Under the pieces are notes generated by a model. That model was not told the DNA's origin. It was given only the letters and a program-made list of their open reading frames with translations, and did no database searches. From assembly GCF_000021945.1 (NCBI RefSeq), contig NC_011831.1:2617353-2681352 (forward strand): a stretch of DNA of 64,000 bases, read 5' to 3'. The DNA is from Chloroflexus aggregans DSM 9485 (lineage in GTDB: Bacteria > Chloroflexota > Chloroflexia > Chloroflexales > Chloroflexaceae). Below are positions 1 to 64,000 of the stretch, piece after piece (the stretch's first letter is position 1; each line of letters starts with the position of its first letter). The position numbers were made by a program, and so were the translations under genes.

Positions 1-407
1 CGCAAACGGCGCACTCTGCAGGTGCTGTCGGCAAGGCCGCTCCACACCTAGCGCTCTGATAACGGTGGCGTCTCCGGCAGCGACTACTGCGGGAAAACCC
101 GGTTCGCCGTGCGACTCACAGGCCCATTCACAAGCGCCGAACTCGCCGATCTCGCACCATCACCGGCTCGCTGGACTGTCGCCACGCTTGTTACTCTTCC
201 TGATCAACGTCGGTTATTCTGATGTGGGGAAAGTATACCACCCTCGATTGTCGGTGTCAATACAACGTCATGCTACATCGAACAAGAACGCGATTGTACG
301 TTTACCCTGTGGATTCCGGTGACGAATGGCGATTTAGACGCCGATCGCACAATCTAGCTGCTATAATGGAAAAAGCTTCGATTTTATTTTAGAGAAAGGT
401 ACGAGTA
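1..407. other. Left edge, no gene recognised
   Basis: Short open frames exist but none shows a recognisable domain or a good ribosome binding site. A plus-strand frame ending near 355 (reading TFTLWIPVTNGD before its stop) faintly resembles the end of a histidine kinase ATPase domain, so a decayed gene tail is possible, but I would not annotate it. A TATAAT with an upstream TG (extended -10) lies at 362-367, about 40 bp before the ybjN-like start. Confidence 0.3.
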
Positions 408-602
408 ATGACAACTTCCCCTAGCCCACCTGATAAGCTGGTCTATCCGGCTCAGATCAGCCGAGAGTAGCTCTTTGATCTCTACAATAACGCCTACTTC
501 GAGGTAGAACTCGACAACGATGGCGACGTATGCATCCGACAAGGGTTTCGCGTGTGGGTCTTTCCAATCCGCAATGGGGAACAGATCCGGCTTGTAAACT
601 AC
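408..602 (+). pseudogene. YbjN-like protein, 5' fragment
   Basis: The frame opens at ATG 408 behind a GAGAAAGG ribosome binding site. It reads MTTSPSPPDKLVYPAQISRE, then hits an in-frame TAG at 468-470. The same frame continues LFDLYNNAYFEVELDNDG and then FRVWVFPIRNGEQIRLVNY until the IS200/IS605 element starts at about 603. The pattern fits the N-terminal half of a YbjN-type (type III secretion chaperone-like fold) protein, a family without a settled biochemical role. The internal stop and the insertion make it a pseudogene. The rest of the gene is on the other side of the element. Confidence 0.65.
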
Positions 603-603
603 C

Positions 604-620
604 GCACGCCTAAAGGCGGC
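604..620. repeat. IS right-end hairpin (tnpB side)
   Basis: This 17-nt end sequence contains CGCCTAAAGGCG (4-bp stem, TAAA loop) and is identical to the copy at the other end. The TnpB stop codon (minus-strand TAG, 610-612) lies inside it. In related elements the RNA running through this end and into the flank acts as the TnpB guide RNA. Confidence 0.7.
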
Positions 621-2055
621 GGCTTTGCTCCGGCGCGACAGACGCATCTGTCTCCGAGCAGTACGGCCGGTTTACAGCGGCCCGGCGAGCAATATTGCCC
701 GCCGCGATCACATCCGCCGGGCCAGCAAACCCGCAGGATGTGCAGACAAAGGAAGCCTGCGTCCTCCGGTTCTCTTTCGCGCAATGCCCGCATGCGGGGC
801 AGGTGCGCGAGGTGTTTCGAGGGTCTACGAAGTGAACGGGAATGCCTTTCAACGCAGCCTTATAGACGATAAACGCCTTGAGCTGCGCGAAAGACCAGGA
901 ATGGAGTGGTGCGCGCTGAGACCGGCGAGCCTTCATCCGCGTGCGCATATGCGTGAGGTTTTCAAGCGCAATCGCCCGCTTCGTGCATTCGGCCTTCGCA
1001 ACAATCCATTTGGAGATGCAGTGGTTGACGTGTCTGGCAAAGCGGCGCTCTTGCCCGGCCAATGTCCGCAAGCGACGGCGACGGCCGAGCGTGCCGATCT
1101 GCTGCAATGTGCTCCTGAGCCGCCGATGCCGATAGCGCACGGTGTTGATGGCCGTTCCGCTGGAGGTCACACCGTCGCTATCGGCGGCGATGGTAGCCAC
1201 GCCCACATCGATTCCGAGCACACCGTCAACGTCTTGCGGTTCGGCCTCCTTCACATCGCACGTCACCAGCAGATGCCAGTTGCCGCGATGGGAGATCAGA
1301 TCGCGCTCACCCTGCCGTGCGGCGAGCAAGGCGCGCTGTCGTTCGCCGCAAACGAACGGGATTGCTTGCCGTCCGTCGAGGGTCCAGATCGAGACAAGCG
1401 AGTCGGGCATGGCGAACGAGAGTATGCGATCATCGTCGGCAACCGCGCCGTAGGGGCGAAACGACCGTTGCACCTTCCGATCCAGTTTGTACGCATCCGC
1501 GACGTTGGCAATCCAGCGCACGGCGAGTTGCGCGGTACGTCCGAACGTCGCGCGCACATCCCGATACACCAGCGTGTGACGGGCAAACTGGCGGAATGTC
1601 CGGGTCGAGAAGGCGATACGGCTGATGTAGTCGCACGCCGCATTGGCCGTCTCAAGCGAGCGCTTGCGTGCATCGGCTTGTTCAGGCGTGGGCAGCAGGT
1701 TCAGTTGAACGGTCAGTTTCATCTCGCTGCGCTTCTGTTGCTCGATGTAGTGTTGAATCGTTTCCGCCGAGACGACCCCGGCGCTGCCGACATAGGACGA
1801 ACGACTCCACTGATTGACAATGTGGTGCGGCGCGTGCGTCGGCGGCGATGTCACGAACAGGTGAACGTGATCGGGCTGGACCTCAAGCGCCACAACTTCA
1901 AGATGCAACTCCGCTGCGCGTTCGTGGATCAGCATCCGCAAGCGGTCGGCAACCGCGCCTGTCAACACCTTACGCCGGTATTTCGGACACCGGACGAAGT
2001 GGTAATGGATCGTCGAAACGCTGCCTCGAATGTGGCGGTATCGTTGAACGCTCAT
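610..2055 (-). CDS. TnpA-TnpB in-frame fusion protein (IS200/IS605)
   Basis: Residues 1-110 are a Y1 (HUH) transposase TnpA and residues 112-481 an RNA-guided nuclease-type TnpB, with no stop between them. TnpA keeps H63-V-H65 and the nucleophile candidate Y103. Compared with the TnpA at 58.8-59.2 kb it lacks about 22 residues between HHIVNQ and WSRSSYVG, an in-frame deletion near position 1810. TnpB starts naturally at an ATG at 1722 (MKLTVQLNLL). It keeps the RuvC acids D283, E365 and D448 and a zinc finger with C419, C422, C438 and C441. TnpB is therefore probably intact while TnpA is probably impaired. Whether a 481-residue fusion is made, or TnpB starts internally, cannot be told from sequence. 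Confidence 0.85.
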   Translation of the reverse strand: MSVQRYRHIRGSVSTIHYHFVRCPKYRRKVLTGAVADRLRMLIHERAAELHLEVVALEVQPDHVHLFVTSPPTHAPHHIVNQWSRSSYVGSAGVVSAETIQHYIEQQKRSEMKLTVQLNLLPTPEQADARKRSLETANAACDYISRIAFSTRTFRQFARHTLVYRDVRATFGRTAQLAVRWIANVADAYKLDRKVQRSFRPYGAVADDDRILSFAMPDSLVSIWTLDGRQAIPFVCGERQRALLAARQGERDLISHRGNWHLLVTCDVKEAEPQDVDGVLGIDVGVATIAADSDGVTSSGTAINTVRYRHRRLRSTLQQIGTLGRRRRLRTLAGQERRFARHVNHCISKWIVAKAECTKRAIALENLTHMRTRMKARRSQRAPLHSWSFAQLKAFIVYKAALKGIPVHFVDPRNTSRTCPACGHCAKENRRTQASFVCTSCGFAGPADVIAAGNIARRAAVNRPYCSETDASVAPEQSRRL

Positions 2056-2120
2056 ATGCTATACCATACCTTGAAAATTCGATAGTTGTCAACAAAAGAA
2101 AGGAGAGGTAGGCTTCCTCT

Positions 2121-2137
2121 GCACGCCTAAAGGCGGC
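2121..2137. repeat. IS left-end hairpin (tnpA side)
   Basis: Identical 17-nt copy of the right-end hairpin, upstream of the tnpA start. In IS200/IS605 elements the left-end hairpin is bound by the TnpA dimer and positions cleavage just outside it. Confidence 0.7.
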
Positions 2138-2140
2138 AGT

Positions 2141-2400
2141 TTCCGCCTGCGTTTTCTATGAGCCTGTTTCGAGCTAGCCCGGCGCACGATTTGGCCGATC
2201 GGCTGCTCTACGCTAACCGCATCAACAACGAATTGCACATAGTGCGCGCCTACATTGATCGTGACGGCGACATCGGCTTTGACGGCTATCTGGTTGTATC
2301 AGGCTGAGTCACGTGGCGCAATATCATCGTTGCTACCCGTACTTTCATCGATCACGTGTGGGCTGCGTTGGCGAAGGACGAGACGGATGTAATTGCGTAA
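2141..2400 (+). pseudogene. YbjN-like protein, 3' fragment
   Basis: After the element, one frame gives FRLRFL, then a +1 shift leads into LADRLLYANRINNELHIV and RDGDIGFDGYLVVSG. A further in-frame TGA at 2305-2307 is followed by VTWRNIIVATRTFIDHVW and the stop at 2398-2400. This is the typical C-terminal half of a YbjN-like protein and completes the fragment at 408-602. One frameshift and one stop show decay beyond the IS insertion. Confidence 0.65.
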
Positions 2401-2414
2401 ATCTCTGTCGGCGG

Positions 2415-2522
2415 CAGCGTGGCTGCCGTATGCCATCACCCTCTCTCGCGGTTGGCGACAGCGTGGCTGCCGTATGCCATCACCCTCTCTCGCGGTTGGC
2501 GACAGCGTGGCTGCCGTATGCC
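2415..2522. repeat. 44-bp tandem repeat, about 2.5 copies
   Basis: The unit starting CAGCGTGGCTGCCGTATGCC begins at 2415, 2459 and 2503, and the last copy is truncated. The period is not a multiple of three and no credible gene uses it. Confidence 0.85.
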
Positions 2523-2540
2523 ATACATACAGTCTCCTGA

Positions 2541-2951
2541 GCGTATTCTCAGAGTAACAGCGACTTTATCGTTTCAAACCAGGCATGAACTAGATCATAG
2601 CTGCATGAATCAACAACGGCCACCGAATCGTAGGTGGCCGGAGAGAGGGGAATGAGGGCGGTGTGTAGGTTGGGAGATGTTTGTCACGCGGCGACCACCG
2701 CAAATCGCTTCGCTTGACAATGGGTACTATAGCAATCATAGATTAGCCCTGGATTAATCCACTATTAGATGAATGTTAACGGCTGACCAAGTGCGATCTT
2801 TTACCCAAGTTATCCACAATTCCACCAGTTATCCACAATTCTGCACAACTTCACTCGTTCATGTCCCGACCGTGACCGGAAGACAAAAGCGGTGTATACT
2901 CAAAAAGGAGGCTATGCAACAACGTTCAATGAAGACGACAGAGGAGTAACT
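2541..2951. other. Intergenic region before crtI with hairpin and AT-rich stretch
   Basis: It contains an 8-bp stem hairpin at 2617-2640 (CGGCCACC and GGTGGCCG) without a T-run, which may end transcription of the ybjN remnant. An AT-rich stretch follows at about 2720-2790, and two DnaA boxes are listed separately. No gene seen. Confidence 0.5.
2810..2837 (+). promoter_or_regulatory. Pair of perfect DnaA boxes
   Basis: TTATCCACA occurs at 2810-2818 and again at 2829-2837, a spacing of 19 bp start to start, next to an AT-rich stretch. This could be a DnaA titration or regulatory site, or a minor part of the origin. The denser cluster near 10.2 kb is the better oriC candidate. Confidence 0.5.
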
Positions 2952-4466
2952 GTGACACAACGTATCGTCATTGTAGGCGCCGGGCCAGGCGGGTTGGCAA
3001 CGGCTATCCGCTTGGCCGGGCGCGGCTATCAAGTTGATATCTTTGAAGCTGCCGACCGTCCGGGTGGGCGTATGCGTGGCTTCTCGCTGGGTGATTACCA
3101 CTTTGATACAGGTCCAACCATCTTACAGTTGCCGCGACTGTACGACGAATTGTTTGCGAGCGTGGGGTTGCGTTTTAGCGACTACGTCAAACTAGTACGC
3201 CTCGAACCAAATACGCGAATCAGATTTTGGGATGGTGAATACCTCGATCTGACCTCGGATACGGCGGCCTTCAAGGCGCAACTTGCCCGATTCGGTTCGG
3301 AGCTGCCGGCGCAGTTTGAACGCTGGTATATTGAGCATATCCGCAAGTACAAGGTCGGGTACGAACCGTATCTTGCGACGCCGGTACGAACGCCGATCGG
3401 TTATTTGAAACCACGTGAGATTGCCGCAGCGCTCGCTTTTCGCCCGTGGGAAAGCTTGTACGATCACTTCAAGCGATTCTTTCACGATGAACGAGTAGTC
3501 TATGCCCTGGCTTACCAAGCGAAGTATCTGGGTATGCACCCTACCGCCTGTTCGAGCATCTTTAGTCTGGTGACCTTCCTCGAGTTCGCTGAGGGTATTT
3601 GGCATCCGATCGGCGGCTTTCGCGCTTTGGCAGCCGGCTTGGCTAAGGCTGCGACTGATGTAGGTGTAACGATACATTACAACCGACCGGTCAAACAGGT
3701 AATCGTTGAAAACGGGCGGGCTTGTGGGGTTGAGTTGGCTGATGGCGAGCGCATATCTGCTGACGGTGTGGTGGTCAACGCAGATTTTGGTCATGCGCTG
3801 ACTCACATTATCCCACCGCACGCACGTGGCAAGTATACCGATCAGAAACTCAACCAGATGGAGTTTTCGTGTTCAACATTTATGCTCTATCTGGGTGTAA
3901 ACCGACGCTGGGACGAGTTGCCCCACCATCAGCTCTACCTCTCAGCAACGATTCGTCGTAACGACCCATTGTGGGCCAAAAGTGCAATTCTCGACGAAGA
4001 AGATCCGTCATTCTACGTATGTAACCCAACGATTGTCGATCCGATGAACGCACCCTCTGGTCACAGTACGCTGTTTGTGCTGGTACCGGTACCTAATCTG
4101 CGTTATCAGGTTGATTGGCCGGTAGTGGAGCAACGTTACCGAGACCTGGTGATTCGGCAGATGGGCAAACTCGGGTTTCATGATGTTGAGCGCCACATTG
4201 TTGTCGAGCGGCGTTACACCGCCGAGACGTGGCGCGACGAGCATCACACTTATCTGGGCGCGGTCTTTAACCTGATTCACAGTTGGAGCCAGCTTGGCCC
4301 GTTCCGCCCCCACATCCGGCACGATGGCGCACGCAATCTCTATTGGATCGGCGGTGCGGTGCATCCGGGCAGCGGTCTAATGACCATTTTAGAGGCGGCC
4401 AAGAGCGCGGTTCATTTTATCAGCGAAGACCTACCGTTGGCCCAACCGATAGCGATAGGACGTTAG
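2952..4466 (+). CDS. crtI: CrtI/CrtN-type carotenoid desaturase family oxidoreductase
   Basis: This is a 504-residue FAD-dependent amine oxidase fold protein of the phytoene desaturase family, which desaturates (or otherwise oxidises) carotenoid precursors at the membrane. Visible features are an N-terminal dinucleotide-binding loop (IVIVGAGPGGLATAI), the following RPGGRM motif near residue 40, and a C-terminal FAD/substrate signature (YWIGGAVHPGSGLMTILEAA). I prefer the GTG at 2952, with GAGGAG about 8 bp upstream, over the ATG at 2892, because the family begins just before the Rossmann motif. It is convergent with cheW. The exact step (phytoene, 1-hydroxycarotenoid or ketolase-like) cannot be assigned from sequence alone. 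Confidence 0.8.
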   Translation: MTQRIVIVGAGPGGLATAIRLAGRGYQVDIFEAADRPGGRMRGFSLGDYHFDTGPTILQLPRLYDELFASVGLRFSDYVKLVRLEPNTRIRFWDGEYLDLTSDTAAFKAQLARFGSELPAQFERWYIEHIRKYKVGYEPYLATPVRTPIGYLKPREIAAALAFRPWESLYDHFKRFFHDERVVYALAYQAKYLGMHPTACSSIFSLVTFLEFAEGIWHPIGGFRALAAGLAKAATDVGVTIHYNRPVKQVIVENGRACGVELADGERISADGVVVNADFGHALTHIIPPHARGKYTDQKLNQMEFSCSTFMLYLGVNRRWDELPHHQLYLSATIRRNDPLWAKSAILDEEDPSFYVCNPTIVDPMNAPSGHSTLFVLVPVPNLRYQVDWPVVEQRYRDLVIRQMGKLGFHDVERHIVVERRYTAETWRDEHHTYLGAVFNLIHSWSQLGPFRPHIRHDGARNLYWIGGAVHPGSGLMTILEAAKSAVHFISEDLPLAQPIAIGR

Positions 4467-4487
4467 GGATAGGCATCGCCCCCGTGG

Positions 4488-4738
4488 CCCCGCACCGCCG
4501 GGGAACCGCCCCGCACCGCCGGGGAACCGCCCCGCACCGCCGGGGAACCGCCCCGCACGGTCGGCGAACCGCCCCGCACCGCCGGGGAACCGCCCCGCAC
4601 CGCCGGGGAACCGCCCCGCACGGTCGGCGAACCGCCCCGCACGGTCGGCGAACCGCCCCGCACCGCCGGGGAACCGCCCCGCACCGCCGGGGAACCGCCC
4701 CGCACCGCCGGGGAACCGCCCCGCACCGCCGTGCGGGG
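4488..4738. repeat. 21-bp minisatellite, 12 units
   Basis: Twelve head-to-tail units begin with CCCCGCAC at 21-bp steps from 4488 to 4719. Two versions exist, CCGCCGGGGAACCG and GGTCGGCGAACCG after the shared start, with units 4, 7 and 8 the variant type. The last unit instead closes as a perfect hairpin. The array keeps frames open (a repeated RGGSPAV in one minus frame), but I see no sign that it is translated. Confidence 0.95.
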
Positions 4739-4739
4739 C
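4718..4739 (-). terminator. GC-rich hairpin ending the minisatellite
   Basis: GCCCCGCAC-CGCC-GTGCGGGGC forms a 9-bp stem directly after the cheW stop codon (4742-4744) and also lies between two convergent genes. It lacks a strong T-run, so it may act on both strands with limited strength. The neighbouring repeat units look like expanded copies of its left arm. Confidence 0.55.
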
Positions 4740-4741
4740 TA

Positions 4742-5188
4742 CTAGTCGCGGGCGTTGCCGTGGGCTAATGCAAACAGTTCATCAACATCTAATAATAATG
4801 CGGGATGGGGCAGATCGCGTATTACACCACACGAAATACCATCAATATGATCGGGCGGAGCAAGACCATCGGTGCCAACGCGATGGATACTCATCACTTC
4901 ATCAACCAGTAACCCGATCTCAGGAGGTTGATCGAAATCCGATGCTGCAAGCAGAATATGGCTATCGAAGTCATAGCCGGGTGGTTCACCAAGCAGCGAA
5001 CGGCCATCGATCACCGGTACAGTTGCCCCATAGAGCGAGACCATACCACACACAACCACAGGTGCATCACCGAGAGGGGCAATCTCGTTAAGGCGGGCGG
5101 TATGCACGACCGTCTGCATAGGTAGTGCGACAAAACGACTGCCAATCCGGCAGACAACAACCATGGTGGTGGGGGATGATTTGATCAT
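4742..5188 (-). CDS. CheW-like domain protein
   Basis: The protein is 148 residues, a single CheW-type SH3-like fold. CheW couples chemoreceptors to the CheA kinase, and single-domain relatives can also serve other two-component complexes. The start is firm: an AAGGAGGT ribosome binding site lies 7 bp before ATG 5188. Typical pieces are VVVCRIGSRFVALPMQTV at the N-terminus, VCGMVSLYGATVPVIDGRSL in the middle and IGLLVDEV later. No other chemotaxis gene lies nearby, so its partner is unknown. Confidence 0.75.
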   Translation of the reverse strand: MIKSSPTTMVVVCRIGSRFVALPMQTVVHTARLNEIAPLGDAPVVVCGMVSLYGATVPVIDGRSLLGEPPGYDFDSHILLAASDFDQPPEIGLLVDEVMSIHRVGTDGLAPPDHIDGISCGVIRDLPHPALLLDVDELFALAHGNARD

Positions 5189-5269
5189 AAGAGACCTCCT
5201 TGTCTCCTTGTTTTACGCTCACTCTACCGCGAAGTTCAGGTCAGTAGAGTTACAATCGAGCAACCGGTA

Positions 5270-6061
5270 ATGAACATTGATACCACCTTGCCAACCGTCT
5301 ATCTCGGTCTAGATTTGGCGTGGTCGTCACGTAACCCCAGTGGGTTCGCGGCTTGTGTTGGTACGCCGGCCGGGGCACAGCTCGTACAACCGCCAAACCG
5401 CCTGCTGACGAACGATGCCATCGTACAGACGATTCGTACAGTGATCGGAGATGCACCGGCCATTCTTGCAATTGATGCACCGTTGGTCGTGCCCAATGAA
5501 ACCGGGCGACGCACCGCCGAGGCCGAGTTAGCTGCGGCCTTCCGGCGTTATGATGCCGGTCCACACCCGGCCAACCGCCGTCTACTCGCACGCTACGGAG
5601 GGGTGCGCGGTGAAGCACTGCTGGCAGCGCTGGCGGTGGATGGATTTGTCTACACAGCGTCCATTGAAGCCGGTATGAGCGGGAGGTTTATCATTGAAGT
5701 CTTCCCACACCCGGCAACCGTGGTCTTATTCCGCTTACCGCATATCTTGCGCTATAAAGCGCGGCCAGGCCGTGCGTTAGCCGAACGTCGGCGCGAATTA
5801 GGGCGTTACCTGAGTTTGTTGCGCGGATTATCCGGCGGCGATCCACCTTTGTTTGGGAGTGATGAACTATGGCATGACATTGACCTCGATCAACTCAGCC
5901 CACGTTCGTTAAAGGCCGTCGAAGACGAAGCTGACGCTCTGCTCTGTGCATATATTGCCCTCTACGGTCATCGCTGGGGGGCAACACGCTGTCGAAGCTA
6001 TGGTACGTTGGAGGGAGGAGCCATCTTTACGCCGGATTGGAGTACGTCCGACGAGTACTAG
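5270..6061 (+). CDS. DUF429 family predicted nuclease-fold protein
   Basis: At 263 residues it has the DUF429 pattern: an N-terminal acidic motif on the first strand (LGLDLAWSS), an AIDAPLVVPN strand-loop, a long middle segment with EVFPHP and a C-terminal acidic helix (EDEADALLCAYIALY). The family is predicted to adopt an RNase H-like fold with a metal-binding acidic site, but its substrate is not established. The ribosome binding site is weak. It stands alone between cheW (divergent) and the CPBP gene. Confidence 0.7.
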   Translation: MNIDTTLPTVYLGLDLAWSSRNPSGFAACVGTPAGAQLVQPPNRLLTNDAIVQTIRTVIGDAPAILAIDAPLVVPNETGRRTAEAELAAAFRRYDAGPHPANRRLLARYGGVRGEALLAALAVDGFVYTASIEAGMSGRFIIEVFPHPATVVLFRLPHILRYKARPGRALAERRRELGRYLSLLRGLSGGDPPLFGSDELWHDIDLDQLSPRSLKAVEDEADALLCAYIALYGHRWGATRCRSYGTLEGGAIFTPDWSTSDEY

Positions 6062-6258
6062 CACCTTGGCCGCTCTGCCGTTACCTCCAGTACGATGTCT
6101 GGATTAACAGCTACCGGTGCAGAAACCGATGTAGGTGCATAACTCTCCACGCCGGCGCGCTTGCGGCACTACTTTCCGAGCGATATGCTAGAGCACAACA
6201 GCCCACAATGAGTCGGGGCTGACGGCAACGAAGCCGAAACCGAGGAAGGAAGTGTGTG
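6062..6258. other. Intergenic, nothing clear
   Basis: No conserved frame. The GAGGAAGGA at 6242-6250 is the ribosome binding site of the next gene. Confidence 0.4.
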
Positions 6259-7027
6259 ATGGCAACTTCTCACTATCCGCCGCGACAGGTATGGATGTTC
6301 TTTAGCCGTCACTTATGGGTTCTCATGGCTTTTTTGGCTTCCTGCCGTACTCATCGCTCGCGGCATCACATTCCCATCACCGTTTATCGATGTTTTCAGC
6401 GGGCCGCTCAATCCGGCCGCTTTTGGTCCATCGCTGGCGGCGCTGGTGCTCACGTGGCAACACGAGGGACGGCGTGGTGCGCTGGCGTTATTACGACGGG
6501 GACTTGACGTTCGTTTCGGCTGGCGCTGGTTGATCATCATTCTGATTGGGCCGATGATGATCTTCGGCGGATCGATCATCGCACTCTTCACCCTGATCGG
6601 GTTCTTCGTCATCCTGTTCACCGGCGGGCCGCTACAAGAAGTATTTGGCTGGCGCGGCTATGCCTCACCGCGCTTACAAGCACACTATGGCTCTGCCATC
6701 GCGAGCCTGATCGTCGGCGTGGCATGGTGGTTATGGCATGCACCGGCCGTCTTCATTCCGGGCCGGTTTATGACGAACGATCTTCTCTCTTTTGGCGCAC
6801 TAACCATTGTAATCACCCTTACGTCATTTATCTTCACATGGGTTTACCAACACACCAATGGCAGCATACTAGCGTGCCTGTTGTTGCACACCACGATGAA
6901 CTGGTCGATCTGGCCGGTGATGCCATCAATGCAGATTGACCTCATCACGATAGGGTGTATGATACTGGTTCTCTCTATCGTCGTTGGGTTCATGACAATC
7001 CCAACAGTCCGTTTCACCACGCACTAA
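6259..7027 (+). pseudogene. CPBP-family intramembrane protease, apparent N-terminal frameshift
   Basis: The C-terminal 190 residues are a clear CPBP (CAAX protease/bacteriocin-processing) membrane protein: GGPLQEVFGWRGY carries the first Glu-containing motif, WWLWHAP the second His motif, and LLLHTTMNWS the third. The family cleaves within membranes or acts in self-immunity. The best start, ATG 6259 behind GAGGAAGGA, lies in a different frame from the rest. Family-like sequence in the second frame begins upstream (YGFSWLFWLPAVLIARGI), with no start codon of its own after an in-frame stop. A frame change is therefore needed between about 6285 and 6335, where a run of six T sits at 6330-6335. 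It may be a true mutation or a sequence error. Confidence 0.7.
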
Positions 7028-7045
7028 TCGAATCACTGTACCACT

Positions 7046-8317
7046 ATGCTCGATAACATCGCTAGCACTGAACTCTTTTACCAATTCGGCCTTGCCCTAC
7101 TCATCGGCGCGCTCATTGGCCTACAACGCGAGTATGCTCACGGTGCTAGCAGTGATCTTTTCGCCGGTGTACGCACATACGCAATCATCGGTGTGATCGG
7201 CTGTGCAGCCGGTTTGGCCGCGATCACGCTCCAAGCACCGGAAATCTTTGCGGCGATGGCCCTAGTAATAGGTGGATTACTGATTGCCGCATACGTTCTC
7301 AGTCACGGACGCGATGGCCCCGGTCTCACCAGCGAAATGGCTGTTCTCATCACGTTCCTGTGTGGAGGAATGGTCGCGTGGGGCTACGGAACGGTGGCAA
7401 CGGCAATCGGGGTGGCAATTGCTATTCTGCTAGCCCTGAAAGCCCGTCTACACGGCTTAGCGCGCCAACTCAGCCCGCAAGATATGCAAGCTTCGCTCAC
7501 GCTGGCCGGTATCAGTCTCATTGTTTTGCCGGTGTTACCGAATACGCCGATTGGGCCAGCTCCATTGGACGTGATTAATCCGCAGAAGATATGGCTACTC
7601 GTTGTGTTAATCTCGACGCTGAGTTTCAGCGGCTACATACTGCATAAAATTATCGGCACTACTCGCGGCATTGCGCTCACCGGTCTGATTGGTGGCATCG
7701 TTTCTTCAACTGCGGTCACCCTCAGTAATACCCAACGCAGCCGGATCACGCCGGAATTGAGTCAGGCATACGCACTGGCCATCTTGCTGTCGTGGGCGGT
7801 AATGTTTGTGCGTGTCGGGCTACTCACCGGCGCGATTGCGCCGGAGGTCTTACAGCGATTATGGCCGGTGTTACTGGCAGGAGGCAGCGGCTGCCTCATC
7901 TGGGGAGGATGGCTGGCGCGCCGGTCACGCCAGCATGAGGGAACGCCGTTGAATTTTGGCAACCCGCTTGAATTGCGTTCAGCAATCGGATTCAGTCTCC
8001 TTTACACTACTATCCTTGTCGGCGCCAATTTCGCCCGTACCCAGTTTGGTGAGACCGGACTCTTCATTACCAGCATCTTCGGCGGACTTGTCGATGTGGA
8101 TGCAATCACGTTATCGCTCAGCGAGCTAGCAATCACCTCTGGCGGGCTATCCAATCGGTTAGCGGCCAGCGCTATTGGAGTCGCCGTTTTGACCAACACA
8201 TTGATAAAAGGGGGAATTGCGCTGGTCGGTGGGAGTAGCCGGTTGCGCCGTTCAATCACACCGGCGTTATTGCTGATCACCGGATCCATACTAGGCACAC
8301 TCTTCTGGCCGTGGTAA
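7046..8317 (+). CDS. MgtC/DUF4010 family membrane protein
   Basis: A 423-residue protein with about 11 hydrophobic segments. The N-terminal part matches MgtC/SapB (LLIGALIGLQREY near residue 20, then VRTYAIIGVIG). The C-terminal part matches DUF4010, with SGYILHKIIG and the Ser/Thr-rich GGIVSSTAVTLS motif around the middle. Members are inner-membrane proteins with proposed roles in Mg2+ or other ion stress; no substrate is established. It begins 18 bp after the CPBP gene, so the two may be co-transcribed. No strong ribosome binding site is seen. Confidence 0.75.
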   Translation: MLDNIASTELFYQFGLALLIGALIGLQREYAHGASSDLFAGVRTYAIIGVIGCAAGLAAITLQAPEIFAAMALVIGGLLIAAYVLSHGRDGPGLTSEMAVLITFLCGGMVAWGYGTVATAIGVAIAILLALKARLHGLARQLSPQDMQASLTLAGISLIVLPVLPNTPIGPAPLDVINPQKIWLLVVLISTLSFSGYILHKIIGTTRGIALTGLIGGIVSSTAVTLSNTQRSRITPELSQAYALAILLSWAVMFVRVGLLTGAIAPEVLQRLWPVLLAGGSGCLIWGGWLARRSRQHEGTPLNFGNPLELRSAIGFSLLYTTILVGANFARTQFGETGLFITSIFGGLVDVDAITLSLSELAITSGGLSNRLAASAIGVAVLTNTLIKGGIALVGGSSRLRRSITPALLLITGSILGTLFWPW

Positions 8318-8333
8318 TATCTCATTACGCTGG

Positions 8334-8780
8334 CTACCAGAGGAATGGCACCAAACGCCACGATCGCTGCTGATACGCACGATAGCCGGGAATAGTTGCC
8401 ACGAGCATCTGTTCTTCATAGCTCAGCTTGGTTACTAACACAACCAGTAAGGCTAGCCACAAGGCCCAGCGCCACAATGTCGGTACATTCAGGACCCACG
8501 CTAATGTTACGATAAGCAGGCTAGCATACATCGGATGGCGGATCAGACGGTACGGTCCGGTACTAACCAGCTCGACCCGTGGCAACGGATCGGGCAATAC
8601 CGAGAGCCGATGCAGGCGCATCGTGAGGAGAGCCCACAAGCTAAGGCCCAGCCCGGCGGCCAGCAATCCTAGCAAGAGCGGAGAGGATGGCAGGAGTGGC
8701 CCGCTGAAGGCGATGGCACCCAAACAGGCAAACTGACCAAACACCAAACCAAAGGAACGAAACGGCGAACGGATCATCAT
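8334..8780 (-). CDS. Isoprenylcysteine carboxyl methyltransferase-like membrane enzyme
   Basis: The protein is 148 residues with four to five hydrophobic helices and the family signature [18 protein letters not shown], followed by a C-terminal [16 protein letters not shown] segment that binds S-adenosylmethionine in ICMT/PEMT-type enzymes. Bacterial members methylate small lipids or unknown acceptors. The start at 8780 has GGGAGA 8-13 bp upstream. It is divergent from ruvA with only 38 bp between starts, so promoters must overlap or be very compact. Confidence 0.75.
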
Positions 8781-8818
8781 TGGTCATCTCCCAATGTAGC
8801 AGCATAAGGTCTATTCTC

Positions 8819-9406
8819 ATGATTGCATCAATTCGCGGCGTGATCCAGAGCATTGGTAATGACTATCTGATAGTTGAAACCGGCGGTATTGGCTTTCTGA
8901 TCTATGCACCACGCTCAACCCTCAGTGCCGCCGGTGCAGTTGGTAGCGACATCTTCCTTCACACCATCTTAATTGTGCGAGAAGATGCGCTCACCCTCTA
9001 CGGTTTCAGCGACAACGCTCAGCGTAGTCTCTTTGAACAACTGATCGGAGTTAGTGGAGTTGGGCCAAAATTGGCGCTGAGTTTGCTATCGAGCGGGACA
9101 CCGGATGAAGTGCGGAGCATGATCGCCGGTGGAGACGTAGCCCGATTGGCGCGGGTACCGGGGATCGGCAAGAAGACGGCCGAGCGGATTGTGCTTGAGT
9201 TGCGCGGCAAGATCGATTTCCGCCAGCTCGCGGCGAGCGGCAGTACGAGTGTCAGCGCTCTTGATCGCGAACTCAGCGAGATTTTAGTCAGTTTGGGCTA
9301 CAGCGCCGCCGAGGCAGCCGCAGCGATCGCATCGTTACCCAGTGACGCACCACCGACGTTAGAGGAACGATTACGGTTGGCGTTACGCTATTTCGGCAGC
9401 GCATAA
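8819..9406 (+). CDS. ruvA: Holliday junction branch migration subunit RuvA
   Basis: RuvA binds four-way junctions and loads the RuvB motor during recombination repair. The 195-residue protein starts [20 protein letters not shown] (OB fold). It has tandem helix-hairpin-helix motifs ([19 protein letters not shown] and [19 protein letters not shown], near residues 70-125) and a small C-terminal domain ([16 protein letters not shown]) that contacts RuvB. I chose the ATG at 8819 because it matches the family start; an upstream frame to 8780 adds unrelated residues. No ruvB or ruvC lies in this window. Confidence 0.95.
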
Positions 9407-9441
9407 CCGTCAAGGAGGGGCTTTGCGGCGCAATGCTTTTC

Positions 9442-10056
9442 CTACGATAACGGCCAACCGACGATGACCGGCCGGCCGTCGGCAAATCGTTCGATTTGGG
9501 CCAAAGCGATCACCGGCACCCCTAACGCAAGCAACGGTTCACGCCCCTGTTGAAATACCTTCTCCACCACGAACGCCGCTGCCACAACGCTGGCACCGGC
9601 CTCTTGCGCCATCTCGACCAACGCGAGGGCTGTCCGTCCATTGGCCAAGAAATCGTCGACAATTGCCACCCGTGCGTTAACGGGAATAAAGCGGGCGGTG
9701 ATTGCCAATAGCACCTCTCCTCCTTTCGTAGGCGAAGAGACTCGGCGTGTAAGCGCCGGCATCGGCACATCGGGATGGTATTTTTTGGCATACACCAGCG
9801 GTATGCGACAGGCAAACGCTGTTGACAACGCCGGTGGAATACCGCTCGCCTCTGCCGTCAGGATAAGATCCGGCTGAAATGGTACAAGGCGGGTCGCGAG
9901 TTCAGCACCGATAGCCTGCATCAAATCGGTATCAATACGATGATTGAGCAGATGATCGATTTTGAGGATGCGATCATTGATCACAACAGCTTCGGCATTG
10001 ATCCGCTGAACGAGTGGTGGGAATGGTTCACAGAGCGTAGTAGGCAAGAGGTTCAT
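9442..10056 (-). CDS. xpt: Xanthine phosphoribosyltransferase
   Basis: Makes XMP from xanthine and PRPP in purine salvage. The roughly 204-residue protein has the Xpt pattern: an N-terminal [39 protein letters not shown], and a PRPP-binding loop reading [17 protein letters not shown] rather than the usual GG(K/T)T. The ATG at 10056 gives the usual family length; a GTG 12 bp upstream is an alternative. It points away from the DnaA-box region, which would therefore hold its promoter. No purine riboswitch is evident there. Confidence 0.85.
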
Positions 10057-10060
10057 AAAA

Positions 10061-10348
10061 TATTCCACAGGTCTAATAGATTGTTCCTTATCAGATGAAC
10101 AATATTAACAGAGAGAAACGAACCGTCATGATCGTAGTCACGTGGAATATGTGGATAGAGCTTCAAATAATGCTTTCTGATGCGCTGCGCGGTGTGTGGA
10201 CGACATGGGTATAGTTTTCCACATAGCGATGATTGTGTTTCGGGTGCGTGTACCTGTGCGCACATCTTCCACGCGCTATACACGAACTATTCCGCACGTT
10301 ATCCACATAGGTGGCGAGTTTTCCACATAATATCGCAAGTTATCCACA
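10061..10348 (+). other. DnaA-box cluster, candidate origin of replication
   Basis: About 350 bp without genes contains perfect TTATCCACA boxes at 10299-10307 and 10340-10348, TTTTCCACA at 10215-10223 and 10319-10327, a near match on the other strand at 10150-10158 (TGTGGATAG), and weaker ones at 10061-10069 and about 10194. The area is AT-richer than its surroundings (10055-10175). A complete parS and parAB follow within 2.4 kb, which is common near bacterial origins. dnaA itself is not in the window. GC-skew was not computed. Confidence 0.55.
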
Positions 10349-10365
10349 AGGGCAGGATATAAAGA

Positions 10366-10389
10366 AACGGGGCGGTTAACCGCCCCGTT
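10366..10389. terminator. Perfect 24-bp palindrome next to the BFN gene end
   Basis: AACGGGGCGG-TTAA-CCGCCCCGTT is a perfect palindrome lying 20 bp beyond the stop of the minus-strand bifunctional nuclease gene. It can form a strong hairpin in either strand and probably insulates the candidate origin from that transcript. No long T-run follows. Confidence 0.6.
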
Positions 10390-10409
10390 ACACGATGTAT
10401 CTGAGGTAC

Positions 10410-10985
10410 TTACGACTTCTCACCGGAGCGATCGCGGTCGTCCAGATCGAGCGTGTTGATAAAATTGCGGAAGATCGACAGTGAATCCTCGTTAAGCTCG
10501 GGTTCCGCTTCGGTTTCAGCCTCGGGCTTCGGTTCTTCGCTGCGGCTTGCAGGAGTGGGGAGGGTTGCATCGGACTGTTCCTCTTCATCAAAGAGGACAC
10601 CAGCTTGTTCAAGCACATGCTCAGCCACGAAGATGGGTGCTTGGACCCGCTCAGCAAGGGCGATAGCGTCACTCGGACGTGCATCCAATTCGAGGGTACG
10701 TCCTGCCTGATCAATGATAATCCGCGCGAAGAATGTATTGTCACGGATATCGTTGATATAGATCTGGCGAACCAAACCGTCTAACTCGCTAATAGCAGCC
10801 TTGAGCAGATCGTGGGTCATCGGACGTTGTGGTTCGTGACCTTGAATAGCTGACGCAATGGCGTCGGCTTCAAACTGGCCGATCCAGATGGGCAAATAAC
10901 GATTGCCTTCAGTTTCGCGGAGAACGACGACCCGGCTCTGCGTCAATAGGCTGACACGGATACTATCGACAACGACTCGTATCAT
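10410..10985 (-). CDS. Bifunctional nuclease (BFN/DUF151) family protein
   Basis: The 192-residue protein starts MIRVVVDSIRVSL and holds one BFN domain (residues about 1-130: YLPIWIGQFEADAIA, RPMTHDLLKAAISELDG, DARPSDAIALAERVQAPIFV). A low-complexity acidic tail rich in E and P and a short conserved-looking end follow. Plant and bacterial relatives have been reported to show DNase/RNase activity, but the physiological role is unclear. I use ATG 10985; the longer frame to 11021 adds a poor N-terminus. Confidence 0.8.
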   Translation of the reverse strand: MIRVVVDSIRVSLLTQSRVVVLRETEGNRYLPIWIGQFEADAIASAIQGHEPQRPMTHDLLKAAISELDGLVRQIYINDIRDNTFFARIIIDQAGRTLELDARPSDAIALAERVQAPIFVAEHVLEQAGVLFDEEEQSDATLPTPASRSEEPKPEAETEAEPELNEDSLSIFRNFINTLDLDDRDRSGEKS

Positions 10986-11095
10986 CGGCCGGCCTTTCGT
11001 GAAACGCCCATCACCGGTCATTGGGGAAGGCCGGATCGGGCAGCGAGAGTATCAAGTGCTAATATCTTATCATGCGATGAAAGATGCCGTCAAGA

Positions 11096-11124
11096 TTGAC
11101 ACACTATTCTACTCGGTGTATTCT
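11096..11124 (+). promoter_or_regulatory. Sigma-70-type promoter for the M23 gene
   Basis: TTGACA at 11096-11101, a 17-bp spacer and TATTCT at 11119-11124. Transcription would start near 11131, about 20 bases before the ATG of the peptidase gene. Confidence 0.55.
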
Positions 11125-11150
11125 CTCGGCAGAGCTGAGCAGGATCGATC

Positions 11151-12551
11151 ATGCAGGTTATTTTTAATCATCCTCCATGGTTTGAGCGATGGATGCGCAG
11201 TCGGCGACGGCTTGCTACGGCGCGTTATACCGTGCGTCGGTTGCGTAATCGGACGATTGTCTCGGTACTACGACCACCTGACGTTGCTCCCCTTCCGGTG
11301 GTGCAATGGCGCTTCCGCCTGTCACGTCAGGTTGGTCATGGATTTCTCCTCCTCGCCGTTATCGTCATGCTCGCAGTTGATTATAGTTTCCCTTGGCAGC
11401 AACTGATTACGGGTCGGCATCAGGTGCATACACCGAGTGTGGCGACAGTGGTGGCAACGTCGGCCGAGCAAGCGGTAGGCGTGGCGAGGGCAGTACGGGT
11501 GACCGCATCGGTAGCTCGTGAACCTGAGCCGATTGCACCGGCGTTACGTGCGCCGGTGCCGGTAGTGACGGCATATCGAACAACCCACCTGCTCGCGGAG
11601 GGGGAGACCCTGGCTGAGGTGGCGGCTCGCTATCAGATTCCGCTAAGCACATTAGTATGGACAAACGGCCTTGATCGTGGCGATGCCTTGCGGGTGGGGC
11701 AACCGTTGCGGATTGCCCGTTTGGCCGGTGTGACCCACACCGTAGAGGCTGGAGAGACGTTAGCCGCTTTGGCCGAGCGGTACGGGGTGGCACCGGAAGC
11801 GATTGCAACCTTTGCACCGAATCGGTTGCGCAACGGACAGTTAATCGTTGGCCAAGAGATTTTTATTCCCGGCGGGCGCCTGGCATGGTCACCCGAACAA
11901 GAAGCGGCATTTGCCCAGCGTAAGGCCGAGCCGGTTGGGATCGTCCTCGCTAATGAAACAAATGTTCGTTCTGGTCCAAGCACCGATCACCAACGTCTTG
12001 CCCAATTAACCGCTGGGCGGCAAGTTGCGTTGCGTGGGCGGTATGGCGATTGGGTATTGGTTGCTCTTGGGGAAACGATCGGTTGGATTCGCAGCGATCT
12101 GCTCGAGTTGGATCCGGAACAGGTTGCCGCACTGCCGGAAGTGCGCGACTTCCCTCCCCCACCGCCTCGTTGGGTTTGGCCGGCGCAGGGGGTGTTAACT
12201 TCAGGGTTTGGCCCACGTTGGGGCGGCTTTCATAATGGTATCGACATTGCGAATGTGGCTTGGACTCCAATTGTGGCTGCGAGTCGTGGTTGGGTGTACG
12301 AAGCCGGCCGGTGTAGCGGTTACGGCTACTGTGTGAAGATTCGCCATCCCGGCGGGATTGAGACGATTTACGGTCATTTAGTTACCCGCCCGGTTGTGCA
12401 GGTTGGTCAGGAAGTCAGTACCGGCCAATTAATCGGTTATATGGGAAGCACTTACGATCGTGCCGGTGGTGGATACTCGACCGGCGTGCATCTCCACTTT
12501 ACGATCCTCGTCAACGGACGTGCAGTGAATCCACTCCGTTACCTACCGTGA
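11151..12551 (+). CDS. LysM/SH3/M23 cell-wall endopeptidase
   Basis: A 466-residue envelope protein likely to trim peptidoglycan cross-links. In order: a basic cytoplasmic N-terminus, one membrane helix (GFLLLAVIVMLAVDYSF, about residues 63-80), two LysM repeats (LLAEGETLAEVAARYQIPL and THTVEAGETLAALAERYGV), an SH3-like domain (ETNVRSGPSTDHQRLAQL), and a C-terminal peptidase M23 domain. The M23 zinc ligands are visible in GFHNGIDIA (H and D) and HLHF. An active lysostaphin-type metallopeptidase is thus predicted outside the membrane. It sits directly before parAB but is separated by about 130 bp with its own start signals. Confidence 0.88.
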   Translation: MQVIFNHPPWFERWMRSRRRLATARYTVRRLRNRTIVSVLRPPDVAPLPVVQWRFRLSRQVGHGFLLLAVIVMLAVDYSFPWQQLITGRHQVHTPSVATVVATSAEQAVGVARAVRVTASVAREPEPIAPALRAPVPVVTAYRTTHLLAEGETLAEVAARYQIPLSTLVWTNGLDRGDALRVGQPLRIARLAGVTHTVEAGETLAALAERYGVAPEAIATFAPNRLRNGQLIVGQEIFIPGGRLAWSPEQEAAFAQRKAEPVGIVLANETNVRSGPSTDHQRLAQLTAGRQVALRGRYGDWVLVALGETIGWIRSDLLELDPEQVAALPEVRDFPPPPPRWVWPAQGVLTSGFGPRWGGFHNGIDIANVAWTPIVAASRGWVYEAGRCSGYGYCVKIRHPGGIETIYGHLVTRPVVQVGQEVSTGQLIGYMGSTYDRAGGGYSTGVHLHFTILVNGRAVNPLRYLP

Positions 12552-12685
12552 TGCGCAAAGCTTCCGCACTTGTGTCATGTCACCCGTGCTGCGTCTCGGT
12601 CATTCTACCTACGGTTGTTTGATACCGTAGCGTTTCACGCGGCCCTGTCACCGTATGGTACAATAGCGAGCGGAGTGACTGCGTA

Positions 12686-13498
12686 GTGCAGGTGTTTCAC
12701 GTGAAACAGCAACTTACAGGCCCGCAACCACGTATCGTAGCGATTGCTAACCAGAAAGGCGGTGTCGGGAAGACGACAACCGCCGTCAATGTAGCCGGCG
12801 AATTAGCTCGGCGTGGCCAGCGTGTTCTGTTGGTCGATATTGATCCACAGGGAAATGCCACCACCAGCCTCGGTATCGCGAAGGCCTCGCTGACCGTCAC
12901 CACCTACGATTTATTGCTCGGTAGTGCATCGCCGGAAACGCTCCCCCTCGCAACCGGACGAGAGCGGCTCGATCTGATTCCGGCCGATCAAGAACTTGCC
13001 GGGGCGGCTGTGGAGCTGGTCGGCGTCGAGCGGCGTGAATGGCGCCTGCACGATGGCTTGGTTCCACTACTGCCGCGTTACGATTGGATCATTATCGACT
13101 GCCCACCCTCACTCGGATTACTAACGCTTAATGCTCTCTGCGCAGCAAATGCGGTGCTGATCCCGCTCCAGTGTGAATACCTCGCCCTCGAAGGGTTGGC
13201 TCAACTCAAAACGACCCTCGAGCGAGTACGAGAGAGCCTGAACCCGACGCTCCGTATTCTTGGCGTCGTGATGACGATGTACGATGGCCGTACCAATCTG
13301 GCGCAACAAGTCGTTGATGAAGTGCAACGCTACTTCCCCCGTCTCATCTGCCGTACCCTCATCCCGCGCAGTGTACGGCTGAGTGAAGCGCCAAGCCATG
13401 GTCGCATTGCCTATGAGTATGACCCCCACGGGCGTGGCGCTCAAGCTTACGCCCTGCTGACCGAAGAAGTAATAGGACGGGAGGAGCGAACGGTATGA
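12686..13498 (+). CDS. parA: Chromosome-partitioning ATPase ParA
   Basis: ParA/Soj is the deviant-Walker ATPase that moves or positions ParB-parS complexes. The 270-residue protein has NQKGGVGKTTTAVNVA (Walker A with the signature lysine), LVDIDPQGNATTSLG and WIIIDCPPSLGLLTLNAL. The frame opens at GTG 12686 with GGAG about 10 bp upstream; GTG 12692 and GTG 12701 are alternatives. A perfect parS site overlaps these start codons, so the first residues (VFHVKQ) are encoded by parS itself. A TACAAT at 12659-12664 may be its -10 element. It overlaps parB by 4 bp. Confidence 0.93.
   Translation: MQVFHVKQQLTGPQPRIVAIANQKGGVGKTTTAVNVAGELARRGQRVLLVDIDPQGNATTSLGIAKASLTVTTYDLLLGSASPETLPLATGRERLDLIPADQELAGAAVELVGVERREWRLHDGLVPLLPRYDWIIIDCPPSLGLLTLNALCAANAVLIPLQCEYLALEGLAQLKTTLERVRESLNPTLRILGVVMTMYDGRTNLAQQVVDEVQRYFPRLICRTLIPRSVRLSEAPSHGRIAYEYDPHGRGAQAYALLTEEVIGREERTV
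12693..12708. promoter_or_regulatory. parS: parS centromere site
   Basis: TGTTTCACGTGAAACA is a perfect 16-bp match to the bacterial parS palindrome recognised by ParB. It lies at the start of the parA reading frame, so ParB loading here could also dampen parAB expression. Confidence 0.93.
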
Positions 13499-14598
13499 GC
13501 CGAAAACGTGGCCTGGGGAGTGGATTAGATGCACTCTTTCCGGCAACCACCACCGACCAAACGGTTGTGCGCTCGTTACCGGTAGCGGCAATTCGGGCGA
13601 ATCGGGCCCAACCGCGTACCTCCTTCGACGAAGCAACATTGGCCGAATTGGTAGCTTCGATCCAAGAGCACGGTATCCTTCAACCGCTGATCGTGAGCGA
13701 AGATCCGGAAGGTGGCTATGAACTGATCGCCGGTGAACGACGCTTGCGTGCCGCGCGGATAGCCGGCCTGACAACGGTACCGGCTATTGTTAAGAACGCC
13801 ACTCCCCAGCAATTCCTTGAACTCGCTCTCGTCGAAAATATCCAGCGCGCCGATCTTAACCCCATCGAAGAAGCGCAAGCTTACGAAACTCTGCGACGTG
13901 AGTTCGGGATGAGCGATGAAGAAATTGCGCGTCGGGTTGGTAAGAGCCGGGTAGCTATTGTCAATAGCCGTCGTCTCCTCCGCCTCGCACCGGTCGTGCG
14001 CCAAGCGCTCCTCGACGGTGCAATCAGTGCTGGTCACGGGCGTGCCCTGTTGCGTCTTGACGATCCTGCCGACCAAGCCGCAGCCCTGACCTTGATCGGC
14101 GAGCGTGGCTTAACTGTGCGTGATGTGGAACACCTCACCGAGCTGGCGAGTCAAGCTGGCCTGACGGCACGTACTCGTCAGGCCCTCTGCACCGGCCAGA
14201 TCGAACCGACACAGGCGCTGGCACTACTCCGCATATCCGATCCACAGCTCCAAACGGAAGCGTGTGAGGCGGTTATCCAGCATCGCCTCAATGTACTTGA
14301 AACTGAACAATTCTGCACGGCTCTGGCTGCCGGTACCGATCAGTATACTGCGCTGGCTGCGCTGCATCAGCCACTGGGAGCGAAACCCACCTCGGATGCA
14401 ACACCACGCTTGAACGCTGAACAAACCCGCCCAGTACGGCGCTCGCCTGCAGATCAGATGGCTCAGCAGATGTTTGAAGAACTATTGCAAACTCCAGTTC
14501 ACATTGTTCGCAGTGGACGCACTATCAGAGTAACTATTACGCTGTACGATGAAGAGCAGTTACAGGGGTTGTACGATCGTTTATTGGGGAATGGCTAA
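13495..14598 (+). CDS. parB: Chromosome-partitioning protein ParB
   Basis: A 367-residue ParB/Spo0J family protein: the usual RGLGSGLDALFP start that contacts ParA, the CTP-binding GERRLRAARIAGL box near residue 80, VENIQRADLNPIEEA, and a helix-turn-helix (SDEEIARRVGKSRVAIVNSR) that reads parS. The region after the DNA-binding domain (about 205-300) is longer than in common ParBs and contains extra ParB-like helical sequence (TRQALCTGQIEPTQALALL) before the C-terminal dimerisation segment. It is translationally coupled to parA by an ATGA overlap. Confidence 0.93.
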   Translation: MSRKRGLGSGLDALFPATTTDQTVVRSLPVAAIRANRAQPRTSFDEATLAELVASIQEHGILQPLIVSEDPEGGYELIAGERRLRAARIAGLTTVPAIVKNATPQQFLELALVENIQRADLNPIEEAQAYETLRREFGMSDEEIARRVGKSRVAIVNSRRLLRLAPVVRQALLDGAISAGHGRALLRLDDPADQAAALTLIGERGLTVRDVEHLTELASQAGLTARTRQALCTGQIEPTQALALLRISDPQLQTEACEAVIQHRLNVLETEQFCTALAAGTDQYTALAALHQPLGAKPTSDATPRLNAEQTRPVRRSPADQMAQQMFEELLQTPVHIVRSGRTIRVTITLYDEEQLQGLYDRLLGNG

Positions 14599-14601
14599 GC
14601 C

Positions 14602-15510
14602 ATGGTAGAAGTTATTGCTTTTGGTAATCCGGTCTATGATGAAATTATCACGCCGGTAGTGCGCACCAACGGACGAGTCCTCTCCGGATGCTCGACAAAT
14701 GCTTGTCTAGCACTGGGCCGGTTAGGGCGCACGACTGCGCTGGTTGGACGGGTAGGTACTGACTACGCCGACCAATTCCAATCTGACCTTATACGTTACG
14801 GTATCACACCGTTCGTTGAGAGGGCTTCCCAAACCGGTGGCTTTAAATTAGTGTATGATAGTCGTGGTGACCGCACGCTCGACGTCTTGGGCGTGGCCGA
14901 ACCAATAACAATGGTGCCGGATATGGTCGCAACCGCCGCAGCCGTTGTTGTGGGGCCAATCCTGCAAGAAACGTCATTGGAACTCATTCACACCATCCGT
15001 ACTCGTACCCAAGCGCCGATCTTCCTCGATCCGCAGGGGCTGTTGCGTCGGATTGGCGCCGATGGCCGGATCGAACACTTTTTGCCGGTCGAGTTTGCAG
15101 CTATCGCACCACTGTGTCACGTGATCAAGGCTAACGAAGTTGAAGCGAAAGTTATCACCGGTGTTGACCCGCGTAACGATCCAGTATTGGCGACGCGGCG
15201 GCTGCGCGAGACGGGGTGCGCCATTGCGATTGTGACGATTGCCGAAGCCGGCTCTCAGATCGATGATGGTGATCGTTCAATTGCGATTCCAGCTTTCCCC
15301 ACCGATGCCCGTGATCCGACTGGGGCTGGAGATACGTATATGGCCGGTTTCTTGCATGCCTACCTCGCCGATCCGAGCGATCTTTTTCGGGCTGGATGCA
15401 CCGGCGCCGCGACAGCCTCGATCTGGATCGAATATACTGGTCCCGATGCACCAATTACCCTGGCTGAGGTAGAGCGACGTACCGCCTTGCTTGTGCAACA
15501 GAATCGATAA
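14602..15510 (+). CDS. PfkB-family carbohydrate/nucleoside kinase
   Basis: A 302-residue ribokinase-like fold kinase. The C-terminal signature DPTGAGDTYMAGFLHAY provides the anion hole and catalytic Asp, and an N-terminal GCSTNACLALGRLGRTTALV segment matches the family glycine motif. The sugar substrate cannot be deduced. It starts 3 bp after parB and follows it in the same direction, so it is probably co-transcribed with parAB, although there is no obvious functional link. Confidence 0.85.
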   Translation: MVEVIAFGNPVYDEIITPVVRTNGRVLSGCSTNACLALGRLGRTTALVGRVGTDYADQFQSDLIRYGITPFVERASQTGGFKLVYDSRGDRTLDVLGVAEPITMVPDMVATAAAVVVGPILQETSLELIHTIRTRTQAPIFLDPQGLLRRIGADGRIEHFLPVEFAAIAPLCHVIKANEVEAKVITGVDPRNDPVLATRRLRETGCAIAIVTIAEAGSQIDDGDRSIAIPAFPTDARDPTGAGDTYMAGFLHAYLADPSDLFRAGCTGAATASIWIEYTGPDAPITLAEVERRTALLVQQNR

Positions 15511-15569
15511 TGTGGCACGGTCTGATGTGTGTGCGTTTCAGCAGTGCCCTAGCTAAAGGATGAACATCA

Positions 15570-16208
15570 ATGATGCCGTTGCTTGCCCGCTTCCGCCAAG
15601 TCTACGAGCAGGTTTCGTTGCCGCTTGGGCATTTCTGTACCCGGCTTGGGATCCATCCTAATATGCTTACCTATCTGAGCCTCGTGTTTAGTGTGTTAGC
15701 CGGTTATTTGCTCGCACAACGCGCCTTCCTCGGGGGCGTGGTCACCATCTTGCTGATGGGGTTAGCAGATGTACTTGATGGCGCTACCGCACGAGCTAGT
15801 GGTAAAGCGAGCGACTATGGGACGGTGCTCGACCACGTCACCGACCGCTACGCTGAGGCGTTTGTGATGGGGGGCTTGATGATATCCGGTGTGGTTTCTC
15901 CGGTATGGACGTTGTTTGCGATCTTTGGTATGGTGATGGCAAGCTACGTTCGTGCCCGCGCAGAAGCAACCGGTAAATTGGCTTCGTGCAATGTTGGCTT
16001 CGCGGGTCGGCAAGAAAAGCTGGGCCTGCTCTTGATCGGTTTGGTGTTAATGCCCCTCTTGCCTGATTTACCGATCCTTGAGTGGGCCGTGATTGCAGTA
16101 GGTGTCGCCTCCCACGTGACCGCTGTGCAGCGGTTGTTGTATACGCGCCAAATGCTGGTTGGTTCGGCACACGATCGTAAACTGCACAAGGAATCAGGGA
16201 TCGTGTAA
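15570..16208 (+). CDS. CDP-alcohol phosphatidyltransferase
   Basis: An integral membrane enzyme (212 residues, about five to six helices) that transfers a phosphatidyl group from CDP-diacylglycerol to an alcohol acceptor. The complete class motif D-x2-DG-x2-AR-x8-G-x3-D-x3-D is present (DVLDGATAR, then GTVLDHVTD). The acceptor could be glycerol phosphate or inositol phosphate; sequence alone does not decide. AAAGGA lies about 12 bp before ATG 15570. It is followed by gatC at a 21-bp gap. Confidence 0.85.
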   Translation: MMPLLARFRQVYEQVSLPLGHFCTRLGIHPNMLTYLSLVFSVLAGYLLAQRAFLGGVVTILLMGLADVLDGATARASGKASDYGTVLDHVTDRYAEAFVMGGLMISGVVSPVWTLFAIFGMVMASYVRARAEATGKLASCNVGFAGRQEKLGLLLIGLVLMPLLPDLPILEWAVIAVGVASHVTAVQRLLYTRQMLVGSAHDRKLHKESGIV

Positions 16209-16229
16209 GCAATAGGATACGAGGTTGTT

Positions 16230-16520
16230 ATGTCGCTCTCAGAAGCCCAAGTCCGCCACGTTGCCCGCCTTGCCCGTATCGCTCTTTCTGATGAAGAAGT
16301 GAATGTGATGCGGGCCCAACTTTCGGCAATTCTCGACTACATTGCCATGTTGCAAGAGGTTGATGTGAGTAACGTTCCACCAACGGCCCAAGTTACCGGA
16401 CTGACGACCGTCTGGCGACCTGATGTGGTCGGTGAAATGCTCACGCAAGAACAGGCACTGGCCAATGCTCCCGATCAGCAGGATGGTATGTTCCGGGTAC
16501 GGGCAGTGTTTGAGGAATAG
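16230..16520 (+). CDS. gatC: Asp-tRNA(Asn)/Glu-tRNA(Gln) amidotransferase subunit C
   Basis: Small 96-residue GatC, which wraps around GatA and stabilises the GatCAB complex that makes Gln-tRNA(Gln) and/or Asn-tRNA(Asn). Typical sequence: VRHVARLARIALSDEEV at the start, LDYIAMLQEVDVSNVPPTAQ in the middle, and a C-terminal MFRVRAVFEE. gatA and gatB are not in the window. Confidence 0.93.
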   Translation: MSLSEAQVRHVARLARIALSDEEVNVMRAQLSAILDYIAMLQEVDVSNVPPTAQVTGLTTVWRPDVVGEMLTQEQALANAPDQQDGMFRVRAVFEE

Positions 16521-16624
16521 ACGTTGTCATCTGTCACTCCTCGTGCATGAGCCATGCAACTTTTGGCGTGGTAGCAACGTCGTACCGGCAGCGATATAAC
16601 GTAATGCAGCGAAAGGATACGACG

Positions 16625-17062
16625 ATGTACGGGAATAATGGTAATGGTTCACGCCAATCGTATGTCTTGATCGGGGGGTATCCGGTTAAGCCGGTCTACC
16701 TCGTTATCTTCGGGGTGATCGTCTTTGGCCTGGTAATCTACCTGTTACTGCGCTTCTTCAACATCGGCCTCACCATGCACTTTAGTGCGTTTGCCGGTGT
16801 CCTTCTCTTGATCGCCAATCTGCGCGAACTGCTCGGGGCCGGCTATACCCAGCGTGGGAGCACCGCTCTGCTGAATGTCCTGGTTGGCGCCGGTCTGATC
16901 TGCGCGTGGTTGGCTCAGTTCTTCGTCCTCTTTTGGCTGCCGGCGTTGCTGGCTGTCGGTGTCGCTACCCCACTGGTGTTGAACCGTTCGGGCGTCTATA
17001 CCGTGTATCTCACCGCGGCTCAGCAAGCGATCGATCGGGTGCGGCGTACATTGGTACGGTAA
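16625..17062 (+). CDS. Small membrane protein of unknown function
   Basis: A 145-residue protein with a Gly/Asn-rich start (MYGNNGNGSRQSYVLIGGYP), then four hydrophobic segments (FGVIVFGLVIYLLLRFF, FSAFAGVLLLIANL, LLNVLVGAGLICAWL, FFVLFWLPALLAVGVA) and a basic end. I do not recognise a family. ATG 16625 follows GAAAGG by about 9 bp; the longer open frame upstream lacks signals. A strong terminator follows. Confidence 0.6.
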   Translation: MYGNNGNGSRQSYVLIGGYPVKPVYLVIFGVIVFGLVIYLLLRFFNIGLTMHFSAFAGVLLLIANLRELLGAGYTQRGSTALLNVLVGAGLICAWLAQFFVLFWLPALLAVGVATPLVLNRSGVYTVYLTAAQQAIDRVRRTLVR

Positions 17063-17084
17063 CAGCATAGTCGCCATCAATAGC

Positions 17085-17113
17085 AAGGGGATCGGTTTCT
17101 CACCGATCCCCTT
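17085..17113. terminator. Bidirectional intrinsic terminator
   Basis: AAGGGGATCGGT / ACCGATCCCCTT forms a 12-bp stem with a 5-base loop (TTCTC), followed by CTTCGTTT. It lies between the convergent membrane-protein and DUF4397 genes. Confidence 0.85.
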
Positions 17114-17140
17114 CTTCGTTTCTGACGATTGACTAATCGT

Positions 17141-17926
17141 CTATCGCATACTGCGACGCATCACCAGACCACCCACTGCCATCAGCGCCAGCGCCATCAG
17201 AGCTGCTGCTGCCAATGGGAGCGTCTCGCCGCCGGTTCGCGGTAACGTCGCCGGAGCTGCCGTCGTCACCGGTGCAGTTACTGCAAGCTGTGGCGTAATG
17301 TTGGCAACAAAGTTCGTTGCGAAGACGCTGTAAATCTGTCCTGCCTCAACCCGCGTACCCGCCAAATTGATGACCACTGCATCACCACCGGCTGGTGTGA
17401 CTTGCAGATCGTAAGTCCCGGCCGGCACTTCAAGATAATCGCTCGCGTCTGGAAATGCCAGATTACTGATGAGCGTTGTACCGTTGGCCAACTTTACGTC
17501 AACCGCCGGTGCATCAGGGGAGAAGTGGTAAACACGCACTTTCGCTTGACCGGCAACCGGTGCGCTCAAATTGTCGACGATTACTTGCGGCTTAATGCTG
17601 GCAACCGGGCCAACGGCAGCGATCGTATACGCACGACCAGCCTCGATGGTGACATTCGCATCAATTACCGCCGAGCCGGCTCCTGCACCCGTTGGAGCCA
17701 CCTGTACGCGATAGGTACCGGCAGGTAGATCAAGGTAAGGGCTGGCGGCAAAGAAACCAACATTGGTTAGCACTGCATTGCCATTAACGAATACATCCAC
17801 CGCCGGTGCGTCGGGTGAGGCGTGAATAACTCGTACTTTGGCTGTGCCACTCTGGGCGAAGGCCGGTACTGCCAGCAATGCAAACAACAGGGCCGTGGTC
17901 AAGGCGATCGACAGCTTTCGGATCAT
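17141..17926 (-). CDS. DUF4397 surface protein with LPxTG-like C-terminus
   Basis: A 261-residue exported protein. Residues 1-24 form a signal peptide (LTTALLFALLAVPAFAQS), followed by two DUF4397 beta domains, each opening with KVRVIHASPDAPAVDV or the close KVRVYHFSPDAPAVDV, then a Thr/Ala/Pro linker. The end is LPRTGGE plus a membrane helix and a basic tail (RRSMR), the classic layout of a sortase substrate. DUF4397 domains are extracellular and of unknown function. GGAGG (AGGGAGG) precedes the start. No sortase gene is in the window. Confidence 0.85.
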   Translation of the reverse strand: MIRKLSIALTTALLFALLAVPAFAQSGTAKVRVIHASPDAPAVDVFVNGNAVLTNVGFFAASPYLDLPAGTYRVQVAPTGAGAGSAVIDANVTIEAGRAYTIAAVGPVASIKPQVIVDNLSAPVAGQAKVRVYHFSPDAPAVDVKLANGTTLISNLAFPDASDYLEVPAGTYDLQVTPAGGDAVVINLAGTRVEAGQIYSVFATNFVANITPQLAVTAPVTTAAPATLPRTGGETLPLAAAALMALALMAVGGLVMRRSMR

Positions 17927-18361
17927 GAACGTTCCTCCCTATCCAACAATGAGGCTTTACCATACCGGGAATGCACACTTCTTGAACGGTTCTTGCACAA
18001 TTTCCGGCTTCACTCCTTACTACGCAGCAGTGGCTAAATCGGATGTGTGAGATTCGGCCAATGTTGGCAAGAAGGTGGCAGAGGGGAGTATGCTCCGACC
18101 GTCTCGTGTCTGTGACCGGCACGGTGCGTAGCCGCCATCGGTTGGTCGGAACAGGTTGTCGTTTTCCTTAACGGTATGTCATTGAGGTGCGGTCGAGATG
18201 GCCGGTGCGGTGCAGTGGTATGGGGGTATGGGTGTATGGATAGTTTGTTATGCTCGGCTCAGGTTCACCGGTGGTGTGTCCGTTGCGATGTTAGTGGCGC
18301 TCCATCGCTCGTCAAACAGGAACGGGAGCCGAGCAAAACCCTCTCCGGTCATTGCAGTCAA
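17927..18361. other. Intergenic region, 435 bp
   Basis: Holds the upstream region of the DUF4397 gene on the left and the downstream end of the nucleotide-sugar cluster on the right. Open frames here show no family features. I see no convincing RNA gene. Confidence 0.4.
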
Positions 18362-19723
18362 TCACTCTGTGTGCGCTATGCGTTGGTATTGTCCTTCGGA
18401 TGCGCCGGCAGTAGCCGGTTTACCCCAAAACAACGCATCTTGCTCGGCACGCAAACGATCACTCAGCCGATCGGTCGGTAACTCCACATCGTCGTAAGTG
18501 ATGATGCCATCTTTGGGAATATCACGTCGCAAGGTACACCCTTCGGCTAATCCGATCGGCAACAAACGTTCTGCGTAAACAACATCGGCATTCTCGGCTA
18601 AGCCATACGTCATGTAGCCGCCCAACCCATCAAGAGTCTGACCGGCATGTAGGTCGGTCTTGGCTGATGTAATAACCTCAACCATTGGTCGGCCGGCAGC
18701 GGCTAACACCTGATCGCCGAACAGTGCCACACGCGCGATTGAATTGGGCACTTCAAAGTGGCAAAGATGGTACGGCGTATAGAAGAGGTAAAGGGGACCC
18801 TTCCCCAACTTGTACAAGTTGAGATAGTGCTGCATGCGTGGATGATCGTGGGTACCCAGCACAAACACACCCGGTCCCGGTGTCGCCCCAACGACATAAT
18901 CGACAATCCCCGGCCCTTCGATCAGTGCCTCTAGCGGGTAAAGGTCATGTACGACATCGGCGAGTGGTGTTCCTGAGGGAACGGTCGGGCCGAACATACC
19001 GCGTCGTGCCACCCGCATACCGGTGGCATTGGCAACGACCGCCTGTTCAAACGAAATCTTCGTGCCATCGGCAAAGCTCGTCACCATGTACGGATTTTGT
19101 CCCCACTGCCGGGCAAAGTTGGCTTGGGTAGTTGGGTTACGGTACGGATCGTGTAAGCCCTTGATGTTACCGCACAGCACCGGTTTGACCCCTAATCCAC
19201 GAACAAACCGATAGAGATTCATCGTGACTCCGGGCTGATCACCGTCGGACAGCGTAAAGATAACGCCGTAACGACGGGCATAGACTTGTAGAATCGCGCC
19301 GAGAGTGCCATCGAGTTCGGCATTCATTGTCACGACGTGTTTGCCGTGTTGCATAGCAGCCAGTGCCACGTGCGCTCCAAACTCCACCGCACCGGTGACT
19401 TCGAGAATGACATCGATACCCTCAGCAGCGCAGAGCAGGAGTGCGTCATCGGTGACCGCCGGTGCGCCGGCGGCCAGTGCCTCGGAGAGCGCAGTTGCCG
19501 AGGTAACCCGCCGAATCGCCTCGGCAGGCACGTCGGCTTCGGTATAGGCCTGGATAGCGCGCTCAATAGTACGGTTAGCAATTGCCACTAAACGCATCCC
19601 ACGGGTGTAGCGAATAATCTGGAGAGCAATACCGCGCGCCATAAAACCGGCACCGATCATGCCTACCCGGATCGGGCGTCCTTCGGTTTCAGCACGGGCG
19701 AGAGCAGTGTCAACGAGAATCAT
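18362..19723 (-). CDS. NAD(P)-binding oxidoreductase with SAF-like domain
   Basis: A 453-residue protein. Residues 20-130 form a Rossmann domain (VGMIGAGFMARGIALQIIRY) with homoserine-dehydrogenase-like character, and the middle contains LSDGDQPGVTMNLYRFVRGL and CGNIKGLHDPYRNP. The last 100 residues (AKTDLHAGQTLDGLGGYMTY, LPIGLAEGCTLRRDIPKDG) are an SAF-type beta-clip. Proteins of this architecture often sit in cell-surface polysaccharide loci, as here, but the reaction is unknown. ATG 19723 with AAGGTG upstream is preferred to the much longer frame. It is the last gene of the cluster, 97 bp after the epimerase gene. Confidence 0.7.
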   Translation of the reverse strand: MILVDTALARAETEGRPIRVGMIGAGFMARGIALQIIRYTRGMRLVAIANRTIERAIQAYTEADVPAEAIRRVTSATALSEALAAGAPAVTDDALLLCAAEGIDVILEVTGAVEFGAHVALAAMQHGKHVVTMNAELDGTLGAILQVYARRYGVIFTLSDGDQPGVTMNLYRFVRGLGVKPVLCGNIKGLHDPYRNPTTQANFARQWGQNPYMVTSFADGTKISFEQAVVANATGMRVARRGMFGPTVPSGTPLADVVHDLYPLEALIEGPGIVDYVVGATPGPGVFVLGTHDHPRMQHYLNLYKLGKGPLYLFYTPYHLCHFEVPNSIARVALFGDQVLAAAGRPMVEVITSAKTDLHAGQTLDGLGGYMTYGLAENADVVYAERLLPIGLAEGCTLRRDIPKDGIITYDDVELPTDRLSDRLRAEQDALFWGKPATAGASEGQYQRIAHTE

Positions 19724-19820
19724 AAAGCACCTTGAAATAGCGATGGAATGATTTCGGTTGAGGCCATTGCCGTGCGCGCAGTTGGGTAGTCTGTGTGCGC
19801 ACGGCACGCTTGCGACTACG

Positions 19821-20351
19821 CTATCCGTTAAACAACGGCCAGCGCTTGTCCTTCTCACTCATTTCCGTGACCGGCAACGGCCATTCAATGCCAAATGCCG
19901 GATCGTCATAACGAACACCGCCTTCGGCGCTCGGCGTGTAGTACTGCGAGACCTGATAGAAAACCTCAGTATCGTCTTCGAGCGTCTGGAAGCCGTGGGC
20001 GAAGCCTTCCGGCACATAGAGTGCCAGCCGGTTGGCCGCCGTGAGGGTCACGCCGATCCAGCGCTTGTAGGTGGGAGAATCGGGGCGCAAGTCGATAATC
20101 ACATCGTAGATCGCACCCCGGATACAGCGTACCAACTTGGTTTCGGCATACGGTGCGTGCTGAAAGTGCATACCCCGCAGTGTCCCGGCGAGCCGGTTGT
20201 ACGAGAGATTCATCTGCACGACCCGATCCACCAATCCGTGTTCGGCAAACTCGTCCTTCGCCCACACCCGTGCGAAGAACCCACGATTGTCTTCCCGCGG
20301 CTCAAGCTCAATAATGTGTGCGTCTTTTAGCTCGGTTGGAATGAAGCGCAT
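19821..20351 (-). CDS. rfbC: dTDP-4-dehydrorhamnose 3,5-epimerase family protein
   Basis: A 176-residue cupin-fold epimerase that inverts C3 and C5 of 4-keto-6-deoxy nucleotide sugars. Conserved parts: EPREDNRGFFARVWAKDEF, the catalytic-His region LRGMHFQHAPYAETKLVRC, and YVPEGFAHGFQTLEDDTEV. A GGAGGAG ribosome binding site precedes ATG 20351. As its neighbours include a CDP-glucose-type cytidylyltransferase, the true substrate may be a CDP-sugar rather than dTDP-sugar. It follows the upstream epimerase gene by 3 bp. Confidence 0.85.
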   Translation of the reverse strand: MRFIPTELKDAHIIELEPREDNRGFFARVWAKDEFAEHGLVDRVVQMNLSYNRLAGTLRGMHFQHAPYAETKLVRCIRGAIYDVIIDLRPDSPTYKRWIGVTLTAANRLALYVPEGFAHGFQTLEDDTEVFYQVSQYYTPSAEGGVRYDDPAFGIEWPLPVTEMSEKDKRWPLFNG

Positions 20352-20354
20352 ACC

Positions 20355-21383
20355 CTAGCTCCTCCAAAATAGTTCGGCATCAAGCTGGTTGGTCGCGATC
20401 AGATGACGCAACATCTTCAGCCGCGTGTATGGTGGCGCCTCGAAGATCTCGCGCGTCATACCGATCCGCTCAAACACCGCGCGTAATTGCCGAGCGCCGG
20501 CGATGGCATCGTACCGACAGGCGAATCCGGGCAGGCGGGTTGCAATCTTGGTGAAATCCACTCGGTAGCTCCGGTTATCTGCATCGTTACGCCCAAACGT
20601 AAGTTCGCAGCCGGGAAACACCTCGGCAACGATCTCGGCAATTTCGCGCACTCGATAATTGTACCGGCTATCGCCAACATTGAAAATCTGGTTGTGGATC
20701 ACGTCGCGAGGTGCTTCCAACGCACAAGCCACTGCTTGGGCAATATCGAGAATATGGACTAACGGTCGCCACGGTGTTCCATCGCTGGTCATGGCAATCT
20801 TGCCGGTCGTCCACGCAAGGCCCGACAGGTTGTTGAGCACAACATCGAACCGTTGTCGTGGTGAAGGACCAAATGCGGTAGCATTACGCAAGAAGACCGG
20901 TGAAAAGTCATCGTCGGCCATCTGCGCCAGATCGTGCTCGACCAACACTTTACACTCGGCGTAGGCGGTCTGCGGATTGACCGGCGATTCTTCGGTCTTG
21001 ATCTCACCCTCTTCGCCAATGCCGTAGACCGAGCACGATGACATATAGACGAAGCGGGTGACACCGGCAGCTTTGGCAGCCTTCGCCAAATTGACGCTAC
21101 CCTGATGGTTGATCTGAAAGGTCAGTTCCCGATTAAGTTGACCGAGTGGATCGTTCGAGAGTTCGGCCATATGCACAACGGCATCAAACCCAACGAGGTC
21201 GGCTGTAGTCAGCCGACGGATGTCTTTGACGATCAATTGTGGTTGAGGCAGACCACTGTGATAGAGCCACCCACTCTCGTAGTAGCCAGTATCTACACCA
21301 ACCACCTCGTGACCACGTTCCATCAGATACGGAGCGGTGACAATGCCGATATAGCCGCCGCTGCCGGTGAGCAGGATTCTCAT
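20355..21383 (-). CDS. NAD-dependent epimerase/dehydratase (extended SDR)
   Basis: A 342-residue extended short-chain dehydrogenase with MRILLTGSGGYIG (NAD binding), VYMSSCSVYG (catalytic Ser region) and YAECK, which provides the Tyr-x3-Lys pair. It is most similar in style to nucleotide-sugar C4 epimerases or 4,6-dehydratases. Its place right after the glucose-1-phosphate cytidylyltransferase suggests that it acts on the CDP-sugar product. TAGGAG lies about 8 bp before the start. Confidence 0.8.
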   Translation of the reverse strand: MRILLTGSGGYIGIVTAPYLMERGHEVVGVDTGYYESGWLYHSGLPQPQLIVKDIRRLTTADLVGFDAVVHMAELSNDPLGQLNRELTFQINHQGSVNLAKAAKAAGVTRFVYMSSCSVYGIGEEGEIKTEESPVNPQTAYAECKVLVEHDLAQMADDDFSPVFLRNATAFGPSPRQRFDVVLNNLSGLAWTTGKIAMTSDGTPWRPLVHILDIAQAVACALEAPRDVIHNQIFNVGDSRYNYRVREIAEIVAEVFPGCELTFGRNDADNRSYRVDFTKIATRLPGFACRYDAIAGARQLRAVFERIGMTREIFEAPPYTRLKMLRHLIATNQLDAELFWRS

Positions 21384-21441
21384 GGGAAACTCCTAGCGTG
21401 TGGAATAGGCGATCCGATACTATGAAATAGTAGCGCTGGCC

Positions 21442-22215
21442 TTACCAGATCTTCCACGGTGCATGACCGCTTTGCCACAGACCTTCGAGATAATTCTTGT
21501 CACGCAACGTATCCATTGGGTGCCAAAAGCCGTGGTGACGGTAGGCTGCCAACTCGCCGCGCTGAGCCAACTGCTCGAGTGGCTCACGCTCCCAGACCGT
21601 GTCGTCGCCGGCGATCAGATCAAAGGCAGCCGGCTCGACCACAAAGAACCCACCGTTAATATAGGCACCATCACCACCAGGCTTCTCTTTGAAGCTCTCG
21701 ATGCGGGTTTGGTCTTCGGTCAGGGTGAAGGCCCCAAACCGGCCCGGTGGCTGTACCGCCGTGAGGGTTACCGTCGCGCCCTGCTCGCGGTGATAGGCGA
21801 TCAAGGCCCGAATATCAACATCGCTCACGCCGTCACCGTAGGTGAGGCAGAAGGTTTCGTCACCAACGTAGGGGCGGATCCGTTTGATCCGCCCACCGGT
21901 CATAGTCTGTTCACCTGTATCAACCAGGGTCACCTGCCACGGTTCGATCTGAGTGTGATGAACGGTCATCCGATTGGACCGCATATCGAAGGTTACATCG
22001 GCATGATGCAAGTAGTAGTTGGCGAAATACTCCTTGATCATATGCCCTTTGTAACCACAGCAGATAATAAATTCGTTAATGTTGTGCGCCGAATAGATCT
22101 TCATAATGTGCCACAGTATTGGCTTTCCACCGATCTCGACCATCGGTTTAGGTCGAATGGCGCTCTCTTCGCTGATGCGGGTACCGTAACCGCCGGCTAG
22201 AATGACCGCTTTCAT
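21442..22215 (-). CDS. rfbF: Glucose-1-phosphate cytidylyltransferase
   Basis: Makes CDP-glucose from CTP and glucose 1-phosphate, the entry step to CDP-3,6-dideoxy and related sugars. The 257-residue nucleotidyltransferase starts [18 protein letters not shown] and contains [38 protein letters not shown] and [10 protein letters not shown], close to RfbF. The length is normal for the family. It begins the second half of the cluster, 28 bp after the decarboxylase gene. Confidence 0.9.
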
Positions 22216-22243
22216 ACGTTGTAACCTGCCTTCGTGTGGATAC

Positions 22244-23194
22244 TTACAATTCGCCGCGTCGCTGCAACTCTTGGCGGAACCACGGGATCGTCAGTTCGAG
22301 ACCTTCGCGCAGCGATACCTTCGGTTCCCATTGCAAAATCCGGCGCGCCTTGCTGATGTCAGGTTGGCGCACCTGTGGATCGTCTTTGGTGCGCAGATCG
22401 CGGTAGATCACCCCGGCTTTATTGCCGGTAATTTCGTTGACGATCTGGGCAAATTCGGCAATAGTAAATTCGCCCGGATTACCAATGTTGACCGGTTCGA
22501 CTTCATCGCTGAATAGTAGCCGATAGACACCTTCAACCAAATCTGACACATATTGGAACGAACGGGTCTGACTACCATCACCATAGATAGTCAACGGCTC
22601 ACCGCGCAGTGCCTGTGAGATAAAGTTGGGAACGACGCGACCATCGCGGAGACGCATACGTGGGCCATAGGTGTTGAAGATGCGAACAATTCGCGTTTCG
22701 ACCCCGTGATAGGTATGGTAGGCCATCGTCATCGCCTCGGCGAATCGCTTTGCTTCATCGTAGACCCCGCGAGGTCCAACCGGGTTGACATGTCCGTAGT
22801 AGCTTTCCGGTTGGGGGTGGACTTGCGGATCACCGTAGACCTCTGACGTGGAAGCAAGGAGGAAACGTGCTCCTTTAGCCCGGGCTAAGCCGAGCGCCTT
22901 GTGCGTGCCGAGCGCACCGACTTTAAGGGTTTGGATCGGCAGTTCGAGATAATCAATCGGTGACGCCGGTGAGGCAAAGTGGAGTACTGCATCGATGGGA
23001 CCTTCAATATAGATATAGTTGGTCACATCGTGGTGGATAAAGAGAAAGCGGGGGTGTCCGGCCAGATGGGCAATATTGTCGGTGCTACCGGTAATGAGAT
23101 TGTCCATCGCAATCACTGTATGCCCTTCTGCCAGAAAGCGGTCACACAAGTGTGAACCGAGAAAACCTGCTCCCCCGGTGATGAGTATGCGCAT
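22244..23194 (-). CDS. UDP-glucuronate decarboxylase-like SDR (UDP-xylose synthase)
   Basis: A 316-residue extended SDR with [40 protein letters not shown] and a Tyr-x3-Lys pair in [11 protein letters not shown]. The GDPQVHPQ and HVNPVGPRG phrases are characteristic of UDP-glucuronate decarboxylases that make UDP-xylose. ATG 23194 is the family start; the longer open frame upstream is not credible. It is 82 bp downstream of the next SDR gene. Confidence 0.82.
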
Positions 23195-23276
23195 AGCTAT
23201 TGTTCTCCTCTGTACTATCGGCTTGCATGCTACTGAGTATTGGTGAAGGTTTAATGAACATTGACCGATAATGGAA

Positions 23277-24290
23277 TTAAACTCCTTCCACGACCGAATC
23301 CCAATAGTGTTGGTGATGTTCGCGGTAGAAGGCAATCGTGCGGGCTAAGCCGGTACGGAGATCGATACGTGGTTGCCAGCCCAACATCTGCCGAATACGA
23401 CGATCATCGGCGTAGTAATCACCAATGTCGATCGGCTTACGGTCGGGTGGGTAGGGAATAATCTCGAAACTGCCGCCACCGGCCACTTCTACCGTTAAGG
23501 CTGCCAGATCACGCAGATTAATCACCTCTAAACCGCCCAGATTAAAAATTTGTCCGGTTGCAGCCGGATGCAGAGCTGCTAACAACAGTGCATCCACACA
23601 ATCGTCGATATAGGTGAAGTCACGCAGTTGTTTGCCGTCACCCCACACTTGGATCGGTTTGCCCTCGATCACATTTCTGATCCAGACGCCGAGAAAGGTT
23701 TGGCGCGCGTCCTTCACCCGCATGCGTGGGCCGTAGGTGTTCGTTAGGCGTAAAGCACATGCCCGAATGCCGTACACATTGTTGTAGAGAATGTGGTACC
23801 ATTCACCGGCCATTTTGTTGATACCGTTGACATCAACCGGATGCAACAGATGGCGTTCATCGACCGGCAGATAATCGGGCTTGCCATAAATTTGGCGGGT
23901 TGAAGCGTAGACTACCGTGATTCGCGGATTGTGCTTACGACAGGCTTCGAGGATTGATAATTGGGCACGACAGTTAATATCGAGGTCGGTGTAGGGGTTA
24001 CGCATCGAGTCGAGATGGCTGGTCTGTCCGGCGAGGTTAAACAGGATATCGTGCCCTTGTACCAGATAGTTCATGGAATACTCATCGCGCACGTCGGCAA
24101 TATTGACGCGCACTCGATCTTCGATACCGGCAATGTTGTAGAGATTACCACCGTATTCAGGGATCAACGAGTCGACGAGAGTGACCTGTGCACCAAGTTC
24201 AACCAGCCTGTGCGCCAGATTGGAGCCAATAAAGCCAAGCCCACCGGTAATCAAGACTCGTGCGCCGGATAGGGTTTGCAGATCGATCAT
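23277..24290 (-). CDS. Extended SDR epimerase-like protein lacking the catalytic Tyr
   Basis: A 337-residue NAD-binding SDR ([18 protein letters not shown]) from a nucleotide-sugar epimerase/dehydratase branch. The Ser region is YASTRQIYG (S130), but the position of the usual Tyr in Tyr-x3-Lys is Asn155 (VNGINK, K159), with the Ser-to-Tyr spacing of 25 otherwise kept. Later motifs are normal ([37 protein letters not shown]). It may use another base, have a non-redox role or be inactive. It overlaps the aminotransferase gene by 4 bp. Confidence 0.78.
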
Positions 24291-25420
24291 ATGATACCCG
24301 CTCTGATAGTTTCAGCAACTAACATCACTTCATCGTAGCTCAATTCCGGGTACATCGGCAGTGAAAGGATGCGTCCGGCTAAATCTTCCGTTATCGGCAG
24401 GCTACCCGGACGATAGCCCAAATCGGCATAAGCCGGTTGCAGGTGGGTCGGAACCGGATAGTGAATATCACAGCCAATACCATGAGCCAACAGATGGTTG
24501 CGCAACCGGTCGCGGGTTGTATGGTCGGGTAGGGTTATCACAAACAAGTGGTACACATGGCCTGGTTCATCGCTGGGCACTTCAATCGGCAGGTCGGCCA
24601 GTGCTGTCGTATACCAGCCGGCCCGTTCTCGCCGGGCAGCGTTTGCCGCAGCGAGATGGGGTAGCTTTACCCGCAGCAGCGCCGCTTGCAACTCATCGAG
24701 GCGTGAGTTGCGTCCACCCGGTTCAGTAGTATAGTACTTGCGCTCCCAACCATACATTCGTAACCGGCGCAATCGGTCGGCCCACTCGTGATGATTAGTT
24801 GTTACTGCACCACCATCACCTAAAGCGCCTAGATTCTTACTCGGGTAGAAGCTAAACGCGGCCAGATGTCCCCACTGCCCGGCCTGTCGTAGCCGACCGG
24901 TGTCGTCAAGTCGCCACGCGCCGTGGGCTTGTGCCGCATCTTCGATCACGATCAGGCCGTGCCGCTCGGCAATCTCCATAATTGCCGGCATATCGGCCAA
25001 ACGACCAAACAAATGTACCGGGATCACAGCTTTAGTGCGTGGTGTGATAGCGGCAGCCAATGCTGTCGGATCCATGTTCTGCGTAGTTGGATCAACATCG
25101 ACCAATACCGGTTGCGCGCCGGCCTGCACGATAGCGGCAACATCGTACATACAAGCATTAGCGACGGTAATGACCTCATCACCCGACCCGATGCCGGCTG
25201 CAACCAGTGCCAAATAGAGTGCATCGGCTCCACTGGCAACACCGATACAGTATGCTACACCACAAGTCGCAGCAAACTCTTGCTCAAATGCGGTCACTTC
25301 AGTCCCTAAAATGTACCATCCACTTTCAATCACACGTTTGGCGGCAGCGATGAGGTCTGCCTGCAACGCCTGATGACTGCGTTGCAGATCACCAAACGGA
25401 ACGCGCCACAATGTACTCAT
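24287..25420 (-). CDS. DegT/DnrJ/EryC1/StrS-family sugar aminotransferase
   Basis: A 377-residue PLP enzyme that transaminates keto-sugar nucleotides. It has VPFGDLQRSHQALQADLI at the start, VIPVHLFGRLADMP, VIEDAAQAHGA, and the PLP lysine in FSFYPSKNLGALGDGGAV. The C-terminal CDIHYPVPTHLQPAY segment is typical. It opens the minus-strand cluster behind an AGGAG ribosome binding site. Its product would be an amino sugar for surface glycans or protein glycosylation. Confidence 0.88.
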   Translation of the reverse strand: MSTLWRVPFGDLQRSHQALQADLIAAAKRVIESGWYILGTEVTAFEQEFAATCGVAYCIGVASGADALYLALVAAGIGSGDEVITVANACMYDVAAIVQAGAQPVLVDVDPTTQNMDPTALAAAITPRTKAVIPVHLFGRLADMPAIMEIAERHGLIVIEDAAQAHGAWRLDDTGRLRQAGQWGHLAAFSFYPSKNLGALGDGGAVTTNHHEWADRLRRLRMYGWERKYYTTEPGGRNSRLDELQAALLRVKLPHLAAANAARRERAGWYTTALADLPIEVPSDEPGHVYHLFVITLPDHTTRDRLRNHLLAHGIGCDIHYPVPTHLQPAYADLGYRPGSLPITEDLAGRILSLPMYPELSYDEVMLVAETIRAGII

Positions 25421-25587
25421 GCATGTACTCCTGGTTGGGTATGGTAGCTGAGCTACGAAACGACATTTTGTGACGATGTCGAACTACATCATGTTGCATT
25501 GGTCTCGGTACTATAGGGTAATAGTACTCGATGTGGCTTGCATCTTGCTAGACTGCACAGTACAGTAACACTATCACTTGATCTAGA

Positions 25588-25597
25588 AAGGAGGTGA
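25588..25597 (+). promoter_or_regulatory. Near-perfect Shine-Dalgarno of the Flp pilin gene
   Basis: AAGGAGGTGA sits 5 bp before ATG 25603 and is one of the best matches to the 16S rRNA 3' end in the window, suggesting very high translation. It overlaps a possible GTG start at 25594, which argues for ATG 25603. Confidence 0.8.
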
Positions 25598-25602
25598 TCC
25601 CG

Positions 25603-25785
25603 ATGAGTCTCCATCATTTCTCGGTGATAGTGCTCGCCATCGGACGACAACGTGAACGTGGACAGGGGATGGCCGAATACGGTTTGATCATTACATTAAT
25701 TGCACTAGTTTGTGTATTGGCTATGATCTCGATTGGTGGTTCACTGTCCGATATGTATAACACTGTCGCCGCAATTTTCCAGTAA
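25603..25785 (+). CDS. Flp/Fap-type pilin
   Basis: A 60-residue class IVb pilin. The leader is followed by ERGQGMAEYGLIITLIALVC, in which cleavage after the Gly would leave MAEYG with the conserved Glu5-like residue and the hydrophobic assembly helix. The mature subunit is about 38 residues, normal for Flp. No tad/cpa secretion genes or prepilin peptidase lie nearby, so it is an orphan pilin gene. A strong terminator closes it as a single-gene transcript. Confidence 0.85.
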   Translation: MSLHHFSVIVLAIGRQRERGQGMAEYGLIITLIALVCVLAMISIGGSLSDMYNTVAAIFQ

Positions 25786-25824
25786 ATCCGGCGACAGATA
25801 AGGTATGAGCGTATAGGTGATCGT

Positions 25825-25859
25825 GGTGGGTTCAAATCCGTTAGGGTTTGTAACCCACC
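25825..25859 (+). terminator. Intrinsic terminator after the pilin gene
   Basis: GGTGGGTT / AACCCACC (8 bp) stacks on CAAATCC / GGGTTTG (7 bp with one wobble) with a short CGTTA-type loop, followed by TTTATGTT. The GGTTCAAATCC in it mimics a tRNA T-loop but no tRNA is present. Confidence 0.85.
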
Positions 25860-25921
25860 TTTATGTTACCGGTTGTCTTTGTAATCATACAAAGGGATCG
25901 TAGCCTTTTAGAAGATTGCTC

Positions 25922-26572
25922 CTACTCCTCGGCGACCTGAGCCAGGCGTACTCGGTCTAGCACGATCACCCGGCCCCGCTCGAGTTTCACGAGGCGTTCT
26001 TCGGCCATCCGGCGTAACGCACGACCGGCAATTTCGCGAACCGTACCGGTGCGTTCGGCCAATTCCTGTTGGGTCACCTCAGCAGTACCACTTGACGCTT
26101 CAGCGAGTAAGAGACGGGCTAAGCGTGCGCGTACTGAACGAAAGGCGAGATCTTCGACTAACGTCACTAACTCACGCAATTGACCGGCAAGATCGGCGAG
26201 GGCTGCCAGCGCCAGGTCGGGATGCTTGCGGATGAGGGCTAACAGATCATCACGGGAAAGAAGCACACAGGTCACCTGACTCATTGCCCGTGCTGTCGCC
26301 GGACTAGGCCCTCTGTCGAAGATCGGTACAGCGTTAAAGTATGCGCCCGGCCCAACCATCGCCAATACCTGTTCGCGACCGTCAGGTGCCGTGCGCGATA
26401 GCCGTACCCGACCACGCAGTACAAAGAAAATGGCATGAGCTGGCTGATCTTCGTGTATGATATGCTGACCGGGGCGATAGTAGCAAATCTGGGCTCGCCG
26501 TGCGGTGTCGGCCAGAGTTGCTTCATCGAGGCTAGAAAATAATGGAATCGAGCGAAGGTCCTCAATTGTCAT
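25922..26572 (-). CDS. Crp/Fnr-family transcription regulator
   Basis: A 216-residue regulator. A cyclic-nucleotide-binding-type beta barrel covers residues 1-115 (FFVLRGRVRLSRTAPDGREQ and PGAYFNAVPIFDRGPS), then comes a dimer helix and a Crp-type helix-turn-helix (VTQQELAERTGTVREIAGRA). No Fnr-type cysteine cluster is visible, so it is probably not an iron-sulfur sensor; the ligand is unknown. The longer frame to 26644 overlaps the divergent hydrolase gene and is unlikely. It may control that neighbour from the shared 102-bp gap. Confidence 0.85.
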   Translation of the reverse strand: MTIEDLRSIPLFSSLDEATLADTARRAQICYYRPGQHIIHEDQPAHAIFFVLRGRVRLSRTAPDGREQVLAMVGPGAYFNAVPIFDRGPSPATARAMSQVTCVLLSRDDLLALIRKHPDLALAALADLAGQLRELVTLVEDLAFRSVRARLARLLLAEASSGTAEVTQQELAERTGTVREIAGRALRRMAEERLVKLERGRVIVLDRVRLAQVAEE

Positions 26573-26674
26573 TATCGTGCTCACAGTCTGAGGTAGTATA
26601 TTATTTACAACACTCGCATTTTGCCGGGTACATCGTTTAGCCATAAGCTACTTTGCATCATTATAGGCATGTTT

Positions 26675-27448
26675 ATGCAGCATCGCGTTACGCTTCATGA
26701 CGGCGCAGAAATCGCGTATCACGATCTTGGGAGTGGGCCGCCGGTGTTACTCATACATGGCTTTGTCGGTACTGCTCGTACCCATATGGGATTACTGATC
26801 GATGATCTGAGCCGCGATCATCGTATCATTGCCCCCGATCTGCGCGGTTACGGCGCGAGCCGGCCACCCAACCGTACCTTCCCGCCTGATTTTTACCAGC
26901 GTGATGCTACCGATATGGCTGAACTGCTCGATCTCATTCAGCCAGGACCGGCAGTTGTAATGGGCTTTAGTGATGGTGGAGAGAGTGCTCTGATCTTGGC
27001 GGCGAGCCGGCCTGATGTGCTTCGCGGCGTGGTTGCGTGGGGCGTGTCTGGTGTGATGAGTCAAGCGATGGTCAATGCCGTGCAAGATTGGCTACCGGCA
27101 ACGGCGTGGGTCGAACGGCGCCCAAGTTGGCGACAAGAGATTATAGAACTGCACGGCTCCGAACAGTTTGAAGCGATTATCGAGGGCTGGGTCCATGCTG
27201 CACAGGCAATTGCCGCATCCGGCGGTGATATTTGCTTCCAGACAGCGTCCCGTATTCGTTGTCCGGCACTGCTGATCAACGGTGATGGTGAACGGAACAA
27301 TCTACCCTCTGATGTGCAACGATTGGCCGCAACTATCCCCAATTGCCGGCTTGAGTTTGTAACTAATAGCGGCCATGCGATCCAAGAGGATCAACCGGAA
27401 GAACTGATCCGGCTGATCCGACAGTTTCTCGCCCAGCTAGCACTGTAG
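26675..27448 (+). CDS. Alpha/beta hydrolase
   Basis: A 257-residue hydrolase with a complete apparent triad: nucleophile Ser in GFSDGGES, Asp in LLINGDGERN and His in TNSGHAIQEDQPEE. The HGF oxyanion motif is in LLIHGFVGTART. The substrate is unknown. ATG 26675 gives a good distance from TATAGG, whereas the upstream ATG at 26669 is too close. Confidence 0.82.
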   Translation: MQHRVTLHDGAEIAYHDLGSGPPVLLIHGFVGTARTHMGLLIDDLSRDHRIIAPDLRGYGASRPPNRTFPPDFYQRDATDMAELLDLIQPGPAVVMGFSDGGESALILAASRPDVLRGVVAWGVSGVMSQAMVNAVQDWLPATAWVERRPSWRQEIIELHGSEQFEAIIEGWVHAAQAIAASGGDICFQTASRIRCPALLINGDGERNNLPSDVQRLAATIPNCRLEFVTNSGHAIQEDQPEELIRLIRQFLAQLAL

Positions 27449-27473
27449 TTTCAGTAGTGACTAACGTGCCGGT

Positions 27474-28757
27474 TCACTCACCCGCTACGAGTCGGTACAC
27501 ACTGCCGGCACGGTCGAGCAGGTAGATTTCGCCATCCTCATCTAACCCAAACGAAGTCGTCTGAAGGTTCAGGCGTGCCACCAGTGCGTGTCGCCATTCG
27601 CCCGTATTCCTCCACAAAGCCCACAGATTACCGGTACAAAAGTCGGCATAGAAGTAGACGCCGGTGAGTGCCGGTTGGCGTATACCGCGATACACTTCAC
27701 CGCCGGTTACCGAACAACCACCGATGGCGCTGTCGTGTGGATAGACGGTGACCGGCATGACCAACCCACTCGGATCACACGTCGCCGGTCGGTAGCATTG
27801 TTCACCTTCCATCAATCGCCAACCATAATTGAGGCCGGCAGCATTCGCCGGTACAGCATTGACCTCTTCCCACGCATTTTGACCAACATCGGCGATAAAG
27901 AGAATGTTATCAACCGCGTCGAAGGTAAAACGCCATGGGTTACGTAAGCCGTAAGCCCAAATCTCCGGTAAAGCACCGTTGCGGTTGAGGAAGGGGTTAT
28001 CGGCAGGAATAGCATACGGCTGGCCCTTATCAACATCGATCCGTAAGAGTTTACCTAACAGCGTATCGAGCCGTTGCCCGGCGTCGAGTGGGTCGCCGGC
28101 GCCGCCACCATCACCTGTACCGATATAGAGATAACCATCTGGGCCAAACAAGAGTAAACCGCCGTTGTGATTGGCTGCCGGCTGGTCGATCCGTAGCAAT
28201 TCGCGGCCACTCGCCGGATCGGCCCGATTGGGATCGGTACTGACTCGGTATTCAGCAACGACCGTATCACCATTTCGGTCGGTATAATTGACAAAAAAGC
28301 GACCATTGTTGGCAAATTGGGGATGGAAGGCGATGCTCAGTAAGCCCTGCTCGTTTCCGCGCGATCCCACTTGCGCGCGCAGATCGAGAAACGGTTCACT
28401 GAGCCGTTGTCCATCGTATATAACCCAAATCTGTCCTTCCTGTTCGACCACAAATAAGCGCCGACTACCATCTCCAGCGTTCGTGAGGTGGGTTGGACGA
28501 CGAAAGTTATCGGCAATCTTCTCGAGCGAATAGGTGAGGGTGATCGGATCGATGGCTGCTGTCGGTGTGGATGTGGGTGGATCTACCGATGGCTGTATAG
28601 GTACCGAGGTTGGTGGCACGGTTGGGATAGGAACGGTTTGTGTGGCGACCGGTGTCGTGGGCGGCAAGGTGGGTTGTGCTGTTGGGTTATTGGAGGCGAC
28701 GGTACAAGCCGTTAGAGCAATAGTACCAAGAACGATGAACCAAATTGTGTAGCGCAT
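27474..28757 (-). CDS. PQQ-type glucose/sorbosone dehydrogenase lipoprotein
   Basis: A 427-residue exported beta-propeller. The first 18 residues are a lipoprotein signal ending in LTAC (Cys18). A Thr/Pro linker covers about 20-70, then comes a soluble glucose dehydrogenase-like propeller (FRRPTHLTNAGDGSRRLFVV, GLLSIAFHPQFANNGRFFV, YIGTGDGGGAGDPLDAGQ, EIWAYGLRNPWRFTFD, GLNYGWRLMEGEQCY). Family members oxidise sugars or act as calcium-binding propellers; the electron acceptor is unknown. The start has GAGGTGAAGG upstream. Its promoter must lie within or beyond the adjacent repeat array. Confidence 0.85.
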   Translation of the reverse strand: MRYTIWFIVLGTIALTACTVASNNPTAQPTLPPTTPVATQTVPIPTVPPTSVPIQPSVDPPTSTPTAAIDPITLTYSLEKIADNFRRPTHLTNAGDGSRRLFVVEQEGQIWVIYDGQRLSEPFLDLRAQVGSRGNEQGLLSIAFHPQFANNGRFFVNYTDRNGDTVVAEYRVSTDPNRADPASGRELLRIDQPAANHNGGLLLFGPDGYLYIGTGDGGGAGDPLDAGQRLDTLLGKLLRIDVDKGQPYAIPADNPFLNRNGALPEIWAYGLRNPWRFTFDAVDNILFIADVGQNAWEEVNAVPANAAGLNYGWRLMEGEQCYRPATCDPSGLVMPVTVYPHDSAIGGCSVTGGEVYRGIRQPALTGVYFYADFCTGNLWALWRNTGEWRHALVARLNLQTTSFGLDEDGEIYLLDRAGSVYRLVAGE

Positions 28758-28774
28758 TCTTACCTTCACCTCCC

Positions 28775-30210
28775 GGCCCTCTCGCCCGCACGACGGGCGA
28801 GGGGCGTAAACACCCTCTGCGATTTTGCCCCTTCGTGAAGGTACGGCAAGGCCGTGCCCCTCCAGCCCTGCGTGTGGGGACGGCATGCCGTGCCCGGACG
28901 GGTGGCGCGCTGGGCGTCCGCACCCTCTGCGCCTTTGCGCCCTTTGCGCCTTTGCGTTACCCGCTTTGCGCCTTTGTGAGGGGACGGCATTGCCGTGTCC
29001 CTACAGTCCTGCGTGAGGGGACGGCATTGCCGTGCCCCTACAGGTGGCGCGCTGGGCGTCCGCACCCTCTGCGCCTTTGCGCCTTTGCGTTACCCGCTTT
29101 GCACCTTTGTGAGGGGACGGCATTGCCGTACCCCTCCAGCCCTGCGTGTGGGGACGGTATTGCCGTGCCCCTCCAGCCCTGCGTGTGGGGACGGCATGCC
29201 GTGCCCGGACGGGTGGCGCGCTGGGCGTCCGCACCCTCTGCGCCTTTGCGCCCTTTGCGCCTTTGCGTTACCCGCTTTGCGCCTTTGTGAGGGGACGGCA
29301 TTGCCGTGTCCCTACAGTCCTGCGTGAGGGGACGGCATTGCCGTGCCCCTACAGGTGGCGCGCTGTGCGTCCGCACCCTCTGCGCCTTTGCGCCCTTTGC
29401 GCCTTTGCGTTACCCGCTTTGCGCCTTTGTGAAGGGACGGCATTGCCGTACCCCTCCAGCCCTGCGTGTGGGGACGGTATTGCCGTGCCCCTCCAGCCCT
29501 GCGTGTGGGGACGGCATGCCGTGCCCGGACGGGTGGCGCGCTGGGCGTCCGCACCCTCTGCGCCTTTGCGCCCTTTGCGCCTTTGCGTTACCCGCTTTGC
29601 ACCTTTGTGAGGGGACGGCATTGCCGTGTCCCTACAGTCCTGCGTGAGGGGACGGCATTGCCGTGCCCCTACAGGTGGCGCGCTGGGCGTCCGCACCCTC
29701 TGCGCCTTTGCGCCTTTGCGTTACCCGCTTTGCACCTTTGTGAGGGGACGGCATTGCCGTGCCCCTCCAGCCCTGCGTGTGGGGACGGTATTGCCGTGCC
29801 CCTCCAGCCCTGCGTGAGGGGACGGCATTGCCGTGCCCCTACAGGTGGCGCGCTGGGCGTCCGCACCCTCTGCGCCTTTGCGCTACCCGCTTTGCACCTT
29901 TGTGAGGGGACGGCATTGCCGTACCCCTCCAGCCCTGCGTGTGGGGACGGTATTGCCGTGCCCGGACGGGTGGCGCGCTGGGCGTCCGCACCCTCTGCGC
30001 CTTTGCGCTACCCGCTTTGCACCTTTGTGAGGGGACGGCATTGCCGTGCCCCTCCAGCCCTGCGTGTGGGGACGGTATTGCCGTGCCCGGACGGGTGGCG
30101 CGCTGTGCGTTCGCACCCTCTGCGCCTTTGCGCCCTTTGCGCCTTTGCGTTACCCGCTTTGCACCTTTGCGTTACCCGCTTTGCGCCCTTTGCACCCTCT
30201 GCGGCTTTTG
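28775..30210. repeat. Composite GC-rich repeat array
   Basis: About 1.4 kb is built from three intermixed modules. One is a hairpin reading GGGGACGGCATTGCCGTGCC and close variants. One is GGTGGCGCGCTGGGCGTCCG. One is a run of CGCCTTTGCG-type steps ending in GTTACCCGCTTTGCGCC. A larger unit is tandemly repeated with periods of 311 and 320 bp (the CGGCATGCCG marker at 28881, 29192 and 29512), then dissolves into shorter copies. The left edge has a further hairpin, CTCGCCCG/CGGGCGAG, at about 28787-28808. All frames stay open by composition; I see no gene. Confidence 0.92.
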
Positions 30211-30216
30211 CGTGAG

Positions 30217-33021
30217 CTACGAGCGCCCACCGCGCAAAAATCGCGCTACCAATCCCGGCAACTGTGCCAGCGGCCCGGTCCGTACCCGCGTATGCGGCAA
30301 TGAATCGAGGAATTGCTGCCCATACTTCTTCGTAAGCAGGCGTCGGTCAAGTACTACGACAATCCCGCGATCGTCACGCGAGCGGATCAAACGCCCAAAA
30401 CCCTGCTTAAACCGCAGAATACTCTGCGGTACACTGTATTCGTTAAACGGATCGGCAAATTGCTCACTCCGTGCTGCCACCACCGGATCGGTCGGTACAG
30501 CGAAGGGGAGCTTCGTAATCACAAGCACCGATAGCGCGTCGCCAACAACATCCACCCCTTCCCAGAAGCTATTCGTACCGAGCAGCACCGAACGGGGAAA
30601 CTCCTTCAGGCGATCAACCAATGCCCGCCGCGAGCCGTCAATCCCTTGGGCCATAACCCCGATCCTGTGGTCTTCAAGCGGCTCTTGAATAGCTGTGTAA
30701 GTTTGGCGTAATGCATTTGATGCAGTAAACAACGCCAACATCCGCCCCTCGGCAGCCACGGCGAGATCGACGATGGCCTGCTCGATCATCTGCTGATACC
30801 CACGCTGATTCGGTTCAGGAATATCATTGGGAATATAGACCAGCGCTTGCTGAGCATAATCGAACGGCGAATCTAGCATCAGCTCGGTGCATTCGTCAAG
30901 CCCGATCCGACTCTTGACGAAGCTGAAATCGCCGGTAATGCTCAGGGTAGCCGAAGCGAGAATACTCGTCTGCTTTTGTGCAAACAGTTGGCTCTGCAAA
31001 ATCTCTGCTACACTTAGCGGGGCTGCCGTTAGCGTAAGCGTATCGCGTTGACGATCATACGTCAACCAGCAGATACTATCATCATCGCCGAAGATGATGT
31101 GACCGCTACGTACCCGAACATCGGTCGCAAACCGGCGTAGCACCTCGGTGCGTACCAGCACATCGTTGAGTGCGCCGGTTGTCTCGTTCAACTCACGCAC
31201 CTGCTCTTCGATCACGGCCAGCTCGTTGCCAATTGCGGCCAGTATATCGTTCAAATTCTGCCAGGCCTGCGTAATCGCTTGCCATTCTGGCCGCTGCCGT
31301 ACACTCTTCGTCAACCGCAAGCGCGGATCGTATTGACCAGCCTCGGTATCAAGCTGGACGAAGCGGGTAAGCAGGTTAAAACAATCGTAGATCGCAGTAC
31401 GGGCCCGAATTAACGTCGGACGCATCCGTTCAATCGCTGCATTGATCCGTTCACCAGCCGCACCACCGCCACCGATTTCGTTCAACACCGTCGGCAGCTC
31501 GCTAAGCAAGCCACTTACCACCTGCACGCCACCGGTCTGGAACAGATCATCGAGAAACTTCAGCAAGCCGGCTTGGTCGAGATTGAAGCTGAGCTGATCG
31601 GTTGCCACATCCTCCAAGTTATGCGCTTCATCGATAATCAGATGATCGTAAGGTGGCAGTACTTGCGACGCCGCTGCCAAATCCGCAATCAGAAGAGCAT
31701 GATTCACCACCACCAAGTGGGATGCCTCGGCGGCTCGGCGGGCGCGGAAAAAATAGCACTCACGAAAATGCGGACAACGACTACCGGTGCATGTCTCCAC
31801 CGTCACGTTCAGCTTATTCCAAGCCGCCTGTTCACGATCGATCAACGGTAATTCGGTACGATCGCCACTGGTGGTAGAGGGGAGCCAGAGTTGAATCTTG
31901 AGCAGCGCGCGAACCTCTTCGACCGTAAGATTCTCACTACGACGTAATTCATGGTAGCGTTTGAGGCAGAGGTAATTGCTCCGCCCCTTGAGCAGCGCAG
32001 CCCGAAACGGTGGCAAACCGGCAGCGGCAAAGATTCGTTGCAAGTCGGGAATGTCTTTATTGTAAAGTTGATCTTGCAGATTGATCGTGTTGGTCGAAAT
32101 CACAACCCGCTCGCCTCGTTGGGTTGCGTACAACGCTGCCGGCACAAGATAGGCCATACTTTTACCGGTACCGGTACCTGCTTCCACCATTAATGGCTCA
32201 CTGCAGTTGAATGCTGCGGCTACTGCACGGGCCATCTCGACTTGTGGTGGACGCGCTTCGTAGCCGGGGAAGGTCCGACCGAACGGGCCATCGGGGCTGA
32301 AGAATGCACCGATGGCGTCGAGATCGAGCGGACGCTGATCACCGGTTGGCCGTAAAGGCGTTGGTTCAGGAGTCAGCGCATCGGCTGGTTCCGGTGGCGC
32401 AGCGATTGGTTCGAGAAAAGCATTCCGCGCCTTTTGGCGCAAGGCCTCTTCAAAGAGATCGCGTAATGGCAACCCGATCTTGCTCATCAATCGCACCATC
32501 TCGCCCAACGTCGCCAGATCGAGTTGGAGCATCCGCTCGCTCAGCACCGCAAAGAGCTGGGCCGCGACTTCAGCATCATTAAGGGCACGATGGGCATCAG
32601 GATGAGGAATACCGAGTCGGGCGGCCAATGCCGATAACTTATAGCTTGTTGCTTGCGGTAAAAGGAGGGTCGCCAGCTCAAACGTGTCATAGATAGGCTG
32701 GTTGAAGTTCATGCCCTGCGCCCGCAGCATCATCAGATCAAACCCAATTGAATGGCCAACAATCGGGCGATTACCGATAAAGCGGGCCAGATCGGCGCCA
32801 ATTTCGTTGAAACGAGGAGCCTGCGCCAGCGCCGCCGGGTCAATGCCGGTCAAGCGCGTAATTTTGAGTGGTACCGATTGTCGTGGACGTACCAGTCGCT
32901 CAAAGCGGTCGAGAATGTCGCGTCCACGAAAAGTAACGGCCGCTACTTCGATAATTTCATCAAGACCGCTTTGTAGACCGGTCGTTTCAACATCAATCGC
33001 AACGTAAATACGGTTGTTCAT
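30217..33021 (-). CDS. dinG: DnaQ-like exonuclease-DinG family helicase
   Basis: A 934-residue two-part enzyme. Residues 1-180 are a DEDDh 3'-5' exonuclease (VAIDVETTGL, GHSIGFDLMML, HRALNDAEVAAQLF). The rest is an XPD/DinG-type superfamily 2 helicase with Walker A EAGTGTGKSMAYLVPAAL, DEAH box LIIDEAHNLEDVATDQ and late motif VLLGTNSFWEGVDVVGDALS. Four cysteines (one in YLCLKRYHEL, three in CTGSRCPHFREC) fit the iron-sulfur cluster of DinG. Its likely role is unwinding of R-loops or damaged forks in DNA repair. The gene ends right at the composite repeat array. Confidence 0.92.
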   Translation of the reverse strand: MNNRIYVAIDVETTGLQSGLDEIIEVAAVTFRGRDILDRFERLVRPRQSVPLKITRLTGIDPAALAQAPRFNEIGADLARFIGNRPIVGHSIGFDLMMLRAQGMNFNQPIYDTFELATLLLPQATSYKLSALAARLGIPHPDAHRALNDAEVAAQLFAVLSERMLQLDLATLGEMVRLMSKIGLPLRDLFEEALRQKARNAFLEPIAAPPEPADALTPEPTPLRPTGDQRPLDLDAIGAFFSPDGPFGRTFPGYEARPPQVEMARAVAAAFNCSEPLMVEAGTGTGKSMAYLVPAALYATQRGERVVISTNTINLQDQLYNKDIPDLQRIFAAAGLPPFRAALLKGRSNYLCLKRYHELRRSENLTVEEVRALLKIQLWLPSTTSGDRTELPLIDREQAAWNKLNVTVETCTGSRCPHFRECYFFRARRAAEASHLVVVNHALLIADLAAASQVLPPYDHLIIDEAHNLEDVATDQLSFNLDQAGLLKFLDDLFQTGGVQVVSGLLSELPTVLNEIGGGGAAGERINAAIERMRPTLIRARTAIYDCFNLLTRFVQLDTEAGQYDPRLRLTKSVRQRPEWQAITQAWQNLNDILAAIGNELAVIEEQVRELNETTGALNDVLVRTEVLRRFATDVRVRSGHIIFGDDDSICWLTYDRQRDTLTLTAAPLSVAEILQSQLFAQKQTSILASATLSITGDFSFVKSRIGLDECTELMLDSPFDYAQQALVYIPNDIPEPNQRGYQQMIEQAIVDLAVAAEGRMLALFTASNALRQTYTAIQEPLEDHRIGVMAQGIDGSRRALVDRLKEFPRSVLLGTNSFWEGVDVVGDALSVLVITKLPFAVPTDPVVAARSEQFADPFNEYSVPQSILRFKQGFGRLIRSRDDRGIVVVLDRRLLTKKYGQQFLDSLPHTRVRTGPLAQLPGLVARFLRGGRS

Positions 33022-33101
33022 GCACAGATCGCTGTTGGGCTAGGAGATTGGGTGCCGATTGGCGTAGCCCAATTGTACCACGCCCCAGCCGGTGTCGTGC
33101 G

Positions 33102-33983
33102 TCAACGTGACGTGTTACCGACCAAGAAAGGCGTAACCTGTGCGATGAATGCTTCCGGTTGCTCGTCTTGCACCAGCAGACTAGCTTGTGCGATCGTGAC
33201 CACCTTGACCCCGGTACGGCTACGAACAAAGTTGCTGACCAGCCGTAACGGGCTGATGGTTGCATCGCTGCCCCAGACCAGGAGGGTTGGGATTGTCAAT
33301 CGGGCAAATGCTTGGGCAATGTTGCAGTTGAGCAGCCCACTAAGAAAACAGATCGGAGCATAGTAAGCTCCGGGTTGACGACAGGTGCGGTAGTATGCCT
33401 CGATGCGTTCACGGGTGACATTTGCCGGATTGGCGTAGGCCTGTCTGGTGAGAAAAAGACGAATGCTGGTGCGCGTAGTGAGGAGCCGATAGAGAATCCT
33501 GCCGATTGGGCTGCGAAGGTATTGGTAGATCGTATACGCACCAATACCGGGACTACGGTCGAGTTGACCGATCCCGGTTGGACAGATCAAGACCAGCCGA
33601 CTGACCAATTCAGGCCGATGTGCTGCGGCTACGACCGCGTAGGCAGCGCCGAGTGAACTGGCGATCACGGCAACTGGGGCAGTTGGAGTGCCGATGCGTT
33701 CGATCAACGCCTGGATCAGATCGACGTAGATCGCAGCGCGATAACGCCATTGTGGGCGGCTCGAGTTTCCGTAGCCTAACAAGTCGCAGGCATGCACCTG
33801 AAAGTGCTGGCTTAACCGTTGAAATGGTTCACGCATCTCGAAAACCGATGCAGCAGCATTGATGCTGTGGATGAGCAATACCGGTTGACCGGTGCCGGTC
33901 TGGTACATGGCAACCTCTTCATCTCGCCATGTAAAAAAAGTTGGTTGAATCGGTAGGAGTGGTAATAGTGATTTGTACGTCAT
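33102..33983 (-). CDS. Alpha/beta hydrolase-fold protein lacking the catalytic His
   Basis: A 293-residue alpha/beta hydrolase fold with the nucleophile elbow VIASSLGAA (Ser110) and an acid in LLVWGSDATIS (Asp240). Where the triad His is expected, before VQDEQPE, the residue is Ser268 (AQASLL). The neighbouring fold-mate at 26.7 kb has GH there. Either the protein is catalytically dead, uses a different His, or has lost function recently. The sequence is otherwise uninterrupted. The start ATG at 33983 follows an AT-rich region. Confidence 0.75.
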   Translation of the reverse strand: MTYKSLLPLLPIQPTFFTWRDEEVAMYQTGTGQPVLLIHSINAAASVFEMREPFQRLSQHFQVHACDLLGYGNSSRPQWRYRAAIYVDLIQALIERIGTPTAPVAVIASSLGAAYAVVAAAHRPELVSRLVLICPTGIGQLDRSPGIGAYTIYQYLRSPIGRILYRLLTTRTSIRLFLTRQAYANPANVTRERIEAYYRTCRQPGAYYAPICFLSGLLNCNIAQAFARLTIPTLLVWGSDATISPLRLVSNFVRSRTGVKVVTIAQASLLVQDEQPEAFIAQVTPFLVGNTSR

Positions 33984-34245
33984 CGCTGCATATATCCTGT
34001 TGATAATCGTTGCGCCAATAATGCTTGAGGATGCCGGAGAGAATGTCGGATGTGATGCTATTATGCGATACCGTTAAATAAAATGCAATGATATGTTTTA
34101 TATGCAAAGAATCCGTATCGGCCACTGACAGGGTATAATGCTCTACAGGAAGTCGATCAATACTCGAAGCGCGGCTTCGGCTATCGGATCGCAGGTACTT
34201 ACGCCTGGCAGAGCTACGACGTTTCTGCCGCTACTGGAAGTCATT

Positions 34246-34827
34246 ATGTCGTCACCAAACCGTTTTATCCCGGCGCCACTCGATGAATATGCCGTCAAAG
34301 TAACGTATGGCTTGGCCTACACCGGCGGTCTGCTCGTGTTACCACAGCTCTTCGCCTATCTGGCCAATCTTCGCTGGAACGGCTTACAGGTTCCGTTGGG
34401 ATTAGCCGGAGCGCTTGCCCTGTTTCTCCTCTTGAGTTATGCGTTTCAGCCCAAAGCGTATCGGATCGACGCTGATACGTTGATGATTGAACGGCGCTGG
34501 GCGCCGGCGGTGCGTATCCCGTTCGATCAGATCAGTGGTGTATCTCTGGCGACAGTATTGGCCGATATGCCCCGATTCGGGTTGCGTTTTGCCTTCAACC
34601 CCGGTGTATTCGGCTATCAAGGACCATTTCACCTTGATCCTTACGGTAAAGTTACGCTATTTGCCACGAACCGGCGTCGGCTCGTAGCCATTGCCCGGTA
34701 TGATGCTTCGGTCGTGATCATTAGCCCAGATCGCCCGCGTGATTTTATAACTGCGCTCAACGAACAGCGACTGGCTGCGGCTACCAGCCGTATGCAGGCA
34801 TTGGCGGAAGTAAACTCTAATGTTTGA
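34246..34827 (+). CDS. Membrane protein with bacterial PH-like domain
   Basis: The protein is 193 residues. Two hydrophobic segments (YGLAYTGGLLVLPQLFAYL and LGLAGALALFLLLSYAF) are followed by a soluble beta-rich domain (YRIDADTLMIERRWAPAVRI, FDQISGVSLATVL, YASVVIISP-like end) that resembles bacterial PH domains. Such domains are thought to mediate binding or scaffolding; no function is known here. ATG 34246 has GGAAG 7 bp upstream. Confidence 0.6.
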   Translation: MSSPNRFIPAPLDEYAVKVTYGLAYTGGLLVLPQLFAYLANLRWNGLQVPLGLAGALALFLLLSYAFQPKAYRIDADTLMIERRWAPAVRIPFDQISGVSLATVLADMPRFGLRFAFNPGVFGYQGPFHLDPYGKVTLFATNRRRLVAIARYDASVVIISPDRPRDFITALNEQRLAAATSRMQALAEVNSNV

Positions 34828-34930
34828 ACGTGTGGTCTTTCGGGTGTTTAGAAACATCGCACAAAGTTAAATTACAACCCTTACGATAATAGACAAAAAC
34901 GTGTCGTTGTGCTTGTCTGAGCAACCGAAG

Positions 34931-36153
34931 ATGCCGCGCCTGTCGCATCGAATTGCCCTATCTCCAACACCTCAACAGGCAGAGTACTTCAAACGTGCCT
35001 GTGATGTAGCCAGGTTTGTCTGGAATTGGGCATTGGGACAACATGCAGCAGGGTTAAGACCGAATGTGATAGCGTTGAAAAAGCAATGTAACACCGGCAA
35101 GGATCGACAATTCCTATGGCTTACGGAATGCACATCTTATAGAGGTTTGGTCGCGGTACGTTGCCGATAGTAAGGCGGCTAAACAGGTGTATGCCCCGCG
35201 TTTCAAGAAAAAAAGTAAGTGTCGTGATAGTTTCTACATTACCGATGACCGGTTGGCAATTTTCGATACGATGATGCGGCTGCCGAACATCGGCGAGGGA
35301 GTAATGGCCGAGGCGTTGTGTTTTGTAGGCAAAATCCTCGGTGCAACGGTTTCACGTACTGCTGACCGCCGGTTTGTTGCTCTGCCGGTTGACGTACCGG
35401 ATCACACCTACGACAGAACACGCACAAAGAACGGCATTATCGGCGTTGATTGCGGTGTGTAGGCAGCAGCAACGCTTTCCACAGGTGAGACCATCCACGC
35501 GCCGAAATCACAGACAGCCGCATTGCGCCGTCCTCACATTCGCAGTCGCCGCCGGAGTCGCAACATCGCCGTAGCTCCAGCAACTTTTGCATTAAAACCA
35601 CATGCGCCGTTGCTTAAGGGTACAAACATGCCCATCTGCCAACACCGTCTCCAAGCAACACCGACGGTTGCCCGGCTGTATGCATGTATTGATATTGGTT
35701 TTGGGAAGTTTCGCACGCAACGCGCATATAAGGCGCAGCGTTACGGTGCTCAGCTCCTTATCGCAGATCGCTTTGATCCGATTAGCCGCCTGTGCGCAGC
35801 GTGCGTCGCGAACTATGAAGCACTTACATTGTCAGATCGCAGATGGGCGTGTCCGATACTGCATACCGGACAAAACCGCGATTACCATGCAGCAGATAAC
35901 CTTGCACGGTTGGCAACCGAAACTACTCTACCCGTGGCGCGTTCGTCCGGTAATGGCGAGACCTTGGCCGATGATGTTAGGGTTGCGAAAGTGACGCCTT
36001 ATGAGGTACGATTGCGTGTTTGTCAAGAACCGCGCAACAAGAGCTACTCGTCAAGTTGCGAAAGTGACGCCTTATGAGGTACGATTGCGTGGTGCAATCG
36101 AGGCAGGAACAGAACCGTGCGCACATTCGTGCATATTCTGGAAAGCAGGTTGA
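34931..36153 (+). pseudogene. Decayed IS200/IS605 tnpB
   Basis: Pieces in different frames line up with a TnpB. An N-terminal part opens at ATG 34931 (HRIALSPTPQQAEYFKRACD, ARFVWNWALG). A middle part follows (YAPRFKKKSKCRDSFYITDD and the RuvC strand NGIIGVDCGV, stopped by TAG). After a gap come YACIDIGFGKFRTQ, the zinc finger RLCAACVANYEALTLSDRRW and DYHAADNLARLA. The typical tail is VRLRGAIEAGTEPCAHSC with stop at 36151-36153. At least two frameshifts, an early stop and an internal 73-bp duplication make it non-functional. No tnpA is next to it. Confidence 0.85.
35982..36091 (+). repeat. 37-bp direct repeat (73-bp tandem duplication)
   Basis: GTTGCGAAAGTGACGCCTTA and the following 17 bases occur at 35982-36018 and again at 36055-36091, a 73-bp step. 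It is a local duplication inside the dead tnpB and shifts its frame. Confidence 0.9.
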
Positions 36154-36155
36154 TA

Positions 36156-36734
36156 ATGCGGTTTAGCGCTTTGAATCGTCTTGCCCTCCGCTGCCGTTAC
36201 GAGCAGTTTATTCCCGGTGCGCTACATCCTGATGGCCAACGCTATTTGCCGCAGATTGTCGTGACGTTGCTGGAGGCTGGGCCGGATACTGCACCGGGTA
36301 CGCAGCTTTGTCTGGTTGATCGCCACCACCGCGTCGATCCGCGGCTGGTCGGTCAGGTAGTCATTGTACGGCTGCTCTGTGCGCTGAGTACCATTCACCT
36401 CCAAACGCCACCGATACGGGCCGGTTTCGTATCGCCAACGAATCCACCGCTAATGCCGCTCAGTGAACCGGTGGTTTATGGTCAGGTGATGGAGATAGAA
36501 GCATGGGAAGTGCAGCGCTCACATCTCCCGTTCGAGACGCTCTACACCGAGTTAGTCATCGGGTTGGCAGATGAGGTAACAGTTGGGTTGCGCACCACGC
36601 TCAGCGCACCGCGCATTACCGATCTGATCGGCCGTGAGCGACTCACGCCCGGTGACTGGATCGAAGTACGCCGTTCGCGGATTGATATTTTGGCCCTCGA
36701 AGCCGATCTCGTCTCAACCTCACCCCTGGGTTAG
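36156..36734 (+). CDS. Hypothetical protein
   Basis: A 192-residue soluble protein without recognised domain, signal peptide or membrane helix. It begins MRFSALNRLALRCRYEQFIP and contains PQIVVTLLEAGPDTAPGTQL and YGQVMEIEAWEVQRSHLPFE. The ATG at 36156 lies 3 bp after the dead tnpB stop, with AGGTTG as a weak ribosome binding site. Codon usage looks like its neighbours, so it is probably a real gene. It converges on the glycosyltransferase gene. Confidence 0.6.
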   Translation: MRFSALNRLALRCRYEQFIPGALHPDGQRYLPQIVVTLLEAGPDTAPGTQLCLVDRHHRVDPRLVGQVVIVRLLCALSTIHLQTPPIRAGFVSPTNPPLMPLSEPVVYGQVMEIEAWEVQRSHLPFETLYTELVIGLADEVTVGLRTTLSAPRITDLIGRERLTPGDWIEVRRSRIDILALEADLVSTSPLG

Positions 36735-36754
36735 TTATTCATAGCGTAGTGGCG

Positions 36755-37888
36755 CTAACCTGGTTGTCTTCCCAAACGGCGATGCGACATTGCTCGCGTG
36801 TAATACCCCATGAGTTCATCCATCACACTCGGCCACGATCGTCGTTCGGCAGCAGCGCGTCCGGCCAGCCCCTGTGTGATCCGACGGCTGTCGTTGGCGA
36901 GTAGTTCTCGGAGGCGGGCGCGCAAATCGGTAACAACGCCGGGAGTAAACAGATACCCGTTGTGGCCGTGACGTACCAGATCGATCGCACCACCGGCCCG
37001 TGCAGCCACGACCGGTAAGCCGGAAGCCATCGCTTCTTGAATAACTTGTCCGAAGGTGTCGGTATCGGAGGGGAAGACAAACGCATCGGCGCTTGCATAA
37101 GCTACCGCCAAAGCCTCTCCCTTAAGATAACCGGTAAAATGCACCGGCAGACCAGCGCAACGCCGTTGCAACTCGGCGCGGAAGGGTCCATCGCCGACAA
37201 TTACGAGGCGGACGTTCGGCAGGCCGCGGATGGCTTCCGGTAACAGATCGACCCGCTTTTCGGCGGCTACCCGACCTACATAGAGCACTAACCGCTCACC
37301 CGGTTGTATCCCGATAGCAGCCCGCCACGCTTCACTGCGATAGCGCGGGTGGAACCGTTCGATATCGACGCCGCGTCCCCAAATCCGCAAGCGGCGAAAA
37401 CCGGCGGCACGGAGAGCATGAAGGGTAAAACTCGAAGGACAAAGGTTAATCCGGCAACGGTTGTGAATCCAACGCAGCCATGCATTGACGCCGTGTTGTA
37501 AGAAACCGAAACCGTAGTGTCGGCTGTATGCGCCAAAGTCGGTGTGGTACGAGGCGATCAGGGGTAGTCCGAGCCGACGGACGATACCGGGGACAATTGC
37601 CCCTAACACTACCGGTCCGACTAAATGCACGACGTCGGGTTGAAAGCTACGCAAGCGGGCCGTTAGGCCGGGTTGTGGTGGAGTGAGTTTGACTTCAGGA
37701 TAGAGCGGTAACGGCATTCCGCTGAGTGGTACGATTTCTGCACCGGCATAGCTTGTCGGCGCACCTTGGGGTGCGAATAGCACAGCTTCGTGACCGGTGC
37801 GCTGTAAATGCTCTAGGAGGCGACAGAGCGTTGTCGTTACACCATTGACATCGGGTAGAAACGTCTCGGCAATGAGCGCCACACGCAT
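36755..37888 (-). CDS. SqdX/MgtA-like GT4 glycosyltransferase
   Basis: A 377-residue GT-B glycosyltransferase of family 4. The N-terminus (MRVALIAETFLPDVNGVTTT, VLFAPQG, GMPLPLYPEVKL, LIASYHTDFGAYSRHYGFG) closely follows sulfoquinovosyltransferase SqdX and related mannosyltransferases of the MgtA/PimB type. The C-terminal nucleotide-sugar site includes VGRVAAEKRVDLL and FPSDTDTFGQVIQEAMASGL. In a phototroph, sulfolipid synthesis is an attractive role, but a mannosyl-lipid role is equally possible. ATG 37888 is the family start. Confidence 0.8.
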   Translation of the reverse strand: MRVALIAETFLPDVNGVTTTLCRLLEHLQRTGHEAVLFAPQGAPTSYAGAEIVPLSGMPLPLYPEVKLTPPQPGLTARLRSFQPDVVHLVGPVVLGAIVPGIVRRLGLPLIASYHTDFGAYSRHYGFGFLQHGVNAWLRWIHNRCRINLCPSSFTLHALRAAGFRRLRIWGRGVDIERFHPRYRSEAWRAAIGIQPGERLVLYVGRVAAEKRVDLLPEAIRGLPNVRLVIVGDGPFRAELQRRCAGLPVHFTGYLKGEALAVAYASADAFVFPSDTDTFGQVIQEAMASGLPVVAARAGGAIDLVRHGHNGYLFTPGVVTDLRARLRELLANDSRRITQGLAGRAAAERRSWPSVMDELMGYYTRAMSHRRLGRQPG

Positions 37889-38015
37889 GGCATCAACTCC
37901 AGACGCGCAAGGTATGTAATGGTTATTGCCATCACAATACAATGATCGTATTAAGGGGGTATGCATGGCCGATTAAGTATCGGCTAACTGTTGGCTAAAT
38001 GTTGTAGGGTCGCCC

Positions 38016-38044
38016 TTACCATCGTTGTGCAGACTAGGTATAAT
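38016..38044 (+). promoter_or_regulatory. Sigma-70-type promoter
   Basis: TTACCA at 38016-38021, a 17-bp spacer and a perfect TATAAT at 38039-38044. It would drive the small unknown gene at 38111 and the ccdA-like and Nudix genes behind it. Confidence 0.6.
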
Positions 38045-38110
38045 AAAGAAGGTAGATCGCCACCAAAATCGGTACGTGCAATGTTGTTTTGTTCTTGGGA
38101 GGTAGTACGT

Positions 38111-38416
38111 ATGGCTGATGAACTGGCGACCGGTCGTAATGCGTGCTATCAGCGATTAGCAACGATCTTTCCTACCGGAGCGCTGGTTTGGATTGAATCA
38201 GAAGAGTACGACGCCGAGAATATGTGTTGGCGTGTAACTTTGCTCCACCGGAATACATCTGGTCAATGGGAGCGCCTGCGGTATCGCTACGACGTCGTAG
38301 CCGATATCCTTCATTTCACCGGAATGACACCGGTACGTGATGAGGAAGCAGTTCGGATTCGGCGGACTGCTCCTCGACTCACTATCGGTCGAACCGTACA
38401 AGCGAGGAGTGCATGA
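38111..38416 (+). CDS. Hypothetical protein, first gene of the CcdA operon
   Basis: A 101-residue soluble protein starting MADELATGRNACYQRLATIF, with WIESEEYDAENMCWRVTLLH and WERLRYRYDVVADILHFTGM. No family recognised. ATG 38111 has GGGAGGTAG about 8 bp upstream. It overlaps the CcdA-like gene by 4 bp, so the two are translationally coupled. Confidence 0.65.
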   Translation: MADELATGRNACYQRLATIFPTGALVWIESEEYDAENMCWRVTLLHRNTSGQWERLRYRYDVVADILHFTGMTPVRDEEAVRIRRTAPRLTIGRTVQARSA

Positions 38417-39333
38417 CACTACAACCGATTGATTCACCACGCCGGTTTGGTAAGCGTGGTCTGATAGCCCTGGCAATAGTGGGGTTATTGATCGTTTTAA
38501 TCTTGATCGCGCTCAGTATTGACGCGGGTGAGCAAACCCGCTTTCTCACCGGCGGCGGAAGTGTGCTGGTATTGGCGCTTCCGGCTTTTTTGGCCGGCGT
38601 GCTTAGTTTTCTTTCGCCGTGTACGTTACCGATCTTGCCGGCCTATTTCGCCTTTACCTTCCAAGCCAGCGGGCACGGGCGGGCGCGGATTGCCTTGATG
38701 GGAATCGCGTTTTTTCTCGGTCTCGCCACTACGATGACCTTGCTGGGTGCAAGTGCGACTGCGCTGAGTAGCCTGCTCTTTGCCAACCGGAGCGCACTCA
38801 CATTTTGGGGCGGCTTGATCATTATCGGTTTCGGCGTGATGGGCATGCTCGGGAAAGGTTTCGCCGGGCCGCAACTGCACGAGCGGCCGGCGGCCACATT
38901 TGCCGGATCGTACCTCTATGGGGCAACCTTCGCCCTTGGCTGGACGGCATGTGTCGGGCCGATTTTGGGAGCGTTGTTGACCCTGTTAGCGGCTACCAGT
39001 GACATCGCCGTTGTGCAAGGCGCTGTGTTGGCGTTCATTTATTCGCTAGGTTTGGGTTTACCGCTGATCTTAATTGCAACCTTCTTCCACCGACTCGGCA
39101 CCGGATCGCGGGCCTGGCGCTTCTTGCGTGGGCGTGGTTTTACGGTCAATGTGTTCGGGCGCGAGTTGTTTCTCCATACGACCAGTCTACTCAGTGGAGC
39201 ATTAATGGTTGTGATGGGATTGCTCCTGGCGACCGGACGACTTGAATGGATTTCACAACAAGCAAACGCAACGCCGATGGCGCAATGGTGGGTGGAGATC
39301 GAATCGGCAATCGGTCGACTGTTTGGACTATAG
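38413..39333 (+). CDS. CcdA/DsbD-like thiol-disulfide transmembrane transporter
   Basis: A 306-residue membrane protein with seven to eight helices. CcdA-type proteins pass electrons across the membrane for cytochrome c maturation or envelope thiol repair. The paired redox cysteines are visible as SFLSPCTLPILPAYF in the first core helix and GWTACVGPILGALLTLL in the fourth. An N-terminal extra helix (ALAIVGLLIVLILIALSI) precedes the core. No thioredoxin-like partner lies next to it. Confidence 0.85.
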   Translation: MTLQPIDSPRRFGKRGLIALAIVGLLIVLILIALSIDAGEQTRFLTGGGSVLVLALPAFLAGVLSFLSPCTLPILPAYFAFTFQASGHGRARIALMGIAFFLGLATTMTLLGASATALSSLLFANRSALTFWGGLIIIGFGVMGMLGKGFAGPQLHERPAATFAGSYLYGATFALGWTACVGPILGALLTLLAATSDIAVVQGAVLAFIYSLGLGLPLILIATFFHRLGTGSRAWRFLRGRGFTVNVFGRELFLHTTSLLSGALMVVMGLLLATGRLEWISQQANATPMAQWWVEIESAIGRLFGL

Positions 39334-39340
39334 AGGTACT

Positions 39341-39772
39341 ATGACGGATTCTCCCATTCGCGCTGCCGGTTGTGTCGTGCTAGCCCGTGATGCGACAGGT
39401 CGGCCTCTGGTTTTGTTGATACAGGATCGGCAAGGAGTTTGGACACTTCCCAAAGGACATATTGACGATGGCGAGAGTGATGAGGACGCAGCAGTTCGTG
39501 AAGTGGCGGAAGAGACGGGGATCGTCTGCACCCTTGCCGAACGGCTTGACCGGATCACATATCCGATCTACCGACTTGGACACTGGCGCGATAAACAGGT
39601 GACCTTTTTTCTCGCCAGTGCCTCGCCCGAACCGCCGGTGCCGGCAGTGGCTGAAGGCATCCGTTCGGCGGCATGGGTCCCGCTTTCCGATGCCATTCGC
39701 CAGATCGGTTATCGCCAGTTGCGTACCCTGCTCCAGCGTGTCGCATATCGGATCGAGCGGGAAAGACGGTGA
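39341..39772 (+). CDS. Nudix hydrolase
   Basis: A 143-residue Nudix protein with the full box G-x5-E-x7-REUxEExGU: GHIDDGESDEDAA followed by VREVAEETGI. It cleaves nucleoside diphosphates linked to another group; the substrate is unknown (Ap4A-type enzymes have a similar length and TLPKGHI phrasing). ATG 39341 lies 7 bp after the upstream stop, with GAGG just before. Confidence 0.87.
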   Translation: MTDSPIRAAGCVVLARDATGRPLVLLIQDRQGVWTLPKGHIDDGESDEDAAVREVAEETGIVCTLAERLDRITYPIYRLGHWRDKQVTFFLASASPEPPVPAVAEGIRSAAWVPLSDAIRQIGYRQLRTLLQRVAYRIERERR

Positions 39773-39817
39773 TTGTCACCGCCAACCAAGCTGAGCGGCT
39801 TATTCATCATTACTCCG

Positions 39818-39846
39818 TTACATATGACAAGCAGACGTGCTATAAT
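39818..39846 (+). promoter_or_regulatory. Sigma-70-type promoter of tig-clpPX
   Basis: TTACAT at 39818-39823, a 17-bp spacer and a perfect TATAAT at 39841-39846. Transcription from about 39853 would leave an 86-base leader before the trigger factor start. Confidence 0.65.
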
Positions 39847-39938
39847 GCAGCATACGGCGCACCGCTATGCTGGTGGCAAGCGTCTGAACCGAGCCTGCGC
39901 CTTTGTTGTTGCAAGTGCATTGTGGTAAGGATACTACC

Positions 39939-41393
39939 GTGAAAGTTACGACCGAAAAATTACCAAAGAGTCTCGTCTCATTGCAGATTGAAGTCGATCG
40001 AGACCAATTCGAGCGCAGCCTCGATCAGGCAGCGCGCCGTCTGTCACAAAAATTTCCAATCCACGGCTTTCGGCCCGGGAAAGCACCGCGCTTTCTGATT
40101 GAACGCACCTTCGGGCGGGCCGCGCTGATCGAAGAGGCAACAGAAGATTTGATCAACAATGCCTACAAAAAGGCAATCCAACAAGAACAAATCGAGGTTG
40201 TCGGTCCGCCACAACTCGAACGGATCGACTCGGTTGAGCCGTTTGTCTTCACCGTCAAAGTCCCCGTCCCACCGACGGTGACGCTCGGCGATTATCGCAG
40301 CATCCGTGTTCCGATGTCGGTTGAGCCGATCACCGAGGAGATGGTTGAGGCCGAACTCAGACGTATGCGCGAAGAGCACGTCACCTTGCAGGAGTTGGAC
40401 GAGCCACGTCCGGCGCAGCAAGGCGATCAGGTGCGGGTGTTGCTCAGCACACGGGTTGAGGACGAAGACGCGACGACTGAGGGCGAGGCCGCTGAGGAAG
40501 ATGCGAACGGCGAGAGCGAAGCAGCTCAAGCGCAGGAAGACGGCGAACCTACCGGTTCGGAAGAGACGCTTGATCTCGAACCGGGGCATCTCGTCGATGA
40601 GCTGTATGAAGGCCTGATCGGAATGAATATCGGCGAGAAGAAAGAGATCGTTGCCGTCATGCCTGACGATCACGCCGAGGAATCGATCCGCGGTAAGAAG
40701 GTGACGTTCAAGGTCGAACTGCTCGGGATCAAGCGGCGCATTGTGCCGGCATGGGAAGAACTGCCGTCGCTGGTCAATTTTGAGGGCACGCTTGATGAGC
40801 TGCGCGCCAAGGTACGGGCCGATCTCGAAGAGGCCGAGCGACGACGGGCCGAACAGGCGCTGCTCAATGCTTACATCGAGCAACTGGTTGAGCAGACGAC
40901 CTTCGATATTCCTGATGTGATGATCCACGAGCTGGCTCATTCGCTGTTGCACGATCAAGAGCAGCAGTTCGCCCGCTACGGCATTACGCTTGAGCAGGTG
41001 TTGCAGTATCGTGGAATTAGTCACGATCAGGCAGTTGCCGAATTGATGCCCGAAGCTGAACGGCAGACGAAAGTGACGCTAGCGCTGAGTGAGGTGATCA
41101 AGCGGGAAGGTCTGGCCGTTACTCCTGAAGAGATCGATGCCGAAATCGAGCGGATTTTGGCCGACTACGAGGAGGAGCGTCGTCCGCAGATCCGCGAAAC
41201 GCTAACAACTCAGTTGCTCTCCTCAGTTGCCAATATTGTGCTCGATAAAAAGTTGCGGGCGCTGATTTCGGCCATTGCTCGTGGTGAGCAGACCGCGATG
41301 ACCACCGAGGCTGCTCAGCCGGATGCGTCGGAACCAACTGTTGAAGCGGTCACGGCAGAGGAGTCATCCAGTCGTCCTACGAATGAAACGTGA
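39939..41393 (+). CDS. tig: Trigger factor
   Basis: Ribosome-bound chaperone that shields nascent chains. The 484-residue protein has the ribosome-binding domain with HGFRPGKAPRFLIER (residues about 41-55), a PPIase domain and a helical C-terminal cradle. The PPIase region carries an insertion of about 40 residues that is almost entirely acidic (around residues 168-205), and the C-terminus has a 35-residue acidic/Ser-Thr tail. The GTG at 39939, behind TAAGG, is the start that matches the family (MKVTTEKLPKS). tig-clpP-clpX order is the classic arrangement. Confidence 0.95.
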   Translation: MKVTTEKLPKSLVSLQIEVDRDQFERSLDQAARRLSQKFPIHGFRPGKAPRFLIERTFGRAALIEEATEDLINNAYKKAIQQEQIEVVGPPQLERIDSVEPFVFTVKVPVPPTVTLGDYRSIRVPMSVEPITEEMVEAELRRMREEHVTLQELDEPRPAQQGDQVRVLLSTRVEDEDATTEGEAAEEDANGESEAAQAQEDGEPTGSEETLDLEPGHLVDELYEGLIGMNIGEKKEIVAVMPDDHAEESIRGKKVTFKVELLGIKRRIVPAWEELPSLVNFEGTLDELRAKVRADLEEAERRRAEQALLNAYIEQLVEQTTFDIPDVMIHELAHSLLHDQEQQFARYGITLEQVLQYRGISHDQAVAELMPEAERQTKVTLALSEVIKREGLAVTPEEIDAEIERILADYEEERRPQIRETLTTQLLSSVANIVLDKKLRALISAIARGEQTAMTTEAAQPDASEPTVEAVTAEESSSRPTNET

Positions 41394-41402
41394 GGAGTAC
41401 CT

Positions 41403-42068
41403 ATGAATTGGTCAACGCGCTATAGCCACGAATGGCGCAGTATGCCGAGTCCGGAATGGCTTTCGCAACGACCGGAATTGCTCATTCCGATGGTTGTTGA
41501 GAGTACCAGCCGCGGCGAACGCGCTTTTGATATCTATTCACGGTTGTTAAAAGAGCGGATCGTCATACTGGGAACGCCGATCGACGATCAGATCGCTAAT
41601 CTGATCGTTGCACAGTTGCTGTTCCTTGAGAGTGAAGATCCCGATCGCGATATTTGGCTCTACATCAATAGTCCGGGTGGATCGGTCACCGCTGGTCTCG
41701 GCATCTACGATACAATGCACCACATCCGTCCTGATGTGGCGACAGTTTGTGTCGGGATGGCCGGGAGTATGGCAACCCCGATTTTGGCCGGTGGTGCTAA
41801 GGGTAAGCGCTACAGCCTGCCGCACTCAACGATCCATATGCACCCGGCGGGCGGTGGTGCACGCGGCTATGCACCAGATGTCGAGATTATGGCACGTGAG
41901 TTGCTCCGCCTACAACAATTGGTGCGGGAGCTGCTGGCTAAAGATACCGGCCAACCGATTGAACGGATTGCCAAAGACTTCGACCGCGACTTATTCATGA
42001 CGCCGGAACAGGCGAAAGAGTACGGTATTATCGATGAAATCCTCATTCGTGAGGATGTGAAGAAGTGA
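41403..42068 (+). CDS. clpP: ATP-dependent Clp protease proteolytic subunit
   Basis: A 221-residue serine peptidase forming the ClpP barrel. Triad residues are visible: Ser122 in [10 protein letters not shown], His147 in the HSTIHMHP segment, and Asp in [17 protein letters not shown]. The residues around the His (HMHPAGGG) differ from the common IHQP, which is unusual but collinear. GAGGAG precedes ATG 41403. The N-terminus is about 25 residues longer than E. coli mature ClpP, consistent with a propeptide. Confidence 0.93.
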
Positions 42069-42129
42069 AGTAATGACGCCCGGGTGGGCGCAGGTTGTGG
42101 CGTCCACCCGCTCGTCTGGAGAACTCCCC

Positions 42130-43419
42130 ATGACTCGTACCCGTAATCCCGGTCGTGATCCGTATGTTTGCTCGTTCTGCGGGCGTGGACAGGATGAAGT
42201 GCAACGCTTGATCGCCGGTCCCGGTAATGTGTTTATCTGCGATGAGTGCGTGGCGATGTGTAGTCAGATCATCGCCGAAGAAAACGATCAGAAGGTACCG
42301 GTATCCCGTCGCACGTCTCCTCCCGGTCCAGCTCGCTTGCCCACGCCACGCAAGCTGCGTGAACGCCTCGATCAGTATGTGATCGGGCAGGATCGAGCAA
42401 AGGTCGCGCTCGCGGTGGCAGTCTATAATCATTATAAACGGGTGCGGGCCGGTGCCCGGATCGATGATGTAGAGATTAGCAAGAGTAATATCTTGCTCAT
42501 TGGGCCGACCGGTAGCGGTAAGACGCTGTTGGCCCAGACAATGGCTCGCATCCTCGATGTGCCGTTTGCCATTGCTGATGCAACCGCTCTGACCGAAGCT
42601 GGATATGTGGGCGAAGATGTCGAGAATATCTTGCTGCGTCTGATCCAAGCTGCCGATGGTGATGTGGAGCGCGCTCAGACCGGCATTATTTACATCGACG
42701 AGATTGATAAGATTGCACGTAAGTCCGATAATCCCTCGATTACCCGTGATGTGTCGGGTGAGGGCGTGCAGCAGGCGTTACTCAAGATTCTCGAAGGTGG
42801 TGTTGCCCACGTGCCCCCGTTGCCCGGTCGTAAACATCCTCAGCAAGAGTATATTCCGTTTGATACCACCAATGTGCTGTTTATCTGCGGTGGTGCGTTC
42901 GAGGGTATTACCAAGATCATCGCCAAGCGGCTGCGCGGGAAACAGTTGATCGGTTTTGGAACCAATCCGGTCAGTCCGCTGGAAGAAGAGGGCGCTCTGT
43001 TGGCCCAAATCATCCCCGATGACTTGATGCACTTCGGTTTTATTCCTGAATTTGTCGGTCGGTTGCCGGTGATTGTGGCGCTCGAACCGTTGAGCCGCGA
43101 GGCAATGCTTCGCATCCTCACCGAACCGCGCAATGCGATTATTAAGCAATACCAAAAGTTGTTTGCCCTTGATCATTGCGAGCTGGAGTTTACCCCTGAT
43201 AGCCTCGAGGCGATCGTTGATCGGGCAATGAGTGCGCGAACCGGTGCCCGTGCATTGCGTAGTATCGTCGAAGAAGTGTTGCTTGATGTGATGTTTGAGC
43301 TGCCTTCACAAGAGCATATCGGACGCTGTATCGTGAATGCTGAAGTGATTCAAGGGCGTGGACGCCCGATTCTGGTGCCGCGGGCCGAGTATCGCCGTCG
43401 GCTCGATGAAGCGGTATAG
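42130..43419 (+). CDS. clpX: Clp protease ATPase subunit ClpX
   Basis: A 429-residue unfoldase that feeds ClpP. The N-terminal zinc-binding domain uses C14, C17, C37 and C40 ([10 protein letters not shown] and [10 protein letters not shown]). The AAA+ domain has [15 protein letters not shown], the pore-type motif [14 protein letters not shown], Walker [15 protein letters not shown], and a normal C-terminal small domain ([20 protein letters not shown]). The start at 42130 is the family start. Confidence 0.96.
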
Positions 43420-43475
43420 CGCCGAACGGGTAAGCCACGCCTGCGGCTGCCCATCAGTGTTGGCGTCGATAGATA

Positions 43476-44219
43476 ATGCCTATGCCACTCTTCCATCGTA
43501 CAACTCAGCGTGCTGTCGATCAGCCGCCGCCAAAACGCCGGATTTTGGTGGCCGATGACGATCCCTCGATTGGTCGTCTGATCCAGACAGCATTACCGGC
43601 TCAGCAATACGAGACGGTTGTGGTCGCTAATGGGATGGAAGCGCTCGAAGCGTTCGATCGCGGACAATTCGATCTGGTCTTTCTCGACGTGATGATGCCG
43701 TTCGTTGATGGATTTGACGCTTGCGAGCGAATCCGCGCCAAGAGTGATGTGCCGATTGTTATTATCACTGCCCGCGATGGCACCGATGATATTGTACAGG
43801 GATTCCGGCGTGGCGCCGATGAGTATATCACGAAGCCATTTCGCGTGGCCGAGTTTGTGGCGCGCGTCGAAGCGATTTTACGTCGTGTTGATATGCAAAA
43901 GGCGCGGACTGCGCCGCCGTTGGTGCATGTCGGTGATCTCGTCATTGATGCGACCGCGCATAAGGTGTCGGTGCGCGGCGCCGAAGTCAAACTGACACCG
44001 ATGGAGTTTGAGTTACTCTATTTTCTCGCCGCAAATGCCGGACAGGTCTTTACCCGTGAGGTGCTGTTCCGTGAAGTTTGGGGCTACGAATACATCGGGG
44101 AAACGAATCTGGTCGATGTGTGTGTCCGCCGGTTGCGCGAAAAGGTTGAAGTCGAACCATCAAAGCCCAAGATCATTGTCACCGTCCGTGGAGTTGGGTA
44201 TAAGCTTGAACGCGCGTAG
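43476..44219 (+). CDS. OmpR/PhoB-type response regulator
   Basis: A 247-residue regulator. The receiver domain has the acidic pocket ILVADDDPSIG, the phosphoacceptor in VFLDVMMPFVDGFD, the Thr in VIIITARDGTDDI and the Lys in EYITKPFRVAEF. A winged-helix DNA-binding domain follows (LTPMEFELLYFLAANAGQVF, VDVCVRRLREKVE, TVRGVGYKLE). The extra 20 residues at the N-terminus are unusual; ATG 43476 or 43482 may be used. No sensor kinase is adjacent, so it is an orphan here. Confidence 0.9.
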   Translation: MPMPLFHRTTQRAVDQPPPKRRILVADDDPSIGRLIQTALPAQQYETVVVANGMEALEAFDRGQFDLVFLDVMMPFVDGFDACERIRAKSDVPIVIITARDGTDDIVQGFRRGADEYITKPFRVAEFVARVEAILRRVDMQKARTAPPLVHVGDLVIDATAHKVSVRGAEVKLTPMEFELLYFLAANAGQVFTREVLFREVWGYEYIGETNLVDVCVRRLREKVEVEPSKPKIIVTVRGVGYKLERA

Positions 44220-44354
44220 CCGAGAGTAAATATAATGTTGCGAACGCAGAGATGCAATGCCGATCACCGGTGGCAGGCGGCTATACCAGGCTGCCTCGCT
44301 TCCACTTCATTGCGTCTGTGCGTTTTTTGTTAGATTAAGCATGTGGGATTGCAT

Positions 44355-44984
44355 ATGTCACCACAAGTCTTTGTTTCACGACATCCGTTAGTTCAACATA
44401 AGCTGGCGCTGCTGCGTAGTAAACGGACTGAGCCGAAGAAGTTTCGTGAATTGGTGCGCGAGATTGCTCAGTTATTGTTTTACGAGGCGACCCAGGACCT
44501 CGCCTTGGCGCCCCTCACCATCGAGACCCCCCTGGCTGCTTGTGAAGGCTTCGAGGTAGCCGAACGAATCGGTATCATTCCGATCTTGCGTGCCGGCTTG
44601 GGGATGGCTGAGGCGATTGTTGATATTTTGCCGACGGTGCATGTTTGGCATCTCGGCCTGTACCGGGATCACGAGACGTTACAGCCGGTGACCTATTACA
44701 ATAAGTTGCCGAGTAAGCCGGATATCGATTTGACAATCATTGTCGATCCGATGCTGGCAACCGGTGGTTCGGCCGTTGCGGCGGTTGATATTCTCAAACG
44801 TTGGGGTGCGCAGCGGATCAAGTTTCTTGGCTTGATTGCCGCACCGGAAGGGGTCAAAGCCCTGAGCGAATCCCATCCCGATGTGGCGATCCATCTCGCG
44901 GCAATTGATAGTCATCTCAACGAACGGGGTTACATCGTGCCCGGTTTGGGTGATGCCGGTGACCGACAGTTTGGAACGGGGTAG
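44355..44984 (+). CDS. upp: Uracil phosphoribosyltransferase
   Basis: Makes UMP from uracil and PRPP in pyrimidine salvage. The 209-residue protein starts [16 protein letters not shown] and has [10 protein letters not shown], the PRPP loop [20 protein letters not shown], and the C-terminal uracil-binding [21 protein letters not shown] 44355 is the family start. Confidence 0.95.
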
Positions 44985-45045
44985 TTGCTTGGCCGGATCG
45001 GAATACGTTGCCGATGGCGCGCTTTGAACGTGAGGCGATGATCAC

Positions 45046-46173
45046 ATGCCTGTTATGCTGGCTTTGATAGGTGTACCGCTGATCGCCTTCGTCGTTACGG
45101 CCTTGCTCACCCCACCGCTGATCACTTTGGCCCGACGAGAAGGATGGGTGGCAAAACCCGGCCCCCGCCACGTGCATCGCGAACCTACACCGGTTGTTGG
45201 CGGTTTGGCGATGATAGCGGGGTTGGTCGTCGCATTGATCGCCAGTCTTGGGTTTGAGCTGCTGACGCCGGTCCTGCACCGTTCGCCGTTTGAACATTTA
45301 CGGATCGGTTTGCTTCTGATCGGTATTGCCATCATTGCCGGTGTCAGTTTACTCGATGATCTCTACGACTTGCCGGCGTTGCCTCGGTTAGGGGTCCATA
45401 TCATTGCAGCGCTCGTCGCCGTTGGACCGTATTTGTGGGATCATACGCTCTACCCTGATGCACTTGGCCAACCAACAGAAGCGCGCGGGATTATTCTCAC
45501 TGCCTTCAATTTTCCCTTCGTGTATCAAATCCATCTCCATAACCTTAGTCCGTGGTTGGCGATTGCCGCAACCGTGTTCTGGATTGTGGGGATGCAGAAT
45601 ATGGTCAACTGGCTCGATGGGCTTGATGGGTTGGCTGCCGGTGTGACGTTGATTGCCGGTGTGGTGTTGGCTCTGCATACCCTCACCCTCGAACCACCAC
45701 AAATGACGGTGGCATTGCTCCCGCTGGCGCTGAGTGGTGTCTGCGCAGCGTTCCTCCTCTATAACTCGCACCCTGCTCGCATTTTTATGGGTGATGTTGG
45801 GGCGATGACGATTGGTTATACGTTAGGCATTTGTGCCCTCATCGGTGGGGCTAAATTGGCGACCGTCCTCCTCGTGCTTGGGGTGCCGCTGGTCGATATG
45901 GCCTGGCTAATCTTAACCCGGACCTTACGGGGGCGCTCGGCAGCGCAAGCCGGACGCGATCATCTCCATCACCGGTTCCTCGATCTCGGTCTGAGTCAGC
46001 GGCAGGTAGTGGCCTGCTATTACGGGTTGAGCATCGCTTTTGGCGCCATTGGTTTGCTCGACTTCTTTACCCCTCTCATGAAGCTCATTGCGTTGGTACT
46101 GTTGGGGCTGGTTGTCCTCGTGATATTGATCGTATTACAACCAAAGCCGACAACTCACGCAGCACGACTGTAA
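45046..46173 (+). CDS. WecA/TagO-type polyprenyl-phosphate sugar-1-phosphate transferase
   Basis: A 375-residue polytopic enzyme that starts surface glycan synthesis by moving a HexNAc-1-phosphate from a UDP-sugar to undecaprenyl phosphate. Key sites: LLDDLYDLP (DDxxD), MVNWLDGLDGLAAG, HPARIFMGDVGAM and the cytoplasmic His loop RDHLHHRFLDLGLS, which separates this WecA/TagO branch from MraY. GTGAGGCG lies upstream of ATG 45046. It may supply carriers for the polysaccharide made with the nucleotide-sugar cluster. Confidence 0.87.
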   Translation: MPVMLALIGVPLIAFVVTALLTPPLITLARREGWVAKPGPRHVHREPTPVVGGLAMIAGLVVALIASLGFELLTPVLHRSPFEHLRIGLLLIGIAIIAGVSLLDDLYDLPALPRLGVHIIAALVAVGPYLWDHTLYPDALGQPTEARGIILTAFNFPFVYQIHLHNLSPWLAIAATVFWIVGMQNMVNWLDGLDGLAAGVTLIAGVVLALHTLTLEPPQMTVALLPLALSGVCAAFLLYNSHPARIFMGDVGAMTIGYTLGICALIGGAKLATVLLVLGVPLVDMAWLILTRTLRGRSAAQAGRDHLHHRFLDLGLSQRQVVACYYGLSIAFGAIGLLDFFTPLMKLIALVLLGLVVLVILIVLQPKPTTHAARL

Positions 46174-46301
46174 CAGAAGTGCTGTTGCCATCGCTGCGAT
46201 AGAGCCTTCCGTCTACAGACTGTTGTGTGTGTAGTACTCCTCTCGTATCATGAGAGAGGTTACGTCCTACACATCGGATTGCTCAACAACAGGCAACACC
46301 T

Positions 46302-47114
46302 ATGCGACGCTTGTTGATGATCGTCGTTGTGCTCTGCCTGATCGGTGCGGATCGAGTCGTGTATGCCCCAACCGCCTATACCGACCGGGATGGTCTGAAC
46401 CTTCGCCCGGCTCCACCCACTCGACCCGGTCCCACTATCGAAGCGTATGTGCGACCTGAGTTTGCTGCCCGTATGCGGCGCTTGCGCAATACGATCCTGG
46501 TAGCCGCAGCACGACATAATCATCCGCAGCTATCGGGGATGAGTGACCGCGAATTTGCCATTGTTATGGCGACCATCCTCTACAACGAAAACTTTGGTTG
46601 GGCTGAAGAGCTGGCGCCACCGTTACGGATGGTGACGCCGTTGTATCAAGAGGCGCAACAACAGGTAAACAGCGGGATAGGCGCAAACTTCAGTGTCTGG
46701 CCGGCCAACCTCCGCCCTTCAGTTGCTGCTGAAATTTTGGCCGGTGAGGTGCCTCTCGCCGATGGCAGCATATTGCACATACCGCTCCGCGTCGAAGGCA
46801 GTCAGATCGATCTGCGACAATATCACGACCAACGAGCACTTTTCGCTGCGATTACGACCGAAATTAGCCACGACGAACTCGCGATCAACTATCTTGCCGC
46901 CAATCTTGAACGTGGGGTGTGGCGTGCGGCGATCGAAGGTCAGCCTATCTCGTGGCGCACGCTGGCTGCCTGGCACAATCAGGGCATCGTCGATCCGGTT
47001 GCTATTCAGGCGAATCCAACAGCACGCGACTATGTGCGCCGGGCTGCGGCCTATTTGCCGGCGGCACGTATGTTATTTGCAACCACAGACCATGCAGAAA
47101 TGAGCGCCCTGTGA
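46302..47114 (+). CDS. Exported protein of unknown function
   Basis: A 270-residue protein with an N-terminal signal-like helix (RRLLMIVVVLCLIGADRVVY) and a mostly helical body. MATILYNENFGWAEELAPPL, PLYQEAQQQVNSGIGANFSV and WPANLRPSVAAEILAGEVPL are notable. The Glu after ILYN and the surrounding helical pattern are loosely reminiscent of lysozyme-like folds, but this is speculation. It follows the WecA-type gene by about 130 bp and ends at a hairpin. Confidence 0.55.
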   Translation: MRRLLMIVVVLCLIGADRVVYAPTAYTDRDGLNLRPAPPTRPGPTIEAYVRPEFAARMRRLRNTILVAAARHNHPQLSGMSDREFAIVMATILYNENFGWAEELAPPLRMVTPLYQEAQQQVNSGIGANFSVWPANLRPSVAAEILAGEVPLADGSILHIPLRVEGSQIDLRQYHDQRALFAAITTEISHDELAINYLAANLERGVWRAAIEGQPISWRTLAAWHNQGIVDPVAIQANPTARDYVRRAAAYLPAARMLFATTDHAEMSAL

Positions 47115-47144
47115 GTGTTGGGCAAGTGAAGAGGCGGTAAGGAT

Positions 47145-47165
47145 GGGCCGCCTGCGTGGCGGCCC
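47145..47165. terminator. Hairpin between convergent genes
   Basis: GGGCCGCC-TGCGT-GGCGGCCC forms an 8-bp GC stem, followed by GCCTTCT. It probably ends the exported-protein transcript and may also stop the P-ATPase transcript on the other strand. Confidence 0.7.
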
Positions 47166-47245
47166 GCCTTCTGTCGGGTGTTGAGTTACGACATTCCCGA
47201 ACGGCACCTCGCCGGCCTGTAGTACGCTTAGGCAGTGCATCGTGG

Positions 47246-49933
47246 TCAGCCGTTGGTCTGCCGCTGTAACACCCATTTCGCCATCTCCAACACCGGCACC
47301 ACCGTTAGTGCGACGAACGTAATGATCAGCCAATCGATCGGCGACAGGGGGAAGGTACTAAACGGTTCGTGCAGGAACGGGAGATACACAACTGCCAATA
47401 GTAAGAGCAATTCCCAGATGATAGCAAGGTTCAGCCAGTGATTGGCAAAGGGCCGGTGAAAGACCGATAGGTGGTCGGAGCGGAAGTTGTAGGCTTTGAA
47501 GAATTGAATGAGCACGAGCGAAACGAACGTCATGGTCATTGCCTCAACCATACTCCGCCCGCTCTGCATCGCCCACACAAAGAGCGCAATGTTGACCAGG
47601 GCCGACCACAGTCCGCCTACCATCATCAGTCCGACGACGGGGCGGGTGAAGATGCCACGGCGTGGGTCGCGTGGTGGCTGTTGCATGAGATCATCGTCGG
47701 GAGGATCAACCGCTAAGGCGAGTGCGGGTAGACCATCGGTAGCAAGATTGACATAAAGAATTTGAGTGGCCGTGAGGGGTAACGGCAATCCGGCGAAGGT
47801 TGCGCCGGCCATAAGCGTGATCTCGCCAATGTTCGATGAGAGCAGATACATCAAATACTTTTTAATGTTGCCAAAGATACGCCTTCCTTCTTCCACTGCC
47901 GCAACAATCGAAGCAAAATTGTCGTCGGTGATGGTCATCGCTGATGCTTCTTTGGTCACATCGGTCCCGGTGATCCCCATCGCGATCCCAATGTCGGCCT
48001 TCTTCAATGCCGGCGCATCATTGACACCATCGCCGGTCATTGCGACCACATACCCTTTCTGTTGCAATGCAGTGACGACACGCAGTTTATGGATCGGTGC
48101 TACCCGCGCATAGACATCGACCGTTTCAACGATGTTGGCAAAGTCTTTATCACTGATGGCATCGAGTTCACTCCCGGTCATCACCTGGCCATGCACAAGC
48201 AAACCGAGTTCACGGGCAATGGCGGCTGCCGTGAGGGGATGGTCACCGGTGATCATCACCACGCGAATGCCGGCGCGCTGGCAGGTCTGGATGGCCGTTT
48301 TCGCTTCAGGACGGGGCGGGTCGATCATACCGACGAGACCGAATAGGGTCAATTCGTGTTCGGCAGTTTCCAAGGTGGCCGGCGTCTTGCCGGCGATTGC
48401 CAGGACACGCAGCGCGGTACTGGCCATCGTTTGCGCTGCGTCAAGTATGCTTGCCCGATCTTCTGCGGTGAGCGGGGAGGGCCCGGTCGGTGAGAGCCAG
48501 TGGCTGCATGCATTGATGATGACCTCTGGTGCTCCTTTCGCATACGCGACGGTAACGCCCTGCTCGTTGTGCAGCGTGATCATGCGCTTGGTTTCCGACG
48601 AAAACGGGATTTCGGCAATACGCGGTGCTTGACGAACCAGATCGTCGATGACAAGCCCGGCTTTGGCTGCTGCTACGACAAGCGCGGCTTCAGTCGGGTC
48701 TCCTTGGGCTTGCCAACGCCCATCGCGATAGACGACGTGCGCGTCGGAGGCGAGGGCGGCACCCCGCAACAGTTGCTGTACCGCCGGATCGGGTGGAGTC
48801 GGTTGATCGGCAAGATAGAACTTACCGTCGGGGGCGTACCCCGATCCGCTTAGCTCCCACCAGCGCCCGGCCACAAACAAGCGTCGGATGGTCATTTCGT
48901 CTTTGGTAAGGGTCCCGGTTTTATCGGTGCAGATAACCGATGTGCTACCCAGTGTCTCGACTGCCGGCAAGCGGCGCATCAGGGCGTTACGCTTTGCCAT
49001 ACGCTGGACGCCGATAGCCAGCGAGATGGTAACAACGGCAGGTAGCGCTTCCGGTACAACGGCAACGGCCAGGGCGATCCCGAAGATGATCATCTCGACT
49101 AGCGGCTGGCCGCGCCAAAGACCGAGCACGGTGATGATTGCCACAATGACCAGTGCTGCTCGAGCCAGCATGTGCCCGACGCGGTCGAGGTTTTCTTGCA
49201 AGGGTGTGCGTCCGGTCTCGATAGTTTGGAGCATTGTGGCAATAGTGCCAAACTCGGTATGCATACCGGTGGCGACGACAATCCCGCGGCCACGGCCATA
49301 ACTGACTGAGGTGCCGGCATAGACCATGTTTTTGTGGTCGGCCACCGGTGCGGTCGGTGGTAGGATCACTGCTGCATTCTTTTCAACCGGCACCGATTCG
49401 CCGGTAAGGGCCGCTTCTTCGATCTGTAAATTGACCGCTTCGATGAGCCGGAGATCGGCGGGCACCCGATCCCCGGCTCGCAAGAGCACAACATCGCCGG
49501 GCACCAGCTCGCGCGCCGGAATAGCCTGCTCGCTGCCGTCACGTAGGACGGTTGCATTCGGTGCCGCCATCCGGCGCAAGGCTTCAATTGCCCGTTCGGC
49601 GCGATATTCTTGGATGAAGCCGAGGAGGACGGCAAATAACACGATAACGATAATCGCAACCGATTCGATCCCGTGACCCAGCAAGAGTGAGAGTCCGGTG
49701 GCGATCAACAGGATGATGATCAGTACATTTTGGAATTGGGCCAGCAGGATTGCCCACGGTGAGATGCGCGTCGCTGCTTGCAGTTCATTCGGGCCGTAGC
49801 GAGCTAAGCGTTTAGCCGCTTCGGTACTGCTCAGGCCGTGTGGGGAACTGGCGAGTTGAGCGTACACTTCGATGAGATCGGTGCTATGCCAGGTTGGGCG
49901 TGTCTCATCACGCACAGGGGTAGCTGTTGCCAT
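47246..49933 (-). CDS. P2A-type Ca2+-transporting ATPase
   Basis: An 895-residue cation pump. The phosphorylation site is ICTDKTGTLTKDEMT, the actuator has LTGESVPVEK, and the hinge is TGDGVNDAPALKKADIGIAM. Ca2+-site residues of SERCA are matched in M4 (VAVVPEALP), M5 (SSNIGEITL) and M6 (NLATDGLPALAL), so calcium is the best substrate guess and manganese is possible. The start at 49933 has AAGGAG about 9 bp upstream. The longer frame to 50053 has no support. Confidence 0.92.
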   Translation of the reverse strand: MATATPVRDETRPTWHSTDLIEVYAQLASSPHGLSSTEAAKRLARYGPNELQAATRISPWAILLAQFQNVLIIILLIATGLSLLLGHGIESVAIIVIVLFAVLLGFIQEYRAERAIEALRRMAAPNATVLRDGSEQAIPARELVPGDVVLLRAGDRVPADLRLIEAVNLQIEEAALTGESVPVEKNAAVILPPTAPVADHKNMVYAGTSVSYGRGRGIVVATGMHTEFGTIATMLQTIETGRTPLQENLDRVGHMLARAALVIVAIITVLGLWRGQPLVEMIIFGIALAVAVVPEALPAVVTISLAIGVQRMAKRNALMRRLPAVETLGSTSVICTDKTGTLTKDEMTIRRLFVAGRWWELSGSGYAPDGKFYLADQPTPPDPAVQQLLRGAALASDAHVVYRDGRWQAQGDPTEAALVVAAAKAGLVIDDLVRQAPRIAEIPFSSETKRMITLHNEQGVTVAYAKGAPEVIINACSHWLSPTGPSPLTAEDRASILDAAQTMASTALRVLAIAGKTPATLETAEHELTLFGLVGMIDPPRPEAKTAIQTCQRAGIRVVMITGDHPLTAAAIARELGLLVHGQVMTGSELDAISDKDFANIVETVDVYARVAPIHKLRVVTALQQKGYVVAMTGDGVNDAPALKKADIGIAMGITGTDVTKEASAMTITDDNFASIVAAVEEGRRIFGNIKKYLMYLLSSNIGEITLMAGATFAGLPLPLTATQILYVNLATDGLPALALAVDPPDDDLMQQPPRDPRRGIFTRPVVGLMMVGGLWSALVNIALFVWAMQSGRSMVEAMTMTFVSLVLIQFFKAYNFRSDHLSVFHRPFANHWLNLAIIWELLLLLAVVYLPFLHEPFSTFPLSPIDWLIITFVALTVVPVLEMAKWVLQRQTNG

Positions 49934-50056
49934 AATCAACACTCCTTGCATTTCTGCTAAGGCGCTCTTGAGCAGTAAATGCAGCGGTACGAGTATAGGC
50001 GACACCTCATATTGAGCATAGCACGTTGGGGGTGGTAATACAACCCCGTACACTGA

Positions 50057-51405
50057 CTACTCCCACGTATGCACCGTGGGCTTCTAGGGATTTGCACCCA
50101 GGCTGTGTAGCCCCACAGCCACTCTCTTCCGTGCGGTGTTGCGATCACAGGCAATCGCCACGCCGCACGAGGGTCACCGATGCACGCGAATGGGCACATC
50201 CTTGTTCACCACCGCGTGACATTGACGACCGCATTGCGCCATCCCGCGTGGATCACTTTCCGGCTACCGCCTACCGCCACGCGCAGCCTTGAAGCGCATC
50301 GACCTGGCAAGGTGGTTCCTTGCGGCATCGGCACTGCGGTTTGCCGCGTGTGTTTGTTGATCAGCCGTGCGATGGTCAGCTCTGCCACGACGATCATCCC
50401 GACCTCATGCACGAGACGGCGACTGAGTGAATGCGCGACGTCGTTGCGACGGTACGCAATGCGTTCGTGACGATGCGCCACCACCGTATGTCGTGGGGCG
50501 CGTGCCGGCGTTCCCTTTGCAGGGTTCGACCAGTGACACGGTGCGTTGGCGCCTGCCGGTTTGTCTGTGCGGCAGAAGCGCGGGTTCGCAATCGGTTCGC
50601 CGGTGGACGAGGGAGCGACGTGCGTCACGCCACCATCACTCCCCACGGTACGTTGACGTTCGGGCAACCGTTCAGGTTTGGTTACCTCGCTGAACCAGGC
50701 GTCCCACGTGCCCGTCCTAACGTGGCGGATCGTGCGCGTCGTGTCGTGCCTTCCATCGGACGATGCACGGTCATCGTCGACCGGTCACGCCATTGCCCGT
50801 CCCTCTTGCCCGCATCCGCCTACGGATACGCGAAGCGGTCGTCAGTCGTTGCCGCGCACCCGCGGATACCCAGGCGTTCCACCCGTCTTGACGTGCCGGA
50901 AGAACGCCGTGAACGCTTGGTCAACCCGTTCGGTCAGATGCGGCACCGCTGGGGCGTGAACCGTGTGCAGCGACGGACGTTCCGCGTTCACGATGGGGAT
51001 GCGCCGCTTGGTGTCATCCCAATCCGCCTGCGCTGTTCGTTGTCCCACACGGCCTTGCGGTACGCCAGCGTATCGTTGTCCGGCCAGCGACATACGTCAA
51101 GCACCTGTGCCAACAGGCGTCTGTGAGCGTTCGCTGGCACAAGCCGGAATTGGTAGGTACTGCAACAACAGCTACCCTTCTGGTTTTCAATGTACTACTG
51201 CACCACGTCGCGGGTCACCGTGCCGACCGAGGCCGTCATCTTGCTGCGCGTCCACTACGTCGGGAGGCGCGTGTTCCCGCTGATATATGTGCAGCGACAG
51301 TATAACATAGAACATGTGTTTCTGTCACGTCTCATACTGCTCAAGCGAGGAACGGGCGTATATCCTAGGACTAAAGCACCTGAGGTTGACGCCCTTTGTT
51401 TCTAA
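50057..51405 (-). pseudogene. Decayed IS200/IS605 element (tnpA tail plus tnpB)
   Basis: Reading the minus strand gives a TnpA end near 51270-51190 (RLPT, stop, WTRSKMTASVGTVTRDVVQ, stop, YIENQKG). TnpB pieces follow: TYQFRLVPANAHRRLLAQVL, WPDNDTLAYRKAVWDNEQ, VDQAFTAFFRHVKTGGTPGY, HERIAYRRNDVAHSLSRRLV and a final CGVAIACDRNTARKRVAVGL ending at 50057. Several frameshifts and stops are present and most of TnpA is deleted. A right-end hairpin (CCCACG/CGTGGG) is at 50062-50080, similar to that of the intact element at 57.7 kb. A left-end-like palindrome lies near 51380-51400. It sits between the P-ATPase and ecfT genes. Confidence 0.8.
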
Positions 51406-51430
51406 CCGGCGATTAGTGGGTCATCTGCAC

Positions 51431-52555
51431 CTAATCGGCAAATGCGCTCTGCTGTTGGGCCGCCCGACGCGCTGCGCGACGGTCGGCGACGATCCGGCGG
51501 GCGTGACGCGGGGCTGATGTGTGCATCGGTATGGCCGGTACGGCGAGTGCTAAGATGGTAGTGCCGATGAGCAGATCGAAGGTGGGGGGTATGATTTCAG
51601 GAAACGGGTAGTAGACAAGAGCTGTTGGTTTGAGTAGCCGCAACAAGGCGATCACGATGACTGCACCGATAGCGGCCAGACATGTGATGGTATCGTGGTG
51701 GTGCCACCGTTCTCGGCGGTACGTCGTGCGAGATACGGTCCGGCTGAGTTGGTGGGCTGACCACCAGACGAGTGCTAGCCCGATGCCGCCAAATGGAGCC
51801 ATAATCGGTAGAACGGTGGATCCAGCCCAGAGCCAGCTTATTAATGTGGTAGTGAGCATACTAAGCCCAAGCAACAGGCCGATCATACGACCGGTACTTG
51901 GTTTGGTGAGCGTGCGTCCGTATCCGCGTGCTTCTAGTGCTTCGGCGAGTTGCAATGCACGTTCGAGGCTCCCGGCTAACAGTGGTCCGACGAGCGCCCA
52001 CCAGCTACGGATGCTGCCAAAACGGTGGCCACGTGCGCGTTGCGCGGCGATAATTTCTTGCCCACTGCGCACTAGTCCCGGTGCGAAAGCGATGGCAATT
52101 GTGACGGCTAATCCGGCGTGAAAGAGTGAGCGTGGCACGAGACGCAGCAACCGATGGTGATCAACTAAGGCATTGAATGCGCCGAAGATCAGCAGAAGCG
52201 TCCATAAGCTCAATCCGCGCGTTGCTCCCCACGCTAATGCTTCGGCGGTGATCGGTCCACCCAAGACAATCCCACCTAACCATACCGGCAATTGGTATGC
52301 CGGTGCGTTGAACAATACTGTGGCCCCGCGTGGCCCACCCACTGTGATCGCCGCAAAAACAATGTAACTGAGCCAGATCACTGCTCCGGCACGGGCAAAC
52401 AGTGGGAAACTACGTGCCAGTGGGCGGTCATCACGGCGCGCTACGAATACATAGCCGACCGCTAATATGATCAACAGGTGGTAAAGTGGGTGTGGGGATA
52501 GTATTGCGATGGCTGTGGTAGCAGCCAACCACACCAGCCACGTGCGGGTATGCAT
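51431..52555 (-). CDS. ECF transporter transmembrane subunit EcfT (CbiQ family)
   Basis: EcfT is the membrane scaffold that couples a substrate-binding S subunit to two ATPases in vitamin importers. The 374-residue protein has multiple helices and the two coupling motifs AAQRARGHRFG and AEALEARGYGRTLT, whose A-R-G triplets contact the ATPases. After them come extra hydrophobic segments (about residues 220-340) and a basic Ala/Arg tail, so it is longer than typical EcfT. AAGGA precedes ATG 52555. As the last gene of the cobalamin-riboswitch operon it most likely serves B12 or a precursor. The S subunit and ATPases are not in the window. Confidence 0.82.
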   Translation of the reverse strand: MHTRTWLVWLAATTAIAILSPHPLYHLLIILAVGYVFVARRDDRPLARSFPLFARAGAVIWLSYIVFAAITVGGPRGATVLFNAPAYQLPVWLGGIVLGGPITAEALAWGATRGLSLWTLLLIFGAFNALVDHHRLLRLVPRSLFHAGLAVTIAIAFAPGLVRSGQEIIAAQRARGHRFGSIRSWWALVGPLLAGSLERALQLAEALEARGYGRTLTKPSTGRMIGLLLGLSMLTTTLISWLWAGSTVLPIMAPFGGIGLALVWWSAHQLSRTVSRTTYRRERWHHHDTITCLAAIGAVIVIALLRLLKPTALVYYPFPEIIPPTFDLLIGTTILALAVPAIPMHTSAPRHARRIVADRRAARRAAQQQSAFAD

Positions 52556-52641
52556 GCGCAATCCTTCTTCGTTGTCTTTTGGGCGCGGGGCGGGCGATAG
52601 CCTACATCGGCGGTACGCACCGTCGCCGATCCACTACCTCT

Positions 52642-53397
52642 CTATGACAGGTTCACCGTCAGTACGGCCAGCGCCACAACTTCACCGATTTCACAGAGCG
52701 CACCATAGGTGTCGCCGCTGAGACCGCCCAGATCGCGTACCCACCAGCTTGCCAGCAGATGCGCAACTCCTAACACGAACACTGCAGCCACGATGCCGGT
52801 GATACCGGCGATGAGCCATGCCGCACCGAGCATCATGGCCGAAGACAACCAGAGATCATGTTGACGTACTTGCGCGTTAAAGGTCCGGCCCAGCCCACCT
52901 TCGCGGGCAGCGGGAAAGCGATAGATTCCATAACAATCGGCCCATCGCCCTAGCATCGGGGCCAACAGCAACGCCGGCCATACGTTTGTCGCTTCTGCGA
53001 TGAGTGCTACTTTGAGCATCATCAGCACGATCAGCGCTAATGCACCCATCGCCCCGATCCGACTATCTTTCATGATTTCGAGTTTGCGTTCACGCGACCG
53101 CCAACTCATCACCGCATCGAAGGTGTCACTCAGACCATCGAGATGGAGACCTCCGGTAATGATGCCCCAGATCGCCATCACCATCACTGCCGCTGTTAGA
53201 TTGCCCCACAGCGGGCGGGCTATGAGATCGGTAGTTACCAGCGCACCGCCAATGACCAATCCGGCTATTGGAAACCACGGGATGGCCCGTGCCACACTCT
53301 GTTCATCCATTGGCGGTATGCCGGGTAGGGGGATAATGGTCAAAAAGCGGATCGCTTCGATGAAGCCATTAACCGAGCGGGCCGGCGATTCGTTCAT
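52642..53397 (-). CDS. cobS: Adenosylcobinamide-GDP ribazoletransferase
   Basis: CobS joins adenosylcobinamide-GDP and alpha-ribazole (phosphate), the last assembly step of cobalamin, in the membrane. The 251-residue protein shows AIRFLTIIPLPG at the start, GGLHLDGLSDTFDAVMSW with its Asp-rich metal motif, and SRIGAMGALALIVLMMLKVA. GGAG lies about 8 bp before ATG 53397; the ATG at 53409 lacks a ribosome binding site. It follows cobC closely, consistent with salvage of imported corrinoids. Confidence 0.93.
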   Translation of the reverse strand: MNESPARSVNGFIEAIRFLTIIPLPGIPPMDEQSVARAIPWFPIAGLVIGGALVTTDLIARPLWGNLTAAVMVMAIWGIITGGLHLDGLSDTFDAVMSWRSRERKLEIMKDSRIGAMGALALIVLMMLKVALIAEATNVWPALLLAPMLGRWADCYGIYRFPAAREGGLGRTFNAQVRQHDLWLSSAMMLGAAWLIAGITGIVAAVFVLGVAHLLASWWVRDLGGLSGDTYGALCEIGEVVALAVLTVNLS

Positions 53398-53412
53398 AGA
53401 AAGCTCCATGCG

Positions 53413-54024
53413 CTAGCGTATCGGTGGTACGCTGTTAACCGTGCGGATAATGATCGATGAGCCGTATATGTCAAGGGCAGTCATGCTACCCAGATCGATC
53501 CGCCAACGCCAATGTTCGGCTACCGGTGTCTGACAACAGAAACAGAGTACCAATTGGATAGGGGTAGCATGGGTGATAACGATCGCTCGTCTGCCGGCAT
53601 AGTGTGAGCGTAGTTCGTGCCAGGCTTCACCAACGCGAGTCGCTACATCGGCCAGACTCTCGCCACCGGTCGGTTTGCCGTTGATCCCGTTGGCCCAGCG
53701 CGCTTGTGCATCACCGGGAAAACGTTGGAGTACCTCGCGGTACGTCAATCCTTCCCATTGTCCCTGATCGATCTCGCGCCAACGCAGGTCTTCGACTATG
53801 GCAATCGATGGGCGGTCTTGGGTGATGGCAGCCGCCAGCGCGCGGGTGCGTTCGGTCGGACTGACGATGGCGTGGGTAAACGGCAATGCGCGCAAGCGAC
53901 GGACGACCGCTTCGTGCTGTCGCTGACCGTAGGTGGTTAGCGGACTATCACTGTGGCCGAGATAGCGACGGGCACGATTAGCAACGGTTTGGCCGTGACG
54001 AACGAGCCAAATGCTGGTGCGCAT
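53413..54024 (-). CDS. cobC: Histidine phosphatase, probable alpha-ribazole phosphatase
   Basis: A 203-residue member of the phosphoglycerate mutase-like histidine phosphatase family: the phospho-acceptor motif WLVRHGQTVANRARRYLGH, the second Arg region VSPTERTRALAAAI, the acid in REIDQGQWEGLTY and the second His in VITHATPIQLV. Such proteins act as CobC, removing phosphate from alpha-ribazole 5'-phosphate or cobalamin phosphate. Adjacency to cobS in a B12-controlled operon supports this; the family alone would not. Confidence 0.8.
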   Translation of the reverse strand: MRTSIWLVRHGQTVANRARRYLGHSDSPLTTYGQRQHEAVVRRLRALPFTHAIVSPTERTRALAAAITQDRPSIAIVEDLRWREIDQGQWEGLTYREVLQRFPGDAQARWANGINGKPTGGESLADVATRVGEAWHELRSHYAGRRAIVITHATPIQLVLCFCCQTPVAEHWRWRIDLGSMTALDIYGSSIIIRTVNSVPPIR

Positions 54025-54111
54025 AAGTAAGCTCTTCTTGGTCGATACGGTCGGCAGATGAGAAGATTGTGCTACCCGAACGACACTATCTGCACTTGCC
54101 CATCTGTTTAA

Positions 54112-54969
54112 TCAAGTAGCACCCCTCCGTCTGAGCGTCACGACAATTGCTCCGAGCAAGAGGGCTACTAATGCAATAAAACCCCACCACTGGCTGCTAT
54201 CGCCTGAAGTAGGCGATGTTACTTGGGAAACCCCGCCTGCCGGCAGTACGGTTGCAGTTGCCGATGGTGATGGTACGGGCGTGGACGTAGGCATTGCCGG
54301 TGCGGTCGCTGTTGCCGATGGTACAGGCGTGAATGTGGGCATTGCCGATGCAGTCGCAGTTGCCGATGGTACAGGCGTGAATGTGGGCATTGCCGGTGCG
54401 GTCGTGGGTCGCGGTGGCGTCTGCGTTGGCATAACAATCGCCGTGGCTGTCGGCTCGGACGTAGCCGTCGGTGTTGTAGTCGGCTCTGCTACCGTCTCTC
54501 GGAGACAGACATCGGCGAAGGTGACATCAGGTGGAACAGCCCCACCACTGGCGTCACCTGGCCCCCATGCCCAACCGTGTAAATCACCATCACTGACCTG
54601 CACATTACTCGCACCGAGGTTAGAATAGCGCCACCCACTTTGATCTCGCAGGTAAAAGGCCCAGTAAACTACCCGGCCCTGCTCGCGGGCACAGAAGCAG
54701 CTTGTAGCCGGGTAGTCACACCCTTCGTACCCGATTTTGCAAACCGCAGCGCCAATACTGCTCTGCTGACTAATCACCGGCAAGCCACTGCGTTCAAGGA
54801 GTTCGAGACCACTGATACTCGGCTCGCCAAACGTCACGCATGTTGTAAAGACCTCACCGTTACCAAAGCGAACCACTACCCCGGCGCGGTTGACCGCCGG
54901 TTGGGCGGTGGCTACGCCGGAGAGGAGGGTGACTGCGAACAAGATCAACAGAAACCGCAATGATCGCAT
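54112..54969 (-). CDS. Membrane-anchored DUF4430 (transcobalamin C-terminal-like) protein
   Basis: A 285-residue exported protein. A signal peptide (RFLLILFAVTLLSGVATAQP) is followed by one globular domain (about 30-165). The domain has SGLELLERSGLPVIS, a Cys cluster (CKIGYEGCDY and CFCAR), YWAFYLRDQSGWRYSNLGAS and VSDGDLHGWAWGPGD. The Y-W and D-G-D-x-x-x-W features match DUF4430, the domain shared with the C-terminal part of transcobalamin and intrinsic factor. A Thr/Pro/Ala linker with 16-residue repeats follows, then a membrane helix and basic tail (RRR). ATG 54969 gives the best signal peptide; a GTG at 54996 is possible. It follows the alpha6/alpha6-barrel gene at once. Confidence 0.78.
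   Translation of the reverse strand: MRSLRFLLILFAVTLLSGVATAQPAVNRAGVVVRFGNGEVFTTCVTFGEPSISGLELLERSGLPVISQQSSIGAAVCKIGYEGCDYPATSCFCAREQGRVVYWAFYLRDQSGWRYSNLGASNVQVSDGDLHGWAWGPGDASGGAVPPDVTFADVCLRETVAEPTTTPTATSEPTATAIVMPTQTPPRPTTAPAMPTFTPVPSATATASAMPTFTPVPSATATAPAMPTSTPVPSPSATATVLPAGGVSQVTSPTSGDSSQWWGFIALVALLLGAIVVTLRRRGAT
54261..54410. repeat. 48-bp coding repeats in the linker
   Basis: Near-identical units at about 54261, 54315 and 54363 encode the MPTFTPVPSATATA-type linker of the DUF4430 protein. Steps are 54 and 48 bp, both multiples of three, so copy number can change without breaking the frame. Confidence 0.85.
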
Positions 54970-55000
54970 AGGTAACCGGTAAGAGCGTTCGGTCACGAAT

Positions 55001-56062
55001 TCACACTTGGGCCGACTTGCGTCGCAGCGCTACCCCGGCAACCAGCAATCCCAACCCGCCGACAACCAACAACGGTAGAGGCAGGATCGGTTCGCCACCG
55101 GTGCGTGGTAACGTGCCGGCAGGTGCGATCAAGCTCTGCGCGGTCGGGATCGTCGTGGTTGCGACCGGCAAAGTCCGACGGGCCAGCGCGGGAATGGCTT
55201 GATAGGTAGCAAGTGCGTTGTCGTCGGGCATTGCATCTTGATAACGGAACGCGCCACTACTATTCTGAAATGCGGCTAAAGCGCTCAACGGAGTGGCATT
55301 ACCTTGCTTCCACGCTGCGTCGTCCAGGTTTTCGCCCAGTGCAAGAATGGCCTGAACGACCGCTGCCGTCGAATTGGCGTCACTGGCGTTACCGAACGCC
55401 GACGTTTGTGAGTAGGGGAACCCACCATCGGGGTTTTGCTGACCACGCAGATAGGTCCGTGCTGCTGTCAGTGCATCGGCGGCGCGGGCATAACCACTCA
55501 ATGCCATCACCGCCAGGCTCGTGGTATTGGTGTCGCTGCCGGTTGCTGCTGCGCCATCAAAGCTCCAACCACCGTCACGCAATTGCAACGCGATCAACCG
55601 ATTGATGGCGGCTGCCGGTGGTTCAACCCCCATCGCTTTGATGGCGAGCAATGCCAGGGCGTGTCCGTAGACATCACTCCCGTACTGGCCGGTTGCCGGA
55701 TCGTAGAAAGTGCCGAGTTGACGGGCCAAATTCACTCCACCGAAGTTGAGTGGATCGCGCTGGGCGGCGACGGCAGCCAAAATGACCTTCGCAGTCGCGC
55801 CGGCCGAAGAGGTTCCATACGTGGCCGCTTGTCCGGCGAGATAGGTAACGGCGTTCGCCGGTGGTTGTTGCCCGCCGGCGACAAAGGCAACGATTGCATC
55901 GGCGGTATCACCGGGACCAAAACCGGCAAAACTGCCATCAGCTTGTTGTTGACCGGCAACCCATGTCAATGCCGCTTCAATGGCGTTGGTCTGGGCAATT
56001 ACCGGTTGCCAGACGACGAGACTCATAATGAGTGTGACGAGCAGGGCATACATGCGGCGCAT
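55001..56062 (-). CDS. Surface alpha6/alpha6-barrel protein with LPxTG-like anchor
   Basis: A 353-residue exported protein. After a signal peptide (ALLVTLIMSLVVWQPVIAQ) come five or so prenyltransferase/terpene-cyclase-type helical repeats (ALTWVAGQQQADGSFAGFGP, LIALQLRDGGWSFDGAAATG, YLRGQQNPDGGFPYSQTSAF, LAAFQNSSGAFRYQDAM). These form the alpha6/alpha6 toroid also used by the N-terminal half of intrinsic factor and transcobalamin. The end is LPRTGGE, a membrane helix and RRKSAQV, like a sortase substrate. The catalytic DxDD or QW context of true cyclases is missing. First gene after the cobalamin riboswitch, so a corrinoid-binding role is inferred. Confidence 0.8.
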   Translation of the reverse strand: MRRMYALLVTLIMSLVVWQPVIAQTNAIEAALTWVAGQQQADGSFAGFGPGDTADAIVAFVAGGQQPPANAVTYLAGQAATYGTSSAGATAKVILAAVAAQRDPLNFGGVNLARQLGTFYDPATGQYGSDVYGHALALLAIKAMGVEPPAAAINRLIALQLRDGGWSFDGAAATGSDTNTTSLAVMALSGYARAADALTAARTYLRGQQNPDGGFPYSQTSAFGNASDANSTAAVVQAILALGENLDDAAWKQGNATPLSALAAFQNSSGAFRYQDAMPDDNALATYQAIPALARRTLPVATTTIPTAQSLIAPAGTLPRTGGEPILPLPLLVVGGLGLLVAGVALRRKSAQV

Positions 56063-56134
56063 AGCAAATCATGTCCTTTCGTTGCAGATCGAACCTACCC
56101 TTCCAGCTCACGCGCAGATCACGCCCGTTGATCG

Positions 56135-56168
56135 CAATAAAACACCCTCCACGCCGTATGGAGGGTGT
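56135..56168 (-). terminator. Leader terminator of the riboswitch operon
   Basis: On the minus strand ACACCCTCCA-TACGGCG-TGGAGGGTGT forms a 10-bp stem followed by TTTTATT. It lies between the riboswitch and the first gene, so it is very likely the B12-controlled expression platform. Confidence 0.85.
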
Positions 56169-56214
56169 GAATCGACGAAGGCAAGAATGCATGCCAATCT
56201 TGCGACCGCCTCAC

Positions 56215-56395
56215 TCCCTTACCAACGCGGGTGTGATAGCGAACGAGTAGGGACGGGCATTCTGGCTCGTCGCCAATGGCGACCTACAGTAGCGTGGACT
56301 GCGCCGGCCTTTGACCGGACTTCCCCCAATTAAGCCCTTCGCTTCCTCCGGGCTCCCTACCGGTGGGGTGATACATACCCCACAATTGCTTATAT
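56215..56395 (-). ncRNA. Cobalamin riboswitch
   Basis: Reading the minus strand, the aptamer core has the known order of conserved blocks. GGGGAAGTCCGG comes first, then GGCCGGCGCAGTCC and ACGCTACTGTA (about 56328-56284). The B12 box variant GAGCCAGAATGCCCGTC follows at 56268-56252. A further 5' stem (GTGGGGT/ACCCCAC-like) precedes it. A sigma-70 promoter lies just upstream and a terminator downstream. B12 binding would be expected to turn the five-gene operon down. Exact ends are approximate. Confidence 0.88.
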
Positions 56396-56407
56396 TCAAT
56401 TGCCGCG

Positions 56408-56436
56408 ATAGTACCACACATGCAACTGTTTGTCAA
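56408..56436 (-). promoter_or_regulatory. Sigma-70-type promoter of the B12 operon
   Basis: On the minus strand a perfect TTGACA (56436-56431), a 17-bp spacer and TACTAT (56413-56408). The predicted start near 56401 would place the riboswitch at the very 5' end of the transcript. Confidence 0.75.
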
Positions 56437-56546
56437 CGACGAGCAGTTATTGTTGTGGATTTGCACGTTTAGATAAATCTTTGTTACCGTTATAAGCGAT
56501 GATTATCCGAGGGATCGCGCACTATTGGTATACTATTGCAATACAC

Positions 56547-57593
56547 TCAGCGTAATTGCGCCAAAACATCGGTCAACACAGCAATCGCCCGCTCGTACTC
56601 GACCAACGCGACGTGTTCGTCGGGGGTGTGGTCAAGCCGTGAATCGCCTGGTCCATATGCGACAATCGGGCATTGCCACACAGGTCCGACGACGTTCATA
56701 TCGGCAGTACCGGTTTTATGCAGAAAGGCCGGTTGACCACCATGTTGCCGGATGGCGCGGACAAAAGCGCTGGCGAGTGGCGTGGTGCGCGAGCTTTGAA
56801 ACGCGGGGCATGCACCTTCAAAAGAGATGTCGGCTGAGCCGGCCAAATGACGGAGAGTCTCGGCGAGTGCTGCCGGGTCAATACCGGGTGGTAAGCGTAG
56901 GCCGACGGTTGCTTCTACCCATTCCGTTATCCCGTCGCTGCCGCTGCTCACCCGGCGCAGCGAGGGGATGAGTTGATCGAACAATCGCTCACGTCCGGCA
57001 TTGACAGTTTGGCAGTAGTCCTCGACTGCACGCCAGAAGGCGACCATCACTTCCGGCGCAGCTCGTTGCTCACCGGCGCTATGCGCTACCGGTTGGTGGT
57101 AGCGGTAGTGGGCGAGTAATCGTCCCTTATAACCGAGCGTAACCCGATCCCAGCCGCTCGGTTCCCCAATGATGCAAAAATCGGGACGGTAACGATCGCG
57201 GGCTGCATGTGCTCCACGTGAACTGGCTGCCTCTTCTTCGGTAGCGCCGATAATGATTAAGCGACAACGTAAGGTTCCGGCTAACTCGGCTTGCCGTGCC
57301 GCCCACACAAACGTTGCCAACGGCCCTTTGGCATCGACCGCTCCTCGTCCGTACAGCTTACCGTCGACGATCCGTACCGGTATCTCGCCGGGTACAGTGT
57401 CGATGTGGCCGAGGAGCACGACCAATGGCCCGTCTGTTCCCACACACCCAACTGCACTGCCCGACTCATCGACGAATGCTTCCCAGCCGAACGCTGTCAT
57501 CTGCTCGACCATCATCTGTACCGCTGCCGCTTCCTGCCCCGACAGCGACGGCGTTTGCAAGAGACGGATGAGAAAGGTTGTCGCTTCATTCAT
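56547..57593 (-). CDS. lysK: [LysW]-lysine/ornithine hydrolase (M20 family)
   Basis: A 348-residue zinc peptidase that releases lysine (or ornithine) from the LysW carrier protein in the alpha-aminoadipate or LysW-arginine route. Metal-site motifs are VVLLGHIDTVPG and YGRGAVDAKGPLATFV, with the Glu pair in IIGATEEEAASSRGA. The C-terminal HKTGTADMNVVGPVW and VAYGPGDSRLDHTPDEH are characteristic of LysK rather than ArgE or DapE. ATG 57593 has GAAGGGTG upstream. The other pathway genes are not in the window. Confidence 0.87.
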   Translation of the reverse strand: MNEATTFLIRLLQTPSLSGQEAAAVQMMVEQMTAFGWEAFVDESGSAVGCVGTDGPLVVLLGHIDTVPGEIPVRIVDGKLYGRGAVDAKGPLATFVWAARQAELAGTLRCRLIIIGATEEEAASSRGAHAARDRYRPDFCIIGEPSGWDRVTLGYKGRLLAHYRYHQPVAHSAGEQRAAPEVMVAFWRAVEDYCQTVNAGRERLFDQLIPSLRRVSSGSDGITEWVEATVGLRLPPGIDPAALAETLRHLAGSADISFEGACPAFQSSRTTPLASAFVRAIRQHGGQPAFLHKTGTADMNVVGPVWQCPIVAYGPGDSRLDHTPDEHVALVEYERAIAVLTDVLAQLR

Positions 57594-57700
57594 TATCGAA
57601 CACCCTTCGCAAAACGTGGTATGCAAGATGTCTTGTCCGCTGTTCGTGGTGGGTGACTGCTGCCCACCAGCCTAGGGTTGTAGTGGTGAGGACTGACACT

Positions 57701-57721
57701 CCCACGGCTAAAGCCTGTGGG
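57701..57721. repeat. IS right-end hairpin
   Basis: CCCACGGCT-AA-AGCCTGTGGG gives nine pairs with one bulge. It overlaps the tnpB stop (57708). The decayed element at 50 kb has a related hairpin in the same flank context (CTCCCACG). Confidence 0.75.
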
Positions 57722-58850
57722 GTTCTCGGTTCTGCGGCTCGCCCAACGGCTGAGCCTCCCCGAAGGCGGTGCCCCCGCCCTTCTTTAGGATAGTAAGCGC
57801 AGCATTATGATCGCGGTGCAACGCACAACCACAATACGGGCAGGAGTGCCAGCGAACGGCAAGCCGTTTGGGGACGAACTCGCCACAGTGCGCGCATACG
57901 TGCGACGTTCCGGCAGGGTTGACTGCCACCACGACTCGCCCAGCACGTGCAGCCTTGGCGAGCAGGATATTCAGAACGAAACCCCATCCGGCGTCGGAGA
58001 TCGATTTGGCAAGGGGATGGTTCCGTACCATCCCCCGAATGTTCAGTTTTTCAACCGCAATATGGTCATCCTCATTGACCGGTGCGCGGGCGATTGTGTG
58101 GGCGAAGTCCCGTCGCGCCCGCTTGACCTTCAGGTGAGCGTTCACAAGCAATGTGCGTGCCTGACGGGAGCGATTGCTGCCCTTCACGCGACGAGCGAGC
58201 CGTCGTTGCGCCTGTTTCAGCGTGCGTTCGGCGGCGCGATAGGAGCGCGGGTTGGCAATCTGTACGCCGTTCGACAGCGTCGCAAACGACTCACGTCCAA
58301 CATCAATCCCTACCGACCTGCCGGTTGGCGGGAGTGGCGACGGTGCAACGTCACACACGATGTGTGCGTACCATCCATCCGCGTTGCGAACGATGATACA
58401 GATGTTTGGCGTGCCCTCAACCGGGCGATCGTTGTACAGCCGAATAGCGCCGATTTTGGAGAGGACGAGCCGTCCCTGCTCCCGCTTGACGCCGTTGCCC
58501 CACCGGGGATAGGTGAAACTATCGTACCGGCCCCGCCCTTTGCAGCGCGGATACCCCGCCTTTTCGCCGGCGTTCACCCGCCGAACGAACGCTTGAAACG
58601 CGCGGTCTCCTCGACGCACGACATCCTGCACCACTTGAGAGTGGACACGCTGCAAATATGGCACCTCCCGTTTCAGCATAGGCAGGCTGGCGCATTGGCG
58701 CGCAAAGCCGATGGACTCGCCACGTTCCCGATAGGCGGTCTTGCGCTCGCTCAAAGCGTGGTTATAGCGTTGGCGGCAAGTTTCCACCGTCTCAGAAAGA
58801 CACGCTCCTTGAGCAGGTGTCGGACGTAACGTGGAGACAAACGTCTTCAT
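57708..58850 (-). CDS. tnpB: TnpB RNA-guided nuclease (IS200/IS605)
   Basis: A 380-residue TnpB with all catalytic sites: Asp in GIDVGRESFATLS, Glu in AVEKLNIRGM and Asp in LHRDHNAALTIL. The zinc finger is CAHCGEF with CPYCGC. The N-terminal region MKTFVSTLRPTPAQGACLSE and VDVVRRGDRAFQAF-like WED/REC sequence are normal. TnpB proteins cut DNA matching the RNA guide made from the element right end and help keep the element in the genome. It is translationally coupled to tnpA. Confidence 0.92.
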   Translation of the reverse strand: MKTFVSTLRPTPAQGACLSETVETCRQRYNHALSERKTAYRERGESIGFARQCASLPMLKREVPYLQRVHSQVVQDVVRRGDRAFQAFVRRVNAGEKAGYPRCKGRGRYDSFTYPRWGNGVKREQGRLVLSKIGAIRLYNDRPVEGTPNICIIVRNADGWYAHIVCDVAPSPLPPTGRSVGIDVGRESFATLSNGVQIANPRSYRAAERTLKQAQRRLARRVKGSNRSRQARTLLVNAHLKVKRARRDFAHTIARAPVNEDDHIAVEKLNIRGMVRNHPLAKSISDAGWGFVLNILLAKAARAGRVVVAVNPAGTSHVCAHCGEFVPKRLAVRWHSCPYCGCALHRDHNAALTILKKGGGTAFGEAQPLGEPQNREPHRL

Positions 58851-59245
58851 CCGCGTGTGCGCTGCGCTTCGCTATACCGCCGGATGGTATCGGCGGAAAC
58901 GTGTCCGGTCGTTGACCAGACATACGAACGAGACCCCAAGGACGGCATGCGTTGCAGGAAAGGAAACTCCTGTCGCACGATGCGGCTGGTTTTGCCCTTG
59001 AACCGCCCAACGATGTGGTTGGGTACCCAGTGCGGCGTTGCCGAAACAACCAGAGGGAGATGGTCAGGCATGATTTCAAGCGCCACCATCTCACACTCCA
59101 GCTCAGACGCCGTCTCACGCATCAGTTCATCCAGGCGTGTTGTTCGGCGGTCACCTACCATCTTCCGTCGCCGCTTGGGGCACCAGACCAGGTGGGAGTT
59201 GATGAGCAACACGCACGGATCGTTGGAGTGGTACATCTGTTTCAC
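58847..59245 (-). CDS. tnpA: Y1 transposase TnpA with altered HUH motif
   Basis: A 132-residue IS200-type transposase, full length for the family. The nucleophile Tyr124 is present (TIRRYSEAQ). The metal-binding HUH motif, normally H-V-H, reads H62-L-P64 (MPDHLPLVV), so the second His is lost. The codon is CCT, a short mutational step from a His codon. Loss of one HUH ligand should prevent or strongly weaken metal-dependent strand cleavage. The rest is collinear with the family. Confidence 0.88.
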   Translation of the reverse strand: MKQMYHSNDPCVLLINSHLVWCPKRRRKMVGDRRTTRLDELMRETASELECEMVALEIMPDHLPLVVSATPHWVPNHIVGRFKGKTSRIVRQEFPFLQRMPSLGSRSYVWSTTGHVSADTIRRYSEAQRTRG

Positions 59246-59325
59246 AGCAACAGTATATCATAGATTGCGTAGATGATGTTGTGTGGATGTGTAATGCGTA
59301 TCTACACGTCAGTACCGCGCTTCAT

Positions 59326-59346
59326 CCCACCCCTAAAGGGTGTGGG
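59326..59346. repeat. IS left-end hairpin
   Basis: CCCACCCCT-AA-AGGGTGTGGG pairs as two short stems with one mismatch and resembles the right-end hairpin. It lies about 80 bp upstream of the tnpA start. Confidence 0.7.
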
Positions 59347-59499
59347 CTTTCGCGCGCCTGTTCTGTAACCCATCACCCGCTCCGCACGCGACCGTTTGGC
59401 GCACAATGATCGTTGTCTCCGTATGGATCAGGCGAGTTGGTGCATACTATAGCATATCTGATAGTTCAAGCTATTGCTTCATGCGTCAAATGTTGTGGG

Positions 59500-60252
59500 C
59501 TACTTCGTTACTGCATCCCATCGTCCGGTCAGTTCGGCGACTTGCGCGTAGCGTGCGTATACGTCGGCCAATACATCTTCATCCACAACCTGCGCATTCC
59601 GATATACCTGCTTGTCGAGCATACGGTTGGGATCACCGCCCGGCCAGATTCGCCACGAATCGTTGTCGATCACGTCGGCAACGAGCAGACTACCGTCACC
59701 GGCCCGGCCAAACTCGATCTTGAGATCGACGAGAGTTACGTCAAGTTTGGCCCATGCTGCTTCGAGTGTCGTAAACACCTGTTGTCCGGTCATCGTCATC
59801 TGTTCGACTTCAGCGGGCGTGGCGATGCCTTGCGCCACTATTTCGTCGGGTGTGATCTGTGGATCGTGACGCGCGTCGTCTTTCAGAAAAAACTCGACCA
59901 ATGGCGGATCAAACCGTTGTCCGGCAGCTTCCGGGTAGCGGCGCAGATACGATCCTGCCGGCAACCGACGCATCACCACTTCGAGCGGGATCATGACACA
60001 ACGCCGCACGACCGTTAGTTTCGGTTCTGGTGCTTCGATGAAGTGGGTGGCAATTCCGGCTCGGTTGAGGAAGCGGAAGACGTTCGCCGTTGTCTGCCCT
60101 GCCAAGGCTCCTTTACCGGCGATCACGTGTCGGCGAGCGCCATCGCCGGCGGTAATGCCGTCTTTGTGAAAGAGGATCGCGAGATCGGGATCGGTTGGGT
60201 GAGCGTAGACGATCTTTGTTTTGCCTTCGCTAAGGACGTGACCAAGCTCCAT
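59500..60252 (-). CDS. purC: SAICAR synthetase
   Basis: Makes SAICAR from CAIR and aspartate in purine synthesis. The 250-residue protein has LSEGKTKIVYAHPTDPDLAI at the start, VRRCVMIPLEVVMRRLPAGS, PLVEFFLKDD and LVDLKIEFGRAGDGSLLVAD, then DNDSWRIWPGGD. It is the last gene of the his/pur operon, 32 bp after purM. Confidence 0.95.
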   Translation of the reverse strand: MELGHVLSEGKTKIVYAHPTDPDLAILFHKDGITAGDGARRHVIAGKGALAGQTTANVFRFLNRAGIATHFIEAPEPKLTVVRRCVMIPLEVVMRRLPAGSYLRRYPEAAGQRFDPPLVEFFLKDDARHDPQITPDEIVAQGIATPAEVEQMTMTGQQVFTTLEAAWAKLDVTLVDLKIEFGRAGDGSLLVADVIDNDSWRIWPGGDPNRMLDKQVYRNAQVVDEDVLADVYARYAQVAELTGRWDAVTK

Positions 60253-60284
60253 AATCGTCTCTCTTTCCTCTGTACGTTCAGATG

Positions 60285-61310
60285 TTATCCGTCGACCAAG
60301 CGCACTGTCGGTGTGGCCGTTACTCTACCGACCAGTTGTGCTTCGGCAACGGCCTTTTGGGCGGTGGCAACCGACTCGGTGGGGACGATCACCAGCATGC
60401 CCAGCCCCATATTGAGCGTGTGATAAGCCTCACTCTCGGCGAGGCCACCGACTTCTACCAGCAACTGACAAATCGGGGGAATGGTCCAACTGCCGCGCAC
60501 GAGTTCTGCGCCCATCCCCTTGGGAAGCACGCGGGGGAGATTGTCATAAATCCCGCCACCGGTGATGTGGCAGAGGGCTTTCACCGGGACAACTGCGCGC
60601 AGTGCGTTCACTTCAGCGAGATAACAACGGTGAATAGCCAGTAGCGCCTCGCCGATGGTTTGTCCGCCGAGCAATGACGGACGCGCGTGGTAGCCTTCGG
60701 TGGCGAAGTGTTGAGCGACGATCCGACGGGCCAGCGAGTAGCCATTGGTATGTAGACCGGTGCTAGGGAGGGCCAAGATCGCATCGCCGGCGGTCACATC
60801 AGGACGCGGCAAGAGATCGGCCCGTTCGACCACACCGACGATTGTGCCGGCCAGATCGAAGGCACCGGGGGCGTAGATATCGGGCATTTCAGCCGTTTCG
60901 CCCCCGATCAGCGCACAACTGACGGCGCGACATCCTGCTGCCACACCGCTGACGATAGCGGCAATCTGGATGGGATCGAGTTTGGCGACGGCAATGTAAT
61001 CAAGAAAGAAGAGCGGTCGCGCACCCTGCACCAAAATATCGTTTACGGCATGGTTGACTAAATCCTGCCCAACCGTATCGTAGCGTTCTAAAGCAGCGGC
61101 GACTAAAGTTTTGGTCCCGACACCATCGGTGCTGCTCACGAGCACCGGGGCCTGCATACCGGCTAGAGCGAGTGCGGCATCAAAACAACCACCGAACGCT
61201 CCCATTCCGGCCAAGACGGCCGGCCCATGGGTGCTGCGCACGGCGGTGGTCATCAGTTCTTTGGCCCGGGTGGCGGCAGCAATATCAACTCCGGCGGCAC
61301 TATATTTCAT
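60285..61310 (-). CDS. purM: AIR synthetase (phosphoribosylformylglycinamidine cyclo-ligase)
   Basis: Closes FGAM to AIR with ATP, the purine step shortly before PurC. The 341-residue protein shows KYSAAGVDIAAATRAKELM, LVSSTDGVGTKTLVAA, the loop CALIGGETAEMPDIYAPGAF and HITGGGIYDNLPRVLPKG. It overlaps hisG by 4 bp. Confidence 0.95.
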   Translation of the reverse strand: MKYSAAGVDIAAATRAKELMTTAVRSTHGPAVLAGMGAFGGCFDAALALAGMQAPVLVSSTDGVGTKTLVAAALERYDTVGQDLVNHAVNDILVQGARPLFFLDYIAVAKLDPIQIAAIVSGVAAGCRAVSCALIGGETAEMPDIYAPGAFDLAGTIVGVVERADLLPRPDVTAGDAILALPSTGLHTNGYSLARRIVAQHFATEGYHARPSLLGGQTIGEALLAIHRCYLAEVNALRAVVPVKALCHITGGGIYDNLPRVLPKGMGAELVRGSWTIPPICQLLVEVGGLAESEAYHTLNMGLGMLVIVPTESVATAQKAVAEAQLVGRVTATPTVRLVDG

Positions 61311-62320
61311 GATCGCTCCTCACTGAGGCGAGCGCTGAGTCGCGCAAACGCCTCGCTTTCGGCTCGGAAGACATGTTGTACTTGAACGGTTGTGATGCTA
61401 CTAGCGCCAATGCTGCGCAGATAATCGATGGCCGGTAACAATTCCTCTTGTGGCACGACAATATTGACGGCGTACCAACCACTCGCACCGGCAAACTTGC
61501 TCCATACCGGTGCAATGGTTGGCCCCTGCAAACCGGCCAGCTCGTGGCGTGCCGTAACCTTGCGTCCCACCTCTTCGACTGAGGTACCGGGTAGATTGGC
61601 CGTCAGCGAATAGAACTGACGCCCACGTCGGCGCGCTTCGATCAGGTCGCAAAGCTGTCGGACCAATTCGAGTCGGGCCGGATTGCCACGGAGCGAGCGG
61701 CGTGAACCGATCAGGATCGCTTGTGAACGAAGGATCGGTCCCCCTACGATCTTGAGTTGATTCTCGCGAATGGCCGTACCGGTTTCGGTAATGTCGGCAA
61801 TAATGTCGGCATAGCCAAGGCTGGGAGCTGCTTCGGTAGCGCCTTGCGACTCAACCAGCTCGAAGACGTTGATCCCTTGGGTGTAGCAGAACCTCCGCAC
61901 CGTATTCGGGTATTTCGTTGCGATCCGTAATCGGCGGCCTTGGGCTTGAAACTCAACCGCGAGATCGGCTAAATCGGCCCACGAGGTGACGTCGATCCAA
62001 CTTTGCGGCACAGCAAAGACAAGCTCTACCCGCCAGAAGCCAAGATCATCAATGATGATGAGCACATCATCATCGTCGTCGCCGTATTGTTCGTGCAACA
62101 AGTCGTAGCCGGTGATACCAAGATCAATTGCTCCTTCGGCTACTTTGGCGACAATATCGGCAGGGCGGTGGAGCAAGACCTCGGTGTTGGGCAGGCCACG
62201 TAGGATGGCCGTATACTGGCGCGGGTTGGCACGGGTGACACGCAAACCGCAACTTTCAAGTAAGGCAATGGTGGCATCGTAACCGGAACCCTTTGAGGGA
62301 ATGGCAAAGCGCAGCGTCAT
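61307..62320 (-). CDS. hisG: ATP phosphoribosyltransferase, long form
   Basis: First enzyme of histidine synthesis. The 337-residue protein has the two-lobed catalytic part (LRFAIPSKGSGYDATIALLE, DLGITGYDLLHEQYG, RIATKYPNTVRRFCY, GYADIIADITETGTAIREN). It also has a C-terminal ACT-like HisG_C domain (about residues 255-320: LQGPTIAPVW, WYAVNIVVPQEELLPAIDYL, GASSITTVQVQHVF). The long form is usually feedback-regulated and independent of HisZ, which makes the HisZ/HisS-like neighbour notable. Confidence 0.92.
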   Translation of the reverse strand: MTLRFAIPSKGSGYDATIALLESCGLRVTRANPRQYTAILRGLPNTEVLLHRPADIVAKVAEGAIDLGITGYDLLHEQYGDDDDDVLIIIDDLGFWRVELVFAVPQSWIDVTSWADLADLAVEFQAQGRRLRIATKYPNTVRRFCYTQGINVFELVESQGATEAAPSLGYADIIADITETGTAIRENQLKIVGGPILRSQAILIGSRRSLRGNPARLELVRQLCDLIEARRRGRQFYSLTANLPGTSVEEVGRKVTARHELAGLQGPTIAPVWSKFAGASGWYAVNIVVPQEELLPAIDYLRSIGASSITTVQVQHVFRAESEAFARLSARLSEERS

Positions 62321-63003
62321 GGTATCGACCTCTGATACTGTCCACGGCGTTGTTGGTAGAGTGCGGTTACTGCGGCGACATTCTGCCGTGTGTAAAGGTC
62401 ATGCACGGCGGTGGCTAACCGTTCGCCGGCTAGCACGAGCACTTGTTGACCAAGCGATGGACTGGCGAGATCGCGGACATTCCGTTCATCGTTGGTGTCA
62501 AGTTGATGCAAGTTGACCAGCGTTGGTCGAATTGCCAGCAAGAGCGATGTTTCCCAGAGCGCACCGCGGTCTTGCATCGTGGTATCGACCAGCTCGAGCG
62601 GGGATAAAGCGAGGGTGAGCAGATGGTGCTGACGTAGCATCGCTTCAGCGGTTTCCATCAACATCAGATCAACCTCGGCGTTGTCGGGGAAGCCGATCAC
62701 AACGGCTATTTGAAACCCTTGATCGGCGATCGATTGCAGCCGTGCCGTTAGCAATTGGCGAAACAGAGGTATCTCAAGGCCAGGATCACGCCATAAAACA
62801 GGATACAACACGCCGCCTACGTGTCGTATGGCTCTTTCAGTGACTGCTTCGGCGATCAAGCCGGAGGCGCCTTGGGCTAGATGCAACCCGCGTGCTACCA
62901 ACGTTGCCCATGGCAACCATGCAATGGGGTGCTTCTGCACGAGCTGTTGTTGCTGTGTCGGCAGCAACTCGGTGTAACGCCCCCATTCTGGTGTTGTGCT
63001 CAT
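62317..63003 (-). CDS. Creatininase-fold protein without metal ligands
   Basis: A 228-residue protein whose framework follows the creatininase/amidohydrolase family: IAWLPWATLVARGLHLAQGA for the usual PxGSxEQHGxHLPxGTD, VLYPVLW after it, VVIGFPDNAEVDLM where NGHGGN is expected, and RGALWETSLLLAIRPTLV for HAGxxETSxML. Most metal-binding His/Asp/Glu positions are replaced, so hydrolysis is unlikely. It overlaps both hisG and the HisZ/HisS-like gene by 4 bp, suggesting a role tied to histidine or purine metabolism, possibly structural or regulatory. Confidence 0.65.
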   Translation of the reverse strand: MSTTPEWGRYTELLPTQQQQLVQKHPIAWLPWATLVARGLHLAQGASGLIAEAVTERAIRHVGGVLYPVLWRDPGLEIPLFRQLLTARLQSIADQGFQIAVVIGFPDNAEVDLMLMETAEAMLRQHHLLTLALSPLELVDTTMQDRGALWETSLLLAIRPTLVNLHQLDTNDERNVRDLASPSLGQQVLVLAGERLATAVHDLYTRQNVAAVTALYQQRRGQYQRSIP

Positions 63004-64000
63004 ACCCCCCCTCCTAACTCAGCAAGGGTAATGCGCCGTTCGGTACGGGTCGCTAAATCGCGCCACACGACATACTCCCCTTCGCGTTCGGCAGCTCCGG
63101 CGATCACCGCTGCGGCGAAGCCACGGCGCGTGGCATCACGCAAGTTGTCTTTAATGCTGCGCTTGCGCACATCGAGCACGACTGTATGACCACTCATTCG
63201 CAGGAGGTTGGCAACCAGCACGGCATACGGGTAGTCTTCATCACTCACGGCGGCCACCAAGACGGTGCGCGGATCGGTTGGCTCTGGGGGTGTCGCGGCT
63301 GCAACCACCCGCTCCAGTCCATAGGCAAAACCTACCGCCGGTACTGATTGCCGCCCACCGAGTGCGCCGACCAGATCATCGTAGCGCCCGCCACCGCAGA
63401 GTTGATTACCTTCGCTGTCGTAGATTTCGAAGATCAAGCCGGTGTAGTAATGTAGACCTCGGCCCAAGGCACCATCGATGATCACCTGTTGGGGGGATAC
63501 GCCGTGGGCGATGAGCAGATCGAGGATCGCTTGCAATTCGCGAAACGCTGCCGATTCGGTCCCGAGTAAATCGGTAAGGGCCGGCAAGGTGTGGTGCGGC
63601 GTACCGGTGATGGCGGCTAAGCGGGCCAATTGCGCCAATGCTGCTTCGACCAGCGGTTGTTCATCGGCGCGGCGGAGAGTCCGTAATAGCCGTTGAATAA
63701 CTTCAGCCGGACTGCGCGTACCGGTGCGTAAATCGATCCCCATTGCGGCTAACACCCGTTCGAGCCAGAGTGCGGCCTGCGCGTCATCAAGCCCGGCCGG
63801 CAATTCTAGACCCTCCGGTGGTGTACCGAGATTGGCCAGGACGCGCTCGCGTACCGGTGCGAGGCCTTCGGCGCGTAACCGTTCGAGGCTCCAAACCAAT
63901 AACCCGCGGGTTCGTTCGGGTAAGTCAAACCGGCTGAGCAGCTCGCGGGCCAGCCCAATATGACCGATCCGTACTGTGTAATCGGTTACCCCGGCTGCGT
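63000..64000 (-). CDS. hisZ: HisZ/HisS-like class II synthetase homologue, 3' part
   Basis: The gene enters from beyond the right edge; only its last 333 or so residues are visible. Class II histidyl-tRNA synthetase-type motifs are GRGLHYYTGLIFEIYDSEG, LCGGGRYDDLVGAL and VGFAYGLERVV, followed by an anticodon-binding-like domain (VLVANLLRMSGHTVVLDVRK). Placement with hisG favours HisZ, the regulatory subunit of ATP phosphoribosyltransferase. The retained anticodon-type domain and the long-form HisG partner leave a HisS paralogue possible. Confidence 0.75.
   Translation of the reverse strand, partial: AAGVTDYTVRIGHIGLARELLSRFDLPERTRGLLVWSLERLRAEGLAPVRERVLANLGTPPEGLELPAGLDDAQAALWLERVLAAMGIDLRTGTRSPAEVIQRLLRTLRRADEQPLVEAALAQLARLAAITGTPHHTLPALTDLLGTESAAFRELQAILDLLIAHGVSPQQVIIDGALGRGLHYYTGLIFEIYDSEGNQLCGGGRYDDLVGALGGRQSVPAVGFAYGLERVVAAATPPEPTDPRTVLVAAVSDEDYPYAVLVANLLRMSGHTVVLDVRKRSIKDNLRDATRRGFAAAVIAGAAEREGEYVVWRDLATRTERRITLAELGGGV

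Follow-up and report, generated by a model that had tools for sequence, protein, structure and literature searches.

What would two exported proteins do at the head of an operon that begins with a cobalamin riboswitch and ends with a subunit of an ECF importer? The question is raised by a locus of Chloroflexus aggregans DSM 9485, analysed here within a window of 64,000 nt (NC_011831.1, positions 2,617,353-2,681,352, assembly GCF_000021945.1). A preliminary description of the locus proposed that the two proteins are the separated halves of a carrier comparable to intrinsic factor or transcobalamin, which clamp a corrinoid at the cell surface and pass it to the importer. Its observation is confirmed by our analysis, and its interpretation is partly supported: the two proteins probably form a pair, resembling transcobalamin, that captures corrinoids for an ECF importer, within a B12-repressed acquisition operon.

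The operon and its products

All elements lie on the minus strand in the order promoter-like site, cobalamin riboswitch, terminator hairpin and five genes, encoding from 5' to 3' the barrel protein, the beta-domain protein, a CobC-type phosphatase, CobS and EcfT (Table 1), an arrangement that, the hairpin apart, was given in the preliminary description. The promoter-like site is a consensus match only, eight such sites being present in the scanned stretch vs 2.2 expected. The aptamer is the sole Rfam match at gathering score within the 64 kb, with one further cobalamin riboswitch match elsewhere in the genome; its folding energy is not below that of shuffled sequences (z 0.33). The stretch 56125-56200, with the hairpin, folds at -29.5 kcal/mol, below its shuffles (z -4.0), and the hairpin may constitute the expression platform of an OFF switch.

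Table 1. Features of the operon and its leader, with positions in the window
Feature	Position	Strand	Basis or remark
Sigma-70-like promoter	56408..56436	-	TTGACA-17-TACTAT, TG before -10; 10/12 consensus matches
Cobalamin riboswitch aptamer (RF00174)	56234..56374	-	Rfam 40.8 bits vs gathering 31.5, E 7.1e-07
Intrinsic-terminator-like hairpin	56142..56168	-	11 pairs and T tail; predicted expression platform
Exported alpha/alpha-barrel protein, LPXTG-type anchored, SCO2321-like	55001..56062	-	Pfam, NCBIfam; proposed corrinoid-binding lobe
LPRTG sorting motif, residues 318-322 of barrel protein	55097..55111	-	Precedes hydrophobic segment and basic tail
Exported Cys-rich beta-domain protein, SCO2322-like	54112..54996	-	PT-rich linker, C-terminal membrane anchor
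Conserved domain of beta protein and start of linker	54466..54891	-	Row in the alignment behind the fold model
CobC-type histidine phosphatase	53413..54024	-	His_Phos_1; best NCBIfam match TIGR03162
CobS, adenosylcobinamide-GDP ribazoletransferase	52642..53409	-	TIGR00317, 149.4 vs cut-off 110
EcfT, CbiQ family, transmembrane coupling subunit of ECF importer	51431..52561	-	PF02361

Among the three distal genes, CobS is assigned above its cut-off, as first described, and EcfT likewise exceeds that of its family (47.4 vs 25 bits, E 2.4e-12), with the ATG at 52555 as its likelier start. The phosphatase has the alpha-ribazole phosphatase family as its best match, as its earlier naming implied, with a score of 142.3 that does not reach the cut-off of 162.9, and it is called CobC-type because of its operon context. 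The importer had been expected around the downstream EcfT, which is indeed there; the genes for EcfAA' and EcfS are in the same genome, unlinked to the operon. A separate CbiQ with its ATPase lies inside the cobamide synthesis cluster of this genome, for which reason cobalt uptake was rejected as the function of the operon. Since the genome possesses such a cluster, uptake need not be the sole source of B12.

The barrel protein has weak SQHop/Prenyltrans matches in Pfam and none to PF01122, which is found at E 0.027, under its cut-off, in the barrel of one relative. Its match to the NCBIfam SCO2321 family (5.4e-32) scores 111.2, below the curated cut-off of 300, and its alpha/alpha-barrel fold is deduced from relatives. 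The sorting motif, together with four sortase-family matches in the genome, fits the surface anchoring proposed at the outset. Could the barrel be instead a surface enzyme of the squalene-hopene cyclase/prenyltransferase fold, linked to the riboswitch through some B12-dependent physiology rather than transport? The best single-domain fold and profile matches of the barrel are squalene-hopene and drimenyl diphosphate synthases, but the window protein lacks the DxDD motif, which occurs in 2 of 211 barrel domains (a count that includes overlapping loci); it looks exported and anchored, and is linked to ECF and Cob genes. An enzymatic role is thus scarcely credible, and a terpene cyclase was rejected for want of DxDD.

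The beta-domain protein, whose likelier start by eye is the ATG at 54969, ends with a hydrophobic segment followed by RRR (also by eye), which fits membrane anchoring. This part of the earlier assignment as an anchored DUF4430 protein stands, and the family name does not: DUF4430 (PF14478) has no match in this protein nor anywhere in the genome, no Pfam family matches the protein at E 0.01, and the nearest family is NCBIfam SCO2322 (1.1e-7), with a score of 32.4 below the cut-off of 85. The window proteins are distant matches of the Streptomyces families SCO2321 and SCO2322, both scoring below the curated cut-offs, and the family names carry no function. In an alignment of 30 sequences, the conserved beta domain shows six G/W positions without variation and several Cys that are nearly invariant. 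PF14478 finds a single match (E 0.16) among 30 aligned beta domains, the window's included, and profile comparison of the beta domain with genuine DUF4430 gives a weak match (probability 29%, E 0.0006), so that homology between them is suggestive only. Searches of the PDB recovered no transcobalamin with the beta-domain profile (a spurious collagen match appeared at E 0.0049) and nothing with a profile of five genuine DUF4430 domains; no entry of a viral fold library matched at E <= 0.001.

Recurrence with riboswitches and importer genes

To what extent do these genes travel together? Genomes were scanned with a tight barrel alignment, a broader one having proved too diverse, and the best 80 of 170 loci were kept. 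A riboswitch at gathering score precedes the barrel gene at 47 of the 54 loci scanned (18/19, 15/20 and 14/15), and the barrel is accompanied by a beta domain, either as part of its own chain or encoded on that strand at most 3 kb away, at 17/17, 18/19 and 49/55 barrel loci with room, the last count being that of non-Patescibacterial loci. Among non-Patescibacterial loci, 42 have 4 kb of downstream sequence, and ECF genes are found in the same stretch at 37 of these. Complete operons in relatives read riboswitch, barrel, beta, EcfS, EcfT and EcfAA', some with CobS and CobU added; one joins the pair with CobS, CobU and EcfS (L119), and in another locus CobO adjoins EcfAA' and EcfS (L117). The EcfS family is found in 23 of the 26 genomes tested, including C. 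aggregans. In two of the three genomes without it (G011 and G224), the pair lies beside a FecCD/BtuC-type permease and an ATPase; the pair of G224 follows a cobalamin riboswitch at a distance of about 2 kb. On a Streptomyces plasmid (L199), profile models detect a beta-barrel-barrel protein, a beta protein, EcfT, EcfAA' and EcfS; the riboswitch there precedes a neighbouring divergent gene and not the operon of the pair. Chance co-location is rejected by this recurrence across tens of loci, and the linkage to B12 genes on which the initial proposal depended is borne out in relatives. As the pair travels with B12 switches and an importer, its probable task is to capture B12 outside the cell and deliver it to that importer.

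Exceptions were also recorded. The riboswitch is absent from L032 and L095 even at a permissive threshold, is not detected at gathering score in L172 and in L099 itself, and scores 22.7 bits, under threshold, in L086; the sequence of L101 reaches no more than 71 bases past the upstream end of the barrel frame, and the barrel of L092 is not detected by the barrel model. Four loci (L145, L170, L175, L177) have a barrel and ECF genes with no recognised beta partner. Patescibacterial barrels have a partner by the beta model in 1 of 11 cases with room, a weak one, the model having missed DUF4430 domains that Pfam detects in these bacteria, and an ECF match in 0 of 14.

Two other uses of the pair may be weighed against this distribution. 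Storage or concealment of corrinoids at the surface, competitive or protective and without feeding an ECF importer, would account for some barrel loci with no ECF genes in view and for two fusion proteins that by eye have no obvious anchor (L185, L193); the proportion of loci with ECF genes in the same stretch and a fusion of the beta domain to EcfT argue against it, and make it very improbable. An ECF cargo other than a corrinoid (cobalt, a lower-ligand base or alpha-ribazole) would suit an EcfT of the CbiQ family and the action of CobC and CobS on the lower-ligand loop, and Firmicutes have ECF importers for alpha-ribazole. Against such a cargo stand the separate CbiQ and ATPase in the cobamide synthesis cluster, the match of relatives' S components to the vitamin-type family PF12822, the corrinoid-acting CobU and CobO in related operons, the match of the surface domains to corrinoid carriers, and the FecCD/BtuC-type importer beside the pair under a B12 riboswitch in G224. 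It is accordingly improbable, if less so than storage.

Resemblance to animal B12 carriers

The pair occurs in several architectures, among which the separate, adjacent genes noted at first in the window are one. Natural fusions join the domains in several different orders, and include barrel-barrel-beta (L088, L090, L204, L224), beta-barrel (L185, L193, L191, L179) and beta-barrel-barrel proteins (L165 and others), and a beta-EcfT protein in a single open frame (L161). In three other genomes the gene directly ahead of EcfT is a genuine DUF4430 gene, itself preceded by a barrel gene in two of them, and genuine barrel-DUF4430 single chains exist in small-genome Chloroflexota and Patescibacteria. 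Among the four genomes that have genuine DUF4430, three show no riboswitch at E 0.001, and in the fourth the match is below cut-off. A profile of the bacterial barrel-DUF4430 proteins matches the beta domain of transcobalamin-2 (E 0.0085).

Structural comparison was made on an AlphaFold2 model of a relative's natural barrel-barrel-beta fusion (L088) rather than on the window's own pair. Without an alignment, the 857-residue fusion was predicted at pLDDT 36, which is unusable; with rows chosen from a larger set (3 barrel-barrel-beta, 14 barrel-barrel and 30 beta), the model reached pLDDT 93.3 and pTM 0.89. MAFFT often misplaced domain-only rows, and different row sets were tried until one had its beta rows aligned with the beta domain. 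Transcobalamin chains account for 12 of the 14 best Foldseek matches in the PDB, and intrinsic factor and haptocorrin for one each. The rmsd of the transcobalamin rows lies between 21 and 22 A and their target TM-score between 0.45 and 0.48; the lead is narrow, with squalene cyclases at rank 15. The anticipated structural match to both halves of transcobalamin is therefore seen in a relative's fusion, whose beta domain is matched by transcobalamin and intrinsic-factor rows only. VIA-align places barrel 2 and the beta domain on intrinsic factor in sequence order, with an rmsd of 21 A; this comparison hardly probes the residues after 568, and in it terpene cyclases, matched as single barrels, reach a higher Z than intrinsic factor. 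The beta domain of the model is located elsewhere relative to barrel 2 than in intrinsic factor, so the domain packing differs or is flexible.

On the modelled fusion, the two surface proteins would resemble the two domains of intrinsic factor, transcobalamin and haptocorrin. These animal carriers likewise combine an alpha/alpha barrel with a small DUF4430-related beta domain, and are the best PDB matches of the bacterial fusion, with alignments over both domains. They differ in consisting of one chain, barrel then beta, whereas the window encodes two separate anchored proteins; bacterial relatives often have two barrels, with another placement of the domains in the model; and the carriers serve an endocytic receptor, while the bacterial pair would serve a membrane importer. 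Alignment of barrel and beta domain to transcobalamin in order, together with repeated fusions, suggests that the two act jointly. That both would clamp one corrinoid, as in transcobalamin, is a more tentative proposal, since the modelled fusion places the domains differently (rmsd 21 A). Alternatively, the barrel alone may bind the corrinoid and the beta protein serve as an adaptor by which the corrinoid-carrying barrel docks onto the ECF importer, without a clamp. This version of the main explanation, with which it shares part of its credibility, appears rather unlikely: it would account for the beta-EcfT fusion, for ECF-linked barrels with no recognised beta partner and for a beta domain that does not sit on barrel 2 as in intrinsic factor, and it is opposed by the in-order alignment, the repeated fusions and the barrel-DUF4430 single chains.

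A proposed route for corrinoids

For the capture pair, the following sequence of events may be proposed. When intracellular B12 is low, the riboswitch would let transcription through the terminator; the barrel and beta-domain proteins, judging from their signals and anchors, would be exported and held at the cell surface, where they may jointly bind a corrinoid. The latter would be handed to an ECF importer combining EcfT from the operon with EcfAA' and EcfS from elsewhere in the genome, and CobC and CobS could afterwards finish or rebuild the lower-ligand loop of the corrinoids so salvaged, some of which may arrive incomplete.

Such a system, whose presumed cargo is a corrinoid, has the EcfT, paired ATPases and PF12822-type S component of ECF importers such as ECF-CbrT, described in PMC5997447 as a B12 importer of Lactobacillus delbrueckii. 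ECF importers bind their substrate via the S component, and the window system adds two extracellular proteins; a PDB search with the S-component profile recovered no CbrT structure and a weak FolT match (E 0.045). The two relatives whose pairs adjoin FecCD/BtuC-type genes offer a parallel with BtuFCD-type importers, but nothing resembling BtuF is encoded in the window operon, and neither protein of the pair is related to it. In Bacteroides, BtuG and related surface lipoproteins capture B12 ahead of an importer, according to PMC6143338. Capture at the surface before import would be common to both systems, the setting of BtuG being an outer membrane. BtuG proteins are not known to be related to the barrel/beta pair. 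No description of the pair or of the system was found in the available parts of the open-access literature searched, including PMC4350170, PMC5997447, PMC2667541, PMC11477304 and PMC8914203.

More tentatively, bacteria may own a transcobalamin-like class of extracellular proteins that bind corrinoids and amount to a detachable, two-lobed binding protein for an ECF importer, of which the animal carriers could be a late, soluble, single-chain version derived from an older prokaryotic pair, with the split pair, the fusions and the barrel-DUF4430 chains as stages or variants. Should the capture pair act as proposed, B12 uptake in many Chloroflexota, and in one or more Streptomyces, would use a surface system made of the two folds of human intrinsic factor and transcobalamin, together with an ECF importer that has extracellular binding partners. 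A function would be given to SCO2321 and SCO2322, which have no functional name, and to a family of S components, and the question of how animal B12 carriers arose would become testable.

Operon, leader and surface proteins

The window covers 2617353-2681352 of a 4.68-Mb single-contig genome, and its only Rfam match at gathering score is the cobalamin riboswitch, which points to regulation of the operon by B12. The order of promoter-like site, riboswitch and terminator hairpin (see table) would fit a transcription-terminating OFF switch. As the preliminary description had it, five minus-strand genes come after the riboswitch. All run in one direction and are separated by gaps of at most ~90 bases. 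CobS is clearly identified by its curated family cut-off, the phosphatase is CobC-like yet below the curated cut-off, and EcfT, the coupling subunit of an ECF importer, is a CbiQ-family protein. An M20-family peptidase gene precedes the riboswitch and holds the same place in other Chloroflexus loci; upstream of this gene and the operon, adjacent frames resemble by eye the TnpB-type and TnpA-type transposases of an IS200/IS605 element.

The first gene encodes a 353-aa protein with a signal-peptide-like N-terminus and an alpha/alpha-barrel domain of weak squalene-cyclase and prenyltransferase similarity, matching NCBIfam SCO2321 distantly and ending in an LPRTG motif, a hydrophobic segment and a basic tail; the genome holds four sortase-family matches. 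The second protein also begins with a signal-peptide-like stretch; its conserved (beta) domain of ~130 residues is joined by a PT-rich linker to a membrane anchor at the C-terminus. An alignment of 30 beta domains shows six invariant G/W positions and several almost invariant Cys. The second protein had been labelled DUF4430, a label corrected here at the sequence level because it does not belong to this Pfam family and its nearest named family is SCO2322.

Coordinates of features in the window and at other loci
Feature	Position	Strand	Remark
Promoter-like site	window 56436..56408	-	upstream of riboswitch
Cobalamin riboswitch	window 56234-56374	-	Rfam, 40.8 bits
Terminator hairpin	window 56168..56142	-	11 bp + T tail; downstream of riboswitch
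M20-family peptidase gene	window 56547-57626	-	
IS200/IS605-like frames	window 57708-59245	-	
EcfAA'	G000:C1:3045643-3047238		window's own genome
EcfS	G000:C1:2953498-2954283		window's own genome
Secreted barrel-like protein	L199:6113-7525	-	Streptomyces plasmid
Cobalamin riboswitch	L199:7663-7738	-	Streptomyces plasmid
Repetitive frame	L050:9555-10526		
Repetitive frame	L005: ~10600-10927		
Beta-EcfT open frame	L161:4848-6677		609 residues
Patescibacterial features	L189:7863-9452, 9942-10376		
Winged-helix protein	L249:8107-8895		Pfam match to DUF7839
Winged-helix protein	L251:7263-8057		by sequence similarity
Winged-helix protein	L248:5812-6615		by sequence similarity
DUF4430 gene	L252:7658-8227		genome G099
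Membrane protein	L252: ~8215-8748		189 residues

Recurrence with riboswitches and ECF genes

Three sets of loci, all excluding the window, were compared: 20 Chloroflexales loci found via the barrel family (A), 20 phylum-wide loci found via the SCO2322 family, matched in 35 of 301 genomes (B), and the best 80 of 170 loci that barrel motifs picked out in named genomes, 14 of them Patescibacteria by title (C); some genomes of A and B reappear in C. Among loci whose sequence continues at least 1.2 kb downstream, the barrel has a beta domain as partner, either fused to it or encoded no more than 3 kb away in the same orientation, at 17/17 (A), 18/19 (B) and, among the best 80 of 170 and leaving aside Patescibacteria, 49/55 loci (C). 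The exception in B, L099, has its beta genes at greater distance, and no barrel was recognised in the set B locus L092. Where 4 kb of downstream sequence is available, an ECF gene in the same orientation lies no more than 9 kb away at 14/15 (A) and 14/18 (B) loci, and at 37/42 in C, again among the best 80 of 170 and outside Patescibacteria. A cobalamin/AdoCbl riboswitch above gathering score lies ahead of the barrel gene, on the same strand, at 47 of 54 loci scanned (18/19 in A, where L043 was left out; 15/20 in B; 14 of the 15 scanned among the 80 of C). The linkage anticipated in the preliminary description thus recurs in other genomes.

Complete operons of riboswitch, barrel, beta domain, EcfS (the S component), EcfT and EcfAA' (the ATPases) occur at L082, L088, L090, L096, L097, L125, L126 and L146. 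The Ardenticatena operon (L119) additionally carries CobS and CobU, CobO adjoins EcfAA' and EcfS at L117, and a Streptomyces plasmid encodes a beta-barrel-barrel protein, a beta domain, EcfT, EcfAA' and EcfS. The same plasmid encodes, divergently from its ECF operon, a further secreted protein, barrel-like by eye, with a cobalamin riboswitch of its own. At L027, L029 and L035 EcfT and EcfAA' are separated by a gene that resembles a Nudix hydrolase by eye. At L050 and L005, long repetitive frames that precede real genes or lie outside them suggest intergenic tandem repeats in the window's genome.

Fold comparison, fusions and DUF4430 relatives

The pair had been proposed to be a split counterpart of intrinsic factor and transcobalamin. 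AlphaFold2 was run on residues 76-775 of L088, a naturally occurring barrel-barrel-beta fusion, with 47 alignment rows including the window's beta domain (pLDDT 93.3, pTM 0.89). Foldseek ranks 1-14 against the PDB are twelve transcobalamin chains, one intrinsic factor and one haptocorrin (E 6e-10 to 1e-7), with a squalene-hopene cyclase just behind at rank 15 (E 1.1e-7). The animal-carrier alignments span the length of both domains at 21 to 22 A rmsd and a target TM-score of 0.45 to 0.48. VIA-align, in which model residues beyond 568 are barely tested, pairs intrinsic factor 11..399 with model residues 299..677, that is barrel 2 and the beta domain (rmsd 21.3 A at Z 20.6); for single terpene cyclase barrels Z is as high as 24.9. 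Since the alignments span both domains at such rmsd, the modelled fusion, a relative standing in for the window's own pair, agrees with the animal carriers in fold and order of the two domains but differs, in this model, in their mutual placement. Possible reasons are that the beta domain is seated on barrel 1, that the protein is open when no ligand is bound, or that its geometry is truly different from that of the animal carriers.

Fusions, a collection rather than a survey drawn from 30 annotated loci of a larger set, comprise barrel-barrel-beta (L088, L090, L204, L224), beta-barrel (L185, L193, L191 and, weakly, L179, E 0.0003) and beta-barrel-barrel chains (L165, L214-L218, L220, L221; that of L217 resembles that of L165). 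In one metagenome-assembled genome a single open frame (L161) joins beta domain, PT-rich linker and EcfT.

In three Chloroflexota with small genomes of 0.9 to 1.5 Mb, at a guess Dehalococcoidia-like, a lipoprotein-like gene with genuine Pfam DUF4430 stands directly before EcfT, EcfAA' and EcfS, and a barrel gene precedes it in two of the three. L251 and Patescibacteria encode one barrel followed by genuine DUF4430 in a single chain, the domain order of transcobalamin. Ten of twelve proteins aligned from these groups contain Pfam DUF4430, and in the PDB their profile, at the DUF4430 position, hits the beta domain of transcobalamin-2 (E 0.0085); the Chloroflexota barrel profile matches transcobalamin-1 co-linearly and weakly (E 0.27). 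Most of the Patescibacterial single-barrel proteins (L183, L184, L186-L188, L189, L190, L192, L194, L195, L198) have genuine DUF4430 behind the barrel, and a separate small DUF4430 gene lies near it at L189 and L192. Among the genes neighbouring these barrels no B12 link was found, profile models recognising no EcfT, EcfS, EcfAA', CobS or CobC.

Upstream of the barrel/DUF4430 genes of L249, L251 and L248 lies a winged-helix protein with DUF7839; no B12 riboswitch was recognised in these genomes, where this protein perhaps replaces it. At L252 a sub-threshold cobalamin riboswitch (23.8 bits) stands just upstream of a genuine DUF4430 match, and a downstream membrane protein resembles an ECF S component by eye.

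Importer parts and proposed function

EcfAA' and EcfS are encoded elsewhere in the window's genome, unlinked to the operon: the former is 61% identical to the EcfAA' downstream of EcfT in a relative (next match 37%), and the latter is the only match. The genome's other riboswitch stands ahead of genes for cobamide synthesis (CbiD, CbiC, CbiX, CobD/CbiB, DBI_PRT phosphoribosyltransferase, CobN-type chelatase), a cluster that includes a separate CbiQ and ATPase.

Transcobalamin-type domains, ECF importers and B12 riboswitches are already known, and DUF4430 is named 'transcobalamin-like C-terminal' in InterPro, so that its link to transcobalamin is not new; no description of a surface pair of transcobalamin-like type that serves an ECF importer was found in the open-access literature searched. 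The parts and their association are observed, and from them we infer a corrinoid as ligand, joint binding and hand-over to the importer. Low B12 would open the operon, the anchored pair would capture a corrinoid outside the membrane, EcfS, EcfT and EcfAA' would import it, and CobC and CobS (with CobU in a relative) would finish incomplete corrinoids.

Of 26 genomes, the window's own and a selection from A and B, 23 have EcfS. One of the three others (G120) is the genome whose locus has no recognised barrel; in the remaining two, G011 and G224, the pair adjoins a FecCD/BtuC-type permease and ATPase. G224 also has binding-protein genes at the locus, one of which separates the barrel gene from a cobalamin riboswitch ~2 kb upstream; on the G011 contig bearing the pair no PF01497 match was found. 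Because these two genomes have a FecCD/BtuC-type importer instead of EcfS, the pair accompanies either importer type, with B12 common to both.
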